Below, piece by piece: positions 1 through 64,000 of a stretch of DNA of 64,000 bases. The translations under genes and the position numbers were made by a program. Every line of letters starts with the position of its first letter. Position 1 is the first letter of the stretch. A model generated the notes under the pieces. That model saw only the letters and a list, made by a program, of their open reading frames with translations, made no database searches and had not been told where the DNA came from. The stretch comes from Druceiella hillmani (lineage: Eukaryota; Arthropoda; Insecta; Lepidoptera; Hepialidae), in contig JAYKKI010000013.1 in NCBI GenBank assembly GCA_039881145.1, positions 38,211,501 through 38,275,500 of the forward strand, given 5' to 3'.

Positions 1-469
1 AAGATTTGTCTGCTCACGGTCTTGGACTACGATCTGAAAGGTCACTCACCTTACTTATTCCTAAACATACCTCTACAACTTACGAAAAATCCTTCACTGT
101 TCAAGCAGCAAAAATTTTGAATCACCTGGATCTTGACATCAGGAAAATTACGTCCCTAAATATTTTCAAAGATCAAGTGGAAAGTCCTGCCTCTCCTGAA
201 ACCTTTTACTTTGTGCCCTTGTTCTTTCCTGTCTTTCCTATCCCAAATTATGTAAATAGGTTGTGTTACTTATACTTTTGTATTTTAAAAAAAAATGTTT
301 TTTTGTCTAATATGCTATATAGAATTTTCGTTTTAAAATCTTTCAAAGTCTACCGACTAAATTTCGACACCAATTGTTATGGTTAACTGGAAGAGATTGC
401 TCAAGTAGCAATAAGTGCGCCGTAAGTACTATGCATAAAAGGTGATAAATAAATAAATAAAATAAAATT
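1..469 (+). mobile_element. 3' end of a jockey/CR1-type LINE
   Basis: This is the 5'-truncated (by the window edge) 3' terminus of a non-LTR retrotransposon. A decayed reverse-transcriptase C-terminal frame runs into a short 3' UTR and a simple-repeat tail of AAAT units at about 447-469, the usual end of insect jockey/CR1-like elements. The segment at 375-421, which starts TGTTATGGTTAACTGG, recurs as the tail of a tRNA-derived SINE at 38186-38232. This suggests the LINE machinery recognised that tail. The family assignment rests on the C-terminal motif and tail style, not on a search. Confidence 0.8.
6..386 (+). pseudogene. LINE ORF2 C-terminal fragment
   Basis: The frame is open without an ATG at its left end, so it enters from outside the window. 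It reads RSERSLTLLIPKHTSTTYEK and then KSFTVQAAKILNHLDLDIRK, followed by SLNIFKDQVE. This is the conserved C-terminal pattern of insect non-LTR reverse transcriptases: basic-rich 'vP+hkt..Y.kSFtvqaa+lWN.L...i+....s...FK..l'. The usual W of the WN pair is replaced by L, and the Pro after the next Leu is missing, so the copy is not pristine. After about residue 60 the frame becomes low-complexity and hydrophobic, which is probably 3' UTR read through. The stop lies at 384-386, inside the tail shared with the SINE. No catalytic residues are in view. Confidence 0.75.
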
Positions 470-794
470 AATACATAATATCAAAAACAGATTTTGTTCA
501 TAACCAATTTCCCTATTACAGATATTTAATTTGCCTAATATTAAAAATATTATTTACTGAAGTTGGCTTAAAGCTTTCTTCGTATATCGATGCGAATCCA
601 GCATTAGCAAAACAATTTAATTTTCTTCAATAATAGTTGTTTCCTTGAAGTATATCCTGTGCTTTAATCTGTAATTTCATATATTTTAAATTGTCCCTGT
701 TTATTGCTTTCTTGTTACTGACTATTTACTGACTTTTCTGTGTCAGGAAATCTATAAGATTAAATGTGCAATATCATTATGTTACTATTTACAG

Positions 795-975
795 GAGTTG
801 ATTGTTGATAAAAAATGCAACTCCCGGCGATAAACTGAATATTTTTGCCGACTGATTCCCGTCCGCGATGACTGATATCGTTTGACGAACGGGGAGAAGA
901 AGATTAGTGACCGTGGGGAGAAAAGAAAATTAAAATAATTCTGCGCGGGTCGAAACCGCGGGGCAGAGCTATTTA
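795..975. other. GC-richer island, possible conserved non-coding element
   Basis: About 180 bp with many CpG-containing words (CCCGGCGATAA, CCCGTCCGCGATGACTG, GACGAACGGGGAG, GCGGGTCGAAACCGCGGGGC) in a background that has almost none. The minus strand is open for about 60 codons, but the predicted peptide is not recognisable and has no ATG-initiated exon structure. It could be an enhancer or promoter, an eroded TE end or an exon. The call rests only on base composition. Confidence 0.25.
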
Positions 976-1384
976 TGTAATACATGATGATAAAATATAA
1001 TGATAAACTTGTTAAATTTTAATTCTGATAAATCAAAATATAATCATAACTCCTGGAAAAAATTGTTCCATCCTGTGACCCACCATACTTCTGACTCTGC
1101 TGTATTACCCATGTTAGATTTTAAGTGGAGTAGATTAAGAGACAAATGCAAAGATATCTCACATAGGGAGCTTTGAAGCCGTTCAGGTTAAAGGAGTGAA
1201 CAAAAACCCCAATATAAGCAAACCCTCCAAATAATACACTTCGTGTCACTTTGCATAGTCGTGTAATACAAAAATAAAACTAAAGTCCATTTACATCAAA
1301 ACCTTAACATTAAGCTTTCTGTCAAGTAACAAAGTTTTTTTTGCTGATATAATAACCATTATCACATAAAAATGTTTGTGCAAC

Positions 1385-1575
1385 TTCACGGCCGGATGTG
1401 TGCCACTAAAGTCGCGGGGCGTGGAAGCCATTTCCGATTAAAGGTAGGTAATCTAGAACTGCGTAGGGCCAATAATCTTTCGTGAGAGATCGCAACGCCC
1501 AGCTAATGTACTAGGCGAGCGACGAAGATAATTAGGCTTATAGGATTTACGGTCAATTTATAAGTAAGCGTTGTC
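1385..1575. other. GC-richer island with homeodomain-like core sites
   Basis: Contains CACGGCCGGATGTGTGCC, GTCGCGGGGCGTGGAAGCC and GGCGAGCGACGAAG next to TAATTAG and CCAATAATC cores. This mix of CG-rich words and homeodomain-type TAAT cores is common in insect developmental enhancers. No long frame is open. Function is inferred from composition only. Confidence 0.25.
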
Positions 1576-1775
1576 CGTTCCGTTTGCTTATTTATTTTTA
1601 AAACTCGGTGTTATAGTGAATTTACATCAATTTTGACTTATTCATTACCTATGGCATAACCTATTTAATTTTTGAGTTTTGTTTAAAATTTCACTCACCT
1701 CAATTAAAGAGTTTGTATTAAAAAAGACAGCTATGAAAGCGGCCGGGAATCAAAAGATCACAAGGTAATAAGCCG

Positions 1776-1848
1776 GTAATTAGCCTAATATACCATTATG
1801 TAATTAGCCTAATATATATATATATGTAATTAGCCTAATATATATATA
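1776..1848. repeat. 24-26 bp minisatellite, three units
   Basis: The unit GTAATTAGCCTAATATA starts at about 1776, 1800 and 1826. The second and third units differ mainly in the length of an internal TA run, so microsatellite slippage is nested in the unit. Confidence 0.8.
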
Positions 1849-1849
1849 A

Positions 1850-2857
1850 AGACTTTTATACTCTTCACATACTAGGGTGTGTTATGTTTTAGGAAGAAAG
1901 ATCGTTTTTCGTAGACTGAATTTTGCATACACTTTTTTTTACATTCCTGCCAAAATCTAGTAATGTTCATCCATCATGTTAAATATTTGGATGCCGCTGA
2001 TATTTATCAAAACTAAACCCACCTAAATTTAGCAATTTTAATTCATGTGGTAGCCCCAGAGAATCCTTTTTCTGGGGCAGAATAAGAACAAGACAAGCAT
2101 GTCGGATAACGTGAACGTAAACGGAAATCTTTTTCAATAAGGCTTTTTAATTTTTTCAAGTCACCGTGGATGTGAATAATTAGAGATTTCAAAATTTTTT
2201 TATTTATTTTTTTGAAACCAGGACTTCACTATGTCATAGGACAGTACCCCTTTATCCATCGTAACGCATAGCTACTTGTTGATTTCTGTAAAAGAATATA
2301 GAACGTAACAGTCTTTATTACCTTAATTGCCTACGAAATTTTCCTCTTCATCGCTAAAAATGGTTTTTCTTATTTCTTGATATTATCCAAATTTATGGAA
2401 ATACAATACTTGGAATACCAATCCAACAAATGCGTTTTTGGCTAAACATAGCACACAAGCTACTTGTTTTTTAATATTATATAATTAATGTCACTATAAT
2501 GAAGTTTTTTTATCGTGGCTTAAAATTTTACAATGTCATTCTTAATAGAAATTTTTCATAGTTTTCTTCTCTCCTAGTAGTGTGATAAAAATGTAGCAAC
2601 TGAATTATTACCTATTAAAAATAGAAAAGAAGTTTTGTGTCTTTAGATATTGAATTCAATTAATCTGAATCTTTGCTTTGCATTGCTTAAATACTTTAAA
2701 ATAAACAATTTGCATAGATACAACACTTTTATTTGAGACTTAACATCAAGATTAGAGTTTAATCTTCGAGTTGGGATTTTTATTCTTCAATGTAATATGG
2801 CTCTGAAAAACTTAGTCAACGTCATAATTTGGTAAGTCTCTCCACGTTATCGGAACA

Positions 2858-2860
<3 letters not shown>
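1850..2860. other. Non-coding stretch with a small GC hairpin
   Basis: No gene is seen. The only notable structure is a perfect 8-bp stem GCCCCAGA/TCTGGGGC (2053-2060 and 2071-2078, 10-nt loop). Confidence 0.5.

Positions 2861-2917
<57 letters not shown>
2861..2917. repeat. (AT)n microsatellite
   Basis: An uninterrupted AT run of about 57 bp. Confidence 0.97.
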
Positions 2918-2923
<6 letters not shown>

Positions 2924-4290
2924 CAATGATTAAATTTCATACATTTTTATGTGGATGTACCACGTAAAAAATTATGAATATGCTGAAATATTGCCACCAA
3001 AATTTAAAACTTACTCCAAATCTATTAAGTAATTTAAACTTTTGTACTGACATAGATGAAAAAAATTGCAAAATTACAGCTTTTAAATACTTTTTTCGTT
3101 GATATGTTTGGTTATTATAACCAATCAAAAGTAAAAAAAACTTTACCTCTCCGTCTATCTTCTTGTCTGCACTAACAATTTTATCGTAAACTACTAAAAG
3201 TGACCCTGCAAGTTATTCAGTTTTGTTTCGTCATGATATCTCAGTTGGTTCTAAAGATATAATGGTAAACATATTACGTAGAAAATTAAAGAAAATCTCC
3301 GTCACATGGATGATGGCCGATGGAAGCGAGAGAACGCAGATGTATTGAAAAGGGTAGAGGGGAAGTAATTTGAATCGTGCCGATTTTAAACTAATTATTT
3401 GTGTTTAATAAGAGAGCATATTCGGAATTCCGCGCGGAAAAAATCACTAGGTATTGGTGCTTATGTACTATAATGAAAGTGCCCTTGTATTTTTCAGGAA
3501 CCTTTTTTTATTTCAATTTTGTTTTTTTTTTCAAAATTAATTGCGTAATGCATAATATTTATTACATGACTTTGAATTGCTCCTTTCAGTTGTGCTGATC
3601 TTTCAATTTATTTTTCAAAAATGTCTATTATAAAATTTAAATAAAACTTTTTTTTCTTGTTTGGTCAAAGATAAAAATAAAAGAAATTTTTTAGTAACGC
3701 GTAGCAGAAAACCGTCGTTTTTCCTCAAAATGGAAACTAAGTATTTATTAATAAAATACAAAACAAAATATTACTCTATAAATAATTTGTTTCAGCAGAT
3801 GTTTCAATTCCATTACGTATAGCTATTACATATTGAGCTAGAAGCTTCTGCTTTGAATCATCGTTATAAATTGTTTGATCATAAAGCAATTTTATATTCC
3901 CCACTTAATATTGATTCATTGAAGTACTGTTTTAGTTGAACAATCTATGGCTTCATATATTCGAGTCATCTATCGGTCTATGTTTATGGATAAGTGACTT
4001 GTTTATGACTGTACTTCGATAAATTATATGCCTGAAGTACTTTTTTGTCTACAGCATTCGCTTATCTCAATTCTTGAGCTATAATTCGTTGCATACCAGT
4101 GAACGATGAAGATATGAGAACTATATTATGAACTGGCTTTTATATGAAATGAGTAATTGCATAACCACTTGTATGTAAACTGACAGCTTTATTCACTAAC
4201 AACGTCAGCAGCGTCAAGTGACGCGTTTTGTTAATATCTCATTCATTATCTTCTTCTCTAATATTTCTCAATAAGTTTCTATTTCTACAC
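2918..4290. other. Non-coding stretch
   Basis: No gene is recognised. A modestly GC-richer patch at about 3300-3450 includes GATGATGGCCGATGGAAGCG and GAATTCCGCGCGGAA. No domain is readable in any frame. Confidence 0.45.
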
Positions 4291-4292
4291 TC

Positions 4293-4658
4293 TCAATTTT
4301 GTACCATGTTATATCTGCTTCCACAATATTGAATTCTTCTATACAAATCCTCAAAAATATTATTAACTTCTACCAAGCATTCAGCACTACTACTTAGATC
4401 ATCATAATGTGTATAAAGATTAACAGTTTTTCTCTCTTCTTGAGGTATATCGATGGCTTGATAAGTCTGCTTATATTTAATGACAGAATTTAAATTAACA
4501 GAAAACACTAAAGCACCATAGCAGCGTGGGGTGTCCTTTTCTGAGAGTTTCGTAAATATTTTGGTAATAATATTATTGTTCGAAGAAGGTAAAAAAATGG
4601 TTAATAATAGGAAGTTCACTGCCTTAATGTCACAATATATGCATGTACGTGCGTGCAC
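4293..4658 (-). CDS. Open frame of unknown function, no ATG start
   Basis: Minus-strand stop-free frame of about 121 codons. Its first codon is GTG, so in a eukaryote it could only be an exon or a chance opening. The C-terminal two thirds have a mixed, protein-like composition rather than the Lys/Asn/Ile/Phe noise typical of AT-rich DNA, for example KLSEKDTPRCYGALVFSVNL and YTHYDDLSSSAECLVEVNNI. A short hydrophobic run (VNFLLLTIFLP) lies near the left end. No domain is recognised. The stop falls at 4293-4295. It overlaps head-to-head with the plus-strand frame that starts at 4643. Confidence 0.2.
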   Translation of the reverse strand: MHARTCIYCDIKAVNFLLLTIFLPSSNNNIITKIFTKLSEKDTPRCYGALVFSVNLNSVIKYKQTYQAIDIPQEERKTVNLYTHYDDLSSSAECLVEVNNIFEDLYRRIQYCGSRYNMVQN

Positions 4659-5011
4659 CCGAATCTATATGTGAGCATGAGTGTACGAGCATGTATGCTG
4701 ACCACGCTCAGGACATCAATTCAAGTTTTCTGAAAATTATCACAACCATGCCATATTCAATATTAAATTATCAGAGAAGTTTTAGTATAGAAGTCAACAA
4801 TGGCAAAAGAGATTTATTGAAAAATGGAAAAATTAATGCCAAATATGTAAATTATCACAACGAAGAAAAGGACGAATATTTGTGTTCAGGCACCAAAACA
4901 AACTGTCTTACTGCAGCAATTTCCAGATCCTATAACATTAACATCATAACAACAACTCTCATACTAAGCCGGGTTTTTTTATTTTTTATAACTTGGTATG
5001 TAAAGAAATAG
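4643..5011 (+). CDS. Small ORF with C-terminal hydrophobic segment, unknown
   Basis: True ATG start; 122 codons. The N-terminal part is polar and Cys-containing (YLCSGTKTNCLTAAISRS). The last ~25 residues are a plausible single membrane span followed by a basic end (ILSRVFLFFITWYVKK), as in a tail-anchored protein. Its 5' end overlaps the minus-strand open frame by about 16 bp. No homologue is recognised, and there is no clear TATA box or poly(A) signal at a convincing distance. It could be a chance ORF, an exon of a lineage-specific gene or a TE accessory frame. Confidence 0.22.
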   Translation: MYVRAPESICEHECTSMYADHAQDINSSFLKIITTMPYSILNYQRSFSIEVNNGKRDLLKNGKINAKYVNYHNEEKDEYLCSGTKTNCLTAAISRSYNINIITTTLILSRVFLFFITWYVKK

Positions 5012-5182
5012 TAGATTGGAAAGAATTTTTCCCCACCCTTGCGAAGTCAGAAGGGTCATTAAATATGAAATTTTGAAATGCGACCGTTTTTAAGCAATAA
5101 ATTAAAAACTTCGCATATGATTTGTGGAAATTTAAAGTAAATGAAATTTAGTTATTTTAATATTTGATGTATGGTGGATACG

Positions 5183-5215
<33 letters not shown>

Positions 5216-5240
5216 CTGTATGTATATATATATATATGTA
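5183..5240. repeat. Compound (CA)n/(TA)n microsatellite
   Basis: (CA)n at about 5183-5204 is followed by TA runs interrupted by CTGTATG to about 5240. Confidence 0.92.
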
Positions 5241-5470
5241 AAAAAAAATTTTTCGAACACCAATTTTGGCAGAGGTCTCTTTCAGTAACGATTTTATATA
5301 GTTCGGTTTGATGCACAATATGACGTCAATTAAAAATATAAGCGATCTAACATATTTACATGGGTAAAAAAGGAAAAACCTAAAAGAAACAATAAAAGGG
5401 TGGAAAGAAAAATAAGAGAAAGTAAATGACTGATGAAACACCGCGAATGAACAAAGCAGCTCTTTTTTCT

Positions 5471-5511
5471 AGGTCAATGTCAGGTTATGGTAACTTGCGT
5501 CAGGCTGACCT
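5471..5511. promoter_or_regulatory. Cluster of nuclear-receptor half-site matches
   Basis: AGGTCA (5471-5476), AGGTTA (5482-5487) and TGACCT (5506-5511) lie in a locally GC-richer patch. The first two form a direct repeat with 5-nt spacing. The third sits in the near-palindrome CAGGCTGACCTG. AGGTCA-type hexamers are the known binding core of insect nuclear receptors. Whether anything binds here is inference. Confidence 0.25.
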
Positions 5512-5514
5512 GCT

Positions 5515-7260
5515 CGCTCTATAACAACAAAGAGTTTGACGAGATGGCGTCACTTCGTCGTATCTTAGTTATTTATGTATGAAATTGAGTGTAAAGGTTG
5601 CCATATAAAGAGGGTAGGTGAAAATTTTTATTTATATGTATACATGTGAATAATAAGACCTTTTCTTTTGTAATATATAATTTTGCGATAATATATAAAA
5701 TATTTCTTTGTGGAGAGAATCCAAATTAAGATCAATTATGTAAATATGGCAAAGTTAACCAAGAATACAAGGTTAACTAAGGATCACTATCATTAAATTA
5801 TTTTTAAATACGTTTAAATAATATTATTATTTTTCACGATGTAAATATCTTGGCTTGTAAAATATATTTCACAGGCCTGAAAAATTACTTGCTTAATCAT
5901 ATCCCTTTCATTTATTAATGCAGCTTAACCAAAACAATATTTCTTCACTATTGTTGTATTTACTGAATGTCACCATCGCAATTTTTTAACTTTTTTTACA
6001 CAAGTTTAAATTTGACAAAGTTTAAATTTGAAGTTGCATCTCAATCACTCTGACTTTGTAGAGACTTATATCTTATAGTAGAAATACAGTAAAATAAATC
6101 AGGATATAGCTGTGTCGGGGATAAGGTCATGTGTTTTACGTGAATACTTGTACGTTAATGCTTAATATTACTTACATTTTCGGTGCCGCTTCACTCTATT
6201 GTATAGTGCTTTACGAGTATTAGTGAATTTATCTTGAGAAACTCTTTCCAATATACACGATTTCTATATTTTTATTTAGCTTTTTTACAAGTATAGGACG
6301 ACATTGCCTTAAGTTTTCTTAATTTTTATATTTAGCACCGTATGTATTAACCATAACAATTACACGCTAATATTTTATACAGAAAATTAATAAATCTTGA
6401 CCAGAACTATCGACTAAGACTCAAACGTGCGTTGTAGCTTTTACGAGTCAAAATTTATACTAAACGGACATTACGTGATACAGCGGAACGATTACAAAAT
6501 AATGGTGTATCCCCCTCTACCTCACGCGATGCGTCACAATCTCCACTTAACCTAAGAAATTTTTTTTAATTCTTTATCTATCGAATGGTGCAATTAGATT
6601 TTGATCACAGATAATAATTACATAGCTGCAAAGCCAAACTAATTCCCTCGGTTTTGTTATCATCAAATTTTCTGAATTACTTCCCATTAAGAAAGCACAT
6701 ATAAAGCTGTATTCACCTGAAAAATAGATTTTTTGCATATGATTGTGTATTTTAAGATATTTTCTATAGCAATCTGCTCAATGGGGTTTGCAAAAAAATA
6801 CATATTTCATCCCCAAGTTGTCAAAGGTCGTTGCCTATCAGTTGAAGTGCGTCACTGATTTACGTCAATTTTAAACTTAACATTTCGTCAACCGAACTTG
6901 AAAATGGAGCCTGACCACTATTTTGAAATTTCTTTAATATCGTCCAAATTGATGTGGCACTGGAAAAAATAATAGCTTATGAAGGAAAATTAAAAAACAT
7001 CAATTAAAATTTTGTTTTTGCTACTAATTAATTCAGATTATCTTTTGAAATATCTTCTTACAAAATTTCTCACGCATATATTTAAACTATGAAATTTTTA
7101 TAGACAAACAAAGAACATGATAAAAATATAAAGGTCATTTCTTTCACTAAGGAGTCCCAAAAACTTAACTACAAATTGCAACTGAGCGGTATGTAGACTT
7201 CGCCATATGAGAATGTACATGTTTAATGACATCTATTACACAAAATACCGAAAAAATTAT
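5515..7260. other. Non-coding stretch
   Basis: No gene, TE or array is recognised. All frames are dense in stops. Confidence 0.5.
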
Positions 7261-7269
7261 CAAAAAACC

Positions 7270-7550
7270 TTAAATTAATAAATATATGCCGATACATTAC
7301 ACAGTTAAGTTACATAATGACATTGCTCCTCCGATATTTTATAAAGTTACGTTATATGGTAACATTGATATACCTATATGTTATGTAGTTACATCATATA
7401 GTAACATTGGTATTCCTATATATTATATAATTACGTTATATGGTAACATTAATATTCCGATATGTGCAGTTGTATTATACAGTAATTTTGATGTTTCGAT
7501 ACGTTATCTAGACACATTATAGTGTAACATTTGTTTTCCGGTACATTTCG
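7270..7550. repeat. 42-bp minisatellite, ~6 units
   Basis: Units share the core GTTACGTTATATGGTAACAT followed by TGATATACCTATATG, with successive starts about 42 bp apart (one unit is 39 bp). The repeat length is a multiple of 3 and the units lack in-frame stops, so an open frame of ~78 codons (7286-7522) with a 14-residue periodicity appears. I regard this frame as a by-product. GTTACGTTATATGGTAAC is itself partly palindromic. Confidence 0.85.
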
Positions 7551-7879
7551 TAGTTTCTGACGGGTAAAATATTATTACTTTTGTAATTACAGAATCTATA
7601 TAAAAATTATGCTTGCCTTCAAATATCCTCTGTTATATGTCCTTTAGCATGTTCAACGTTGTCTAAATAATGAAACCACTTTACTTAACAAGTATCTTCT
7701 ATATCTACACGCTGTCAATAAAACAAAACTTTCTCAATAAAAATTACGTGAAAAATTTATAAAAAATAAATAAACGAAGAAAAACGACGAAGAAAAAAAA
7801 TTCAATCTAATTTATAAATGTGGTCTTAACAGGCTAAAAATTACTCATCGCATTGAAAACATCAAAGACCTCCAATGTC

Positions 7880-8491
7880 ATGTGTCAGAATTGCCATCAT
7901 GCATCACTGTGATTAGAAACGAAACTTCAAAAGAATCAAATAATATTTTAATTTCATGTGAGCGAACCCAAAAGGTAAAAAGCTGCTTCATGACAGGAAA
8001 TATTACTTGAAAGGCGTCAGTTTCGATAGACAAATGTTTTGGTACCACCTAATTTTTTGTACAACAAATTCAAGTTATTGCCTCTTATGTGCGTTATGTA
8101 TACAAAATTTGAAATGTTGTGATAGTGGTTTCGAATCTAAAACAACTTCATTTTTATTCGACTTTGACGCTTGTGACATAAGTTTATGGGAATTGTCTAC
8201 TAAAAAAGTAAACGTAAATGTGTTTTCCTATTCTAAAAAATATGTAAAACTCGGTCATAAAATTTTCGCGAAAGCTGGTTTCGATAATTCATCAAGATTC
8301 TCGACGGAAAATGGTATGAATGTCAGTAAAAGCAATTCCGACAATAATAAACGTCGATCGTATATGAAATTGGAGAAAAAAATTTGTCTGAGGAAAAAAT
8401 TATGTTTTTAGTCTTCCAGACGATCCAATTTATCTTTATGTAATGGCCGATGTATTCGTTCCCCGCAATCAAATATATCACAAATGACACT
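7880..8491 (+). pseudogene. Broken coding relic, possibly FLYWCH-type zinc finger
   Basis: Three consecutive plus-strand frames look protein-like and are joined only by frameshifts. The first reads ESNNILISCERTQK up to about 7971. The second continues as KKLLHDRKYYLKGVSFDRQ, then MFWYHLIFCTTN, and stays open to a stop at 8409-8411. The third reads LPDDPIYLYVMADVF to about 8490. The order Ser-x-x-x...K-L-L-h-x-x-x-Y-Y...aromatic-W resembles the N-terminal half of FLYWCH domains, which are known in insect chromatin proteins such as the mod(mdg4) family and in TE-associated proteins. The Cys expected two residues after the Trp is His here, so metal binding as drawn is doubtful. It may instead be a TE or lineage-specific gene remnant. 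Confidence 0.35.
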
Positions 8492-8494
8492 AAA

Positions 8495-9130
8495 GATTTT
8501 TCTTCCTTTCATGAGATTTCGATGTATACCTTTGAAAAGTCTTCCTTTAAGGTATTAGAACCTTTCAAAAATTTGTATAGACTATTTTTTCCTAATTCAA
8601 TACATACAATGTAGTTAATTTTTTTACTCAATTCCCAATTTTGACATAAAATATTTTTAATAATTAAAATAAATTTTACTACGAAATTATTTAGTGAGCT
8701 AATAAGTTTCTAGCCAGGAGTGAGTCCAAATTCTAGAAATGAGGACTTTTCACCGAAACCCAGAAGAAATTCTAAGTAAGTGTTTGGTAAGTTATTTCAA
8801 GTAAAATATTTCATGAAGCATGAGTTAATATAACTTATGGAAATAAGAACGTTTTTACGGTTCTGTCTGTCCGTCTATCAGAAGCTTTTAAATTATAATT
8901 AAAATAAAATAGTTACTTAAAATTTACACATCTTATGTTGTTACGATAAAAATGTACAAATATTTTTTAAAAAACCTCAAGAACACTATTCTTATCACTA
9001 ATATTCACAATAACTATATTGGCCACTATTAAATTTCAATTACTAAATAATATTATTTTAAAGCACAGACATAACTTAGATTTATGTGAATATAAAAAAC
9101 ATTGAGTTTACTTACAAATATCTCAATAAC
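8495..9130. other. Non-coding stretch
   Basis: Nothing is recognised beyond A+T-rich background. Confidence 0.45.
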
Positions 9131-9134
9131 TATT

Positions 9135-9423
9135 ATGAATAGAGTATCAGCCACCACGTGCTTGCTTAAAAGCAACTTCATCCTGTCGATTTTTGTTGCA
9201 TCGTGTCCGCGCATCTTAAAATTTCATCAATTTGGTCTTTGTCTCACAAGAATCGGCCTTAAACAAATTGGAGCTACTCTGGTCGATACCCGTTGAATCA
9301 AACGTTACGAGTTAAAACAGGCTAATGAGGAAAACAATAGAACTAACGACTGGAAACGCGCTAAAAAGGACGCTCGATATACAATCGGCAGCTCACGCGT
9401 CTTGACTTGTGCGATAAGTCGTT
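9135..9423. other. GC-richer island of unknown nature
   Basis: Contains CATCGTGTCCGCGCATC, AGAATCGGCCTTAAAC, CTGGTCGATACCCGTTG and GGAAACGCGCTAAAAAGGAC. Short frames are open on both strands, but none is recognisable. It runs directly into a 56-57 bp tandem duplication. It could be the terminal region of an unidentified TE or a regulatory block. Confidence 0.25.
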
Positions 9424-9536
9424 AAAAAGCCGGCCACCGATCTTCTCCTACAAACATCGGAGCTATCGGCCGCTGATACAAAAGCCGGTTACCGATCTTC
9501 TCCTACAAATGTTGGGAGTTATCGGCCGCTGCCTAC
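9424..9536. repeat. Tandem duplication, two ~56-bp units
   Basis: The word ACCGATCTTCTCCTACAAA occurs at the same place in both halves, flanked by AAAGCCGG upstream and TATCGGCCGCTG downstream. Differences between the units are mostly substitutions. The GC content is well above the surroundings. Confidence 0.85.
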
Positions 9537-9849
9537 AAAAGCTTTTTTTCTGCATCATAAGTGAATCCTAACGATAAGTTTTCTGTTTTTTATCAGTTCG
9601 GCAACGTACCAGCAGGTAAGATAATTAAATGAAAATTTATCCTTCATCCAAAATCATCGATAATGGTCGAAACAATATTGTTCATTAGATAAGTCTGTTT
9701 TCGATATAAAAAATATAATTGATTTTTCCTTTACTAAATTTTTTCTCAAATAATTAATAATTTAAATTTTTACTCTCAGTCAATAGCCTACTATATCGAA
9801 CACAGTAACGCGTGCAAAGAACCTTGTATACTTACAATATCAGTACGTA

Positions 9850-10011
9850 TTAGATTCTCTCTAAACGGACACTTGAGTCGAAATCTACAGAAGGCATAGA
9901 TCCACTTAATATGTAGCGGGCATCTTGGAATTCTGTCCGTGACTTGAGTAACAACCATTCGTCGGCCTTGCGTTCTCGAACTTCCATTTTGTGTTTTATA
10001 TTTCTCTTCAT
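9850..10011 (-). CDS. Short protein-like ORF (53 aa), unknown
   Basis: The minus-strand ATG at 10009-10011 opens a 53-codon frame ending at 9850-9852. The peptide is charged and balanced (MEVRERKADEWLLLKSRT, then FQDARYILSGSMPSVDF), unlike noise in AT-rich DNA. A second minus frame across the same DNA is open for about 82 codons but starts from a non-ATG codon. A GTAAGT splice-donor word lies on the minus strand at 9831-9836. It could be an exon or a TE fragment; no family is recognised. Confidence 0.25.
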   Translation of the reverse strand: MKRNIKHKMEVRERKADEWLLLKSRTEFQDARYILSGSMPSVDFDSSVRLERI

Positions 10012-10014
10012 TAA

Positions 10015-12690
10015 AGAAGCTGTATTTTATAAGGTTCACTGCCGTGAGTAATAAAATACTTGACCTTGAAATGTCTAACTATTTAAAATTTAAATAGAAA
10101 ATTTAAATGTAGCTTGCGTCACTGTAGCAGCTTCGAGTAAGGTGATGTTTAGATTTCGGTCTTTTATTACTTATTTTTGGTTCATGCAACTACGTAACTA
10201 ACTGAAAAAAATATGTTCCATGCGTTATTCTCTGCTACCTATCTATTCTGCCTTATTTCGAATTAGCGTGTACCCGAGATTTAGAGTTCGCATGAGATTA
10301 ATATTTACCAAGATAAAAAGAATTCTAAATTTATCTTTGTTAAATTTTAAGTTAATTTTTTAAATTATTGACCCATGGAATCGTAACAAAGAAACAAACT
10401 CGTACATCAGAAAATTTAATATTGTAAAAACCATGCTTTCAGACAATTTGAAAGATTGAGAGGACATTAAAATATTGCATCACTGCATACAATATTAATA
10501 TTATATAATAAAATTTACTGAAATTGCCAATTTCTGAAGTCACGCGAAAAATATACAGCGAAAAGTTTTGTAAGGTGGAAGAGCATTTTTTTTCTCTATT
10601 AAATAATTTTTCCTCAAAATTATGTTTTAACTACCTGACCAAAATTTAGAGTAGGCTTTAATTTTTGACGTAGAATGATATGTTACACAAAGCCGTATGG
10701 AATAGCAGTAACAGGATTCCCATTGTGAACCCCAATAAAAATGTATGATAAATTAAAAGGTACTGAAACTCAGTTGAAGTGATGATCAGTGGGACGAAAA
10801 CTCAGATAATATGTGTTTGAGTATTTCGTAATTACTTAATGGTAAGAGAGCTTAAGTTAATTATTATTGATTAAAATCTACTACTTGTTATTGGTAACCA
10901 AAAATGACCGCGCTTTATTTAAGTTTGATAAGAATTTTTCCACATTTGGGCGCAATGGATGGGGACATAACCATCCCTCTCATTGGTTTTAAAGACGTTT
11001 TCATCAAAGTCACTTAAATAGTTTTAATTGAAATGCGGAATTTCTAAATGAATATTTTACTGGCAGTAACGCACTTGGTAAACAAGTTTGAAAGAAACAC
11101 CATTTATATCCGGCATTGCGTTTATTCAAGTTTCAGACACAATTAATCACTAACGCAAATAAATATTACGTCTTTCACGTGTTTGTATATTTCAGTAATA
11201 CCTATAACATTTCGCGGAAAACCATCATCAATTTGCGTATTTTGGTAAACATAATTCCGAATAGTCGAAAATATGGCGATCGTCGTTGAAAAAACTGTTT
11301 AATTCAATTTATCATTTCGTTTTTCGGACATTTTATGTTCGCAAAAAGAGAGAACAACATGCAGTAATTACATATTACTAAGCAACAACAATACTTTCAA
11401 AAACAAACTTGCATTTATTACTCACGTTCATTCTCGAACTTATTACAAATGAATTCAAATTAATTTTTGTTTATAATTTTCGATCGTAACCAAGTTTCAG
11501 ACTATTTTAGTTTAAGTTTTAGTTTCGCTTTTGTTAATTTAGAATTTTTTAAATTTGCTTGTATATTTTTGGTTATAAAAAAGAATTTTAAGAGAGAAAA
11601 AGCGATTGACTACTATTAATGAGTGCAAATAGAATTAAAATGTGTTATCATAAGACAAACAAAAAAAAATATCTGCATGAACGCGCTTATATTAAATGTT
11701 TAATTTGTCAAGGATCCTTAATAAGAAACAAAAATAACAATAAAAATCGAATAAGCTGCATAATATTTTTTTAGAAAGGATCACAAAATATAATACCGCA
11801 GCATTTTTAATATGTTAGTATTGCTTAAATCACAATTTTACTTTGTTTCATCTCGCTCGTTAAAGAATTCCGTAGAAAAAGCATCAAAATACTATCATAA
11901 AAAACAACCTGACTTTAAAAAAATACAAGATTTCTCATTTGTTTGATGGATGATTTAAATGAATCTTTTAAGGACCTTATTTTTCGATTTTTTTATACAA
12001 GAGTGTAATTTTATTCCTGTAATATATAAGCCCAATGCCACCGAAGTTTTTCCCAGTTTTCTTTGGATCACTGTTCTCCATCTATGTGTACGTATGTCAG
12101 AAATGTCCTATTCCTAATCAGAACAAACCATAGCTCGCATACTTACATTTTACACGTATTGTCTAACTCACGGACTTAAACATTTCATTCTTTTATAACT
12201 TTTATAATTACTAAATGATTACTTTTATAACTACTAAACTCTATGTGATAAATAAATAGCGTCAAAGGAATTTCTTATTTATTTGCCGACAGTGGAATTT
12301 GTTTACAAAATCATTGATTAATTTTTCCGATAAACATCCATGAATATGATATTCAGCAACAGTATTTTTATTTATTAGTAAATTGCGTATTACGCATCAT
12401 CTACTAACGACTGGTATATCTCGTCGCGAACTTTTCCTATAACTTTGGTAGAATATTTATTTCTTCATGTGCAGACATAATTATGTGTTTAGTAATTATA
12501 TTCACTGCTTTTCTCCTTTAAATAATAGTGTAATTACATATAGCTATGGTCTCTTAATTCAAGCTGTTTATATCCAATGTACTAACATTACATCGAATTT
12601 TTTTGAGCCACTTTATCATGGAAGAAACACAAACAAATTAATTGAAAAATTTCACTTTTATCTCATGAGTAGATATTTCATTTGAAGCGA
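10015..12690. other. Non-coding stretch
   Basis: No gene, array or TE is recognised. A few GC-richer words occur near 10910-11000 (GGGCGCAATGGATGGGG), with no readable frame. Confidence 0.5.
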
Positions 12691-12701
12691 TTGCGTATAC
12701 A

Positions 12702-12775
12702 TATAAATAGAGAGGGGCGGTGGAGGGCACTGATTTTTCTTCCTTGACATACAGGATATCGTTGAAGTATCCTGT
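12702..12775 (+). promoter_or_regulatory. TATA-type core promoter candidate
   Basis: A consensus TATA box TATAAATAG (12702-12710) is followed by GAGGGGCGGTGGAGG and, about 27-30 nt after the TATA start, by GCACTGATT, which partly fits the arthropod initiator. Just downstream lies a perfect 8-bp inverted repeat ACAGGATA/TATCCTGT (12751-12758 and 12768-12775). No downstream ORF is convincing, so a non-coding transcript or chance must be considered. Confidence 0.22.
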
Positions 12776-12779
12776 CTGT

Positions 12780-14250
12780 GGAGTACAAATCTTATTTAAA
12801 AAATAATGAGCGATAACAATGTAAGAGATAGTGTTTTTACCTGTTTTTAAACAGGCCCACTTGATAAATTTTATATACAGTCACCTGAACTGTCTGTTTG
12901 AAAGTGTTCAATGGTTATTTCCATAATATAGCTGTCAGTAAATAAGTAAATCTTTTGTACATATCAAAGTGTCTGTAATTTTACATGATGTAAGTATGAC
13001 ATGATGATCTTCATAGCACGAGTCCGACTTTTTTTTGGATTCATTGCTTTTCACTCCATCGAAATGGAGTTTTGATATATTTTAAACCTTTACATCGTTT
13101 TAAATTCTAATTATTAAACCATCATAACGTTTGTGATTTATTTTTTAGCTCCAATCACACAAATCTTTTCTGCGCACTCTCCATAATTAATAATATTAAT
13201 AATTTTCGATAACATTCAATATTGCTTTTTAGTGAAACATTTTGGTAATATCTATAATCAAACCAATGAAACAATTATTTACCCAGGATAAGCAAACAAT
13301 TAGTTTCTCAAATGCCGAATATTTTGTTTAATTTTCGAATTAAAAATTAATAAGGATTATTAAATATATTCTCTTTTTTAACAAGAAAGGTACACAAATT
13401 TATATATATGAATTTTTAAATTGTTGTACATATGTAAAAAAATATCAATAATTTTCTTCTTTACATACATAATATAAATAAGTGTGTTATATTTATCACA
13501 TATATAAGAAAATGTTCTAATATATAAGAACATGTTCCAACAAATACATGTTATGAATATTAGAACATGTAACATATGTTACAAAAACTAAATTTCCAAT
13601 ACAATTTCTGCCTTTTGTAAGGACAAAACGCATAAACATAAAATAATAACTGATTATTCCGCTGGATTTGCAGTCATTTTAAAGAAAAGTTGCAACAAAA
13701 TTGGTTGTTTTAATACAAATTTAAGCTTAGGCATATGTACACCATCCACACGATTTAATATAAAGTTAATCGAGAAAGAAGAATTTTATGTTAGAATAAT
13801 TTTACTCAATTTTCTTATTTTGAGCAGTACACTTTAATTTTGAGCTATTTACTTGAGCTGTACAGGTCAGTAATGAACAGTCAAATTGAAATCGAAATTA
13901 TAAGGATCTGAAATTAAATCTATTGCACAAGCATTTAATAGATTCCAATCTTTAGATAGTAAAATTGGAAATATTAACTACAATTAATGTGACGAAATTA
14001 TCAAAGAACTGTCACAAAATAATATTTAAAACTCTTTTACACAACGTTTTTTCTCTAACTGGTACCTAATGTGACAAAGATATACACCAAAACAGAATAA
14101 TTTTTTGCAAATATTTTCTTCAATTTTAATCTGAAGCCCTTGCCAAACCGCTGTAAATGTATTCCGAATTATGATGACATAATTTCGGCACAATCTGTAA
14201 AATTTCAATCGGAAAGGGAGAAAGGCCCGCTTTGAATTGGACTGAAATAT
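12780..14250. other. Non-coding stretch with small inverted repeats
   Basis: No gene is seen. A 7-bp hairpin ACTCCAT-CGAA-ATGGAGT lies at 13053-13070. Around 13490-13570 the words ATGTTCTAATAT and ATATTAGAACAT form a 12-bp inverted repeat, with extra GAACATG copies inside. Confidence 0.45.
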
Positions 14251-14745
14251 TTTCTTTTGATTAAAGACTTCCGACGAAAATATAATTCATATTTATATTT
14301 CATAAAACGGAGAGACGAAATATATCATCGTCGGAAGCCTTTTTAAAAATAACTAAACAAAACTTAAGACATTCAATAGAAAAGAAAAAAAAATAACTTC
14401 ATTCAATTTAATGATATGAACTTATTAAAATACAATGTTCCATAGTATGGCCTACCGTAAAACAATACTTTTATTAGAACGAACTGGCGAGAATTTTAAT
14501 AACTTCTGTTGAAAAGGGGAGGGGGGAATTAATTTCCACGCAAAGGGGTATCGAATAAAATACCATTTAATAATAGAGCTGCTGCGCCATGAACAAAAAG
14601 GAAGAGACCTCCTCATCTAACATCCGGTTTGGCACATTATCGCTCGTCTTTTGTGATTTCATAAGCTTTAACCGCATCGTGCTTAAACCATTATTGTTTT
14701 GTTTCAATCGGAGGTTTAATTATGTTTGAATATATTTGAAATTAA
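14251..14745. repeat. Unnamed dispersed repeat, copy X
   Basis: Collinear with 20921-21365. Shared landmarks in order are TTTTCTTTTGATTAAA, then ATTAAAATACAATGTTCC, AAAACAATA, GGTTTGGCACATTATCGCTC, TTTTGTGATTTCATAA and a TTTGAATAT-type end. Identity is patchy, roughly two thirds by eye in the best blocks. No coding frame is conserved. It could be an old TE fragment or a duplicated regulatory block. Confidence 0.55.
14266..14345. repeat. Imperfect hairpin with CTTCCGACGA arms
   Basis: ACTTCCGACGA near 14270 pairs with TCGTCGGAAG near 14327-14336. Imperfect pairing extends outward to TTAA(A) and inward through AAATATA/TATATC. The total length of about 80 nt is in the range of a pre-miRNA-like foldback, but bulges are frequent. 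It lies at the left end of repeat copy X; the sister copy at 20.9 kb does not retain it. Confidence 0.5.
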
Positions 14746-14749
14746 GTTA

Positions 14750-16370
14750 TACGTTCAGGCACGGAGGCAAATTAATATCTATGAATAAAAACACTGCTGT
14801 GTTCTCATGGCTACATGACAAAAGTTAGAACTTGTTTAATTTTAATATATATATATATATATATGTATATATGTAAAAATAATATTAACATAGATTTTAT
14901 ACGAAATATATTCTTTCTATGAATCAGTAATATTTTTATGTATAATATCAGATCATATACAGACTAGTATCATCAGACTATAAAGTTAAAAAATAATGAA
15001 TTTCCAGTCAACATTTAGAGATTTGAAATGACGGAGCCACTATGGCGGCCTATTTTGGCTATTGTAAACCGATTTGGCTAAAAATTCACGTATTAAAGAT
15101 CACAAAATTCATAAAAAAATATTGTTTTAGTTAATTTTATTTTAGTTAATCGTTTGTACTTTACTCACCGCTATAGAATGTTTACAATAAACTTTTTATT
15201 AATAGTACAACATATATAAAAATGTTCAAAATTCAAAAGGTTGTTTTAATAAAAGTGGTTTCGGTTCCATCATTCAAGTTCAGTTTTATTCTTTCATTAC
15301 AAAAGAAAAAAGACGCAGCAACTAATTATTTAATTTTTCTTACAGCATAACAAATAATTCGTCCGTTTGCTAACAACTATACAGTAATACATTATTTGTT
15401 TCTTCCTAGTGAGTGGATAGTGTCAGTCTGAGGATACTACAAAAATGTTTAGACTCATCTGATATAGTCATATTTTTCTACTGGCTTTTATCTTTAGACC
15501 CAATCCTGTATTTACAGCTTTTAAAATTATGTAATGTAAACTCATTTACTTTAGCTAATTAGTCTCTTATTGGAGAAATTAATCGCATGATACCCAACTC
15601 GTTATCAAGTTAAATGTAAATATTTGACAATTAGGAGTGTTACGGTTGGGTTTTGTAATGTTTGCTTAAATTAAAGTTAATTTCATACATTATCGCTTAA
15701 AATTGTGCCCAAACTTTTTAAAATTCATCAGCGTTATCCACTTCGTGCTTCGACCTTTATTGTTTTGTCAGAATGAGCAATTTTATTAGGCTCGATATGC
15801 GGACTTACAGAACTAGTTCCTGCTATTAACTGACACAACTAGAGAGGAGATGCATCATGTATTATTTTGTCAGAGACACGTCATTCGAATATTTAATTTG
15901 CATAATGTCACAATTTAGCGTTGATTTTAAAACGAATAATGATCAAAAGTTTTATTGAAATGTGTCAAGTAGTTGTTAAGTGATTATATAAAAAAGCAAC
16001 AAAAAATTATGAGAATACATAGAAGAAATGCATTTTTTGAAAATTGTCTCTTAATTTTGTTTGATTTAAGTTTAGGCGGACGGTAAATATCATAGACAAT
16101 CATAGATAATATAGATATAGCAACTAAAATTTTTAATATTTCCTCAGAAATTTTTGCAATAACTTATGTTATTATTCAGAACATGAAAGATGTGTTAATA
16201 ATTCAACGTATAACCATAGTGTTAGAGCAATTATGTTATATATAACACATATGATTACATAAAAATGAAACGTTTTAATTCATGACGCATTTCTAAAAAT
16301 ACTTGCTTGGAAAAAGGCCAAAGTATTAAATCACATTACGTTGGTTGCCCACAAGTTGCCAATAGCCGAA
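14750..16370. other. Non-coding stretch
   Basis: No gene is recognised. A short TA run lies at about 14845-14867. Confidence 0.5.
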
Positions 16371-16374
16371 AATT

Positions 16375-17600
16375 TATATTCTAATATTAAAAGAAAACCT
16401 TGTCATAGCAACGCCAGAAACCATGTGAGAGCCACTTGACACGTCGTCTATAAGTCCTTAGTGTAACCTTCTAGGCTCCATCTCTAGTTAGAACATCGAC
16501 TAAAAATTTAAGTTTGATAAAGATATATTTCAGAAACAACACATTATACAAGGTGGTAGTATTTAGTACTATTGGTAATATGTTCTAATATTAATAGGAA
16601 AACCATACCGTAGCAACTTATGAAAGACATATGAGTTACCGTTTACACGTGACGTATACGTCCTTAGTGTAACTTCTAACCTCAATCTCCATTTAGAATA
16701 TCAGATATAAAGTTAAATGTGATAAAGGTGTATTTCGGAAACAATACGTTATACAAGGTGTTGTTAATATTTACTACTATTGGTATTATGTTCTAATACT
16801 AAAAGGAAAACCTTATTATAGTAACGAACGGTAGTCATATAAGGAAGGGTTGACATGTCACATGCACACCCTTAGTCTAGTCTTGTGGTTATATCCAGTA
16901 AAATATCGGATAGAAAATTAAGTATGATAAATATATATTTCTGAAACAACACATCATACATCATGGTAGTATTTACTATTACCGGTAATATGTTCTTATA
17001 TTAGAAAGAAGACTTTATCCTAATAATATACAGAAGACAAATGAAAGACAGCACGTCACATACACGTCCTTAGTATAGTCTTTTAGTCGCAATCTCTTTT
17101 CAGAACATTGGATGGAAATTTATGTGTGACATAGATATATTTCGAAAACGACACATCATATATTGTGGGTAATTATTAACTACTATTAGTAATATGTTCT
17201 AATATTATAGGGAAAATTGTATCATAGTTACGTGCAGAAATAAAGAGTTTTAAGAGACGACACTTCACGTACATGTCCTTAGTATAGCCTTGTAGTCGAA
17301 ATCTCTAGTTAGAACATCGGAAAGAAGTTTAAATGTGACAAACACACATTTCTCAAAAAAAGACCACATACGGTGGTAGAATTTTGCTACAGCTGGTAAC
17401 ATGTTCTAATACTATCAGGAAACGTTTAAAGTATTTACATTATATGAGACAGTTGACACGCCACTTTATACCCTTAGCGTAAACTTATAATCGTGATCTC
17501 CAGTTAGAACCTTAAACATAAATTTAAACATGACAAAAGTATATTTATAAAACAACAAAACGTATATGGCGGTAGTATTTACTATTACGTAGTAATGCAT
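16375..17600. repeat. ~205-bp satellite, six diverged units
   Basis: The landmark CTAATATTAA(T)AGGAAAACC occurs at about 16381, 16585, 16793, 16995, 17199 and 17406 (spacings 202-208 bp). Other fixed points per unit are GTCCTTAGTGTA, CAATCTC(C/T)A(G/T)TTAGAA, GATAAAG(A/G)TATATTTC, ACAACACATTATACA and TACTATTGGTAATATG. All units are in direct orientation and clearly diverged. The array fades out near 17600. Confidence 0.92.
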
Positions 17601-17639
17601 ACTTTTTTGAGCTACTGTAAGTACTACATTCATTTATGA

Positions 17640-17905
17640 AAAACAATTAACAATGCTTGATCCAAATCGTCCTTTTTTTCGTCTATCAAAGTGCCTATCT
17701 AGAGGAGCCACCTACCTGCTTTCGTATTGTCCTATCTTTGGCTCGTCTCAGAGTAGTACTAACAGGAAGCCTTGTGATAATCTTAACTTGGTAAGATCAG
17801 CGGCTTGGGCATCGACCGCCAGGTTTTTGTCCTCTATTTTCCCCACAATGACCACTATATCTAGGTTGTCTGGTTATTTACGAACTACATGGTCTGAAGT
17901 ATAAA
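17640..17905. pseudogene. GC-rich coding-like island, unknown
   Basis: The GC content is far above that of the flanking satellite and A+T-rich DNA. The plus strand has an ATG frame open for 83 codons (17653-17904). The minus strand has a frame interrupted by only three stops that reads more like a protein: PDNLDIVVIVGKIEDKN, then LAVDAQAADLTKLRLSQGF. A minus-strand AG|GTAGGT word occurs near 17712. The block TGACCACTATATCTAGGTTGT resembles TCACCACTATATCGAAGTTAT in the element at 38.7 kb, so this may be part of the same dispersed family. No known domain is recognised. Confidence 0.35.
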
Positions 17906-17909
17906 ATAT

Positions 17910-18255
17910 AAACATGATAATAGTAATTTTGAAAGCGAACTGTTTATAATATATTAGAAAATGTATAGAAACATATTAATGTACCATCAGTACATCAGTA
18001 AAATATACAAACAATGGATTTTCCTTTGAGATAACTACACTTAGGCCATTTAATTTAAAACTCGCTTTAAGCATAAAATCTTCTACCTCAACTAGACAAA
18101 GATGTGCTGTAAAATTTAATTTTCTTTTTTATTTTCACACTAAACTTTGTTTCGCTCAGAACTTTATGTCAAGTTCAATGAAAAACAAAAGATGTACATG
18201 CCTATTTACAGATGATATAAAATACTAAATAAAATACAATGTGTATGAAAATACA
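17910..18255. other. Non-coding stretch
   Basis: A+T-rich background. Nothing is recognised. Confidence 0.45.
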
Positions 18256-18258
18256 TAC

Positions 18259-18260
<2 letters not shown>

Positions 18261-18298
<38 letters not shown>
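18261..18298. repeat. (AT)n microsatellite
   Basis: A perfect AT run of about 38 bp, flanked by ACGT and GTATG. Confidence 0.95.
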
Positions 18299-18303
<5 letters not shown>

Positions 18304-18324
18304 ATAATGAATCGTACGTATAAT

Positions 18325-18435
18325 AATGAACCACCCAAATACTCCACCGTCTTAACCTTAAAGTCGGGAATCGAACACTAGAAAGAGTCGAGATGTAACC
18401 TCGACTCCAATATCGAGTTAATCAAATTAAGCACG
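18325..18435 (-). mobile_element. tRNA-derived SINE-like element
   Basis: On the minus strand an A-box-like word (ACTCGATATTGG) is followed by an anticodon-arm-like stem GTCGAG-GTTACAT-CTCGAC with a 7-nt loop (18387-18405). A B box GTGTTCGATTCCC (core 18368-18376) follows, then a tail AGACGGTGGAGTATTTGGG. The T-stem does not pair, so this is a tRNA relative rather than a functional tRNA gene. An (AT)n run lies beyond its 3' side. Confidence 0.55.
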
Positions 18436-18439
18436 CAAA

Positions 18440-20229
18440 TCAAACAATTGGGGATAATAAATAAAATGGTGTATGTTTTCGTAATAATGAGTAATAACCT
18501 GGTACAAAAAACGACGATAACCTCAACACTAAAACATTTTTTTGTTTTAGTGAACATTTTGAATAAATACAGTTGTAAATACAACTAACTTCTCAGTTGG
18601 GGAAAGATATATTAACCACTGCCAAATGAAAAGTGAAAGATATATGCAAGTATAATAGCCACAAATCGAAAAAAATCACTGTAATATTTTCTATATTTAT
18701 TACAATAATGACGGAAATTATCTCAAATAATTGAATTCGTTTTCGAATTAATACGCGTGAGAATGTTACACGGAACCTTAATACAGTCGATCTCATGGAA
18801 GTGTCGGGAAACCCACATGATCTTCATTCTGTAAAAAAGTTTGTTTATCTAATATGTTCTGACTTTGTATGTGTTTTCATAAATCGTTGTTTAGAAGTTT
18901 TTTTAATCAGTATTTTAACTACGTTTAAATATTTATCACGCATGTGTAAATTTTGCACTTCTGTGAAACTAACTTGAAATGGAACATGTATATCTATTCA
19001 ATAACACTTTATAACGATGAAGTAATAAATAATTCATGGTATATTTGTTTTTTCGATAATAATATACATTCATCCTCTTACTTTACGCTTAAACAAGAAT
19101 GGGATGAAAATCAAGAAATAATTTTTTCAAAAAATACACTTTTATCACATCTAAATTAAGAATTAAAATTAAGAAGCACATCAGAAATTTTACTCTATAA
19201 AAAAATAAAGTATTCTTTTATTAAATACTCACGTGTTGTCAATTTGTAAATAATGGATGTAAAACATTTTTGTATATTTTTGAGTTAGTCGTTTTTTTAT
19301 GAGAAAACTACCTTCGATAATATTGAAGAAATTAAGTCAATATTTGATGGATATGTCCAATTTGTTGCAGTTATGAAAAATATAAACCTACATACAAATT
19401 GACAAGAAAACAATTTCAATCGTAATTATAAAAAATAAAGTTATTTTCAAAGTTTTCTTTTTAAAAAAATGAAATATAAAAAAGGCTTTTGGATTGAATT
19501 TAAAAATATGTAATATTTACTGTAAGTAAAGTAAATAAATATTTTAAACACGAAATAGAAGAATAATTGATAGAGCACACTCAATGAATTGCCTTTGCCG
19601 TAGAATTTAGACAAAAGTTTATTTCTCTCCTAACTCCCAAACACAGTTCCTACAAATGGGATTTATGGAAACTATGGCTACATCAAACGTATTTGGAAAT
19701 AAATGAAAGTATCATGTATTTATGACATCGTTTCATTAAGGAATTAACACATATAAAGAACTAATATTTTTCCACCTGCAGAGCATTTTTTTCCCGAAAT
19801 ATCGTTTCAGAACTGCTAAGGATATAAAGTTGAAGATCACTATAATAATAACCGTGAGTACTCGAACTTCATGCACATTTAGGCACTTATAAACATTTAA
19901 GGGTACATAATATTTCCATTAAACTACGTTATGAAAGATAAATTTATATATATACATATTTAGATGAAATATGATATAAATTTAACTGATGATGTATATA
20001 ACTTCACGCTCTGTTTAAATTTTTACTCGATATTGCCTTCAGTTATTTCATTAAAAAATTATTATTAAACTTAACAGCGACATCTATTTAAAAAGTTCTC
20101 AACTTGTAATCGTTGTATGTTAAAATGTAATTTTACAATTCTCCGTTAGGTGCCAATACTTATCTTAATTTTAATAAATGTATTTAATTATATTACATTT
20201 CATATTATTTAATATAAGTAATTGTGATA

Positions 20230-20230
<1 letters not shown>
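18440..20230. other. Non-coding stretch
   Basis: Several 60-68 codon open frames exist here on both strands, but their composition is that of A+T-rich noise. No repeat is recognised. Confidence 0.45.
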
Positions 20231-20233
<3 letters not shown>

Positions 20234-20317
<84 letters not shown>

Positions 20318-20318
20318 A
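20234..20318. repeat. Interrupted (AT)n microsatellite
   Basis: About 85 bp of AT units broken by AAATAT and ACATAT interruptions. Confidence 0.93.
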
Positions 20319-20319
20319 A

Positions 20320-20920
20320 TATATCTGACAGACTTACGATAATTTCCTTGTGTATTTCAAAAGTGATAAAATTCGAAAAAATTGAATTTCTAATATGTTA
20401 TCATTTTTTCTTCGAGTACGATTGGATTTTCTGTTTCCTGTCATATACGTACTTCAATATGTACGATTAAATTTCAAATATGGCCATTATTAAAATACAT
20501 CTTCCCCTACGGTAAAAGTTTTTGCTAGCAACTACTTAACGCCAGAGCGGACTTAGGTCTAAATTATATCGTTAGGAAAGAACTCAAGAACATATGAAAT
20601 GATCTTCGATAGATTTTACACTATCGATTTACATACTCTTCTCTACAGAGATACTCAATTTATGTTAGCATTGAATACAAATAATAATATAGAATAAGTT
20701 TGTACCGAAACATGAGTATGATATAAGAAGCCTGAAAACATTCTCAATTTTTTCAGGCATCTTTTGAATTTTTTGCTACGAAAATTATTCTTCGGTCATT
20801 TTAAAGTTCCACCATTATATCATCATAAGAAATTATTCTGTTCAAAAATGTATTACGAAACAAACAAAAATGTAAATTCGGTAAAAAAAGGAATAGTCCG
20901 TCTTAAATTAAGCTAAGTTG
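20320..20920. other. Non-coding stretch with a small hairpin
   Basis: An 8-bp stem GCCTGAAA/TTTCAGGC lies at 20730-20737 and 20751-20758. No gene is seen. Confidence 0.45.
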
Positions 20921-21365
20921 TTTTCTTTTAATTAAATTCTCAAAAAAATGTATTCCGTCTCTAAATCTCACATAATGAAGAAAATTTCCCGTAAAAATAA
21001 TAAAACGTAAAATATTCACGTAAAGAAAAAAATTACGTCATCAAGTTCGGAGCTATGAGTTTATTAAAAACACAATATTCCGGGCTATTACGCTGCCTAA
21101 AACAATATGCTATAAGTATGAATAAGAGCTTGGTCCTGAACCTCTTCTCTCGAGGAGGGAAAATTAGATTCGCTGTGAAAAAGGACCTCTATTAACGGCA
21201 ATGTCACGTCGAAAATAAAAGAGAGTATGCTTTAATATTATTTAACTGTTGATTTGGCACAATTTCGCTCATTTTTGAGTGTCGTGTTTTGTGAACTCAT
21301 AAACTTTGACTACCATAAACAGTGTTATTTGAGATAGAGTCTTAATTAGGTTCAAATATTCCTTT
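20921..21365. repeat. Unnamed dispersed repeat, copy Y
   Basis: Collinear partner of 14251-14745: TTTTCTTTTAATTAAA, TTATTAAAAACACAATATTCC, CCTAAAACAATA, GATTTGGCACAATTTCGCTC, TTTTGTGAACTCATAAACTT, then TTCAAATATTCC. Spacing between blocks differs by indels. It lacks the CTTCCGACGA hairpin seen in copy X. Confidence 0.55.
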
Positions 21366-21369
21366 AATA

Positions 21370-24210
21370 TAGACGCTTTCAACATGGAAGGAGAAACTTT
21401 GTCGAATTATTAAAATATAAGGGTTCTAATTAAAAATAAATGGCGTCACCTAAACATTAAATCCGAATTTCATTCTGCTAAAAATAATACGGCAGCAGAT
21501 TACTCCTAAATTTTCTATTTTCAGTAAAAGGACATGAAAATATAAGTTTATTAAAAACTATTAGTGAAAAAAATTTGCGTATCAGCTCGGACGCCCGACT
21601 GGAGATTACTCCTTAAGTACGATTGTCTTGGAATCTATAAAATTGGTAGCAATTTATATAAATGTGAATAGCAATATAATTAAATATGAATGGAAAATTC
21701 TTTAATGAAAAAATGCGGACAATACAATTATTTTTAAGTAAAACACAAATGAACAAGATCAAATTTATATTTTATGGAAGGCACCAAATATTCACACATA
21801 ATGACATTTAATGATTACATCTTGATATAAGCGAACCATGATAAACTATGTGTGTCACACTCCGTTTTTACCATTACACCATAAGGAAATACCAGATAAA
21901 CACATTGATTCCTCACTATAAAGATGCGCAGAAAATTTGCGATGAGAGGCCACCTAAACTTTTTTTAACGCTCTGAACTTCGAACGATAAGAACCTAAGG
22001 GTTAAAGTTTTTCAAACGTTATAAACTTCGAACACTCCGATCTTCTGATTTTACTCCTCATGAAACTTCATACCGGACGCTATACATGAAAATCGATTCT
22101 TAAGGAGGAAACTCCAAAAATTATAAATTTAAAAAATAATCTAGTTATCTCTTTCTAAATTTAATGATAGTGGCGGAATGGGGATAATACCGTCTCGTTC
22201 GCTCTTGCAGAATATAATTAACATTATCAAAATATTACAACACAATTAAATTTTGCCATCATTGTCCTAACCTTAAGATCAAACCTTTTTAACTCACCAA
22301 ATTTTTAAAATTTTTGCAAATTATTTTTAGTCCCAGCTGGTTCAAAGCATAATGAAATTATAATTTACGAAATAAAAAAAATTGTCATATACACTGCTTG
22401 GTAAAAAGTGGCAACTGTATCATTTTTACCACCTCTCCTTATCAAAAAAATTGTGAGCTTCGTTCACATAAGCTCTGGATGAAGTAAAACTTCTTTAACG
22501 ATTTATGTTGGTTAATAATGCTTATTTATAATTAGTTATCTAGAAGCAAGTTCTTTTTCTTTTGATATTCTGATTAAAAGTATACTTTCACTAATTGTAG
22601 TAGTATAGATACTTTACTCTCTATTCCATTGGGTACATAATAATATCACACTCACTCATGGCTTTTGATTTATACCATTCACAAATCTAATTAACAAATG
22701 AAGACACGGAAATCGGTGGCGACCTATCAATTCATCGTAAGATTTGGCATGCTCAACCGCCATGTTGTTATGCTTGACCGGTTTCGTCGGTATCGGTATT
22801 GAATTTTTTCAAAAGTTACACAATTTTGACGTGACAAAATGGCTTGGAAATCGCCCAAAAGTGTTGCTTCAAAGATTAACAAATAAAATAAACACAACTG
22901 TACTCTTTAGCGCACGATATCCGATGGAGGAGATCGAACTTCATTGTAAAATTTAATGTAAGATAATATTTGCTTTGACAATTACTTTAATTTATGAGGC
23001 TGAGAACATATGTACAATATCATCATTTTATTTATCATAACGTAAATATATGAAAATCTGGTCTGCGAAAGAGCACCTTATAGTAACGTACCTTAATAAA
23101 TCATACCTCATCTTTGTTTATGAATTGCATTTAATACTGCATTTGCATTTAACACAAAATAGTGCTTCTTAATACACAAGATATAGATAAAAAGTAAGAG
23201 GTTCTTTTTATAAAATTTTAATCCGAAAGAAATATAAATGTGCATTATTACTCAGAAATTTCTTAAAACAAAAAAAAATTGCGGAAAATAACCATTTGTA
23301 AAAAGAGTCCGTGTGATTATTGCTATACATAATCATAAGCTTACCATATTGTTGGTTTTACTGCTAACCTCTTATTCATAAGCATAACGTACCTGAAAAA
23401 ATAGAAAAAATATTAATCTCAAACTACATCGCTTTCATATGACACTTTCATAATGCTAAAAAAGCTTCACGTAAAATTATAATTTAAAATATTCTATAGT
23501 TTTCTTTAATGGTGACTTCTCCGTATTTTAATTTAAAAAAATACCAAATACCAGCCAAAAGACTCACAGATTTCTTTTCTGTAGTTGCACAAATCTCTTA
23601 AATTTTTGGTTCATGTTAAGCAATGTAATTTTATCTAGAAGTTTAAATCAAATTATATTAGTTAGAAATTTAGTCAGATGTTTAAAATTCATAGGCGATA
23701 AAATAGTTGGTTACCATATTAAAAAAATTATATTTAACATCGCTTTGAATGGAAAATAATAAATAAAAACTTAAGTTGGATACACAGAATAATTTCCACC
23801 ACCCACTTTATTTTGGAAATCTCTTCATTTTTTTAAAGTTTTTTTTGAGACAGATGGAATCCACCGATAGACATTTCAAAGTTCTAAAGTCAAACAAAGA
23901 ACTTGTTTGTCTACGGAACCTTAAACATGTCAATTATACCCTTTTTATAAACATTTAAGACAATTGGGGACTGAATAATCTTGAATGTATATTTATTGCC
24001 TTTTGATTTACGCACTGCTACTTTTAATTATTACTTTTGTATAAAATCTTAATTAAAATATTTATTGGATTTATCCTAATTTTTTCTACAAATAATTGAC
24101 ATCTTGTGTGTACTTTGAAATTTTATGTGTACGAATATATATATTGATTGCACATTAAGATAAATATATGCCATTTGTCAATACCGGAAACATAATTTTT
24201 CTAAATAAAG
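21370..24210. other. Non-coding stretch
   Basis: No gene is recognised. A slightly GC-richer patch at about 22690-22800 (GGTGGCGACCTATCAATTC, GACCGGTTTCGTCGGTATCG) is open for 70 codons, but without an ATG at its start and without a readable domain. Confidence 0.45.
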
Positions 24211-24212
24211 AG

Positions 24213-24272
24213 ATGGAAATTATAACTTAAAATGTTATATATTCCTATAACATTTTAAGTTATAATTTCCAT
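24213..24272. repeat. Perfect inverted repeat, 27-bp arms, 6-nt loop
   Basis: The left arm at 24213-24239 (ATGGAAATTATAACTTAAAA...) is matched exactly by its reverse complement at 24246-24272. The loop is TATTCC. The absence of any mismatch in A+T-rich DNA suggests a recent origin. Confidence 0.97.
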
Positions 24273-24614
24273 GTGCATTTTCAAAAAAGTTACTTTTAAC
24301 TTAAATTACTCAGTATATATATAAAGCGTGTTGGAAAAACGATTGATATAATATTTTAAAATGATACTTATTGATATTTATGTATATTTTTCATCAAGGA
24401 AGAAGAAATGTTCAATACTATCAACCTAATATGTGACTATAAGAGGTTTTGTGACACATAGTGCTCTTAATGTTTCTGGTAGACTCATATTAGTAATATC
24501 GATGTCAATATAAATATAGGATTCGTTTTCTTAAGCGTGCATTTTAGATTTTTGTTTGTCATTTTACCATACAATATTGAGACGTGGATATTAAAAGTAT
24601 CCGACTGCAAACGC

Positions 24615-24719
24615 TTTAATGATTGACATGCAAAATTTAATTATTGACATGCAAAATTTAATGACCGATATGCGATATTTAATAATTGATAAGCGAAATT
24701 TAATTATTTTCATGCAAAA
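24615..24719. repeat. 21-bp phased array, five units
   Basis: The unit TTTAATTATTGACATGCAAAA (given here less its last base: TTTAATTATTGACATGCAAA) starts at 24615, 24636, 24657, 24678 and 24699, exactly 21 bp apart. Most units keep an ATGCAAA-like core, the half of the POU octamer. Twenty-one bp is two DNA helical turns, so the cores lie on one face of the helix. Confidence 0.85.
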
Positions 24720-25667
24720 AATGATTACACATGACAAATTCGAGTGCAATTTCTTAAATTTTTGAAGAAAACCATTAAGTCATGGTAAATGCTGCTATGA
24801 TATAAAAGTGGTGTGTATCGAGGTCGCATTATACTACATTTTCTCCGTCAATTTTCATTCATAATATCAATATTATGAATGAAAATTGACGGAGAAAATG
24901 TAGTATAATGCGACCTCGATACACACCACTTTTATATCATAACAGCATGTACCATGACTTAAAATATAAATGAATGTATTTTGTCGCAGACTGTAGACCT
25001 TTTTAAGATCTGCAATTCATCTGCACATAATATTAATGTGTCTGTAATAATTTTATCATAACTTTTTCTCCGATTGCCCTAATATTATTACCTAAATATT
25101 AATAATTATACAATACATATTCATCTCGCGCAGGTTATGGCAATTTGGAAAATATAAACTATAATATTGTGAAAGCTGTAAGTTAATAGGATTTGTAATA
25201 TTTTCCTGAATCACTAAAAAATGAACAAATTTTACTGGGCATAATATTAACAGATAGTACTTAGCTCAGTTTTTCGTAGTTATTACAAGCAAAAAATTAT
25301 TACACATGACAAATTCGAGTGAAATTTTTTAAATGTTTGAAGAAAACCATTTTAGATGATATTATGAATGAAAATTGACTGTAAAAATGTAGTGTAATGC
25401 GATTTCGACACACTGTGTCTGTAATAATTTTAGCATATCTTTTTCGCCGCTTGCCCTAATATTATTAACTAAAACTTAATAGTTATAAAATACATTTTCA
25501 TCTCACGCAGGTTATGGCAGTTTGGAAAATATAAACTATAATATTGTGAAAGCTGTAAGTTAAAAGGATTTATAATGTTGGCCTGAATCACTAAAAAATA
25601 AACTTTACTGGGTATAATATTAATAGATAGGATTTAGTTCAGTTTTTGTAGAGTTATTATAAAGAAA
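24711..25667. repeat. Tandem duplication, copies A (24711-25285) and B (25286-25667)
   Basis: The two adjacent segments are collinear: TTACACATGACAAATTCGAG, TTTGAAGAAAACCATT, ATATTATGAATGAAAATTGA, GTGTCTGTAATAATTTTA, TTGCCCTAATATTATTA, GGTTATGGCA(A/G)TTTGG, AAATATAAACTATAATATTG, CCTGAATCACTAAAAAAT. Copy A is longer because it contains a large palindrome plus ~60 bp that are absent from copy B. Confidence 0.93.
24777..24960. repeat. 184-bp near-perfect palindrome, 91-bp arms, 2-nt centre
   Basis: The left arm (24777-24867) starts AAGTCATGGTAAATGCTG. The right arm (24870-24960) ends CAGCATGTACCATGACTT. The centre is CA. I see only two mismatches between the arms, both near the outer end. Copy B of the surrounding duplication holds only the right-arm orientation (from about 25358), so the palindrome is derived and not ancestral. 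Confidence 0.95.
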
Positions 25668-25669
25668 GT

Positions 25670-27000
25670 AGACAGATTAAACTATTTTTTTGTCATTGAC
25701 TAATACGTGTCTGTTCAATCATGAGAAACATTTTTACTAATCGATTCAAAGGTGACACATTATGGTAATAATTTACAGATGTATATATTTATAAAATGAC
25801 GTGCGCACTATTTCTGTTTCCAAGCAACCAACAACGTGACGTCGGGTAAAATCCCACGTGACTACATAGCTGAAGTTTACTAGGAGGAAATAGGATCAAA
25901 ACTTAGGGCGTATAATCCGCCCACAAGCAAATACCGACCAAATAATATTGAATTCATTTTTATTTGATCTTTACGATCACGAATGCCGAATCGTTGAAAC
26001 TTTGTGTACATACAGTTTTATGGTTCCTCTTACGTAGTCCGAATCTCAAAACCAGTGCTCCATAATCTTGTCGATTGTATAAATTCTCTACTAATGAAAT
26101 CGTCGCGGTTTCTGAAAAATGTGTTATTTAATCTGAGCTTCTTATACTTTAATAAAGTTTCTGTAAACATTTGCAGAAAAAAACTGGAGCTAAGATGCAA
26201 ATTTTCTTTGGTTAAATAAGAAAGGCAGACCGATTTTTGCTTCACTAAAATTTTTCGGTTCAACATGAGAAACATTTTTACTAATCAATTAAAAAAAGGA
26301 ATAAAGATCAAATATTACAATAACAATTAGAGTTGGAGAATCTATATTTCAACAGTTCAGAGTCAGACTTACAATTCCACTTTTCAAACAAAGTGACATG
26401 TATAAGATTGGGTTATGTATTCACATTTTTGTAACTTATTGCAGGAAAATTAATTCTGTGATTACGAAATAAAAAAAATTCGTAAATAAAAAAAATTGTT
26501 ACAATACGAAACGTAGATATGACACGTTTCTTAATATTATATCATTTCTGATATCCAGGTGATATAGTTTGATATGTTCACTTTATGCCAGACATTGTCA
26601 ACCGTCCGAAAAGCAACAAATAAATTGTACATTGTACAATAAAAATAAGTCGGAAAGTAAATAATTAATTGAATACTAGATTCAAAACTTCAAAATGTTG
26701 ATGCCAATTGATCTAACAAAATACCGACAAATGGGCAAAAATGCATTAAGAATCCTTTGCTTGAATTGGAATTTAATTGTAGTGCATTAACATTGAACTG
26801 CACAATAAACTTCGGGGCACCGTCTGTATAGACGTTGCTAAATTAAATTCTATTCTTTTTTAGGGATATTAAAGACTATTTATTCATTGTGCACAATCCA
26901 TTACATTTACGTCTTCACCATTTTAGGATTTTCTATATCAGAACGGAACCCAGGTCACTAACGTGTCGGTAGGTCATTCTGTCATAACGGTCTTTTCCAA
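25670..27000. other. Non-coding stretch
   Basis: Overlapping short frames on both strands at 26004-26275 are unconvincing. A CACGTGAC/ACGTCGGG-type GC-richer patch lies near 25830-25870. No element is recognised. Confidence 0.4.
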
Positions 27001-27004
27001 GACA

Positions 27005-27226
27005 AGTGTTGGGTTCATCGCGGGGATCCGGGTTTGATTCCCGGCTGCTCATCAAGCGGAACTGGAGAAGTTCAATCTTTCGAGGCTCTGGCAACTATTT
27101 TTCCATATGAGATCTTCTTCATCTCATGTGGACACGACACAACAACAAAAATAACCATACTAGTATACTGTGTCCAATTTATATAATATATCGATGTGCT
27201 AACAATACTGATAACAGTTGAAAGGA
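27005..27226 (+). mobile_element. tRNA-derived SINE, 5'-shortened copy 1
   Basis: Starts at AAGACAAGTGTTGGGTTCAT. The B box is GGGTTTGATTCCC (near 27034), followed by CTGCTCATCAAG, TTTCGAGGCTCTGGCAAC, a GAGATCTTCTTCATCTCATG inverted motif, an ACAACAAC stretch and a 3' block ending CTAACAATACTGATAACA. About nine in ten bases match copy 2 at 27668-27891. The A-box part of the head is missing or replaced. Confidence 0.8.
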
Positions 27227-27633
27227 AAATTTAATACTCGATTTTTTTAAATTCCATGTATGGCGTTGGTGCATCATTGAAATGGCTCTTTATAAAGGTG
27301 TTATCATTTTAATTTCTTTCGTAATTTTAAGTTATATATCTTCAGCGATATATTGGAAAATATTTAAATAAACGTGTTCCTTATCCTCTTATTTTACAAA
27401 CAAGAGAGTAGAGAAACTACAACATATATATGGACGCGCAGGAAAATATCTAAGTCCCTCTACTTAATAATGTTATATATTATTGTTTACGATTAACGAT
27501 TATCTTTGATAAAGTAATTTGACTTCAAATGAGGTACGAAACTTTTTATATATGGACCAAACGCAAACTTAACGACTCGTTTCTTAAACGCAGACAGAGA
27601 TTACACGCCCTATTCGTTTAATAACAAAAATAA

Positions 27634-27892
27634 CCGTCGTCACCGTGGTGTGTTGGGTTGATCGCAAGACAAGTGTTGGGTTCATCCCGGGGACCCGGGT
27701 TGGATTCGCGGCCGCTCATCAAGAGGGACTGGAAAAGTTCAACCTTTCGAGGCTCTGGCAACCATTTTTTCATGAGATCTTCTTCATCTCATGTGGACAT
27801 GACAACAACAACAACATAAATAACCATACTAGTTTACTGTGTCCAGTTTATATATTATATCGATGTGCTAACAATACTGATAACAATTGACT
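27634..27892 (+). mobile_element. tRNA-derived SINE, copy 2 with full head
   Basis: The head GTCGTCACCGTGGTGTGTTG carries the A-box region. The B box GGACCCGGGTTGGATTCG (near 27690-27707) has a G in place of the canonical C (GGTTCGATTC). The body and 3' end match copy 1. The head closely matches that of the SINE at 38.1 kb (TGGTGTGTTGGGTTGA), but the bodies differ, so two SINE families share one tRNA-like head. An 81-codon frame across it is an artefact. Confidence 0.85.
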
Positions 27893-27894
27893 GA

Positions 27895-29446
<1,552 letters not shown>

Positions 29447-29449
29447 TGC

Positions 29450-30935
29450 ATCTCTCATCATTTCTATATTTTAGAAAATCTTGAATTTCATCCTATCTTA
29501 CTTTTCGGAACCATCTGTGTTCATCTCACAAGCTATTTTAGATACGCACATATGAGCTGCTGATCGTTCTGTATTCATTCTATTTATGTGCTTTAAGAAA
29601 TTCCAACAAAACCCGTTTAATTTCCTTTCATCTCACATTCCTTTTCATCTCTGTTTCTCAAAATAGTTTTTTCCTGGTTTCCACTATTCTCTTTCGGGAA
29701 ATATTAGTTCGAGTTTCGTATCATCGCTGAGAAATGTGTATTTGATATGCCACTTTTGTATAATTAAAAGAAAACATTTGTTAAATTTGTCATTTGGGCA
29801 AGTATATAAATAAAATATAACGACATACAACTTTTTTAGATTTAAAGGGTTTACAAACGATGGCTGACTTATCGCCCATAATACTAATCAAACATAAAAA
29901 TATGTTTTGAAAAATTGCTTGATTGATAGACTGTAAGATATAGAATAATTTAAAACATAATATAATAAGGAAAACAAAACCTTAATGAAAAATAATTATC
30001 CGTAAATGAGACAAAAATTACCAAAACAGACATTGATATGAATTTATACGAAGAAGGAAGTAAAAGAACGCAGAAGGACTATAACTTAAGAGAAGTAGAA
30101 CTTTTTCAATGGACCCTAGAAATACCTGTCCACCATATAGAAACATATAGTGGAAAGATATTTCTCAGGCTCAGGATTCAATTGACTCTAAACATATTCA
30201 GATCAGTAAGGTAAATTATTTCTTTTCGTTATCGTTCTTAATTAAATTAAGGACCGCGATGGAAACAAACTGAATATAATTAAAAGAGAATGACACGAGA
30301 ATGACAAGAGAAGACGTTTCTAATTTTATTCTGAGTTAACAACCTGTCTGTAGCTTTGTTATTTTGCCCCTTGCTTTCATCAATGCTTTAGTACAGTTTT
30401 ATTTCTCTCTTATCTGTAATAAATAAACTTTTACTCGCGATTACGTCTGCTGAAAAATTGTTTATGATCGTAAAATAAAAATATAAAGAGTATCTACAAT
30501 GAATTATTATAGTTAAATTAACGAAAGAATTGCTTAAACAAACAGCTCTCCAGAGGTACTCTATAAATGTTTTTTTTTTAATATTACTTAATTAACTATA
30601 CATGTTACGAAATAAATGTAATGCTCTATTATAATCGCTAAAAAAGAAAGTCTTAGGGATAAACGTAAACAATTGGAAAGGATTTATTAAGTTGTTGGAT
30701 GATGCGAAACAAACCAATTTTCCCATTGTAATAGTAGAATTTTTTTTCGTAATTATAATTTACAGAAAACTAATAGATGAAAATTTAAAAAAGACTAAGT
30801 AAAATCTGGTACTAAATCCGTTTAGTATTTTATACGTGGCATATAATCAAAGACATAAAGAGAGAGTCAGACGAGAACTTCAAAAACAGTGTTCCTATTC
30901 TACAGCACATTTAGTCATTTAATTTACAGAATTAT
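29450..30935. other. Non-coding stretch
   Basis: No gene is recognised. The patch at 30050-30190 (ACGCAGAAGGACTATAAC, GGACCCTAGAAATACCTG) has exon-like composition but no long frame. Confidence 0.4.
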
Positions 30936-30942
30936 TTGGCAT

Positions 30943-31153
30943 TACACTTTTTTTAGAGGCACAGAAAAAGGAAATGGACGAGGAAAAAATGTGAAAATAT
31001 TGTTCACATGTGACTGTAGCCGCTTTGAAAGGGTTCCAAAATAATGTATGCTTCAATTTCATTACTAACATGTACAATTTCTCCAAAGTTAAAAAAATAT
31101 GGAAGAAGGTTGTAAATGAGGTTTTGAACTGTGCAGAATCCATGGCACTGTAT
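30943..31153 (+). pseudogene. Possible short coding relic, unknown
   Basis: The plus strand reads LEAQKKEMDEEKM, a stop, then KYCSHVTVAALKGFQNN, NFITNMYNFSKVKKIWKK and VVNEVLNCAESMALY before a terminal stop. A 74-codon ATG frame exists on the minus strand of the same DNA. Only one of these can be real. The plus version has more charged, protein-like composition but contains an internal stop. No family is recognised; a transposase or gag remnant is possible. Confidence 0.2.
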
Positions 31154-31159
31154 TAGCTA

Positions 31160-32730
31160 ACAAATCACCTTTCTCCGCCGGTTATCAGTTAGGAACAAGG
31201 GAAGACGAAATAATCAGTACGTGTTTGAGGATTTGCAAGTATCATGAATTTTATTTTATTAAACTTATTTTATCTACTCATATTAAAAATCATAAATTAA
31301 CCTGTTTTCTAGTCTCTGTATCTTTCAGTAAACTATCTTTAATACCAGATATTGGAAACCAAACTTGTATAAATTTATTATTATTTACGGAAGTTTATGT
31401 AAAATTATTACTCAAATGTTGTTAAAGATTTCCTCTGCTGTTGCTGGGGCATATCTAAATTTCTTTTTAAATATAAAAGTATATATAAACTGAAATTAAA
31501 TTTATCCAAAATGAGAAGAGTAGTAAAAACTAAATTACTATAGAATAATTAACTATTACAACTATTTCAACTTTTCGCCTCAAACAATATAAAAATTTAA
31601 ACTTTATTTCCTAAATATTTAAGTCTGTTACGTCTTTAAATTCTTGTAAAAGTCAAACTATCTTGTATTTTTCACAATTTCATAGCTCCACGTTTGAGAA
31701 CCGCCGGCCTAAAGGAATAAGATATATTTTTAGCTTCAGTTTATATCTTTATAAACAAGTTGGTAGTTGCAACGGCGAGATTTTTCTTACGTACCATTTC
31801 GATCCGTTTCCATTCGCCTCGTACGTAGTTTGTGTTTATGTTAAAATAGCTTTTTTTTACATTACGGTATTTACGGGTCGATCGCAACTTTTTCATGGTA
31901 ACTTTTTTAAAGTGTAATAAACTGTTATATAGGTAGAAGGTTAATAAAATTTATGGCCGCAGATATATAGAGGTTTTTCTAATAGAGGCTGATAAAACAG
32001 ATATGCACTTTATACATGCATTGAATTCATTTAATGCAAGTGTGAATTCCATCGACCATACACAAGGTTATTATAAGGAATTCAGATTTGTATTAGAACT
32101 GCAGGTTTATGTATTTAATTTTATTTACTAAATTCTATGTAGTTCTGGACGATTCGTTAATAGGTTAAACAAAATCAGTTGCAAATCTGGCTCGTGCATC
32201 GAGGTTTCCTTTCTTTGTTTGAAGTGAAGTTGCTTTATTTATTAGAAGTCATCGCTAATATGAACTTTTTAGTGCAATGAATGTTTAATCATACATAATA
32301 TAATTAAGTAGGGGGACAATGCATTATCCTAAATATTTCAAATGCATCTAGAATAATAGGTACAGTTCTGTTGCTACTTTTCTGTGAAATCAAAACACCT
32401 AATTTTTTCAGAATTTTATGTACAGTATTTACAAAAATAAGGGATGGAGATTCATAGTTTTTGCATATTTTTTTAACATCTTTTCTTACGTGGATATTCC
32501 ATTAATCTGCCGAGTTCCAATACATGAGTATATTTCTACTAATTGAACCCTTCATATACCTGGAAATGTTGCTATGATAACTTTAAAATTTTATTTTGAT
32601 TAATAACTCATAATTTAGACCATAACTGATATAATTTTTTTCCTTCCCCAAACGGTCCGTTTTCAGAGGTACGCTGTAAACTCTTCTTTCGTTCATATGA
32701 TGTAAGGTAGCTTTATATCTACGAGTATAG
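31160..32730. other. Non-coding stretch
   Basis: No gene is recognised. A small GC-richer patch lies at 31690-31830 (GAACCGCCGGCCTAAAGG, GATCCGTTTCCATTCGCC). Confidence 0.45.
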
Positions 32731-32734
32731 CGGA

Positions 32735-35265
32735 AAATAGAAGTTATAACAACATTTTTAGTGCTATACCTAAAAGAGAAGAGTTTTATTAAACACAGTT
32801 ATTTTTACAAACTATATTTTTATGACTGTGAATAGCGTTTGTATTACCGTTGGAAATGTTATAAGTATCTCGTATTTTGAATTCCGTTAAAAAGTCCGAG
32901 ATATTTAAAGCTCAATTTTAACTTTAATGCCTAAAAGAAAAGTGCAATTAATTAAGCACAATTATTTTCAGCAACCGTTTTTCTGTGAATAACGTTTCTA
33001 TTACCATCGGAAATGTTGTTAGTTCCTTATATTCTGAAATGTGTTGCAAAGCAGCATATGGTTATAACAACATTTTTATTATTATACCTAAAAGAGAAGA
33101 GTTTTATTAATCACAGTTATTTATACAAACTATATTTTTATGACTTTCAATAGCGTTTGTATTACCGTTGGAAATATTATAAGTATCTCGTATTCTGAAT
33201 CCCGTTAAAAAGTCCGAGATGTTTAAAGCTCAATTTTAACTTTAATGCCTAAAAGAAAAGTGCAATTAATTAAGCACAATTATTTTTACAAACCGTTTTT
33301 CTGTGAGTAGCGTTTCTATTACCGTCGGAAATGTTGTTACTTCCACATATTCTGAAATGTGTTGCAAAGCAGCTTATAGTTATAACAACATTTTTAGTGC
33401 TATACCTAAAAGGAAAGAGTTTTATTATTCCCAGTTATTTTTACAAACTATATTTTTATGACTGTGAATAGCGTTTGTATTACCGTTGGAAATGTTATAA
33501 ATATCTCGTATTCTGAATTCCGTTAAAAAGTCCCAGATACTTAAAGCTCAATTTTTACTTTAATGCCTAAAAGAAAAGTGCAATTAATTAAACACAATTA
33601 TTTTTACAAACCATTTTTCTGTGAATAACGTTTCTATTACCGTCGGAAATGTTAGTTCCTCATATTCTGAAATGTGTTGCAAAGCAGCATATGGTTATAA
33701 CAACATTTTTAGTATTATACCTAAAAGAGAAGAGTTTTATTAATCAGAGTTATTTTTACAAACTATATTTTTATGACTGTGAATAGCGTTTGTATTACCG
33801 TTGGAAATGTTATAAATATCTCGTATTCTGAATTCCGTTAAAAAGTCCGAGATTCTTAAAGCTCAATTTTAACTTTAATGCCTAGAAGAAAAGTGCAATT
33901 AATTAAGCACAATTATTTTTACAAACCGTTTTTCTGTGAGTAGCGTTTCTATTAGAGTCGGAAATGTTATTTCCTCATATTCTGAAATGTGCTGCAAATC
34001 AGCGTATAGTTATAACAACATTTTTAGTGTTAAACTTAAAAGGGAAGAGTTTTATTATTCACAGTTATTTTTACAAACTATATTTTTATGACCGTGAATA
34101 ACGTTTGTATTACCGTTGGAAATGTTATAAGTATCTCATATTCTGAATTCCGTTACGAAGTCCCAGATACTTAAAGCTAAATTTTTAATTTAATTCCTAA
34201 AAGATAAGTGCAATTAATTAAGCACAATTATTTTTACAAACTGTGTTTCTGTGAATAGCGTTTTTATTACCCCTGGAAAATATGTTAGTTCCTCATATTC
34301 TGAAATGTGTTGCAAAGCAGCACATACATATAACAACATTTTTAGTATTATACCTAAAAGAGAAGAGTTTTATAAAACAAAATTATTTTTAAAACTATGT
34401 ATATGTAAGTGTGAATAGCGTTTGTATATACAACACAATTTTTGCTTTTACACCTAAATTAGAAAAATTTTATTATATACAATTATTTTTACAAGCTGTG
34501 TTTGTATAATAGCGAAAACTGCTATTAATTCCGTTGGAATGATTATTAGTTCTTCGTATTCTAAAATGCGTTACAAATCCGCACATAGTTACAACACATT
34601 TACTACGTTTTTACCTAAACGAGAAGTATTTTATTAAGCACAATTATTTTTACAAACTGAATGTGTAACTGTTAATATCATTTGTATTATAGTTGGAATA
34701 TATTATGAGTTACTCGTATTCTGAAACGCATCACACTATTTAGTTTTTTAACTAAATGAGTTTTATTAGGCATAATTATTTTACACAAGCTGTGTTTGCA
34801 TAACTGCAAATAACTTTCGTTTTACCGTTGGAAATATTATCAGTTCCTTATATTCTAAAATGCGTTACAAAGTCGCAGATAGTTATAACATAATATTTAT
34901 TTTCATACCTAAAAGAAAAGAGTTTTATTAAACACAATTATTGTTATAAAATTATTTTATATAACTGTGAATAACGTTTGTATTAACGTTGGAAATATAA
35001 TTACTACCTCCTATTCTAAATCAATTACAAGTTCAAATGTAAAAGTATTAAAAATTTATACCTAAATTATAAAAAATTTATTATGTACAATTGTTTTTAC
35101 AAACTGTGTTTACATAGCTGTAAATAGCGTTTGTATTATAATAAGTATAAACTGTGTTAATATAACTGTGTATAGCGTTTATGAATACCGTTGGGAGCAT
35201 TATTAGTTCCTCGTATTCCTAAATGCGTTGCAAAAGTCACAGATGGTTTAAAAATAATTTTCAAC
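32735..35265. repeat. ~160-bp satellite organised as A/B dimers (~318 bp)
   Basis: A monomers carry CCTAAAAGAGAAGAGTTTTA (about 32767, 33088, 33404, 33720, 34034, 34351). B monomers carry CCTAAAAGAAAAGTGCAATT (about 32930, 33247, 33566, 33880, 34194). Both share TTATTTTTACAAAC, GTGAATA(G/A)CGTTT and TATTACCGT(T/C)GGAAATGTT, which shows common origin. A and B differ consistently, for example AAGTCCGAGAT in A and TGTGTTGCAAAGCAGC in B. Five regular dimers are followed, from about 34380, by more diverged monomers of irregular length up to about 35265. All are in direct orientation. Confidence 0.94.
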
Positions 35266-35468
35266 TCACGACTAAGTGTTGACGAAAATGTATTACAGAA
35301 AGTGCTAATTCATTTTGTATTGTATTTTACTTGCTTGTCAAATTATGACCAGAAGTAAAAATTTATGTTTACACAATGACACAAATGCTTGCGAGCAAAA
35401 CCAATTTGTCAACATAATGACGTTATCGTGTAACATTATTTAGGTAATTTAAGCCAATCTGGGTTAAT

Positions 35469-35655
35469 ATGGACAATAAATACAAATTCCTACTTAGTAA
35501 TATCGCGTGTCCATATTCATTAAGAGCGAAAATTGCCTATTCGTTTAATGATCACATATTAAGAGTACCCGTTTATTATTGTTTCTACGACTCTCTCTTC
35601 GTCAATCATTTTAATTTCGACGAGGCGATAGGTAATAAAAACCTAACTACACAAC
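35469..35655 (+). CDS. Possible short ORF running into a microsatellite
   Basis: An ATG frame beginning MDNKYKFLLSNIACPYSLRA has reasonable composition for about 60 codons (…VPVYYCFYDSLFVNHFNFDE) before it runs into CA/TA microsatellite sequence and finally stops at 35811-35813. No domain is recognised. Weak evidence. Confidence 0.15.
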
Positions 35656-35689
35656 TACACACACACACACATGTGTGTTTGTGTAGTTG

Positions 35690-35740
<51 letters not shown>
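35651..35740. repeat. (AC)n palindrome fused to an (AT)n microsatellite
   Basis: ACAACTACACACACACACAC (35651-35670) is followed without a loop by its near-perfect reverse complement ATGTGTGTTTGTGTAGTTGT (35671-35690; two mismatches). The AT run to about 35740 comes next. Confidence 0.92.
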
Positions 35741-35744
<4 letters not shown>

Positions 35745-35745
<1 letters not shown>

Positions 35746-36400
35746 CGCTTGAGCTACGTAAACATTTACGAAGCGTATCCTTGAACGATGATAGTACGAA
35801 ATGCTATGGATAGCGCGATGGCTTCAACATCACTTTTCTATAGGAATACGGTAATTTGTCTATGTCTTTATTGATATAGATAACATTACCGATACTAATA
35901 TCGATTGTAAAATGAATTAGATTAGACCAACGCCTGTGAAAGTCCCTTGGTCTCTTTCCTTCGACCCTCCCAATAACTGGGAACATTTTTTTTCTAATTT
36001 ATCGCTTCGAAAAACTTTGTGGCAATGTGGAAAAAAGAAAAAAACAATCATTACGCATAATATGTAATTTATATTATTTTCAATTGTTAACATTAATAGC
36101 CGAAACAACACTCAATCCATGATCAATAGGGCAGGTGGAAATCTCATTCGGAATCAATAATTTAATTATTAATTAAAAATCTAAATTCATATTTATTAAA
36201 TTTTGTCACCCTTCAAATACGATATAAGAATTTAGGTTAAATTTCCAATTGACAGGTGTTTTCAAGGAATCCATTTAAAATCATTATATGAACATTCAAT
36301 AGAAGAAAATATCTATGGTCAACCGAAAACATACAAGCAACGATGAAGATGACATATAAGTAACATGAGACAAGATGACATGTAAGTAACATGTCATTGG
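35745..36400. other. Non-coding stretch
   Basis: A ~25-bp direct duplication (GATGACAT(A/G)TAAGTAACATG) lies at about 36349-36392, just before the next array. No gene is seen. Confidence 0.5.
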
Positions 36401-36404
36401 AGTT

Positions 36405-37365
36405 GATTTAACATTCGTGTCAAATTAGCACGTAACAAATGACAATAAAACGCTACATCCATTCAGGTCGTATTGGCACATAACAAAACGACATAAGAAA
36501 ATTGTATTCATTCATGTCTCAATTATACGTAACAAAATGATATTATAAAGCTACCGTCATTTAAGCCGTGTTCGTACAGGCAAATAACAAAGTGACATCA
36601 TAAAACTGCATTCATTCGTCACTAATTTTATTCAAATAAAATGACATGGGGAAGCCGCGTTCACTAATATCATCTAGTTCGTAGTAAAATTTATTTATAA
36701 AGTGGCGTTTTTTCATGTTATATTAGAATATATTAAATGACGGTAGAAAAAGTGCCCATTCATATCATATTCATAGCAAATTGACATTAGAAAGCCGCGT
36801 TCGTTCATGTTATATTTTAATATAACAAAATAACATTGAAAAGTTGTATTCATTCATGTCCTATTGGTGCAAAATAAAACGAAATCATATAACAAATTGA
36901 CATTAGAAAGCTTCGTTTGTTCATTTGATGTTGGGACATAATAAAACGGCTTTCAAAAGCTCTGTTCGTTTATTTCATATTGGGACATAACAAAATGACG
37001 TTAGAAATCTGCGTTCATTAATGCCATATTGGTATATGACCAAATGATATTAGAAAGCTGCTTTTACTCATATTTTATTGGTACATAATTGGTATTGGAA
37101 ATCTATGTTCATTAATTTTGTATTGACAAGTGACGAAATGATATTAGAAAGCACCGCTTATTCATGTCATATTGGCACGATACAAAATGACATTAGAAAG
37201 CTGCGTTAATTCGTGTTGTATTGGTACATAACCAAATGGTATTAGAAATGTGCGTTCATTCATTTTCTATTGGCACGTAACGAAATTACATCAAAAAGCC
37301 GGGTTTATTCCCATTATATTTTTACATAACCAAATTGCACTAGACAGTTGGATTCAGGTGATATT
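36405..37365. repeat. ~60-bp minisatellite, about 16 diverged units
   Basis: The repeating order is TTCATTCATGTC, ATATTGGCACATAAC, AAAATGACATTAGAAAGCTG, then CGTTCATT, with unit starts about 60 bp apart. Units are diverged, and some are shortened. No frame is preserved. Confidence 0.92.
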
Positions 37366-37369
37366 CTTG

Positions 37370-38070
37370 TCATTATTTCAAGACAAAAGAATTTTGGGCA
37401 AAAGGAAAATTTGATCCTAAAATAAAAGCTCAATAGTCAACGAAGATGAGAGAAAACCAATATTCCAATTAACGAAGGTAGTAAACAAATGTAGGTATGG
37501 TATATGGTAGTAAACAATATAATAGAGACTGACATTGAACAATTGAAAACAATTCTGCCGATTTGATAAATGCAAATTTGCTGACAGACTTGGCTTGTAT
37601 TCCAAAAAACGATTACAGAAATCTTCGACGACATGGAAGTAAAGAAAGCACATCTGTAAACAGAAGAAGTTTATTTCCATTTAATTTTAACCTACGAGAA
37701 AATGTTGAATAACAATCTAATAATATTATTGTCAATAGCTAATGCTGTTATTAAATAATGTGAAAATCTTTTTCCTTCATATCGTTCAACATTTCTTTAT
37801 CAATGGGTTTAATTCAGTGTCTTTGACTCGCACCAATTTAAAAAAGTTGGAACTAAAAAAATAACGTAAATAGATTATTTTATTATATAATATAAGTAAA
37901 TATATATTTATACTATAAATATAGATATAAATAATATAACGTAGATATGCAGATATATAATAGTTGAATTATATCCATGGAAAATATTTAAAAAAAGTGA
38001 TTAATTTAAAGTACTAAATGATAATAGAAATATGAAAAAATATTTTTAGAATCTTCATCCGTCTGTTAAG
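37370..38070. other. Non-coding stretch
   Basis: Two overlapping minus frames (37417-37680) are A+T-rich noise. No element is recognised. Confidence 0.4.
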
Positions 38071-38078
38071 TTAATGTC

Positions 38079-38343
38079 TGTCGTTGCCATGGTGTGTTGG
38101 GTTGAGCACAAGGTATACGGCCTTTGACGATACGGCGCACCGCGGGGACCCGGGTTCGATTCCCCACCATTCGGGGCTGGACTGGTGTTATGGTTGGCTG
38201 TAAAAGATTGCTCTCGTAGAAATAAGTCTGCCATATGTATCAATCTATGTTATTATAATATCTATTATTGTTATTACAATAGTATTATAATATCTACTTT
38301 AATGTATCTAAAATTAAAGTAGATAAATAAATAAATAAATAAT
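38079..38343 (+). mobile_element. tRNA-derived SINE with LINE-like tail
   Basis: The head GTCGTTGCCATGGTGTGTTG is followed by a B box GGACCCGGGTTCGATTCC (near 38146-38163). The 3' part (38186-38232) matches the LINE 3' end at 375-421: TGTTATGGTT..CTG.AA.AGATTGCTC, GTAG.AATAAGT, GCC. Both end in AAAT repeats (here about 38325-38343). Shared 3' tails are the established way SINEs borrow LINE retrotransposition machinery. The AT-rich part before the tail contains an ATCTACTTTAAT/ATTAAAGTAGAT inverted repeat. Confidence 0.9.
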
Positions 38344-38629
38344 TTAATTTTTAATGACGCAAAATCTACTGGACGTATATTAATGCAATTTGGTGTGGTA
38401 ATAGTTTATATCTCGAGAAACATATAAGATTGTATCTAGATATTACAGATTTAAAATATCCATGACTTACTGAATTTTACGATATCGCAACTGCCAACGC
38501 CATCTATCAGCGGTTTTAGTAATGTTTATGCTCATAAATATTATGAAATTAATAAAAAATACAAAATGGAACAATAGTGATAATGACCATGATAATAGTT
38601 ATAATATTTTCGATATATAAGTTGGATCA

Positions 38630-38790
38630 GTCGTATTGTGGCTGGCACGTTGGCACGGAACGCCGAAGACGTAGATTCAATTCCCACCGGCCGATCGTTT
38701 TTTTTGTACTATTTGTAATAGTAACCGCTATCACCACTATATCGAAGTTATTTTCAAATATTCGCGGACGAAGTCGCGGGTATAGGTAAA
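38630..38790 (+). mobile_element. tRNA-like SINE head plus CGCGGACGAAGTCGCGGG hairpin
   Basis: An A-box-like GGCTGGCACGTTGG (near 38640-38653) and a B-box-like GTAGATTCAATTCCC (near 38671-38685) are followed by a T run and a body. The body ends in the short hairpin CGCGGACGAAGTCGCGGG (about 38763-38780), then TATAGGT. Such CGCGG-GAA-CGCGG hairpins just before a CTRR-type end are typical of insect Helitron 3' termini, but the last bases here (TATAG) do not fit exactly. It may be one element or two abutting fragments. Confidence 0.45.
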
Positions 38791-38927
38791 TATTAGATTC
38801 AAGATGACCCGCAATATATTCCCCGGCCTTCAATTCTTCAGTGGTGACCTGGAAACATTTAAATGCTTCCATTTTTAGTATTTAATTAGACTTTTTAAAC
38901 GATTAAATTTTTGTTAACATGCATTAA

Positions 38928-39218
38928 CAAATGAAACTACGTGATGTAGTATTATTTCTACTTTCTTTAATTTCTTTACCACGACCTAGGTTTGGTTGTA
39001 TTACAACATCTCCAGATGAGCTATTAGCAAAGATCTTCAGGTGGGCTATTAGCAAATATATCTTTGCTAATAGCCCACCTGAAGATGTTGTAATACAACC
39101 AAACCTAGGTCGTGGTAAAGAACTTAAAGAAAGTAGAAATAATACTACATCACGTAGTTTTATTTAATTGTGAATAATAAATTTCTACAAAATTAACGCC
39201 AAATATATTCAACAATCA
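38928..39218 (+). mobile_element. Palindromic mobile element, copy 1
   Basis: Inverted arms of about 105 bp run from ATGAAACTACGTGATGTAGT (from 38931) to ACTACATCACGTAGTTTTAT, meeting near 39055-39065. The left arm has an extra ~23-bp duplication near its inner end (TATTAGCAAA twice). A one-sided tail follows the right arm (GAATAATAAATTTCTAC ... CCAAATATATTCAA). The element is flanked by the 9-bp direct repeat ATGCATTAA (38919-38927 and 39219-39227), a plausible target-site duplication. Copy 2 lies at 58708-58983 in the opposite orientation. The 78-codon ATG frame is a by-product of stop-free arms. Confidence 0.88.
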
Positions 39219-39229
39219 ATGCATTAATA

Positions 39230-40595
39230 TTTTCAGTATAAATAGATGGTTACAATTGCTTTGTGAGTACCCAAATACACAGTTAGTGGATCTCTTTAAA
39301 TTGCCCCATGCCAGAGATTCTTATGATTATATTTAGGTCGTTTCATCTAAAAATTACGAGAATCAAATTTTGCCTCAAGTGACAGAAGCACAGCATGACC
39401 TAAAAATTTAATAAAATTACGCCACAAAATTTGTAGCAATAAATGTATTTACATTATTTTATGGTTTTTCTAATATACGTATTATATATTTATATATAAA
39501 TAAACATGTACTGTGTAATCAAAAAACCTATGTGACTTTAAATCCTAATTGAATACAGTTAGGTTATGCCTATCAATACCCCTTTTTCTAAATATAATCA
39601 TGATAAGTCAGATCACAATATCTTAAAAAAGTCAATTTGAAACTTTTAAGTTGTGTAAACCGTAAAAATGAATCTATGCGGCAGATCAAATTGAAATATT
39701 GTAGCTCAACTACAACACAAAATGTCACAGAGCACTTTTTTATATAAATTATAATAGAAATTAAATTTCCAAATGAGCTTGTTCAATAAAATTCAATATT
39801 TTTTACAAAGATGCGATAGATTAAATATATTCTAATATCGCATTGTTTCCACTACTAAAATAGTAAAATTCATCCCTTAATCAATTAATTAATTTTACAG
39901 TTTTAAAAAATCAAGCAACTTGACTCTTACAAATATCTATTGAGATAATTTTAAGTTACAAAAAAACATCGATATTTTAATTCACATAAAAAACACAATT
40001 TTCTAACATATTAATAAATAACATCATTTTCTGACATATTTTCAATAAAAAATTATTAGAAGATTTTTTTTCAAAATAGTGGATGCATTTTAAAGAGAAC
40101 AGATTCAGCTTACTAATGGCGTTCTATCGATTATTACACAACTTTATTGTGAAAATTATATGCACTCAATCATCGGAAATCATCAAAAGAGTCTTTTTTA
40201 GATTTTCTTCTGAAAATTTATTAAAAAAAGTCCTATAAGAATAATGGAATAAGTACTTTCAAGTAAAAAACGACGAGCTTGGAAAAGTTCCCACTCGTTT
40301 AAAAAAAATATTTGCGCTCCACGGTCGCTATCAAATTTCTCAAAAAAAGATTATTTCTTAAGTTTTTCTAACGTTCGATAGAGAAAAAGATATAGAGAAT
40401 TTGAGATTTTGATTGAAAAACTACGAAATATTTGCTTTAAAAATTATTTCACCTTATTCAAATATAATAATTTTTAGCAAACACACAATGGCCTAAAAAT
40501 TTTATTTATTTTTATTATGGCTTAATTTACCTGAGGAGTATTTTAAGAAAATTCCCGCTACGATAAAAAGTCTTATTATGCTTCGAATAGAGTTA
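39230..40595. other. Non-coding stretch
   Basis: No gene or element is recognised. Confidence 0.5.
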
Positions 40596-40599
40596 TATA

Positions 40600-40955
40600 T
40601 GGTACTTTTTGACATTATATTTATGTGTGTAAAACTTGCATAGGATAAAGTACTATTGATAAAGGAACAAAAATATGTCGTTATAAATATTATGTATGTA
40701 CTTTTTGACATTATATTTATGTCTCAAAAACTTACATAGGATAAAGTAACAAAAATATGTCGTTATAAATATTATGTATGTACATTATGACATTATATTT
40801 ATGTGTGTAAAACTTGCATAGGATAAAGTACTTATGATAAAGTAACAAAAATATGTCGTTATAAATATTATGCATGTACTTTTTGACATTATATTTAGTT
40901 CTGTAAAACTTGCATAAGTAAAGTACTATTGGTAAAGTAACAAAAATATATCGAA
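40600..40955. repeat. ~97-bp tandem repeat, four units
   Basis: GTACTTTTTGACATTATATT starts at about 40602, 40698, 40780 (as GTACATTATGACATT) and 40876. Each unit continues with AAAACTTGCATAGGATAAAG and ACAAAAATATGTCGTTATAA. The second unit is about 15 bp shorter through loss of a TACTATTGATAAAG segment. Confidence 0.93.
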
Positions 40956-40959
40956 AATC

Positions 40960-42425
40960 GTCAACATGATTTAATTTTTATGCTTAAGGATAAGTGGTCA
41001 CATGTCCTTCCTGTTGGAATAACAGCAATTCCGTCATTCAGTCACGAGAGAAGCTATGAAGAAATGTACAGTAATGTATAGAAAACCACATTCATTAATT
41101 AGCAAATGTATTTCCTATTATTTATTGTAATTATAACATTTAAAAATAATTATTATTATTATTTTATTTTGTTCTGTATTTAGTTACAATTCTAGTCAAT
41201 ATAGATGACTCAATGTAAATTCGACGTCTGTTCTGTAGCTCACACCCATAAACCTTACCTACTATCGTAGATTTGTGGTATATGAAAACTAATATTTGAA
41301 AAAGAAATAGTTTTTTAATACAAGTCTATGTAACAAAATAAAAATGTCGTTTTTCGAATTTCTAAATGATTGTTGTGGGGAACAAAATTAGTTCATCGAT
41401 AATTTTTCTTCCGCGTAAAATCAATTCGAAATTCGAAAAACATTCAAAATTCCAAATTTATTTCTTCAAAAAAAATTAATTTTATTACTTATGTGGTTGT
41501 CAACTGAAGTCTAATATTGGAGTATAATCAATTTAAATGGTTTCTTTTTTATTTTTTAAATCATATATCTACAGCTCATATTATTTCTATGCCTAATTTT
41601 TAATTCGACTACTTACAAATTTAATCTTATCGACCACTGAATTGGACAGAATTAATTTGTGTAGCAAGAAAATATTAACTATTTGATCATATTAATAATA
41701 TTTTTGGCATGTCTTAATCTTACGGTTTACTACATTTACAAAAATACTTTTTTAAATAAAAATTATATTTCATTGAATATTGTTTTGTAAATGCATTAAA
41801 TACACTCGTATTTCCTTTATGTTTCAGGATTGCCATATAATAAAAAATATTTATCCATAATTGATTTTCAATCAATAAAAAATATTTGCCTCTTAATAAT
41901 ATTCTAATTTTAATTGACTTTTATTTCGAAATACTAACACTTTTTTTATTTCATATGTTTTGTATTGAAATTATATATGCATACAGATGTAGCCAAACAT
42001 TTGGATTAAAAGACTAAAAAGTGTTGAGAACTGTCATTTAATTATCCAGCAATCTACGTCAAATTTATTAATCTATTTGCATTTGTATGTTAAGATTTAA
42101 TAATGAATTATATTTTTATCTCCTTTTCAATAAGGTTATTATTGTATTCATAGTTTAAAAACTGTATCAAAAACTGTACAACAAAAACGCAGATAGCGTT
42201 TTCATAATTGTCTGCTGGGTACCATTTTTTATCAGAAATTGAAGAATTACTTTATTCACGTTTTATCCAGAAAAAGCTAAGTATAATATTTAATTATACG
42301 ATGATTGTCATCGGGAATAGTTTTTCCATTTTTCTAGCAGTTTTTTCTGCGAAACTGTCCATCGAAAAACGAAAATCGTGCCTCGTACACCGCCAGGCTC
42401 GAGATAAAAAAATAACATAATTCCC
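40960..42425. other. Non-coding stretch
   Basis: An open frame of ~70 codons at 42208-42420 begins without an ATG. Its last third is basic (IEKRKSCLVHRQARDKK), but it has no recognisable domain. Confidence 0.4.
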
Positions 42426-42429
42426 TGCG

Positions 42430-42640
42430 GTCTTTTACCGAACAATCCTCGCTCGTTGGAAAACATTACGCACTACCAACACGAACGGGGCTGAGTATTT
42501 TATTGAATTGTGGCCAAAAAAGCGCGCGCCGAGAAGAAAAGGCCCAGAGGGATTCGTTTGCCTTTTTTAGATCCATTCGCGAAGACCGAATTTCCGAGTA
42601 AACGCGTGGGAAAAATAAAAGGTATCATAAGGACACGAGG
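42430..42640. other. GC-richer island
   Basis: CpG-rich words (AAGCGCGCGCCGAGAAG, AGGCCCAGAGGGATTCG, CGCGAAGACCGAATTTCC, AAACGCGTGGG) sit in A+T-rich surroundings directly upstream of the 133-bp array. Short frames are open (VAKKARAEKKRPRGI), but none is recognisable. A regulatory element, an exon or a TE end are all possible. Confidence 0.25.
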
Positions 42641-42704
42641 CTTACTTTGAGAATGAGTAAATGGAAGTTATCGCATAGCTGGGATTAGAAATATAGGACG
42701 AACA

Positions 42705-43375
42705 TTACAGAAGATGTTTTTCTTGCCAAACGTGTTTCCAGTGCGCTTAATGATTGCGTGCTATCTAAAATTTAAGGCACTAAAATAGAACTATTCATTG
42801 AAATGCAAGGAGTGGAGTCAATAATAATTTATATGGTTGCAGAGGGAGTTGTTGTTACCGAACGTGTTTCCAGTGCGTTTAATGATGACGTGATATCTAA
42901 AATTGAAGGTACTAAAATAGAACTCTTTATTTAGTTAAAAGGGGTGGAGTCAAAAAATAATTTGTGTGATTGCGGAGGATGTTTTTCTTACTGAACGTGT
43001 TTCCAGTGTGTTTAATTATTACGTGATACCAAAAATTTAAGGTACTAAAATAGAACTATTTATTTAAGTACAAGGGGTAAAGTCAAAAATTATTTGTGTG
43101 ATTGCAGAGGATGTTTTGCTTACTGGAGGTGTTTCCAGTGCGTTTAATGATTAAGTGATACCTAAAATTTAGAGGTAATCAAATAGAACTATTTATTGAG
43201 ATACAAAGGGTAGAATCAAAAATAATTTGTATGATTGCAGAGGATATTTTTGTTACCTAACCTGTTTCCAGTGCGTGGAAACAGGTTAGGTAATGATTAC
43301 GTGTAACCTAAAATTTAAGGTACTAAAATAGAACTATTTATTTAGTTAAAAGGTGTGGAGTTAAAAATTTGTATG
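42705..43375. repeat. ~133-bp tandem repeat, five units
   Basis: GTGTTTCCAGTG starts at about 42732, 42864, 42997, 43130 and 43262, spaced 132-133 bp. Each unit contains GATGTTTTTCTTACTGAAC, TTTAATGATTACGTGATA, AAGGTACTAAAATAGAACT, GGGGTGGAGTCAAAAA and GTGTGATTGCAGAGGA. The fifth unit carries a palindromic insertion (43253-43293). Confidence 0.95.
43253..43293. repeat. 18-bp-arm palindrome inside one satellite unit
   Basis: TTACCTAACCTGTTTCCA (43253-43270), loop GTGCG, then TGGAAACAGGTTAGGTAA (43276-43293), a perfect inverted repeat. Sister units read GTGCGTTTAATGATTACGTG after the loop position, so the right arm is an inverted copy of the left arm inserted into the unit. Confidence 0.97.
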
Positions 43376-43677
43376 CTTCCGTAACACAGACTCAAAAACC
43401 AAACCCTCATAAAAACCACTCAAGCATCTGTTGGTGTGTCAATTTTCTTAGAAACGATGTGACGAGGAAACTTGAAATTTTCGCATAGTAATAATTAAAC
43501 CACGCGTTTTACAACAGCTAACTTGTTTTGAAGATATTCATGTTAACGTTGAAACATTCTGATACGTGCATTAGAAAGGATTTTTTTTTAATTTTATTGT
43601 TCACATGAAAGGGCTAGTTATGAGGAATAAAAAAATAATGATCTGTCCACAATTTTAAATTGCATATTTAAAATTAT

Positions 43678-44119
43678 ATGCTAAAAACATGCAAAAATGG
43701 AGCATTAAATCCTATGTTTAAAACTATTGAACCAAAAATTATGACAAAAACAGGATTGATAAAACCTAACCGGAAGGATACAGTAAAATTATGTTTTATT
43801 TATTTCTTGGAAACCCCATACACTAATTACAGTATTACCCAAAGTGCTGAGGATGTGGAAGAACATATAACAAAGAGTTATAAAATAATGAGGATTAGGA
43901 CAATACACTCACAATTCCATAATATTGAAAAACAAATATACAGTAATTGGAACAACTATCACCAAGCAATCAGTTGTGTACTCTAAGCAACTCTATTACT
44001 CCGTTTTTGAAGTGGTCAATGGAGCAGAAAACATATCTAGGCTGGATGCATCTTGCAATACTGCGTTGAGTAACGTGTGTGCACGAAAGGCAGCTGTAGA
44101 ATATTCGTGCGGGTTCTAG
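43678..44119 (+). pseudogene. Two overlapping protein-like frames, unknown
   Basis: An ATG frame (43678-43986, 102 codons) reads MLKTCKNGALNPMFKTIEPK ... YTNYSITQSAEDVEEHITKS. At about 43925-43940 the protein-like signal passes to another frame that reads YSVFEVVNGAENISRLDASC and NTALSNVCARKAAVEYSCGF to a stop at 44117-44119. The handover looks like a single frameshift in a decaying coding sequence or two exons. No domain is recognised. The 300 bp that follow (to about 44440) are also slightly GC-richer, with broken frames. Confidence 0.3.
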
Positions 44120-44499
44120 GCAAAATAAACAATGACATCGTCCTCTCATGTAGTAGCCTGGATCATAAAGAGCCAGTAAACTCCGGATTTAGGAGTTAAT
44201 AACATAATGATATACTAATTTAAAAAAAAAACGCATGGTCAAAAGCAATTCCCGTCGAATTTGAAGGGAATTACATTCATCCATGCCCATTAAGAAATCT
44301 GAGGGAAATGAGTAAGGATAATGCCCAAACATCTATAATACAAAAACCTATCAAACTTTTTTACTATTTTCTCCAGCACGAGGATATAAGTAGCTTCATA
44401 CCGAGACCAGGTAATTGCATTCGTTTCAAATATACTACGGACATACATTTATTAATACATTACGGGTAACCTATTCGTAAGGATAATTAATTAATAATT

Positions 44500-44690
44500 T
44501 AACAAATTAAAACAAAATAATATATAAATTAAACATGAATACAAAATATACAAGAGCTATGAAAAATACCAACGACACATTATGATTAATTTATTTTCTC
44601 TTATCATAAACAAATCACACTCTGGCGCAAATGTGATCAGGTGATTGAGTAGTTGAATACCATGGAGAAATGGAGCGATCTTAGCGATTA
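44500..44690 (-). mobile_element. LINE 3' relic (minus strand), copy 1
   Basis: The minus strand reads APFLHGIQLLNHLITFAPEC (from about 44680 leftwards), matching APFFHGIKLFNHLITAALEC of the relic at 52.9-53.1 kb. The pattern 'PFFhgik.fNhLp..i' is the C-terminal motif of jockey/CR1-type reverse transcriptases. The 3' region runs to an A+T-rich end near 44500 without a clear AAAT tail. Confidence 0.6.
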
Positions 44691-44752
44691 TTCTATATCT
44701 TATAATTTTTATATATGTTACATGTTTTAACGCCTGTGTAAGATGTGATGGG

Positions 44753-45270
44753 CACCCGCGTATGATGTATGTTCCCCAATATTTTAAATTTAGAGGTACC
44801 CGCGATATGATCTAAGGTCCCTGATGATGTTTACTTCTAATATTGTAATTATCAAATATTTGGAGGCACCTGCTATATGATGTACAGTCCCTGATATTGT
44901 GTACTTCTAATATTGTAATTATGATATATTTAGAGGTACCTGCGATACGATGTAAGGTCCCTAATTTTTTATACTCCTGATGTTGTAATTATAATATCTT
45001 TAGAGGAACCCGCGGTATGACGTAAAATCCCTAATATTGTATACTTCTATTTTTGTAATTATCATGTATTTATAGGTACCCGCGGTATGATGTAAGGTCG
45101 TTGATGTTGTATACTTCTAATATTGTAATTATCATATATTTGCAGGTATCCGCGATATGATATAAGGTCCGTAATGTTGTATGCTTCTAATATTGTAATT
45201 ATCATATATCTAAAAGTACCCGCGGTATAATGCAAGGTCCCTGATGTTGCATACTTCTAATATTGGAATT

Positions 45271-45334
<64 letters not shown>

Positions 45335-45620
45335 AAAGTACACGCGGTATGATGCAAGATCCCTGATATTATACACTTCTAATATTATTATTATCATAAA
45401 TTTGCGCGATATTATGTAAGATTCATGATATTGCATACTGCTAATATTACAATTATCATATATTTAGAGGTACCCGCGATATGATGTAAAATCTCTAATG
45501 TTGTATACTTCTAATGTTGTAATTATCAAATATTTAGAGGTACCAGCGATATGATGCAAGGTCCCTTATATGGTTTACTTCTAATATTGTAATTATTTTA
45601 TATTTAGTGGTACCCGCTGT
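44753..45620. repeat. ~70-bp minisatellite, about 12 units
   Basis: Each unit contains GTACCCGCGATATGATGTAA, GGTCCCTGATGTTGTATAC, TTCTAATATTGTAATTATC and ATATATTTAGAG. Unit starts are near 44754, 44807, 44867, 44937, 45007, 45078, 45147, 45217, 45339, 45472 and 45541. Inside the unit starting at 45217 the ATCATATAT word has expanded into an (AT)n microsatellite (about 45276-45333), lengthening that unit to about 122 bp. Confidence 0.94.
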
Positions 45621-45624
45621 TCGC

Positions 45625-47785
45625 AGGTCGTTCCCCCGAGCGGCGCTAGACAATGTGCGCAAGTATCGTGTGTAGGAAAAAGATGACAAATACTTATGAA
45701 TATTATTTTCAATTTTCTAAAAAAACGATCTTTTAAATTTTATTTTAATGACAATAAACTATTTTTCAACCAAAGAATAACGTCTTTCTTCGACCGACAA
45801 CTATTCCCGAACACAATGGAAATATACATATATATGTTTATTTATATTCATTTATATTAAGCAAAAATATTACTTAGAGTACAAATTATTTCGATACAAC
45901 AGTTAACTTAGTCCAATAGAAATACTGATGTAAAAAATGGGTTATGTTCATTTTAGATTATTATGTTAGATGAAAAAAATAATTGAAATCAAAATAATAG
46001 GCCAGTTTCAAATAAGTTCTTCTTGTGGAATTTGAAAAAAGTTGAAATTTAAAAGGTAGTGTAAGATTTTAAAACGTGTTACGTATGAAAGTTTTAATTG
46101 GGTTATCAGATAAGTCTCCACGTGAAATATTTTGATCTATTTTGAATAAAAGTACATCAAAATATTTCACGTTTATGATAATCAAATGCGTGGAAGATTA
46201 ACGACAACTTGCAAACTGGCTGAAGCTTGTTTAGATAATATTACTAATATCAAATCTTAATTGATATATTATATCTTGCATAGCACTAATCTCAATATTC
46301 TCAAATAAATAGTAAGAGCAGTTCGACTCCCAGAGCACTACTTTCTATAAACTTCAAAGTTATTTCGTTACTCCCATCCATCATAATCAGAGATTGTACT
46401 CAAAATATGAAAGCAACCGCAAGCCCGCAACAACGTTCACGGGTAAAATATGAATATTGACAAAGATGTGAACGCCTGTCATGAGTATATAAAAATAATC
46501 CTTTGGTTCGCACCAAAAAACCGACTTTGAATGAGGAACCGCCAAGTAGTCACGGCAAGTAGCGAATACATACGAATGAGTTGTGTACATATTGCACCTA
46601 TATATAAACGTTGCATGAAAAAGAATACTAAATCTAGAATTGTATACAAACTAATTTTATAATTCAGATTATCTCAAATCTTCTCCACAATACAAAATTG
46701 TCTTTAGATTCCAAGGAATAACTAATATCTTTAAAAAATAATAAACCTTCGAGTTATCAACCGTATGACAGTGTGTTTAGAAATACTTTACATGTTACAA
46801 TCTTTTATAAATTCATTTAATCCAATTTAATCTCTTCTTTCATTGTTAAATCCAATGGAATTGTCCCTTCCATATTTATTACCATTAATGTTATAATATA
46901 ATCGTCATAACAAAATATATCTCAGTACTGTCATAAATTAAGATGTGTGTAAAAATAGCTTTATTGTGGATAGTTACAAAGAAACTGATTTTATATAATT
47001 AATATTTTAACAAGGTTTTTATACTCAGTTGCACTTAGAAGAAATGCAGTAGCTAATAAATTTATTTCTACAAAAAAAGTCGTGTATTATACAATTGGGT
47101 ATTTGACAAAATTTTTTTTATTTCATTAATCATAATTTCAAGGTACAAGCTGATGAAGAGTGAAAATTTTTTTTTATAATCTCAAAAATTTACCGAGTCA
47201 TAAAAGTTTAATTTAACCTTTAGAGAAGGACGGCAATACTGTGTTGTGGGGTCATTATTAATATTGCTCATTATATTCTACGAGAGGAAAAGAGACAGGG
47301 ATATACCCAACTCTATCCGTATCTTCAAATTTAGAAGCCTACAATTGGCTTATTTTTCAATAAATTTTTGAATTTTTTTCCAGGCTGGTTTTTGATTAAC
47401 TTCTATTTCACAATATTGTACGAAAAATATCAAAATTTAGAATCAGTCAATTACCGTATTACGGATAATTAGTACATATTGTTAACAATTATAGTTTTAT
47501 AATATAATTCGTTCAGGTGTTTTCTAGTAGTTTCGTGTTACATATCAGTTCCAGCACCCTCGCCATATATTCTTATCAATAAAAAAAAAAGAAAAGAAAA
47601 AAATTAATTAATTCTCAAGCAAGAACTCAATACACGAAAAATGTCTTAAAAGAAATCACGCAAAAAAGAATTAACGCGCAAATCCCGAACTATCAAAGCG
47701 ACCATCACCATGGCAACTGTAACAGCAATATGTGTTTTTCTATTTCACACTTGCGACTTATATAACCTTTTGACACTGAACCTGC
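45625..47785. other. Non-coding stretch with a hairpin
   Basis: A GC-rich word CCGAGCGGCGCT at about 45638-45650 recurs in reverse orientation near 59850. A hairpin lies at 46121-46171. No gene is recognised. Confidence 0.45.
46121..46171. repeat. Inverted repeat, 16-bp perfect arms
   Basis: CGTGAAATATTTTGAT (46121-46136) and ATCAAAATATTTCACG (46156-46171) have a 19-nt loop. Imperfect pairing extends outwards (TTATCAGATAAG against TTTATGATAA), giving a pre-miRNA-sized foldback of about 80 nt. Confidence 0.9.
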
Positions 47786-47792
47786 CCTTGTA

Positions 47793-47857
47793 TTCGAGAA
47801 TATTCGACGTAATTGTCATTTAATGGAATATTCGACACAAAACTCGAATATTCGAGG
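47793..47857. promoter_or_regulatory. Heat-shock-element-like cluster
   Basis: TTCGAGAATATTCGA contains three alternating 5-bp HSE units (TTCnnGAAnnTTC). Two further GAATATTCGA / CGAATATTCGAG copies follow within 60 bp. Arrays of alternating nGAAn units are the known binding site of heat-shock factor. No heat-shock gene is seen nearby. Confidence 0.35.
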
Positions 47858-48174
47858 GCTGTTGTTTATCGCCAAAGGGGGTATTTTTATCTAACACATA
47901 AGTATCTCGTGTTATTGTGAGTTAGTCTATTTTATTAACGACAATATTAAAAAAAATTAATAAAATATACTATTTTTGAAAGAATATTAAAACTTTATTA
48001 TTTATCATATTGAGAAATATTATTTCAGCCATTGCCTTCTAAAGTACATTAAATCGCGTCTGTGGCTATTAATTATATTTTAATTCAGTAATTATTGAAA
48101 ATATTATAAAAAAGTATTTATCATTTTATTCACATAACCATGATAATAATAAAACTGCAATTGTATGCTATTTA

Positions 48175-48260
48175 CTAGATTATACCTACGGCTTCGCCCG
48201 CGTGGAGTTTAAGCAGATCCCTTACCTTCTCTCTTCACTTCACGCACAGGTCTAAACGCT
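48175..48260 (-). mobile_element. Helitron-like 3' terminus
   Basis: Read on the minus strand, the segment contains CCACGCGGGCGAAGCCGTAG, then GTATAATCTAG, followed by T. A GC-rich hairpin about 10 nt before a CTAG end, with T immediately after, matches the known Helitron 3' rule (CTRR end, A|T target). The matching 5' end was not found, so it is a fragment or misassigned. Confidence 0.4.
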
Positions 48261-48264
48261 CATC

Positions 48265-49115
48265 TACCAAAATTTTCTTCCCGGTCGAAATACGTAGGCA
48301 CCGCGTAAATATACGAAAGAATGAATTATTACCTCTGTATCTACTAAAATATATACGATATGAATAGTGTGAAAACAAACTTTTGTAATTAAATATATTT
48401 AATTACCATCGTGAAATTTATATACGAATTAATTCATATTTTTTGACAATAAACATACATGAATACAATACGAATATTTCTGCAATGCGCGATGCGATAC
48501 GATATTGGTGTTGCGAACGTTTCCTATAGTTTTGAGAGCGCGTTTTTCGCGCGCGTATATTTTAATTTCCTTTTTTGTTCACTGTTTTACTCCTGTCATT
48601 ATACATAACCAGCCTTTTAAACTAGGACATATATTATTTATACACAAAATTCATTTAAATCCGCTAAGCTGTTTAAGCGTGAAATAAAGATAAACAAGCA
48701 GACGTTTCAGTTTCTTTTTATTAATATGGGTATATTTACAAATTCTTTTCACTATACAAAATATTCAGGCATTTTGAAATAACAAGTCTACTATGCTATC
48801 ATAGAAGTTAATTTAAAAGTGATGAATGTTAAATAAATTTATTATTATTTTGTAATTAAACTCAATTAATTTCGATGAACAAATACTTATGGGTGATAGT
48901 CCACATATTCGAATACTAAAACACGAATTTAATTGAATAAAAGCAACCAGACCTAAACTATAATATCATTCGCTGTACTAGACACTATCTAACCTCTATT
49001 CAAAAACTAGACATTGAAGGTGTTTTACCCAGCTTATACGAAAATTGCAAAATTATATTATTAAAATTAAATAAATACAAATATATAATTTTTTTAGTGT
49101 GATTTAACTTCAATG
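48265..49115. other. Non-coding stretch
   Basis: A GC-richer patch at 48480-48560 contains AATGCGCGATGCGATACG and GAGCGCGTTTTTCGCGCGCG. No domain is readable. Confidence 0.4.
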
Positions 49116-49280
<165 letters not shown>

Positions 49281-49479
49281 GTGGAAAGCGATTAAAACTC
49301 GAATATATCTGCATCTTATATAAGAAAAGACACAGAACAGACAAAATAATAATGTACAAAATTTGCCTCATGATTTTAGTGATTAGTCTAGTAGAAGCTT
49401 CCATATTGCGACCCAACCCACAATTATATTCAAGCTTTCAGTAGAACCTACATTTAAAAAAAACCGCTCAACTATTATT

Positions 49480-49760
49480 TTTTTCAAAGTGAAGCTTCTT
49501 AACGGATGTTTGGGATGGAGTCGAATCTGAGAAAAAGTGAAACGATACGAATGAACGCGAAAATGAAATGCTCGTATATGTAAGCGAGATGGAGTAAAAG
49601 TAAAAGAGACAAAATACAACGGAGGTGGGAGAGACGCATCGCGTACCGCTGCATTTTAGCCACCGTATAACGTCACACTTCTCACGTTACGATACAAAAG
49701 GAACTTGACTTGGGCTTATTTAAAGCCAACCAAGTTGAAATTGGAATTCGGGGCTCAGTG
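49480..49760. other. GC-richer island
   Basis: CpG-containing words (GAGACGCATCGCGTACCG, AGCCACCGTATAACGTC, CTCACGTTACG) and an imperfect dyad around CTTGACTTGGGCTTATTTAA and AGCCAACCAAGTTG (about 49702-49737). No coding frame is recognised. Candidate regulatory block or TE end. Confidence 0.25.
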
Positions 49761-49764
49761 ACAA

Positions 49765-52190
49765 GACTCATTTCCTATAGGTTACTTTAATCATTTACAA
49801 CCGTAGATCGCCATATACCATAAGCAGGCCGTACCAATTTAATATTGAGCACAGAAGAGTTGGAACCTGGAGGGTATGAAAAAGTCTCTCCTTTAGATCC
49901 ACAATACTACGTTAAAACCAGCAAATCCTCTAATGTCACGACCATCAGAACCCCTGCAGCATCAAGATTTAAGAATAAAAGAGTTTAGCATAAAATATTT
50001 AGATTATTATAATGTTGCATTGTAATGGGGACTGAAGAGGGGTATACAATTTCATGATAATTGGTTAAGTAGAAACAGTTGAAAAATCGATCGCGAAGTC
50101 AACAACATAAAGCATATAAATTTAATAAAAAACGACTAAAAATTAAACTTTAACTGCATAAAGAACGAGAATCCAAGTTTTTGGACACAGGAAAACGAAT
50201 AGCCACAACTATACAATGCTCAAATTCTGAATAATTTTCATAAATTGTGAATAAAACAAACATTTCTGTGCTTGTACTTTTAAAAACATTAGTTTAAGAA
50301 CAAAATGTTTTACATGAACCTTGTAGATGATATAATGCTCTATAAAAAAACTGAACTATTTTTGGCACAGTCTCAGCCATTCCTAAGATATCAAATAAAT
50401 ATCAATAAACTATTTCCCATCATAAAATTATTCAGAATACATTATATTATGGAGACATATAAACTGTTCCCTGACTACTGGACTATTCTGCCAATATAAA
50501 TTATAAATCTGAACATCTGAAGGTTTCGTCTTAATGGGTGTGCAATAATTTATATTCATACAATGCCTCAGTTAAACAGCATGGAAACTTGAAATAATGA
50601 TAAAATCATTGACATTATGAAGAGGTAACTAATACGATATCCTATATTTTACTCAATGTTATGAGTGTGAAATGTAAGACTATGGAAACAGGTTACAGAA
50701 ATACAGAGATATGAATTATTAACAGTCTCTCTTACATGGTCCAAGCAACGTAGCAAAGGCAAACCGCTTTGTGCCTGCACGCAATAAACGTAATCACTAT
50801 ACAAAGCAAACACCTTTATTTGATCAAGAGTATAAGAGAAAATAATCGTTTAAGGCTAAACCAATTGTGAATATACCTAAGCAAGGCTTGTTAAAACGAT
50901 GACCGGATGTCGCAATCGAGCAGCAAATAAAACTCTGCAAATGGAACGGTGGGTTTTAGCTGATTCGAATCTATAGTTTTGTTAAATATTCTTGAAATAA
51001 GAATATTTTACAAAGTATATTAATAAAACTTCCAAATATTGAGATTTAATATGTGACATATACTTAATATGCTAATGAGAAATATGAAGTATGGCAATAT
51101 TATTGAATTTGAAGGAAATAGTAAAAATGGTTTAATATAATATTACACTGATACTTAAAAAGAAATGAACACTTGAAATGATAAGATATTTATTGATTTT
51201 CAATGATACCTTCGTTTGATGAAACTATTTTTTGATCTCCATTCATGAAATAGTTTGGAAAGTAATATATTTCGTTGGCTAGATAAAGTTATTTAGTATA
51301 TAGTTTACCATAAAACGTCTTAACGTACGTTACTCGATTATACTGTGACAAAGACCCTTGTCACATTTCAATGACAAAAAAAAACTATGATAATAGTTAG
51401 TCAACTTTAAACACGTCGAATTTTTAGATAAACCTTCAAGTATTTAAGGAAAAAATCATTTCAAATATCCTAACTCCATTCTCAAATATTTTTCATTCAA
51501 ATTTTAAATTGGAAACAACATAAATTTGCTATTTTTTTCAAATAACATTAATTTTAGTAGCAATATAATAAAATATTAGAGAAAATTATTTTACTTTAAT
51601 ATTTTTTTAAACTAATGTAGTTTTTTTTTTCTAAATTAAAACTATCAAAACTCATTAAAAAAAGGAAAAAAATGGGATCAAAATAGGAAAAAATGGGAGT
51701 TCTCTTGGTAAGACTCTAAGTATGTGTGCCAAAGCTAGATTTTTTGGAATTTAATAAAATTTATACCCCTCAATGTAAAATCATAAAAATGGAGACAGAC
51801 TAGTCACCTTTATATGGTTAAGATATATTTGATTGTGAGTTACTTATAAACATTTTAAAATAAAAAATGTATATATCTTCTAATAAATATGAAACATTAT
51901 TTGAATGTAATTTAAAATTCATAAAATTATAATCCTTCATTATTTAATTATTAATGTGAAACATCTGGAGTTTTTCATATATGAATTTCATTATCGTTCC
52001 CCGATATATGATGATATTGAAATGCTATCTCTCGGTAAACTTGTGAAAGTACTAAAAATTAATGTCGAAATATTCCTTAAAATTAATGTCGAAATTTGAA
52101 CTACAGATAATATTTGGCTCTGTTAGCTATGTTTGTGACTAAAAAAATTATAATTACTTTCAGTAGTTATTGTTTTGAAGTTATAAAAAA
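49765..52190. other. Non-coding stretch
   Basis: A 64-codon ATG frame at 50305-50499 has A+T-driven composition and no domain. No repeat array is recognised. Confidence 0.45.
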
Positions 52191-52225
52191 CTAGATGTAA
52201 CCGGAGATCCCCCGCATAGCATTGT
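52191..52225 (-). mobile_element. Second Helitron-like 3' end
   Basis: The minus strand reads GCGGGGGATCTCCGGTTACA then TCTAG followed by T. GGGGATCTCC can fold on itself, and the end fits CTAG|T like the one at 48175. The AGATCCC word is shared with the sequence next to that end. Short and uncertain. Confidence 0.25.
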
Positions 52226-52229
52226 TTTA

Positions 52230-52625
52230 ACTATGCTAATTTTTCCTTCGCGATCACTAAACGCTACCACTCTATTCGCCAAATAACGTCGGTCATAGCT
52301 CGAGATTATCAGTCAATTAATAAGTTATTCTATCTCCATATTACACTATTTAAGCAGTGTTCCCTGATCTGTGTAATATTTTTTTAATACTAATGAATCA
52401 TAGCATAATATATTTCAGTCTATAACTTTCCTCTAAGTACAAGTTTCCTGACAAAAGCAATTTTGAAAGTCAGACGTGGAGTTTCGGAGACTGGCCCAAA
52501 AGAAAATTGAGAAACACACAAACTTTCTACTGTGTATATAATAAAGTTCATATCTAATAACAAGACCGTAAAGATTACGGACGTAAAGATCCACATAATT
52601 TTAATAATGTTCGTTATTTTGCAGC
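52230..52625. other. Non-coding stretch
   Basis: Nothing is recognised. Confidence 0.4.
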
Positions 52626-52627
52626 AA

Positions 52628-52657
52628 ATATATATGTGTATATATATATATATATAC

Positions 52658-52700
<43 letters not shown>
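52628..52700. repeat. (AT)n microsatellite with ACGT/GTGT interruptions
   Basis: About 73 bp of AT units. Confidence 0.95.
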
Positions 52701-52704
<4 letters not shown>

Positions 52705-52726
52705 CATACATGTGTAAATAAATTAG

Positions 52727-52798
52727 CAATAAACAAATTACTTACAAATAGAAGTTTCACTTCTCGCATTAGTTTCACGCATATTAATTTGTTTATTG
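52727..52798. repeat. Inverted repeat, 14-bp arms
   Basis: CAATAAACAAATTA (52727-52740) and TAATTTGTTTATTG (52785-52798), with a 44-nt spacer that itself contains AGAAGTTTCACTTCT. Confidence 0.85.
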
Positions 52799-52843
52799 AT
52801 TAATCATTAGTTGCCGAGAAAAATAATGTTAGATATACAATAC

Positions 52844-53345
52844 ATATTTTTATTTATTTGTTTAAGTACAGTTATGTACCGTTTCAATAACGACAACACG
52901 ACAATTAATTAAATCCTATAACAATACAACACATAACGATGACAAACTTCAACAAGTTTACACTCATTACAAGCAGGTCACACTCCAGTGCAGCCGTGAT
53001 GAGGTGGTTGAACAATTTTATGCCGTGGAAAAATGGAGCATTCAATATAATAGGGTATGGCAAAAACATAATTCAAGACGTAGGTATGGCAAAAACATGA
53101 TGACTACGTGAATAAAGATGGTTAGTAAAACGATAGTTTTTTTTTTTAATAAATCAGGCCTAAAGCGTAATATTACTCCATTTAAAAATCGGAAAATCAA
53201 ATTCATAAGTGAAACTTCTGTGTTGCAATGTTTGGTAAACCAGCATACCAAACAAAAAATTGGGAGGAAATAGAAAAAGATAATAACCATTAGCCTCATG
53301 TATAAATATCGAAGGAATGTTTTTTGGACACATTCAACTATCATG
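52844..53345 (-). pseudogene. Decayed LINE reverse transcriptase C-terminus and 3' tail
   Basis: Minus-strand reading with frameshifts. From about 53335 leftwards it gives CVQKTFLRYLYMR, then in another frame ANGYYLFLFPPNFLFGMLVY and QTLQHRSFTYEFDF, then in the first frame RFLNGVILRFRPDLL. Further downstream it gives APFFHGIKLFNHLITAALEC (near 53035-52980). This order (Q+.F.RYL, NGYYP-like, ML-Y.tL..R, FlnGvi, PFF.gik.fN.L) is the established C-terminal layout of CR1/jockey-type reverse transcriptases. The 3' end is a TATTTTTATTTATTTG-type tail (plus strand 52845-52860), the complement of AAATA repeats. At least two frameshifts and lost residues make it dead. Confidence 0.78.
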
Positions 53346-53349
53346 TTTT

Positions 53350-54945
53350 ATTTAGTTTCTTGTGGGTTTCAAAGGATACTTGGCTTCTAACTCGTTTCGT
53401 ACTACGGCCATGTGTATATATGTTAATTGAGGAATTATTGACTAAATGACATAAATTTACCTAGCAAAAATCCAAGCCATATGAAAATATAAATCGACAA
53501 AATTCAATATATAAATATAATACATAAATTCTTACCCATATTTTTCTTTTTATAAGATCTTTTAAACAATCATTCAATCAAACAATCGGACATCTCAAGA
53601 TAAAATTTAACGAGAGTAGTTATTTCGAAAGAAATTTGCGTCAGTATGAATTTCGATTAACAAACGTAAGATTTCACTACTATATTTTTAAAAAAAATTA
53701 ATTCAAGACAAACAAAAATTGAGTTCGGTCACAGTTATTAAAAAAAATACAAAAAACTTGTGAGTTGAAATCGGTTAAAAGAATAATAAATACAGAATCG
53801 AATTTTTATCTAAAAAATAAATACATATCGTAAACTAAAATGTAAAGAATTTTTTAAATTATTATAACCTGAGTATTTTTTTAATTGAATTGGACGTCAT
53901 AGTTATTTACATTAAACTACCCTTTTTAATATTTCTATTTATACGATGGTTAAGTATTCATAACTATAAATTTAAAGACTGAGATAATAAAAATAAATGT
54001 ATAAATTTTGAGTATTTTCATTTTTAAATTAATTCTTTATAATAAAATGAAACCGCGAGGGAACCATATTTTGTTAAATGCACTTTTATTTAGCTTCACG
54101 TACCGTATTTTGTTGTAATTTCTACTTAACCTGTTCTCATGGAACTTTGCATATATACGAGTGTATTGATGCCGTGACAATACAAAATGATAATAAATTC
54201 AACTCCTTTCCTAAAATAACAATTCTGATCGTGTGGTGAATTTTATAGAAAAAATTCTTTATATATAGCTGGAGTCATACCTGGCTCCTTAATATCATAG
54301 TTCAATCGTTGGTCATAAAATAACAAAAGAGTCGTATAACTTAAAAATATAAATTTAACCGCGATCCACAATTTTATTTCAACCTGATCAAAGTCCCTAA
54401 TTGGTGATACATGATTAAATTCGAGCATTTAATACATCACTGATTGTGTAATAGAACGGTTTAACTTCTATTTCTTTATCTTTCATTTATTTAAGTCTAT
54501 TCTTTGCTAAAAAAATAAACAATATAATCCAAGTATTTTTATTAAACTAGACTTATTTATTTGTATTCATATGCTTGAAGCTCATATATATTGGTGGCAT
54601 ATGACGAAAAATGTCTGAGAAAATAATACGAGACATATTTTTCCGAAGGACATTTTCAAAACAAAGCAGGCCAACAGCAAGTCGAACAAGCCATAGGTAG
54701 GTTTTCGTATAATTCCGAGTTTTTTATGTAAGTTAACTGGTACAATTTTAGCTAAAAGTTCATGTTAAATGTTGGTTTATAAAATTTTACAAACTTAACG
54801 TAAATAGATTTTACAGAAAGCGACATAATTACTGTGATTTTGAAATTTTATTCTTGGCGAGTGAAATGTAGAAATTAAAAATTGTAAACCAAACTATTAT
54901 TTAATGAATTAAAATATGTTTAAAAAAAGCTTTTTTAGAACTAAA
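53350..54945. other. Non-coding stretch
   Basis: No gene or repeat is recognised. The minus frame at 54243-54428 is noise. Confidence 0.45.
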
Positions 54946-54948
54946 GTA

Positions 54949-54992
54949 CTCAGCGATATGTCATTTGAATCTCAGCGATATGTCACTTGAAT
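54949..54992. repeat. 22-bp direct duplication
   Basis: CTCAGCGATATGTCA(T/C)TTGAAT is present twice head-to-tail. Confidence 0.9.
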
Positions 54993-55599
54993 CCAAACTC
55001 GATGGATTTACTGACCATCAGGTCGATGACCCATTTTATGTACTGTCAGCTGAATTGCATAAATTTGCAAAACTTTAAATATTCATCTTATCAGAACTGG
55101 TTTGAATTTTAATTGTAAGATTTGTCGCGAACCAGAAAAGTAAGTTGATTAAAGTTTTATTAACATATCCATCCAATGATATCGTGTTCGATGAGAGTTG
55201 AGAAATTTAAATTTTCCCATTTCGCATACTTGTACGGAAAGGTACCGTATAAAAATTTAATATAACCTTAATTACCATCTCTTTACGAAATGATCACTTG
55301 TATAACCATGCACGTATAACTGAATTCGCAAAAACTCTGAAGACGTAGCAGATGAAAGTAGGACATGATGAAATTATGGGAGTGCCTCGTTTCGGTACGT
55401 AAACCTAGTGCGATAATAGCATGCACCTTTGAAGTGTTATATACATATACATAACGATATGAAATCTGAAAAGGCATAGTAAAATTCTATTGAAATAACT
55501 TTCATCTAAATGAAATTCTTACGATCATACCCGCATGTTGAAAATTATAATCAGAAACATACAAAAACACCCGCAGTTACGCAATTCATCAGCCTCTAA

Positions 55600-55925
55600 A
55601 AAGGCACATTAAATACCGAAACACGTACGCGGTGAAACGACATTGGGTCTAATGTGCGTAAGCCATTTTATTACCCGCATACATCATACCTGAACTGACG
55701 TTCAAAGCTTGCGTAATTGGAATTGAACCCAATACCTGCTTATAGATGTCAACCAAAGTCAATTCGAGCGCTCGGTGATGAATAACATGATTTATAAATG
55801 GCCGGCACAACGGATGTGGTGCTCATATATGAATGGCATTCGGAAGAGGGGGAAATTAATAATCTGTCATTTAATGCGATTGGGGAAAGTCGGATGTGAC
55901 ATATGGGGGTATAATTAGAAACAGT
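55600..55925. other. GC-richer island with a B-box-like word
   Basis: Words such as ACACGTACGCGGTGAAACG, GAGCGCTCGGTGATG, GGCCGGCACAACGGATG and CATTCGGAAGAGGGGGAAAT rise above the background. On the minus strand GGGTTCAATTCC (55718-55729) resembles a pol III B box, but a convincing A box and fold are missing. It could be an old SINE or a conserved regulatory block. Confidence 0.25.
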
Positions 55926-55929
55926 GTTT

Positions 55930-57440
55930 ATGACGCTATTAGTTTACACGTCAGTTTGCTTAGTAACTGGTTGCTATGATTTGGTCTTAGTTAAAATCTT
56001 TGTTGCTGATATTACATAAACATTTTTATATTATATTGGAAGGAAACTGGCGAATGTCCCCATAATTTTGGGTTGAGGTGTTATAAGAACAAAAATGACA
56101 TACTGAAATAGAGAAAATGGGAAAAAAGCTCCTTTCACTTAAATCATCAATCTTTACACAAAGGAGGAATCTCCTATTTTTATGAAAATTTAGGTTGTTT
56201 TAAAATATAATTTGCGAATGTTATTTTATTTTGAAACAATATGCAGTTTGTGCCTCGTTGTACTCGCAGAAATGCAAAATTAACTTGCACACTTTGTACG
56301 AAACTAGCAGTTTCGACATGGTTATCGAAAAAAATATGTACAACTCGAAAAAAGTGAAACAAATATTAATTTTGAAAACACAAGGATGAATGTCAGTGTC
56401 GGCAGTCTAGTCTTAATTAATTTAAGCAATGGCTACAAATAAAATAAAATAATTGATTCAGTAATTTTGATAATTATTCCTAAAAATGTAGTATTTTTTT
56501 CATAGTTTTATTTTATTTGAACAGTTCTTGATATGCTTAAAATATAACGAATGTAAGTTTTTGGAGACCGCTTTCCTTTGTTTTGTATTATGATTACAAA
56601 TTTTTACTTATTTTTCCAGATTATCAATTGTTGAATTGTCTGCTTCTTAACTCTAACAAATATTAATTTTTTTTTAAATTGTAATCTATTTCTCCAACTG
56701 ATTTACTTTCAGCCTCTTAAAAACTAAAGGACAATGGTACGTTACGTTACGTTAAAATAATACAAATTGTTGTTAAATATAAGATTAAAATGAACTTGTT
56801 TCTTTGAGAGCAAGAGTTCCTGTAATAAACTAGAACTATTTTAAAATACAATGGTTTATGGAAAGTATTTTTCAGAATTTTCACGTAAATCGCATCACGT
56901 AAACAAATTTAATATACGTCTTAATTTATATACTTTCTTCTACACTTTATCCCTTTTCTTTAAAATATAAAACTCTTTTCATAGAAGACTTTGTACATAC
57001 TTCGAGAAACTTTAAGGCTTTAACCAGATGTCTAGACCCGTTCGATCATTTTGGGGTTAGATACGTGGCAATAAAGATTAAATTTAACGTTTTTACACTA
57101 AAGATCGAATTGCTAAAAAAGATTAAAAATATGATATGTTCGATTATATAAGTCAAATAGTTTATACGTTAAAGACAAACATAATCGTGTAATTTATGCC
57201 AAATATAAGGAAAAATCATACATTCTAATACTGAATACAAAATTATTAAAAAAGGTTAAAAATATAATATATTATGTTCGATTACATAAGTCAGATGTTT
57301 TACACTTTCAAAACAAATCTGCGCTTATTTGGTACGCCGAATATGAGGCAAAATCAAATATTCAAAAACGGAGAAAAATTTCCGTCAGCAAACAATTTTG
57401 TAGAGTGCTCAAATGTAAAATTTGCACTTTAAGAGTCGTC
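55930..57440. other. Non-coding stretch
   Basis: Nothing is recognised. A GTTACGTTACGTTA short direct repeat lies near 56741. Confidence 0.45.
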
Positions 57441-57444
57441 GGTA

Positions 57445-57600
57445 AAAAATGAACTTTACTCCCCGTCGCGGAGACCGCGAAGATCTTTTTAAGGGGTCGC
57501 TTGATAAATTGGTCCAGCTGCTCTTACTTGAGACGCTGGCAGCGAGAAACGTGTGTCATCGAGGTCACTTTGTGAATTAATTTGTTGATAAAGTGCTTTT
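57445..57600. other. GC-richer island, candidate regulatory element
   Basis: CCCCGTCGCGGAGACCGCG (with a CGCGG/CCGCG dyad), GGTCCAGCTGCTCTTACTTG, GACGCTGGCAGCGAG and CATCGAGGTCACTTTGTG. E-box (CAGCTG), AGGTCA-type (GAGGTCAC) and TTAATTTG words are packed together, as in many enhancers. Inference only. Confidence 0.28.
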
Positions 57601-57604
57601 GTAC

Positions 57605-58705
57605 AGCAAAAAGGATCATGATCTATTATATGTTTGCTGAGCAGAATTTACAAAGTGACCGAGAATATTGTTACACTGAATAAACATGTAGCATGAACGA
57701 TTGACTTTCGGTGAATGTTGACGTGAAAATTACATTATATATAAATATATATATATATAGATACAAATTTTTTTTACATACGTAATGTGGGAACTTCACG
57801 TAGATAATTGGAATACTCCTGTTTCATGAATTCTGGTTAAGTCAAACAGCGATCAAAGCAAAACGTATAGTATGCACAGCAATGGATAAAGTTGAGGTAT
57901 TCTCCAATGATACCACCAAACATTGGTTTCATGGGGTCAGAAAAGGAAATTTTGATTCTTCGATATTCCTTATCTAGTGCAAAATAGATAGCGCATTTAT
58001 TAACTGCCGGCATTACATTTTAAGAAGAAAAATTGTTGAACTCCAAAAATAATACACTCCATTTATATTAAAATAATTATATATTTTATTTTTTCCTCAT
58101 GTAACATGCAAAATTCGAAACATTTGAATTCGAATTGCCGCACTTATAAACTAGTGGAGTATATCTTTGATTCCGATAACGATTTCCATTAAAATTTTAA
58201 TAAATTTCGTTTAAAATGCCTTAAATTTTATATTCCATGTATTTTACTGTAACGAAAAAACGTATTTACATGATCGATCGATGATTTGATTTGAGGTATT
58301 TGGGGATAAACTTACTATCCGAGGTCCTACTTCGTTATACTAATTTTTTATGTTTGTAATAAAATTTGGACAGAACATTTAAAATACATATGGTTTTTTA
58401 TTTTTTGGATCAATTGATTAATTTGCTAAGGTTCTTAATAATACAAGGAAATGAACGCACACATAAAACCTTTTTTGACTTTCGAAAGCTAGAAAAGTTT
58501 ATTTAAAAAAAAAGAGTTAGTTAAGTAAAATATTATAGATATAATAAAATTTGAAAAAAAATTAATTCTTAAATATAAAATAAATAAATTTTCATTAATA
58601 ATTATAGATGAAATTATTCAACATAAATGATTAATTGAGGAATATGCTATTAATTTTCGTAAAGAAATTTGATTTAATCCACCAATCACATTTTTATATA
58701 TGTAT
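57605..58705. other. Non-coding stretch
   Basis: A short AT run lies near 57739-57760. No gene is recognised. Confidence 0.45.
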
Positions 58706-58707
58706 AA

Positions 58708-58983
58708 TTTTGAATATATTTGGCATTAATTTTGTAGAAATTCATTATTCACAATTAAATGAAACTACGTGATGTAGTATTATTTCTACTATCTTTAATT
58801 TCTTTACCACGACCTAGGTTTCGTTGTATTACAACATCTTCAGGTGGGATATTAGCAAAGATTGATTGTATCTTTGCTAATATCCCACCTGAAGATGTTG
58901 TAATACAACGAAACCTAGGTCGTGGTAAAGAAATTAAAGATAGTAGAAATAATACTACATCACGTAGTTTCATTTAATTGTGG
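58708..58983 (-). mobile_element. Palindromic mobile element, copy 2
   Basis: Perfect 113-bp arms (58750-58862 and 58870-58982) with the 7-nt centre TGATTGT. The outer end of each arm is CACAATTAAATGAAACTACG or its complement. A one-sided tail lies left of the palindrome (TTGAATATATTTGGCATTAA ... TTCATTATT). It is the reverse complement of the right-hand tail of copy 1, so the element is inverted here. The flanking direct repeat ATATATGTATAA (58696-58707 and 58984-58995) is a candidate 12-bp target-site duplication, though A+T richness weakens it. Both strands encode nearly the same 72-codon ATG frame (MKLRDVVLFLLSLISLPRPR...) purely because of the symmetry. Confidence 0.92.
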
Positions 58984-59122
58984 ATATATGTATAAGTTTG
59001 GCTCGCGCTTCAAGGATTCCGTATCTCGTTTGAAATTAATTTGTTATGTAAGTCATCAGTAATATGAGCTCTACAGCTCAGTAAATGATTAAAGGATTCA
59101 TATTTGATTATAGTATACATAC

Positions 59123-59123
<1 letters not shown>

Positions 59124-59168
<45 letters not shown>

Positions 59169-59169
59169 T
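59124..59169. repeat. (AT)n microsatellite
   Basis: About 46 bp of AT with one GT interruption. Confidence 0.95.
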
Positions 59170-59171
59170 AT

Positions 59172-61020
59172 TGTGGGTATCTCAAAAACTAAGATACTTC
59201 GGTTTAATTTTGAAATATTTGTATTGATATGTTTCTAAAATCCAGTTTTTTCATAATTTCCAATTCAGTAAAATAAGTGGTTGGAGGATAATTTGTTTGC
59301 ATATCATTTAGTATACTTCTGAAGATAAACATGAAAATAAGTATTTTTGCGACTTTTTTTAATTTTATAATACCCCTTTCGAACGTTGCTCGACATTATA
59401 AAAGGATTTTAAAACCTTTTTCCCCAGTACTTATTTATCCCCCGTGGGATGATATGCTGTATTACATCAACACATTTCAAATTTCTACATAAAGGCTTTT
59501 CTGAAGAAAATCATTGAACAAAATTCCGTTTATCCATTTTCATTACGGAATGATAAAAAAAACTTGTACCATCTAAATTTAAAATCTTCTACACCTCAAT
59601 TTCATTTAATGTTATACGTCAAATGAAATTCAAAACCTAAATATTTCATCACGACTCCCACACATGGAACAGTCCACGCTAACAACCACACACGAAACTG
59701 CCGCAGGCATACAAAAAATAATATTTACATGAATTCTAAAACAGACGTAGACCGACGTCCAGAAGTTATCGTTTGTTAGTACCATAAAGAAAAACTTGTA
59801 GATAAACCGAATACCTCAGAAATGATGAATGCTAAAAATAATGCGTTACGAGCGCCGCTCGGTATAACACGGTCTGAAAGTAGATACGTGAATTATTATA
59901 AGAGAGGTTACAAAAATAATCTAAAACTATCTAGCGATTGATGATAGACAGACTCGGTCAATAATTAGGGTGGGGTAGTACCGAAAGTGCTTCATATATT
60001 TAATTAACACGCAATCATTGGAAAAAGTAATTAAAAATATACACATATTCGCTTCCTGCTGAAATTATTTCGTAAAAGGCTGTTTAAAGCTTGTTTAAAG
60101 CAATTAATAAATATATCAGGTTTTAGTTCTTCAAATTTAGTTTTTCTAGTGTTTTAAGATATTTTCCCATCTCCACTCGTAATATAACTTATTTTTCCAA
60201 ATTACTATTTTCAGTAACTTGCAAACAAGTTACGTGTCTGAAAATTTGTATTTAAATTTATACAATGCTGCTCTTTTTTAAGAAAAAAACATTTCGTCAA
60301 ATTTTAAATAATTAAGTTTTATTTTACAAACATTAATTATCCGTAATTATTTTGTTTGGGCAATTAGGCACTACGTTGAAATTATTGACTAATAGGCTAG
60401 AAATTTTAATCCTTTTTTGGTAATTAAACTTTGTCATAATAAAATAGCTTGTTTTATATTGCTAGTATTTCTTTTTGAACAAAAATGGTGCTGATTATGT
60501 TTTACCTGCCTAGATTTTTGATCAACACGGCGGGATTTATTATTCACTCAATACCTCCCTATAAAAAATAACGATTTATTCACTAAATATGCTTACTGTG
60601 CCCCGTGTAGACATATGTATTAGACAATTTTTACAATTCAATCAAAAACATCGAAATGTGTCCTGCAGGATTTATGTTATATTTGGGTTAAAAAATAATC
60701 TATAATTTAAAGTAAATCGTGAATTTTATTGACACCGAATTTAATGCAAACTGTTTAACTACTTGAGCGTTATTAATAGCCAAGTACTAATTTTTTTATT
60801 TCTAATATTAGTGCGATAGACGCTATTTCGACTTGCTCCAAAATTTACCTAGCAATGAATAATTTATTTTCAATTTCATAATAAAATAACAATATAGCTA
60901 GGTCTTAAATCGCCCATGTTATTTATATTTATAAATTTATTTATATACATCGAATAAATTCATACACTTATTGGGAAATTATGTTTACAGAAAAAAAATC
61001 TTATTCGTCTTGCAATCAAA
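59172..61020. other. Non-coding stretch
   Basis: No gene is recognised. A slightly GC-richer patch at 59640-59880 includes the near-palindrome CGAGCGCCGCTCG (about 59850), related in reverse to a word at 45.64 kb. Confidence 0.45.
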
Positions 61021-61023
61021 ACA

Positions 61024-61940
61024 GTGTTTTTATTGCAAGATATTTGTTTTTATTACAAGAGATTATTAAAAGATTTTAATCCAGATATTGGAAAGATATC
61101 TGAACTTGATCGAAATGCTAATATGAACTTAATAAACATTTCTAAAAATAAAGGCATATTAAAACGAACAGGAAAAAATTTCATTAAAAAAATAATATTA
61201 AATACTGACTCGGTAAAACAAAAGATAATAAGGCATTTTCATTAAGAGAGTTACGATAAACCTCGAATAGTAATTGACAAAAAAGTTTTATCCAGCGCAA
61301 CCAATTACAATTGGTATAAGGAATTCAACCGCGTTCATACTAACCTCAATAATATTTGAGAAACACCTCTTACTGTGACTGTTATCAAAGGCAACCGCAA
61401 CGTCGCGAGGCTTAAATTAATAGCAAATCAAAGATGCTTAAGAATGACTAAGGGATACTTTGGACATTGGTATGAAAATACAAAGTTTATACATCCATTT
61501 ATTATAATCTTTGCGCTAGTCGAATAAACTACAAACTCAAAGACATCATTTTATGGATTGATACAACCGAATAATCAAACAAATTTCAGGAATGGAGCCA
61601 CATATTTTATTTGAGACTTTGACTAGTAATAAATATCTTTAGGTCATTTTAAACCTAAAATAAAGAAGAACTCAGGAAATGGAGTGGTTTTTCCCAAGAC
61701 ATTGTAACCAAAATGAGAAAAATAAAAAGTGCTAATGAAGACATGGCTTCATCTTTTTATTCGAAAGTTGAGTTACTATTTATTAAAAAAAATATTAGAA
61801 CAATTACTCCTCACCCACAAATGGCAAAGTATCTTATAACCATCCAATTATTTTATAACCATCGAAGAGTAAAAACGCGTCTAAATATTGTTCTCTGCTT
61901 TGAGGAAATTTACATAAGAAATCAAAAATTTACTTTTTGA
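61024..61940 (+). other. Region with scattered coding-like frames, unknown
   Basis: Open frames at 61024-61245 (…KDFNPDIGKISELDRNANMN…) and 61713-61940 (MRKIKSANEDMASSFYSKVE...) have somewhat protein-like, Lys-rich composition on the same strand. They are separated by ~470 bp with stops and a small GC-richer patch (GGCAACCGCAACGTCGCGAG). No domain is recognised; a decayed TE or chance are equally possible. Confidence 0.15.
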
Positions 61941-62339
61941 ACCAACTGACCTGCAATTTTGGTTAAGATTAAATTACAGGCCACTAAGTCTAAAGAGATA
62001 TAATCGCACAATTGTTTGAAATTGTTGTTTTAAAAACTTTTTCTTTCTCTAATGGCTTCGTTCGTATTTTTTTGAACAGTAAAATAAAATCAAATGTGGT
62101 TCTACACGCGGAATCGAAACTAGTAAGTCATCTTACTGGTTATTCGTTAAATATTTAAATTCGATGTTAAAATATTTATTTATTTTAATATTTTTAATTG
62201 CTCTTATCGAAATCAAAAAAATTAGTAATCATTCTTTTTGCTTTGTTCAGGATAAGCAAATTAAATAAATATCACACATTATTATATACATATAAATATA
62301 TACAGTGCAGGTGAAAATAAAGGACATTAGGATATAAGA

Positions 62340-62590
62340 CATTTATTTTTTACCTTAAATTGATATTTTGTATCAATTAGGAAACATTTCGCAGCGTTAG
62401 ACTTAGCATCGGAATTTCACCAAATTAAAATGCACCCAATAGACACCGAAAAATTGCCTTTTATTGGTTCCATCCACTTCCCAGAGGCTGGTGAGTAAGG
62501 TTTCAATAGGATTACAAGGAAACAAATGTTTTGTGTATCTATGATATAGCAGTTTTTGGAAATTTTCCTCTGTACAATATATTCCATGTT
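62340..62590 (+). pseudogene. Decayed Ty3/gypsy-type reverse transcriptase fragment
   Basis: The plus strand reads IDILYQLGN (about 62360) and, after a frameshift, FAALDLASEFHQIKMHPIDT (about 62391-62450), the conserved first palm motif region of Ty3/gypsy reverse transcriptases. Further frames give GLQGNKCFVYL and YDIAVFGNFPLYN (about 62505-62580), the position of the catalytic Y-x-D-D block, which is broken here by a frameshift and a lost Asp. The frame also contains stop codons. It is an inactive relic of an LTR retrotransposon. No LTR, integrase or gag was identified in the window. An (AT)n tract follows immediately. Confidence 0.82.
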
Positions 62591-62607
62591 TTATTGCATA
62601 CATATGC

Positions 62608-62651
<44 letters not shown>

Positions 62652-62682
62652 CATACATATATATATATATATATATACATAT
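62608..62682. repeat. Interrupted (AT)n microsatellite
   Basis: About 75 bp of AT with GT, ACAT and ACATAC interruptions. Confidence 0.95.
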
Positions 62683-62689
62683 AAACTTT

Positions 62690-64000
62690 TTTTTTCAAAT
62701 CGCTCCGGTGTGACCGAACCTGAATATTACGCGCTGACGTTTAATGACGCGACGGCAGTAGAAATAACCTTGTAATTTATTTAACACGTTTGTAACGACT
62801 AGCACCAATAGCACGGGTCTAATCCATGACGTGCGGCATTTGATAGTCCAACAATTAATGTAACGTGTAAATCATGGTGAATTCGAAGCGGAGTAAATAC
62901 AGCAGTATTGAAATATATTTCACAAAGCATATTAATTTTATGGCATTGACTACATGGCTATATGATCACATGGCTACATAATTCACATAGTCACTATATA
63001 CGTTGGTTTCTACGTAATTATGAACGCTATATTGAAGATTGCATTTTAGCTAGTCTACAACGTCCGTTGCAGAAAATTTTTAAAAATATTTACTTTTTGT
63101 GGGATCATTTATTTACAAGAAAATTTATTGAAAGAATATTTTCTATTTACAAAGTGAAGATATTCCTTTTCTCCCCAGAAATACATCGTGCCATGTAGTT
63201 ATGAATATATGTAAAAGAAAAAGGGAAAATAATTTTTCAAATAGCTGCTCTCTTACGATACTTGATTCAGACTTATCTGGCCTTGGGTTTTCATCTAAAA
63301 ACTTGCTCACCATTTCACTGATTTTCTACACAATGTGATTGTGTAGGAAATCAGTATGTTACTGACATCAAGTGTATTACAGTCTACAAAACTACTAATT
63401 TTTCAAAACTTAATAATGTCTAATAAATAAATAAACATTTGCTTCTCAAAGTGTCAGAGATTTGACGAAATAGAACGTTATAAGTACGGAATAACAAGTT
63501 TACGCAATGAGTTCATAAATATAAAGTTTATATACAAAAGTACGAGTACAAAGATCTGGCTGTCAAAACGTTAAAGTATTATGGTCTGATAAAATCAAAA
63601 TTAAATTATTTAAATAAAATGGTTTACTATGTGTGATATATTCGTTGTTAATAAACGAAAATTAACAATGTGTTGAATAAACCTAGTCTTTAATTAATAT
63701 TTCCTGCAATCATTTTATAGCTTTAAATTGTTATATAGTTTTCTCTTCAGAAATATATAAAATATATGTCGTTTAATTTTTCAGGAGTTAGTGGAAAAGA
63801 ACTATTTACATTTTATAGACAACTTTCGACTTCAGGATAAACAAGATTTGTTTAGGCAAAACTAGTGCTTCCAAGTTACGTTAGGGTCAACCGATTTATC
63901 CTAAGCCTATTTAATATTACTGTGAAAGCACAAGTCTCAGGATGGCGTAATATTGCGTAGACTAAACTATCTGTTAATATTTGTATTTGAGTATTTGAGG
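62690..64000. other. Non-coding stretch with a snap-back hairpin
   Basis: A 78-codon ATG frame at 62962-63198 has aromatic-rich, unrecognised composition. The hairpin at 63317-63355 is listed separately. A modestly GC-richer patch at 62700-62870 (GACGTTTAATGACGCGACGG) has no readable gene. Confidence 0.4.
63317..63355. repeat. Near-perfect 18-bp-arm palindrome, 3-nt loop
   Basis: ACTGATTTTCTACACAAT, loop GTG, ATTGTGTAGGAAATCAGT, with a single mismatch between the arms. Confidence 0.95.

Follow-up and report, generated by a model that had tools for sequence, protein, structure and literature searches.

How two arms of a palindrome can change between copies of an element and still match each other is the question raised by a stretch of 64,000 nucleotides, here called the window, from the lepidopteran Druceiella hillmani (Hepialidae; GenBank assembly GCA_039881145.1, contig JAYKKI010000013.1, positions 38,211,501 to 38,275,500 of the forward strand). 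The window carries two copies of a palindromic element, and its first-pass annotation had noted that paired sites in the two arms differ together between the copies. It offered two explanations, that the arms are homogenised or regenerated at each transposition by foldback copying, or that selection maintains an RNA hairpin.

Anatomy of the two palindromes

Both copies are near-perfect palindromes, located at 38929-39172 (copy 1) and 58750-58982 (copy 2), and they lie in opposite orientation in the window. A tail of about 40 nt is common to both and is found on one side only of each palindrome. The arm adjoining the tail is designated the P arm, and the other, which is inverted and distal from the tail, the D arm. 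The features of the two copies are as follows (window coordinates, strand in brackets).

38919-38927 (+), copy 1 target-site duplication, left (ATGCATTAA), 9 bp, exact
38929-39034 (+), copy 1 D arm, inverted and distal from the tail
39035-39059 (+), copy 1 tip or loop, 25 nt, largely repeating inner D-arm sequence
39060-39172 (+), copy 1 P arm, corresponding to the pLTR of a Penelope-like element (PLE), from the presumed mRNA start to just before the ORF
39173-39218 (+), copy 1 one-sided tail, matching the start of the PLE ORF
39219-39227 (+), copy 1 target-site duplication, right (ATGCATTAA)
58696-58712 (+), copy 2 target-site duplication, left, 17 bp, one mismatch to the right one
58713-58749 (-), copy 2 one-sided tail, the start of the PLE ORF, reversed
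58750-58862 (-), copy 2 P arm
58863-58869 (-), copy 2 tip or loop, 7 nt
58870-58982 (-), copy 2 D arm, 113 nt matching the P arm throughout; an additional base follows at 58983
58984-59000 (+), copy 2 target-site duplication, right

The arms of copy 2 (58750-58862 and 58870-58982) match over 113 nt without any mismatch around the 7-nt loop, as the first-pass annotation had stated, and those of copy 1 (38929-39034 and 39060-39172) enclose the 25-nt loop with nine mismatches, the outermost bases included. The three paired differences that it had reported are real. At arm positions 41 (A/T), 72 (C/G) and 99 (A/C) the bases are identical within each copy and different between copies, and no site in this pair groups by side. 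The loop of copy 1 has C at arm position 99, matching both its arms. The predicted RNA fold of copy 2 has an energy of -192.6 kcal/mol (z -35), equalled by none of 200 shuffles. Target-site duplications occur at both copies, 17 bp with one mismatch at copy 2 and 9 bp exact at copy 1; among random flank pairs in the window, repeats as good are found by chance in about 0.7% and about 2% of cases, respectively.

An open reading frame running through the palindrome (78 and 72 aa) was attributed to chance, as it has no Pfam match and the 41 loop lengths examined fall in all three frames (16, 10 and 15). Matches to miRNA families were below the gathering scores, and any long hairpin would match in this way.

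Genomic copies and their Penelope-like source

Copies were sought in the genome to which the window belongs (2.586 Gb, 181 contigs). First-look lists held 1243 candidate places with copy 2 as query and 3515 with copy 1, of which 40 were scored for each. The 39 and 39 copies fetched, together with the two of the window, constitute a set of 80 which is not random, being composed of the best matches to copy 2 or copy 1 with the loop included (c2-like and c1-like copies); the c2-like copies plus copy 1 give a set of 41. A further sample was anchored on the tail, the exact 29-nt sequence of which occurs 32,656 times in the genome (16,305 + 16,351; reversed control, 0). It comprises the first 90 of 100 listed tail places, all from a stretch of about 4 Mb on contig C1, and sampling by an exact tail favours younger copies. 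Two places with a common 3' flank (L109 and L110), a local duplication, were both retained. By the threshold used here a D arm is present at 74 of the 90 tails, and a subset of 51 copies was defined by a fixed D start and a target duplication scoring at least 9.

Direct repeats scoring at least 8 were found at the element ends in 38 of the 41 copies, and the target duplications measure 11-13 bp in 27 of them. In the 51 tail-sampled copies the best direct repeat is 9 to 19 bp long, with a mode of 12 (17 copies), and the 41 copies are similar. An assembly artefact is unlikely, since copies at many other places share the same build and 38 of 41 have direct repeats at their ends.

Sequence extending beyond the palindrome disclosed the nature of the source. 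In nine of the 90 tail copies the D arm is absent and a longer upstream sequence with a TATA-like motif is held in common. In L089, L109, L111 and L151, too, the D arm is missing, and only a truncated P arm or the tail remains. A locus between two of the nine, L138 and L139, named L179, encodes the C-terminal part of a protein matching reverse transcriptase (RT) and GIY-YIG, both below the Pfam cut-offs in this fragment, and P-arm sequence flanks the ORF on both sides in L179 and L139. A search with the L179 protein yielded 9004 candidate places, the best 105 of which were scored; the motif GIYKLKC...VYIGQTGR is visible in the protein.

At locus L183 the TATA-like ATATAAATG at position 473 begins 31 nt upstream of the tip motif AATCTTTGCTAA at 504, which is followed by the P arm and then by an open frame of 810 aa. 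The tip sequence AATCTTTGC is at the expected site of RNA start. The first methionine of the ORF begins MNFYKINAKYIQY, and the tail encodes MNFYKINAKYIQY, i.e. codons 1-13, a peptide that had been read from the tail before this locus was fetched. The protein matches RVT_1 (PF00078, E 9.9e-15, 55.2 bits against a cut-off of 29.6) and, after the RT at residues 703-738, GIY-YIG (PF01541, E 4.6e-4, 20.9 bits, just under the cut-off of 22.6). A D arm was absent from the 500 nt fetched 5' of the L183 P arm (best local score 19 versus 217 for the P arm); L183 sits in tandem behind another copy, and the judgement is limited to these 500 nt. From this layout and the RVT_1 match, the source of the palindromic stubs is identified, on sequence grounds, as a PLE, with the P arm as its predicted 5' UTR and the tail as the first 13 codons of its predicted ORF. 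The earlier statement that the element has no recognised transposase therefore holds for the stub itself and not for the source PLE, which has a reverse transcriptase and a putative GIY-YIG-like endonuclease.

The P arm (e.g. 39060-39172) also includes a hammerhead-like core, CCACCTGANGA...GAAACC..GGTCGTGG, with a GTC site. Of 49 full P arms, 14 retain the core intact. No Rfam hammerhead was found at E<=1 in 10 loci, and the fold of lowest energy differs from a hammerhead.

Foldback elements and palindromic MITEs are short, AT-rich, noncoding and made of inverted repeats, like the stubs, but they are DNA transposons with symmetric ends and a duplication of fixed length. A palindromic MITE or foldback DNA transposon was rejected on account of the variable target duplication (9 to 19 bp) and the one-sided tail, and Helitron and SINE readings were set aside on account of the target duplications and of the identity of the tail with the ORF start. 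No relatives were found in viral contigs or in prokaryote contigs, a result of little weight since neither is an insect collection.

Arms, tips and ends across copies

The relationship between arms was established by comparing distances within and between copies. In the set of 41, the D arm and the P arm of one copy are on average 2.73 differences apart versus 3.52 to the arms of other copies, and none of 10,000 permutations gave a value as low. Between copies the D-D (3.51) and P-P (3.50) distances show no grouping by side and equal the D-P distance, hence D arms and P arms do not form lineages of their own. When positions 41 and 103 were removed the effect was smaller but persisted (2.59 versus 2.84; 2 of 10,000 permutations). 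The same pairing by copy recurs in the tail sample at greater divergence than in the set of 41, with an own-arm distance of 0.0578 versus 0.0699 (3 of 5000 permutations) for the 40 of the 51 copies having enough shared columns. Only 3 of 24 cherries in a FastTree tree unite the two arms of one copy, because the arms are short and most changes are private. Thus the arms group by copy and not by side.

Asymmetric changes amount to 1.36% per arm site versus 1.42% in the unpaired tail (41 copies), and to 1.66% versus 1.42% in the set of 80. The arms acquire mismatches at the rate of the tail, and it follows that they were equal at birth and have had no maintenance since; as the arm rate equals or exceeds that of the tail, pairing is not conserved beyond the neutral expectation in the manner of a hairpin-RNA gene. 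Among symmetric changes transversions predominate, at 8 of 8 site-alleles in the set of 41 and 13 of 16 in the set of 80, and these are not steps through G-U pairs. ADAR editing was discarded, as A>G changes represent 14 of 118 asymmetric changes on the sense strand, with no excess.

A few sites depart from symmetry in one direction. In the set of 80, C>T at position 85 occurs on D in nine copies of several subfamily backgrounds and on P in none, A at position 41 is found on D alone in seven copies and on P alone in none, and G>T at position 110 is on P alone in five. In the tail sample the change at position 85 is not one-sided, with two cases on D and two on P. Mixed pairs at position 49 are balanced, with five copies changed on D alone and five on P alone. 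These mixed pairs would be explained by the use of two different sister RNAs in a single event, but the one-sidedness at 85, 41 and 110 would not. Many c2-like copies (L009-L047) have an extra C before CACAATT at the D start, which is predicted by no P arm and is possibly untemplated or derived from another RNA form.

The tips are distinct in 73 of the 80 copies, including copies with at most one other mismatch. Together with the pairing of arms by copy, this supports the proposal of the first-pass annotation that the arms are remade at each insertion. Nine of the 22 loops that reach 8 nt share at least 8 bases with the arms, compared with a mean of 0.8 and a maximum of 4 for shuffled sequences (500 trials); for matches of at least 6 bases there is no excess over chance (12 of 22 loops versus a shuffled mean of 9.7). 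Those c1-like loops that repeat inner-arm sequence across position 99 carry the base of their arms there, except L055 and L081. Conservation within the loop is greater towards P than towards D (orientation permutations: one-sided, 5 of 5000; two-sided, 14 of 5000). Joints in the 51 tail-sampled copies comprise inserted bases in 35, an overlap in 13 and a flush junction in 3.

The outer start of the D arm clusters to within four bases of a single point immediately 5' of the PLE start codon in 61 of the 74 copies with a D arm, and 51 of these 61 have a target duplication scoring at least 9. Alignments reach more than 6 bases into the tail side in 15 of the 74 copies; by eye, real tail is present only in L157 and L160, which are tailed at both outer ends, the D side reaching 38 and 35 bases into the tail, respectively.

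In the 51 copies both arms are full in 17, only D is full in 13, only P is full in 9 and both are short in 12; in this last class D is longer than P in six copies, shorter in one and equal in five. The arms are unequal in 29 of the 51, with no arm piece in the joint in 24 of these 29. D is longer than P in 19 (15 with a clean joint), and P is longer than D in 10 (9 clean), the outer end of D still being fixed. Pieces of the P arm are contained in the joint of 4 of the 19 copies with the longer D arm, and a piece of the D arm in 1 of the 10 with the longer P arm; these five may be later rearrangements. No association between D and P lengths was found in the 51 copies (Fisher p 0.40; Spearman 0.15, p 0.31), nor in the 46 left on omission of the five with arm pieces in the joint (Fisher p 0.14), although failure to reject independence is no proof of it. 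At least one inner end falls at 110-118, the presumed mRNA start, in 38 of the 51 copies, and random later deletions are not expected to end there.

Head-to-head arrangement extends to the coding copies. Among the best 105 of the 9004 places matching the L179 protein, 28 neighbouring pairs of PLE ORFs are less than 8 kb apart, of which 23 are head-to-head, five are tandem with a spacing of about 3.1 kb and none is tail-to-tail. Bit scores are identical in 11 of the 23 head-to-head pairs versus 5.8% of random pairs, and the open frames are equal within 3 residues in 8 of the 23 and not in the other 15. As the ORF pairs are mainly head-to-head, this pairing is here a property of PLE insertion and not of the stubs only. 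Clusters of head-to-head and tandem PLE copies with a spacing of about 3.1 kb are located at G000 C10:25892925-25899048 and C117:5167144-5174673.

Origin of the second arm

We consider it probable that the palindromes arise when the 5' end of the PLE mRNA undergoes dual-strand target-primed reverse transcription and the two cDNAs are then joined. The PLE enzyme would act on the 5' end of its mRNA, so that each palindrome would be a short insertion. A staggered cut of the target would provide two primers, perhaps both served by a single protein dimer. One strand would prime reverse transcription inside the start of the ORF, at what becomes the end of the tail, and the other just upstream of the start codon, at what becomes the outer end of the D arm. 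Both cDNAs would then reach the RNA 5' end or terminate before it, and their ends would be joined with filler or through microhomology. If the two arms are reverse transcripts of one mRNA, or of two sister mRNAs, equality at birth, a new tip, a one-sided tail and a target duplication would all follow. Indeed, one template copied twice suffices for matched changes in the two arms, without hairpin selection or gene conversion. The tails on both outer ends of L157 and L160 are as expected if both strands started at the downstream site.

Self-priming, in which one cDNA or antisense RNA would fold back at its tip and copy itself into a second arm, would also account for the pairing of arms by copy, for new tips and for arm-derived filler in the loops; such self-priming, on an antisense template, has been proposed for PLE inverted repeats (PMC3846280), and 17 both-full and 5 both-short copies of the 51 are symmetric or nearly so. 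However, this route predicts a fixed tip, inner ends that coincide and a ragged outer end; instead, the arms are unequal in 29 of 51 copies, and the outer start of D is the fixed point in 61 of 74 copies, also where P is longer than D. Where D is the longer arm (19 of 51, 15 clean) it holds sequence missing from the P cDNA and is therefore not obtainable by self-priming. On these counts the foldback copying of the first-pass annotation is not supported as a general route and is an unlikely origin of the palindromes, although snapback or palindromic microhomology may sometimes act as well (5 of the 12 both-short copies are symmetric). A hairpin RNA containing both arms, as in a palindromic SINE moved in trans, might serve as the template, with jumps of the RT near the tip giving new loops and shortened arms. 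Fixed outer ends and the copies with a short P arm or the tail only (L089, L109, L111 and L151) would fit such a template, and the one-sided changes at positions 85 and 41 look inherited. It nevertheless predicts D and P lineages, against the equal D-D, P-P and D-P distances between copies, and inherited loops, against 73 distinct tips in 80; moreover, the source PLE has no D arm in the 500 nt fetched 5' of its P arm, and PLE ORFs are paired head-to-head likewise. Taken together, a hairpin template appears improbable.

Least credible is a post-insertion upkeep of arm equality, whether through gene conversion or replicative template switching in the DNA palindrome, or through selection on the RNA hairpin. 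Such upkeep would yield matching changes in both arms of one copy. Yet the arms change at the rate of the tail in both sets, copies with at most one mismatch already differ in their tips, and the symmetric changes are mostly transversions. The first and the last of these observations also speak against the hairpin selection suggested in the first-pass annotation. The dual-strand reading, with both transcripts limited by the RNA 5' end, accommodates unequal arms with fixed outer ends.

PLEs have been described as a third class of retroelements in eukaryotes (PMC11167929). The origin of their inverted terminal repeats has been an open question; a proposal of self-priming was made in 2013 (PMC3846280). 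Penelope-type PLEs of Adineta vaga, and also of fruit flies and fish, resemble those described here in their head-to-head inverted pLTRs, partial tandems and RT, and they combine the RT with GIY-YIG, for which the match here is just under the cut-off; in A. vaga an optional 31-bp tail extends the pLTR into the ORF start, like the tail here, and the target duplications, also present here, are 8-10 bp in the described cases (PMC3846280). Self-priming on an antisense template was favoured in that report, which considered experiments to be needed. Unlike in A. vaga, most sampled inserts here consist only of two inverted parts of the 5' UTR and the tail, so that arm lengths and tips can be counted. 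Tail copies number in the tens of thousands, and in most of those sampled the starts, the stops and the joint can all be read, which makes the insertion models separable by counting; the counts favour two-strand priming over self-priming.

These counts agree with biochemical data on PAc, a PLE of the green anole. Its protein cuts both strands in vitro and extends both, and reverse transcription begins at two neighbouring internal sites on the RNA, the interval between which equals the genomic tail (PMC11167929, 2024). The AT-rich targets are shared with the present case, as would be the cutting and extension of both strands and the two internal starts bracketing the tail, and the in vitro result and the genomic joints support each other. 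The differences are that the commonest PAc start is 111-118 bp into the ORF, while the two starts deduced here lie near codon 13 and immediately 5' of the start codon, and that the PAc evidence is in vitro only; in the available text its authors draw no link between two-strand extension and inverted pLTRs (PMC11167929). In human L1 twin priming, as here, the second DNA end primes internally on the RNA, giving a 5' inversion with microhomology at the joint; in L1 this inversion is one of three structural classes, whereas in the stubs the second start is constant and the inverted arm is present in most sampled copies (PMC2912911). Among the papers listed by literature searches, no title or opening of an abstract joins PLE inverted pLTRs with two-strand extension or describes palindromic Penelope stubs or a similar element.

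It is slightly favoured, in our judgement, that dual-strand priming is the normal PLE route, with two subunits each cutting one strand and starting a cDNA at one of two fixed internal RNA sites, both cDNAs extended to the cap and then joined, and with head-to-head pLTRs or whole copies as the primary product instead of an accident. With the 5' end of the mRNA as template, palindromic stubs would then be the most frequent outcome; lacking the promoter, which lies upstream of the cap and escapes copying, they would drive no new copies.

Last, the window contains other repeated structures. Tandem arrays are present at 32742-34427 (318-bp unit, 5.3 times) and 44788-45279 (70-bp unit, 7 times). A second, unrelated palindrome is located at 24771-24966, with 93-nt arms 2 nt apart that are 98% complementary and TTAA on both sides, and is presumably a palindromic piggyBac-type MITE.
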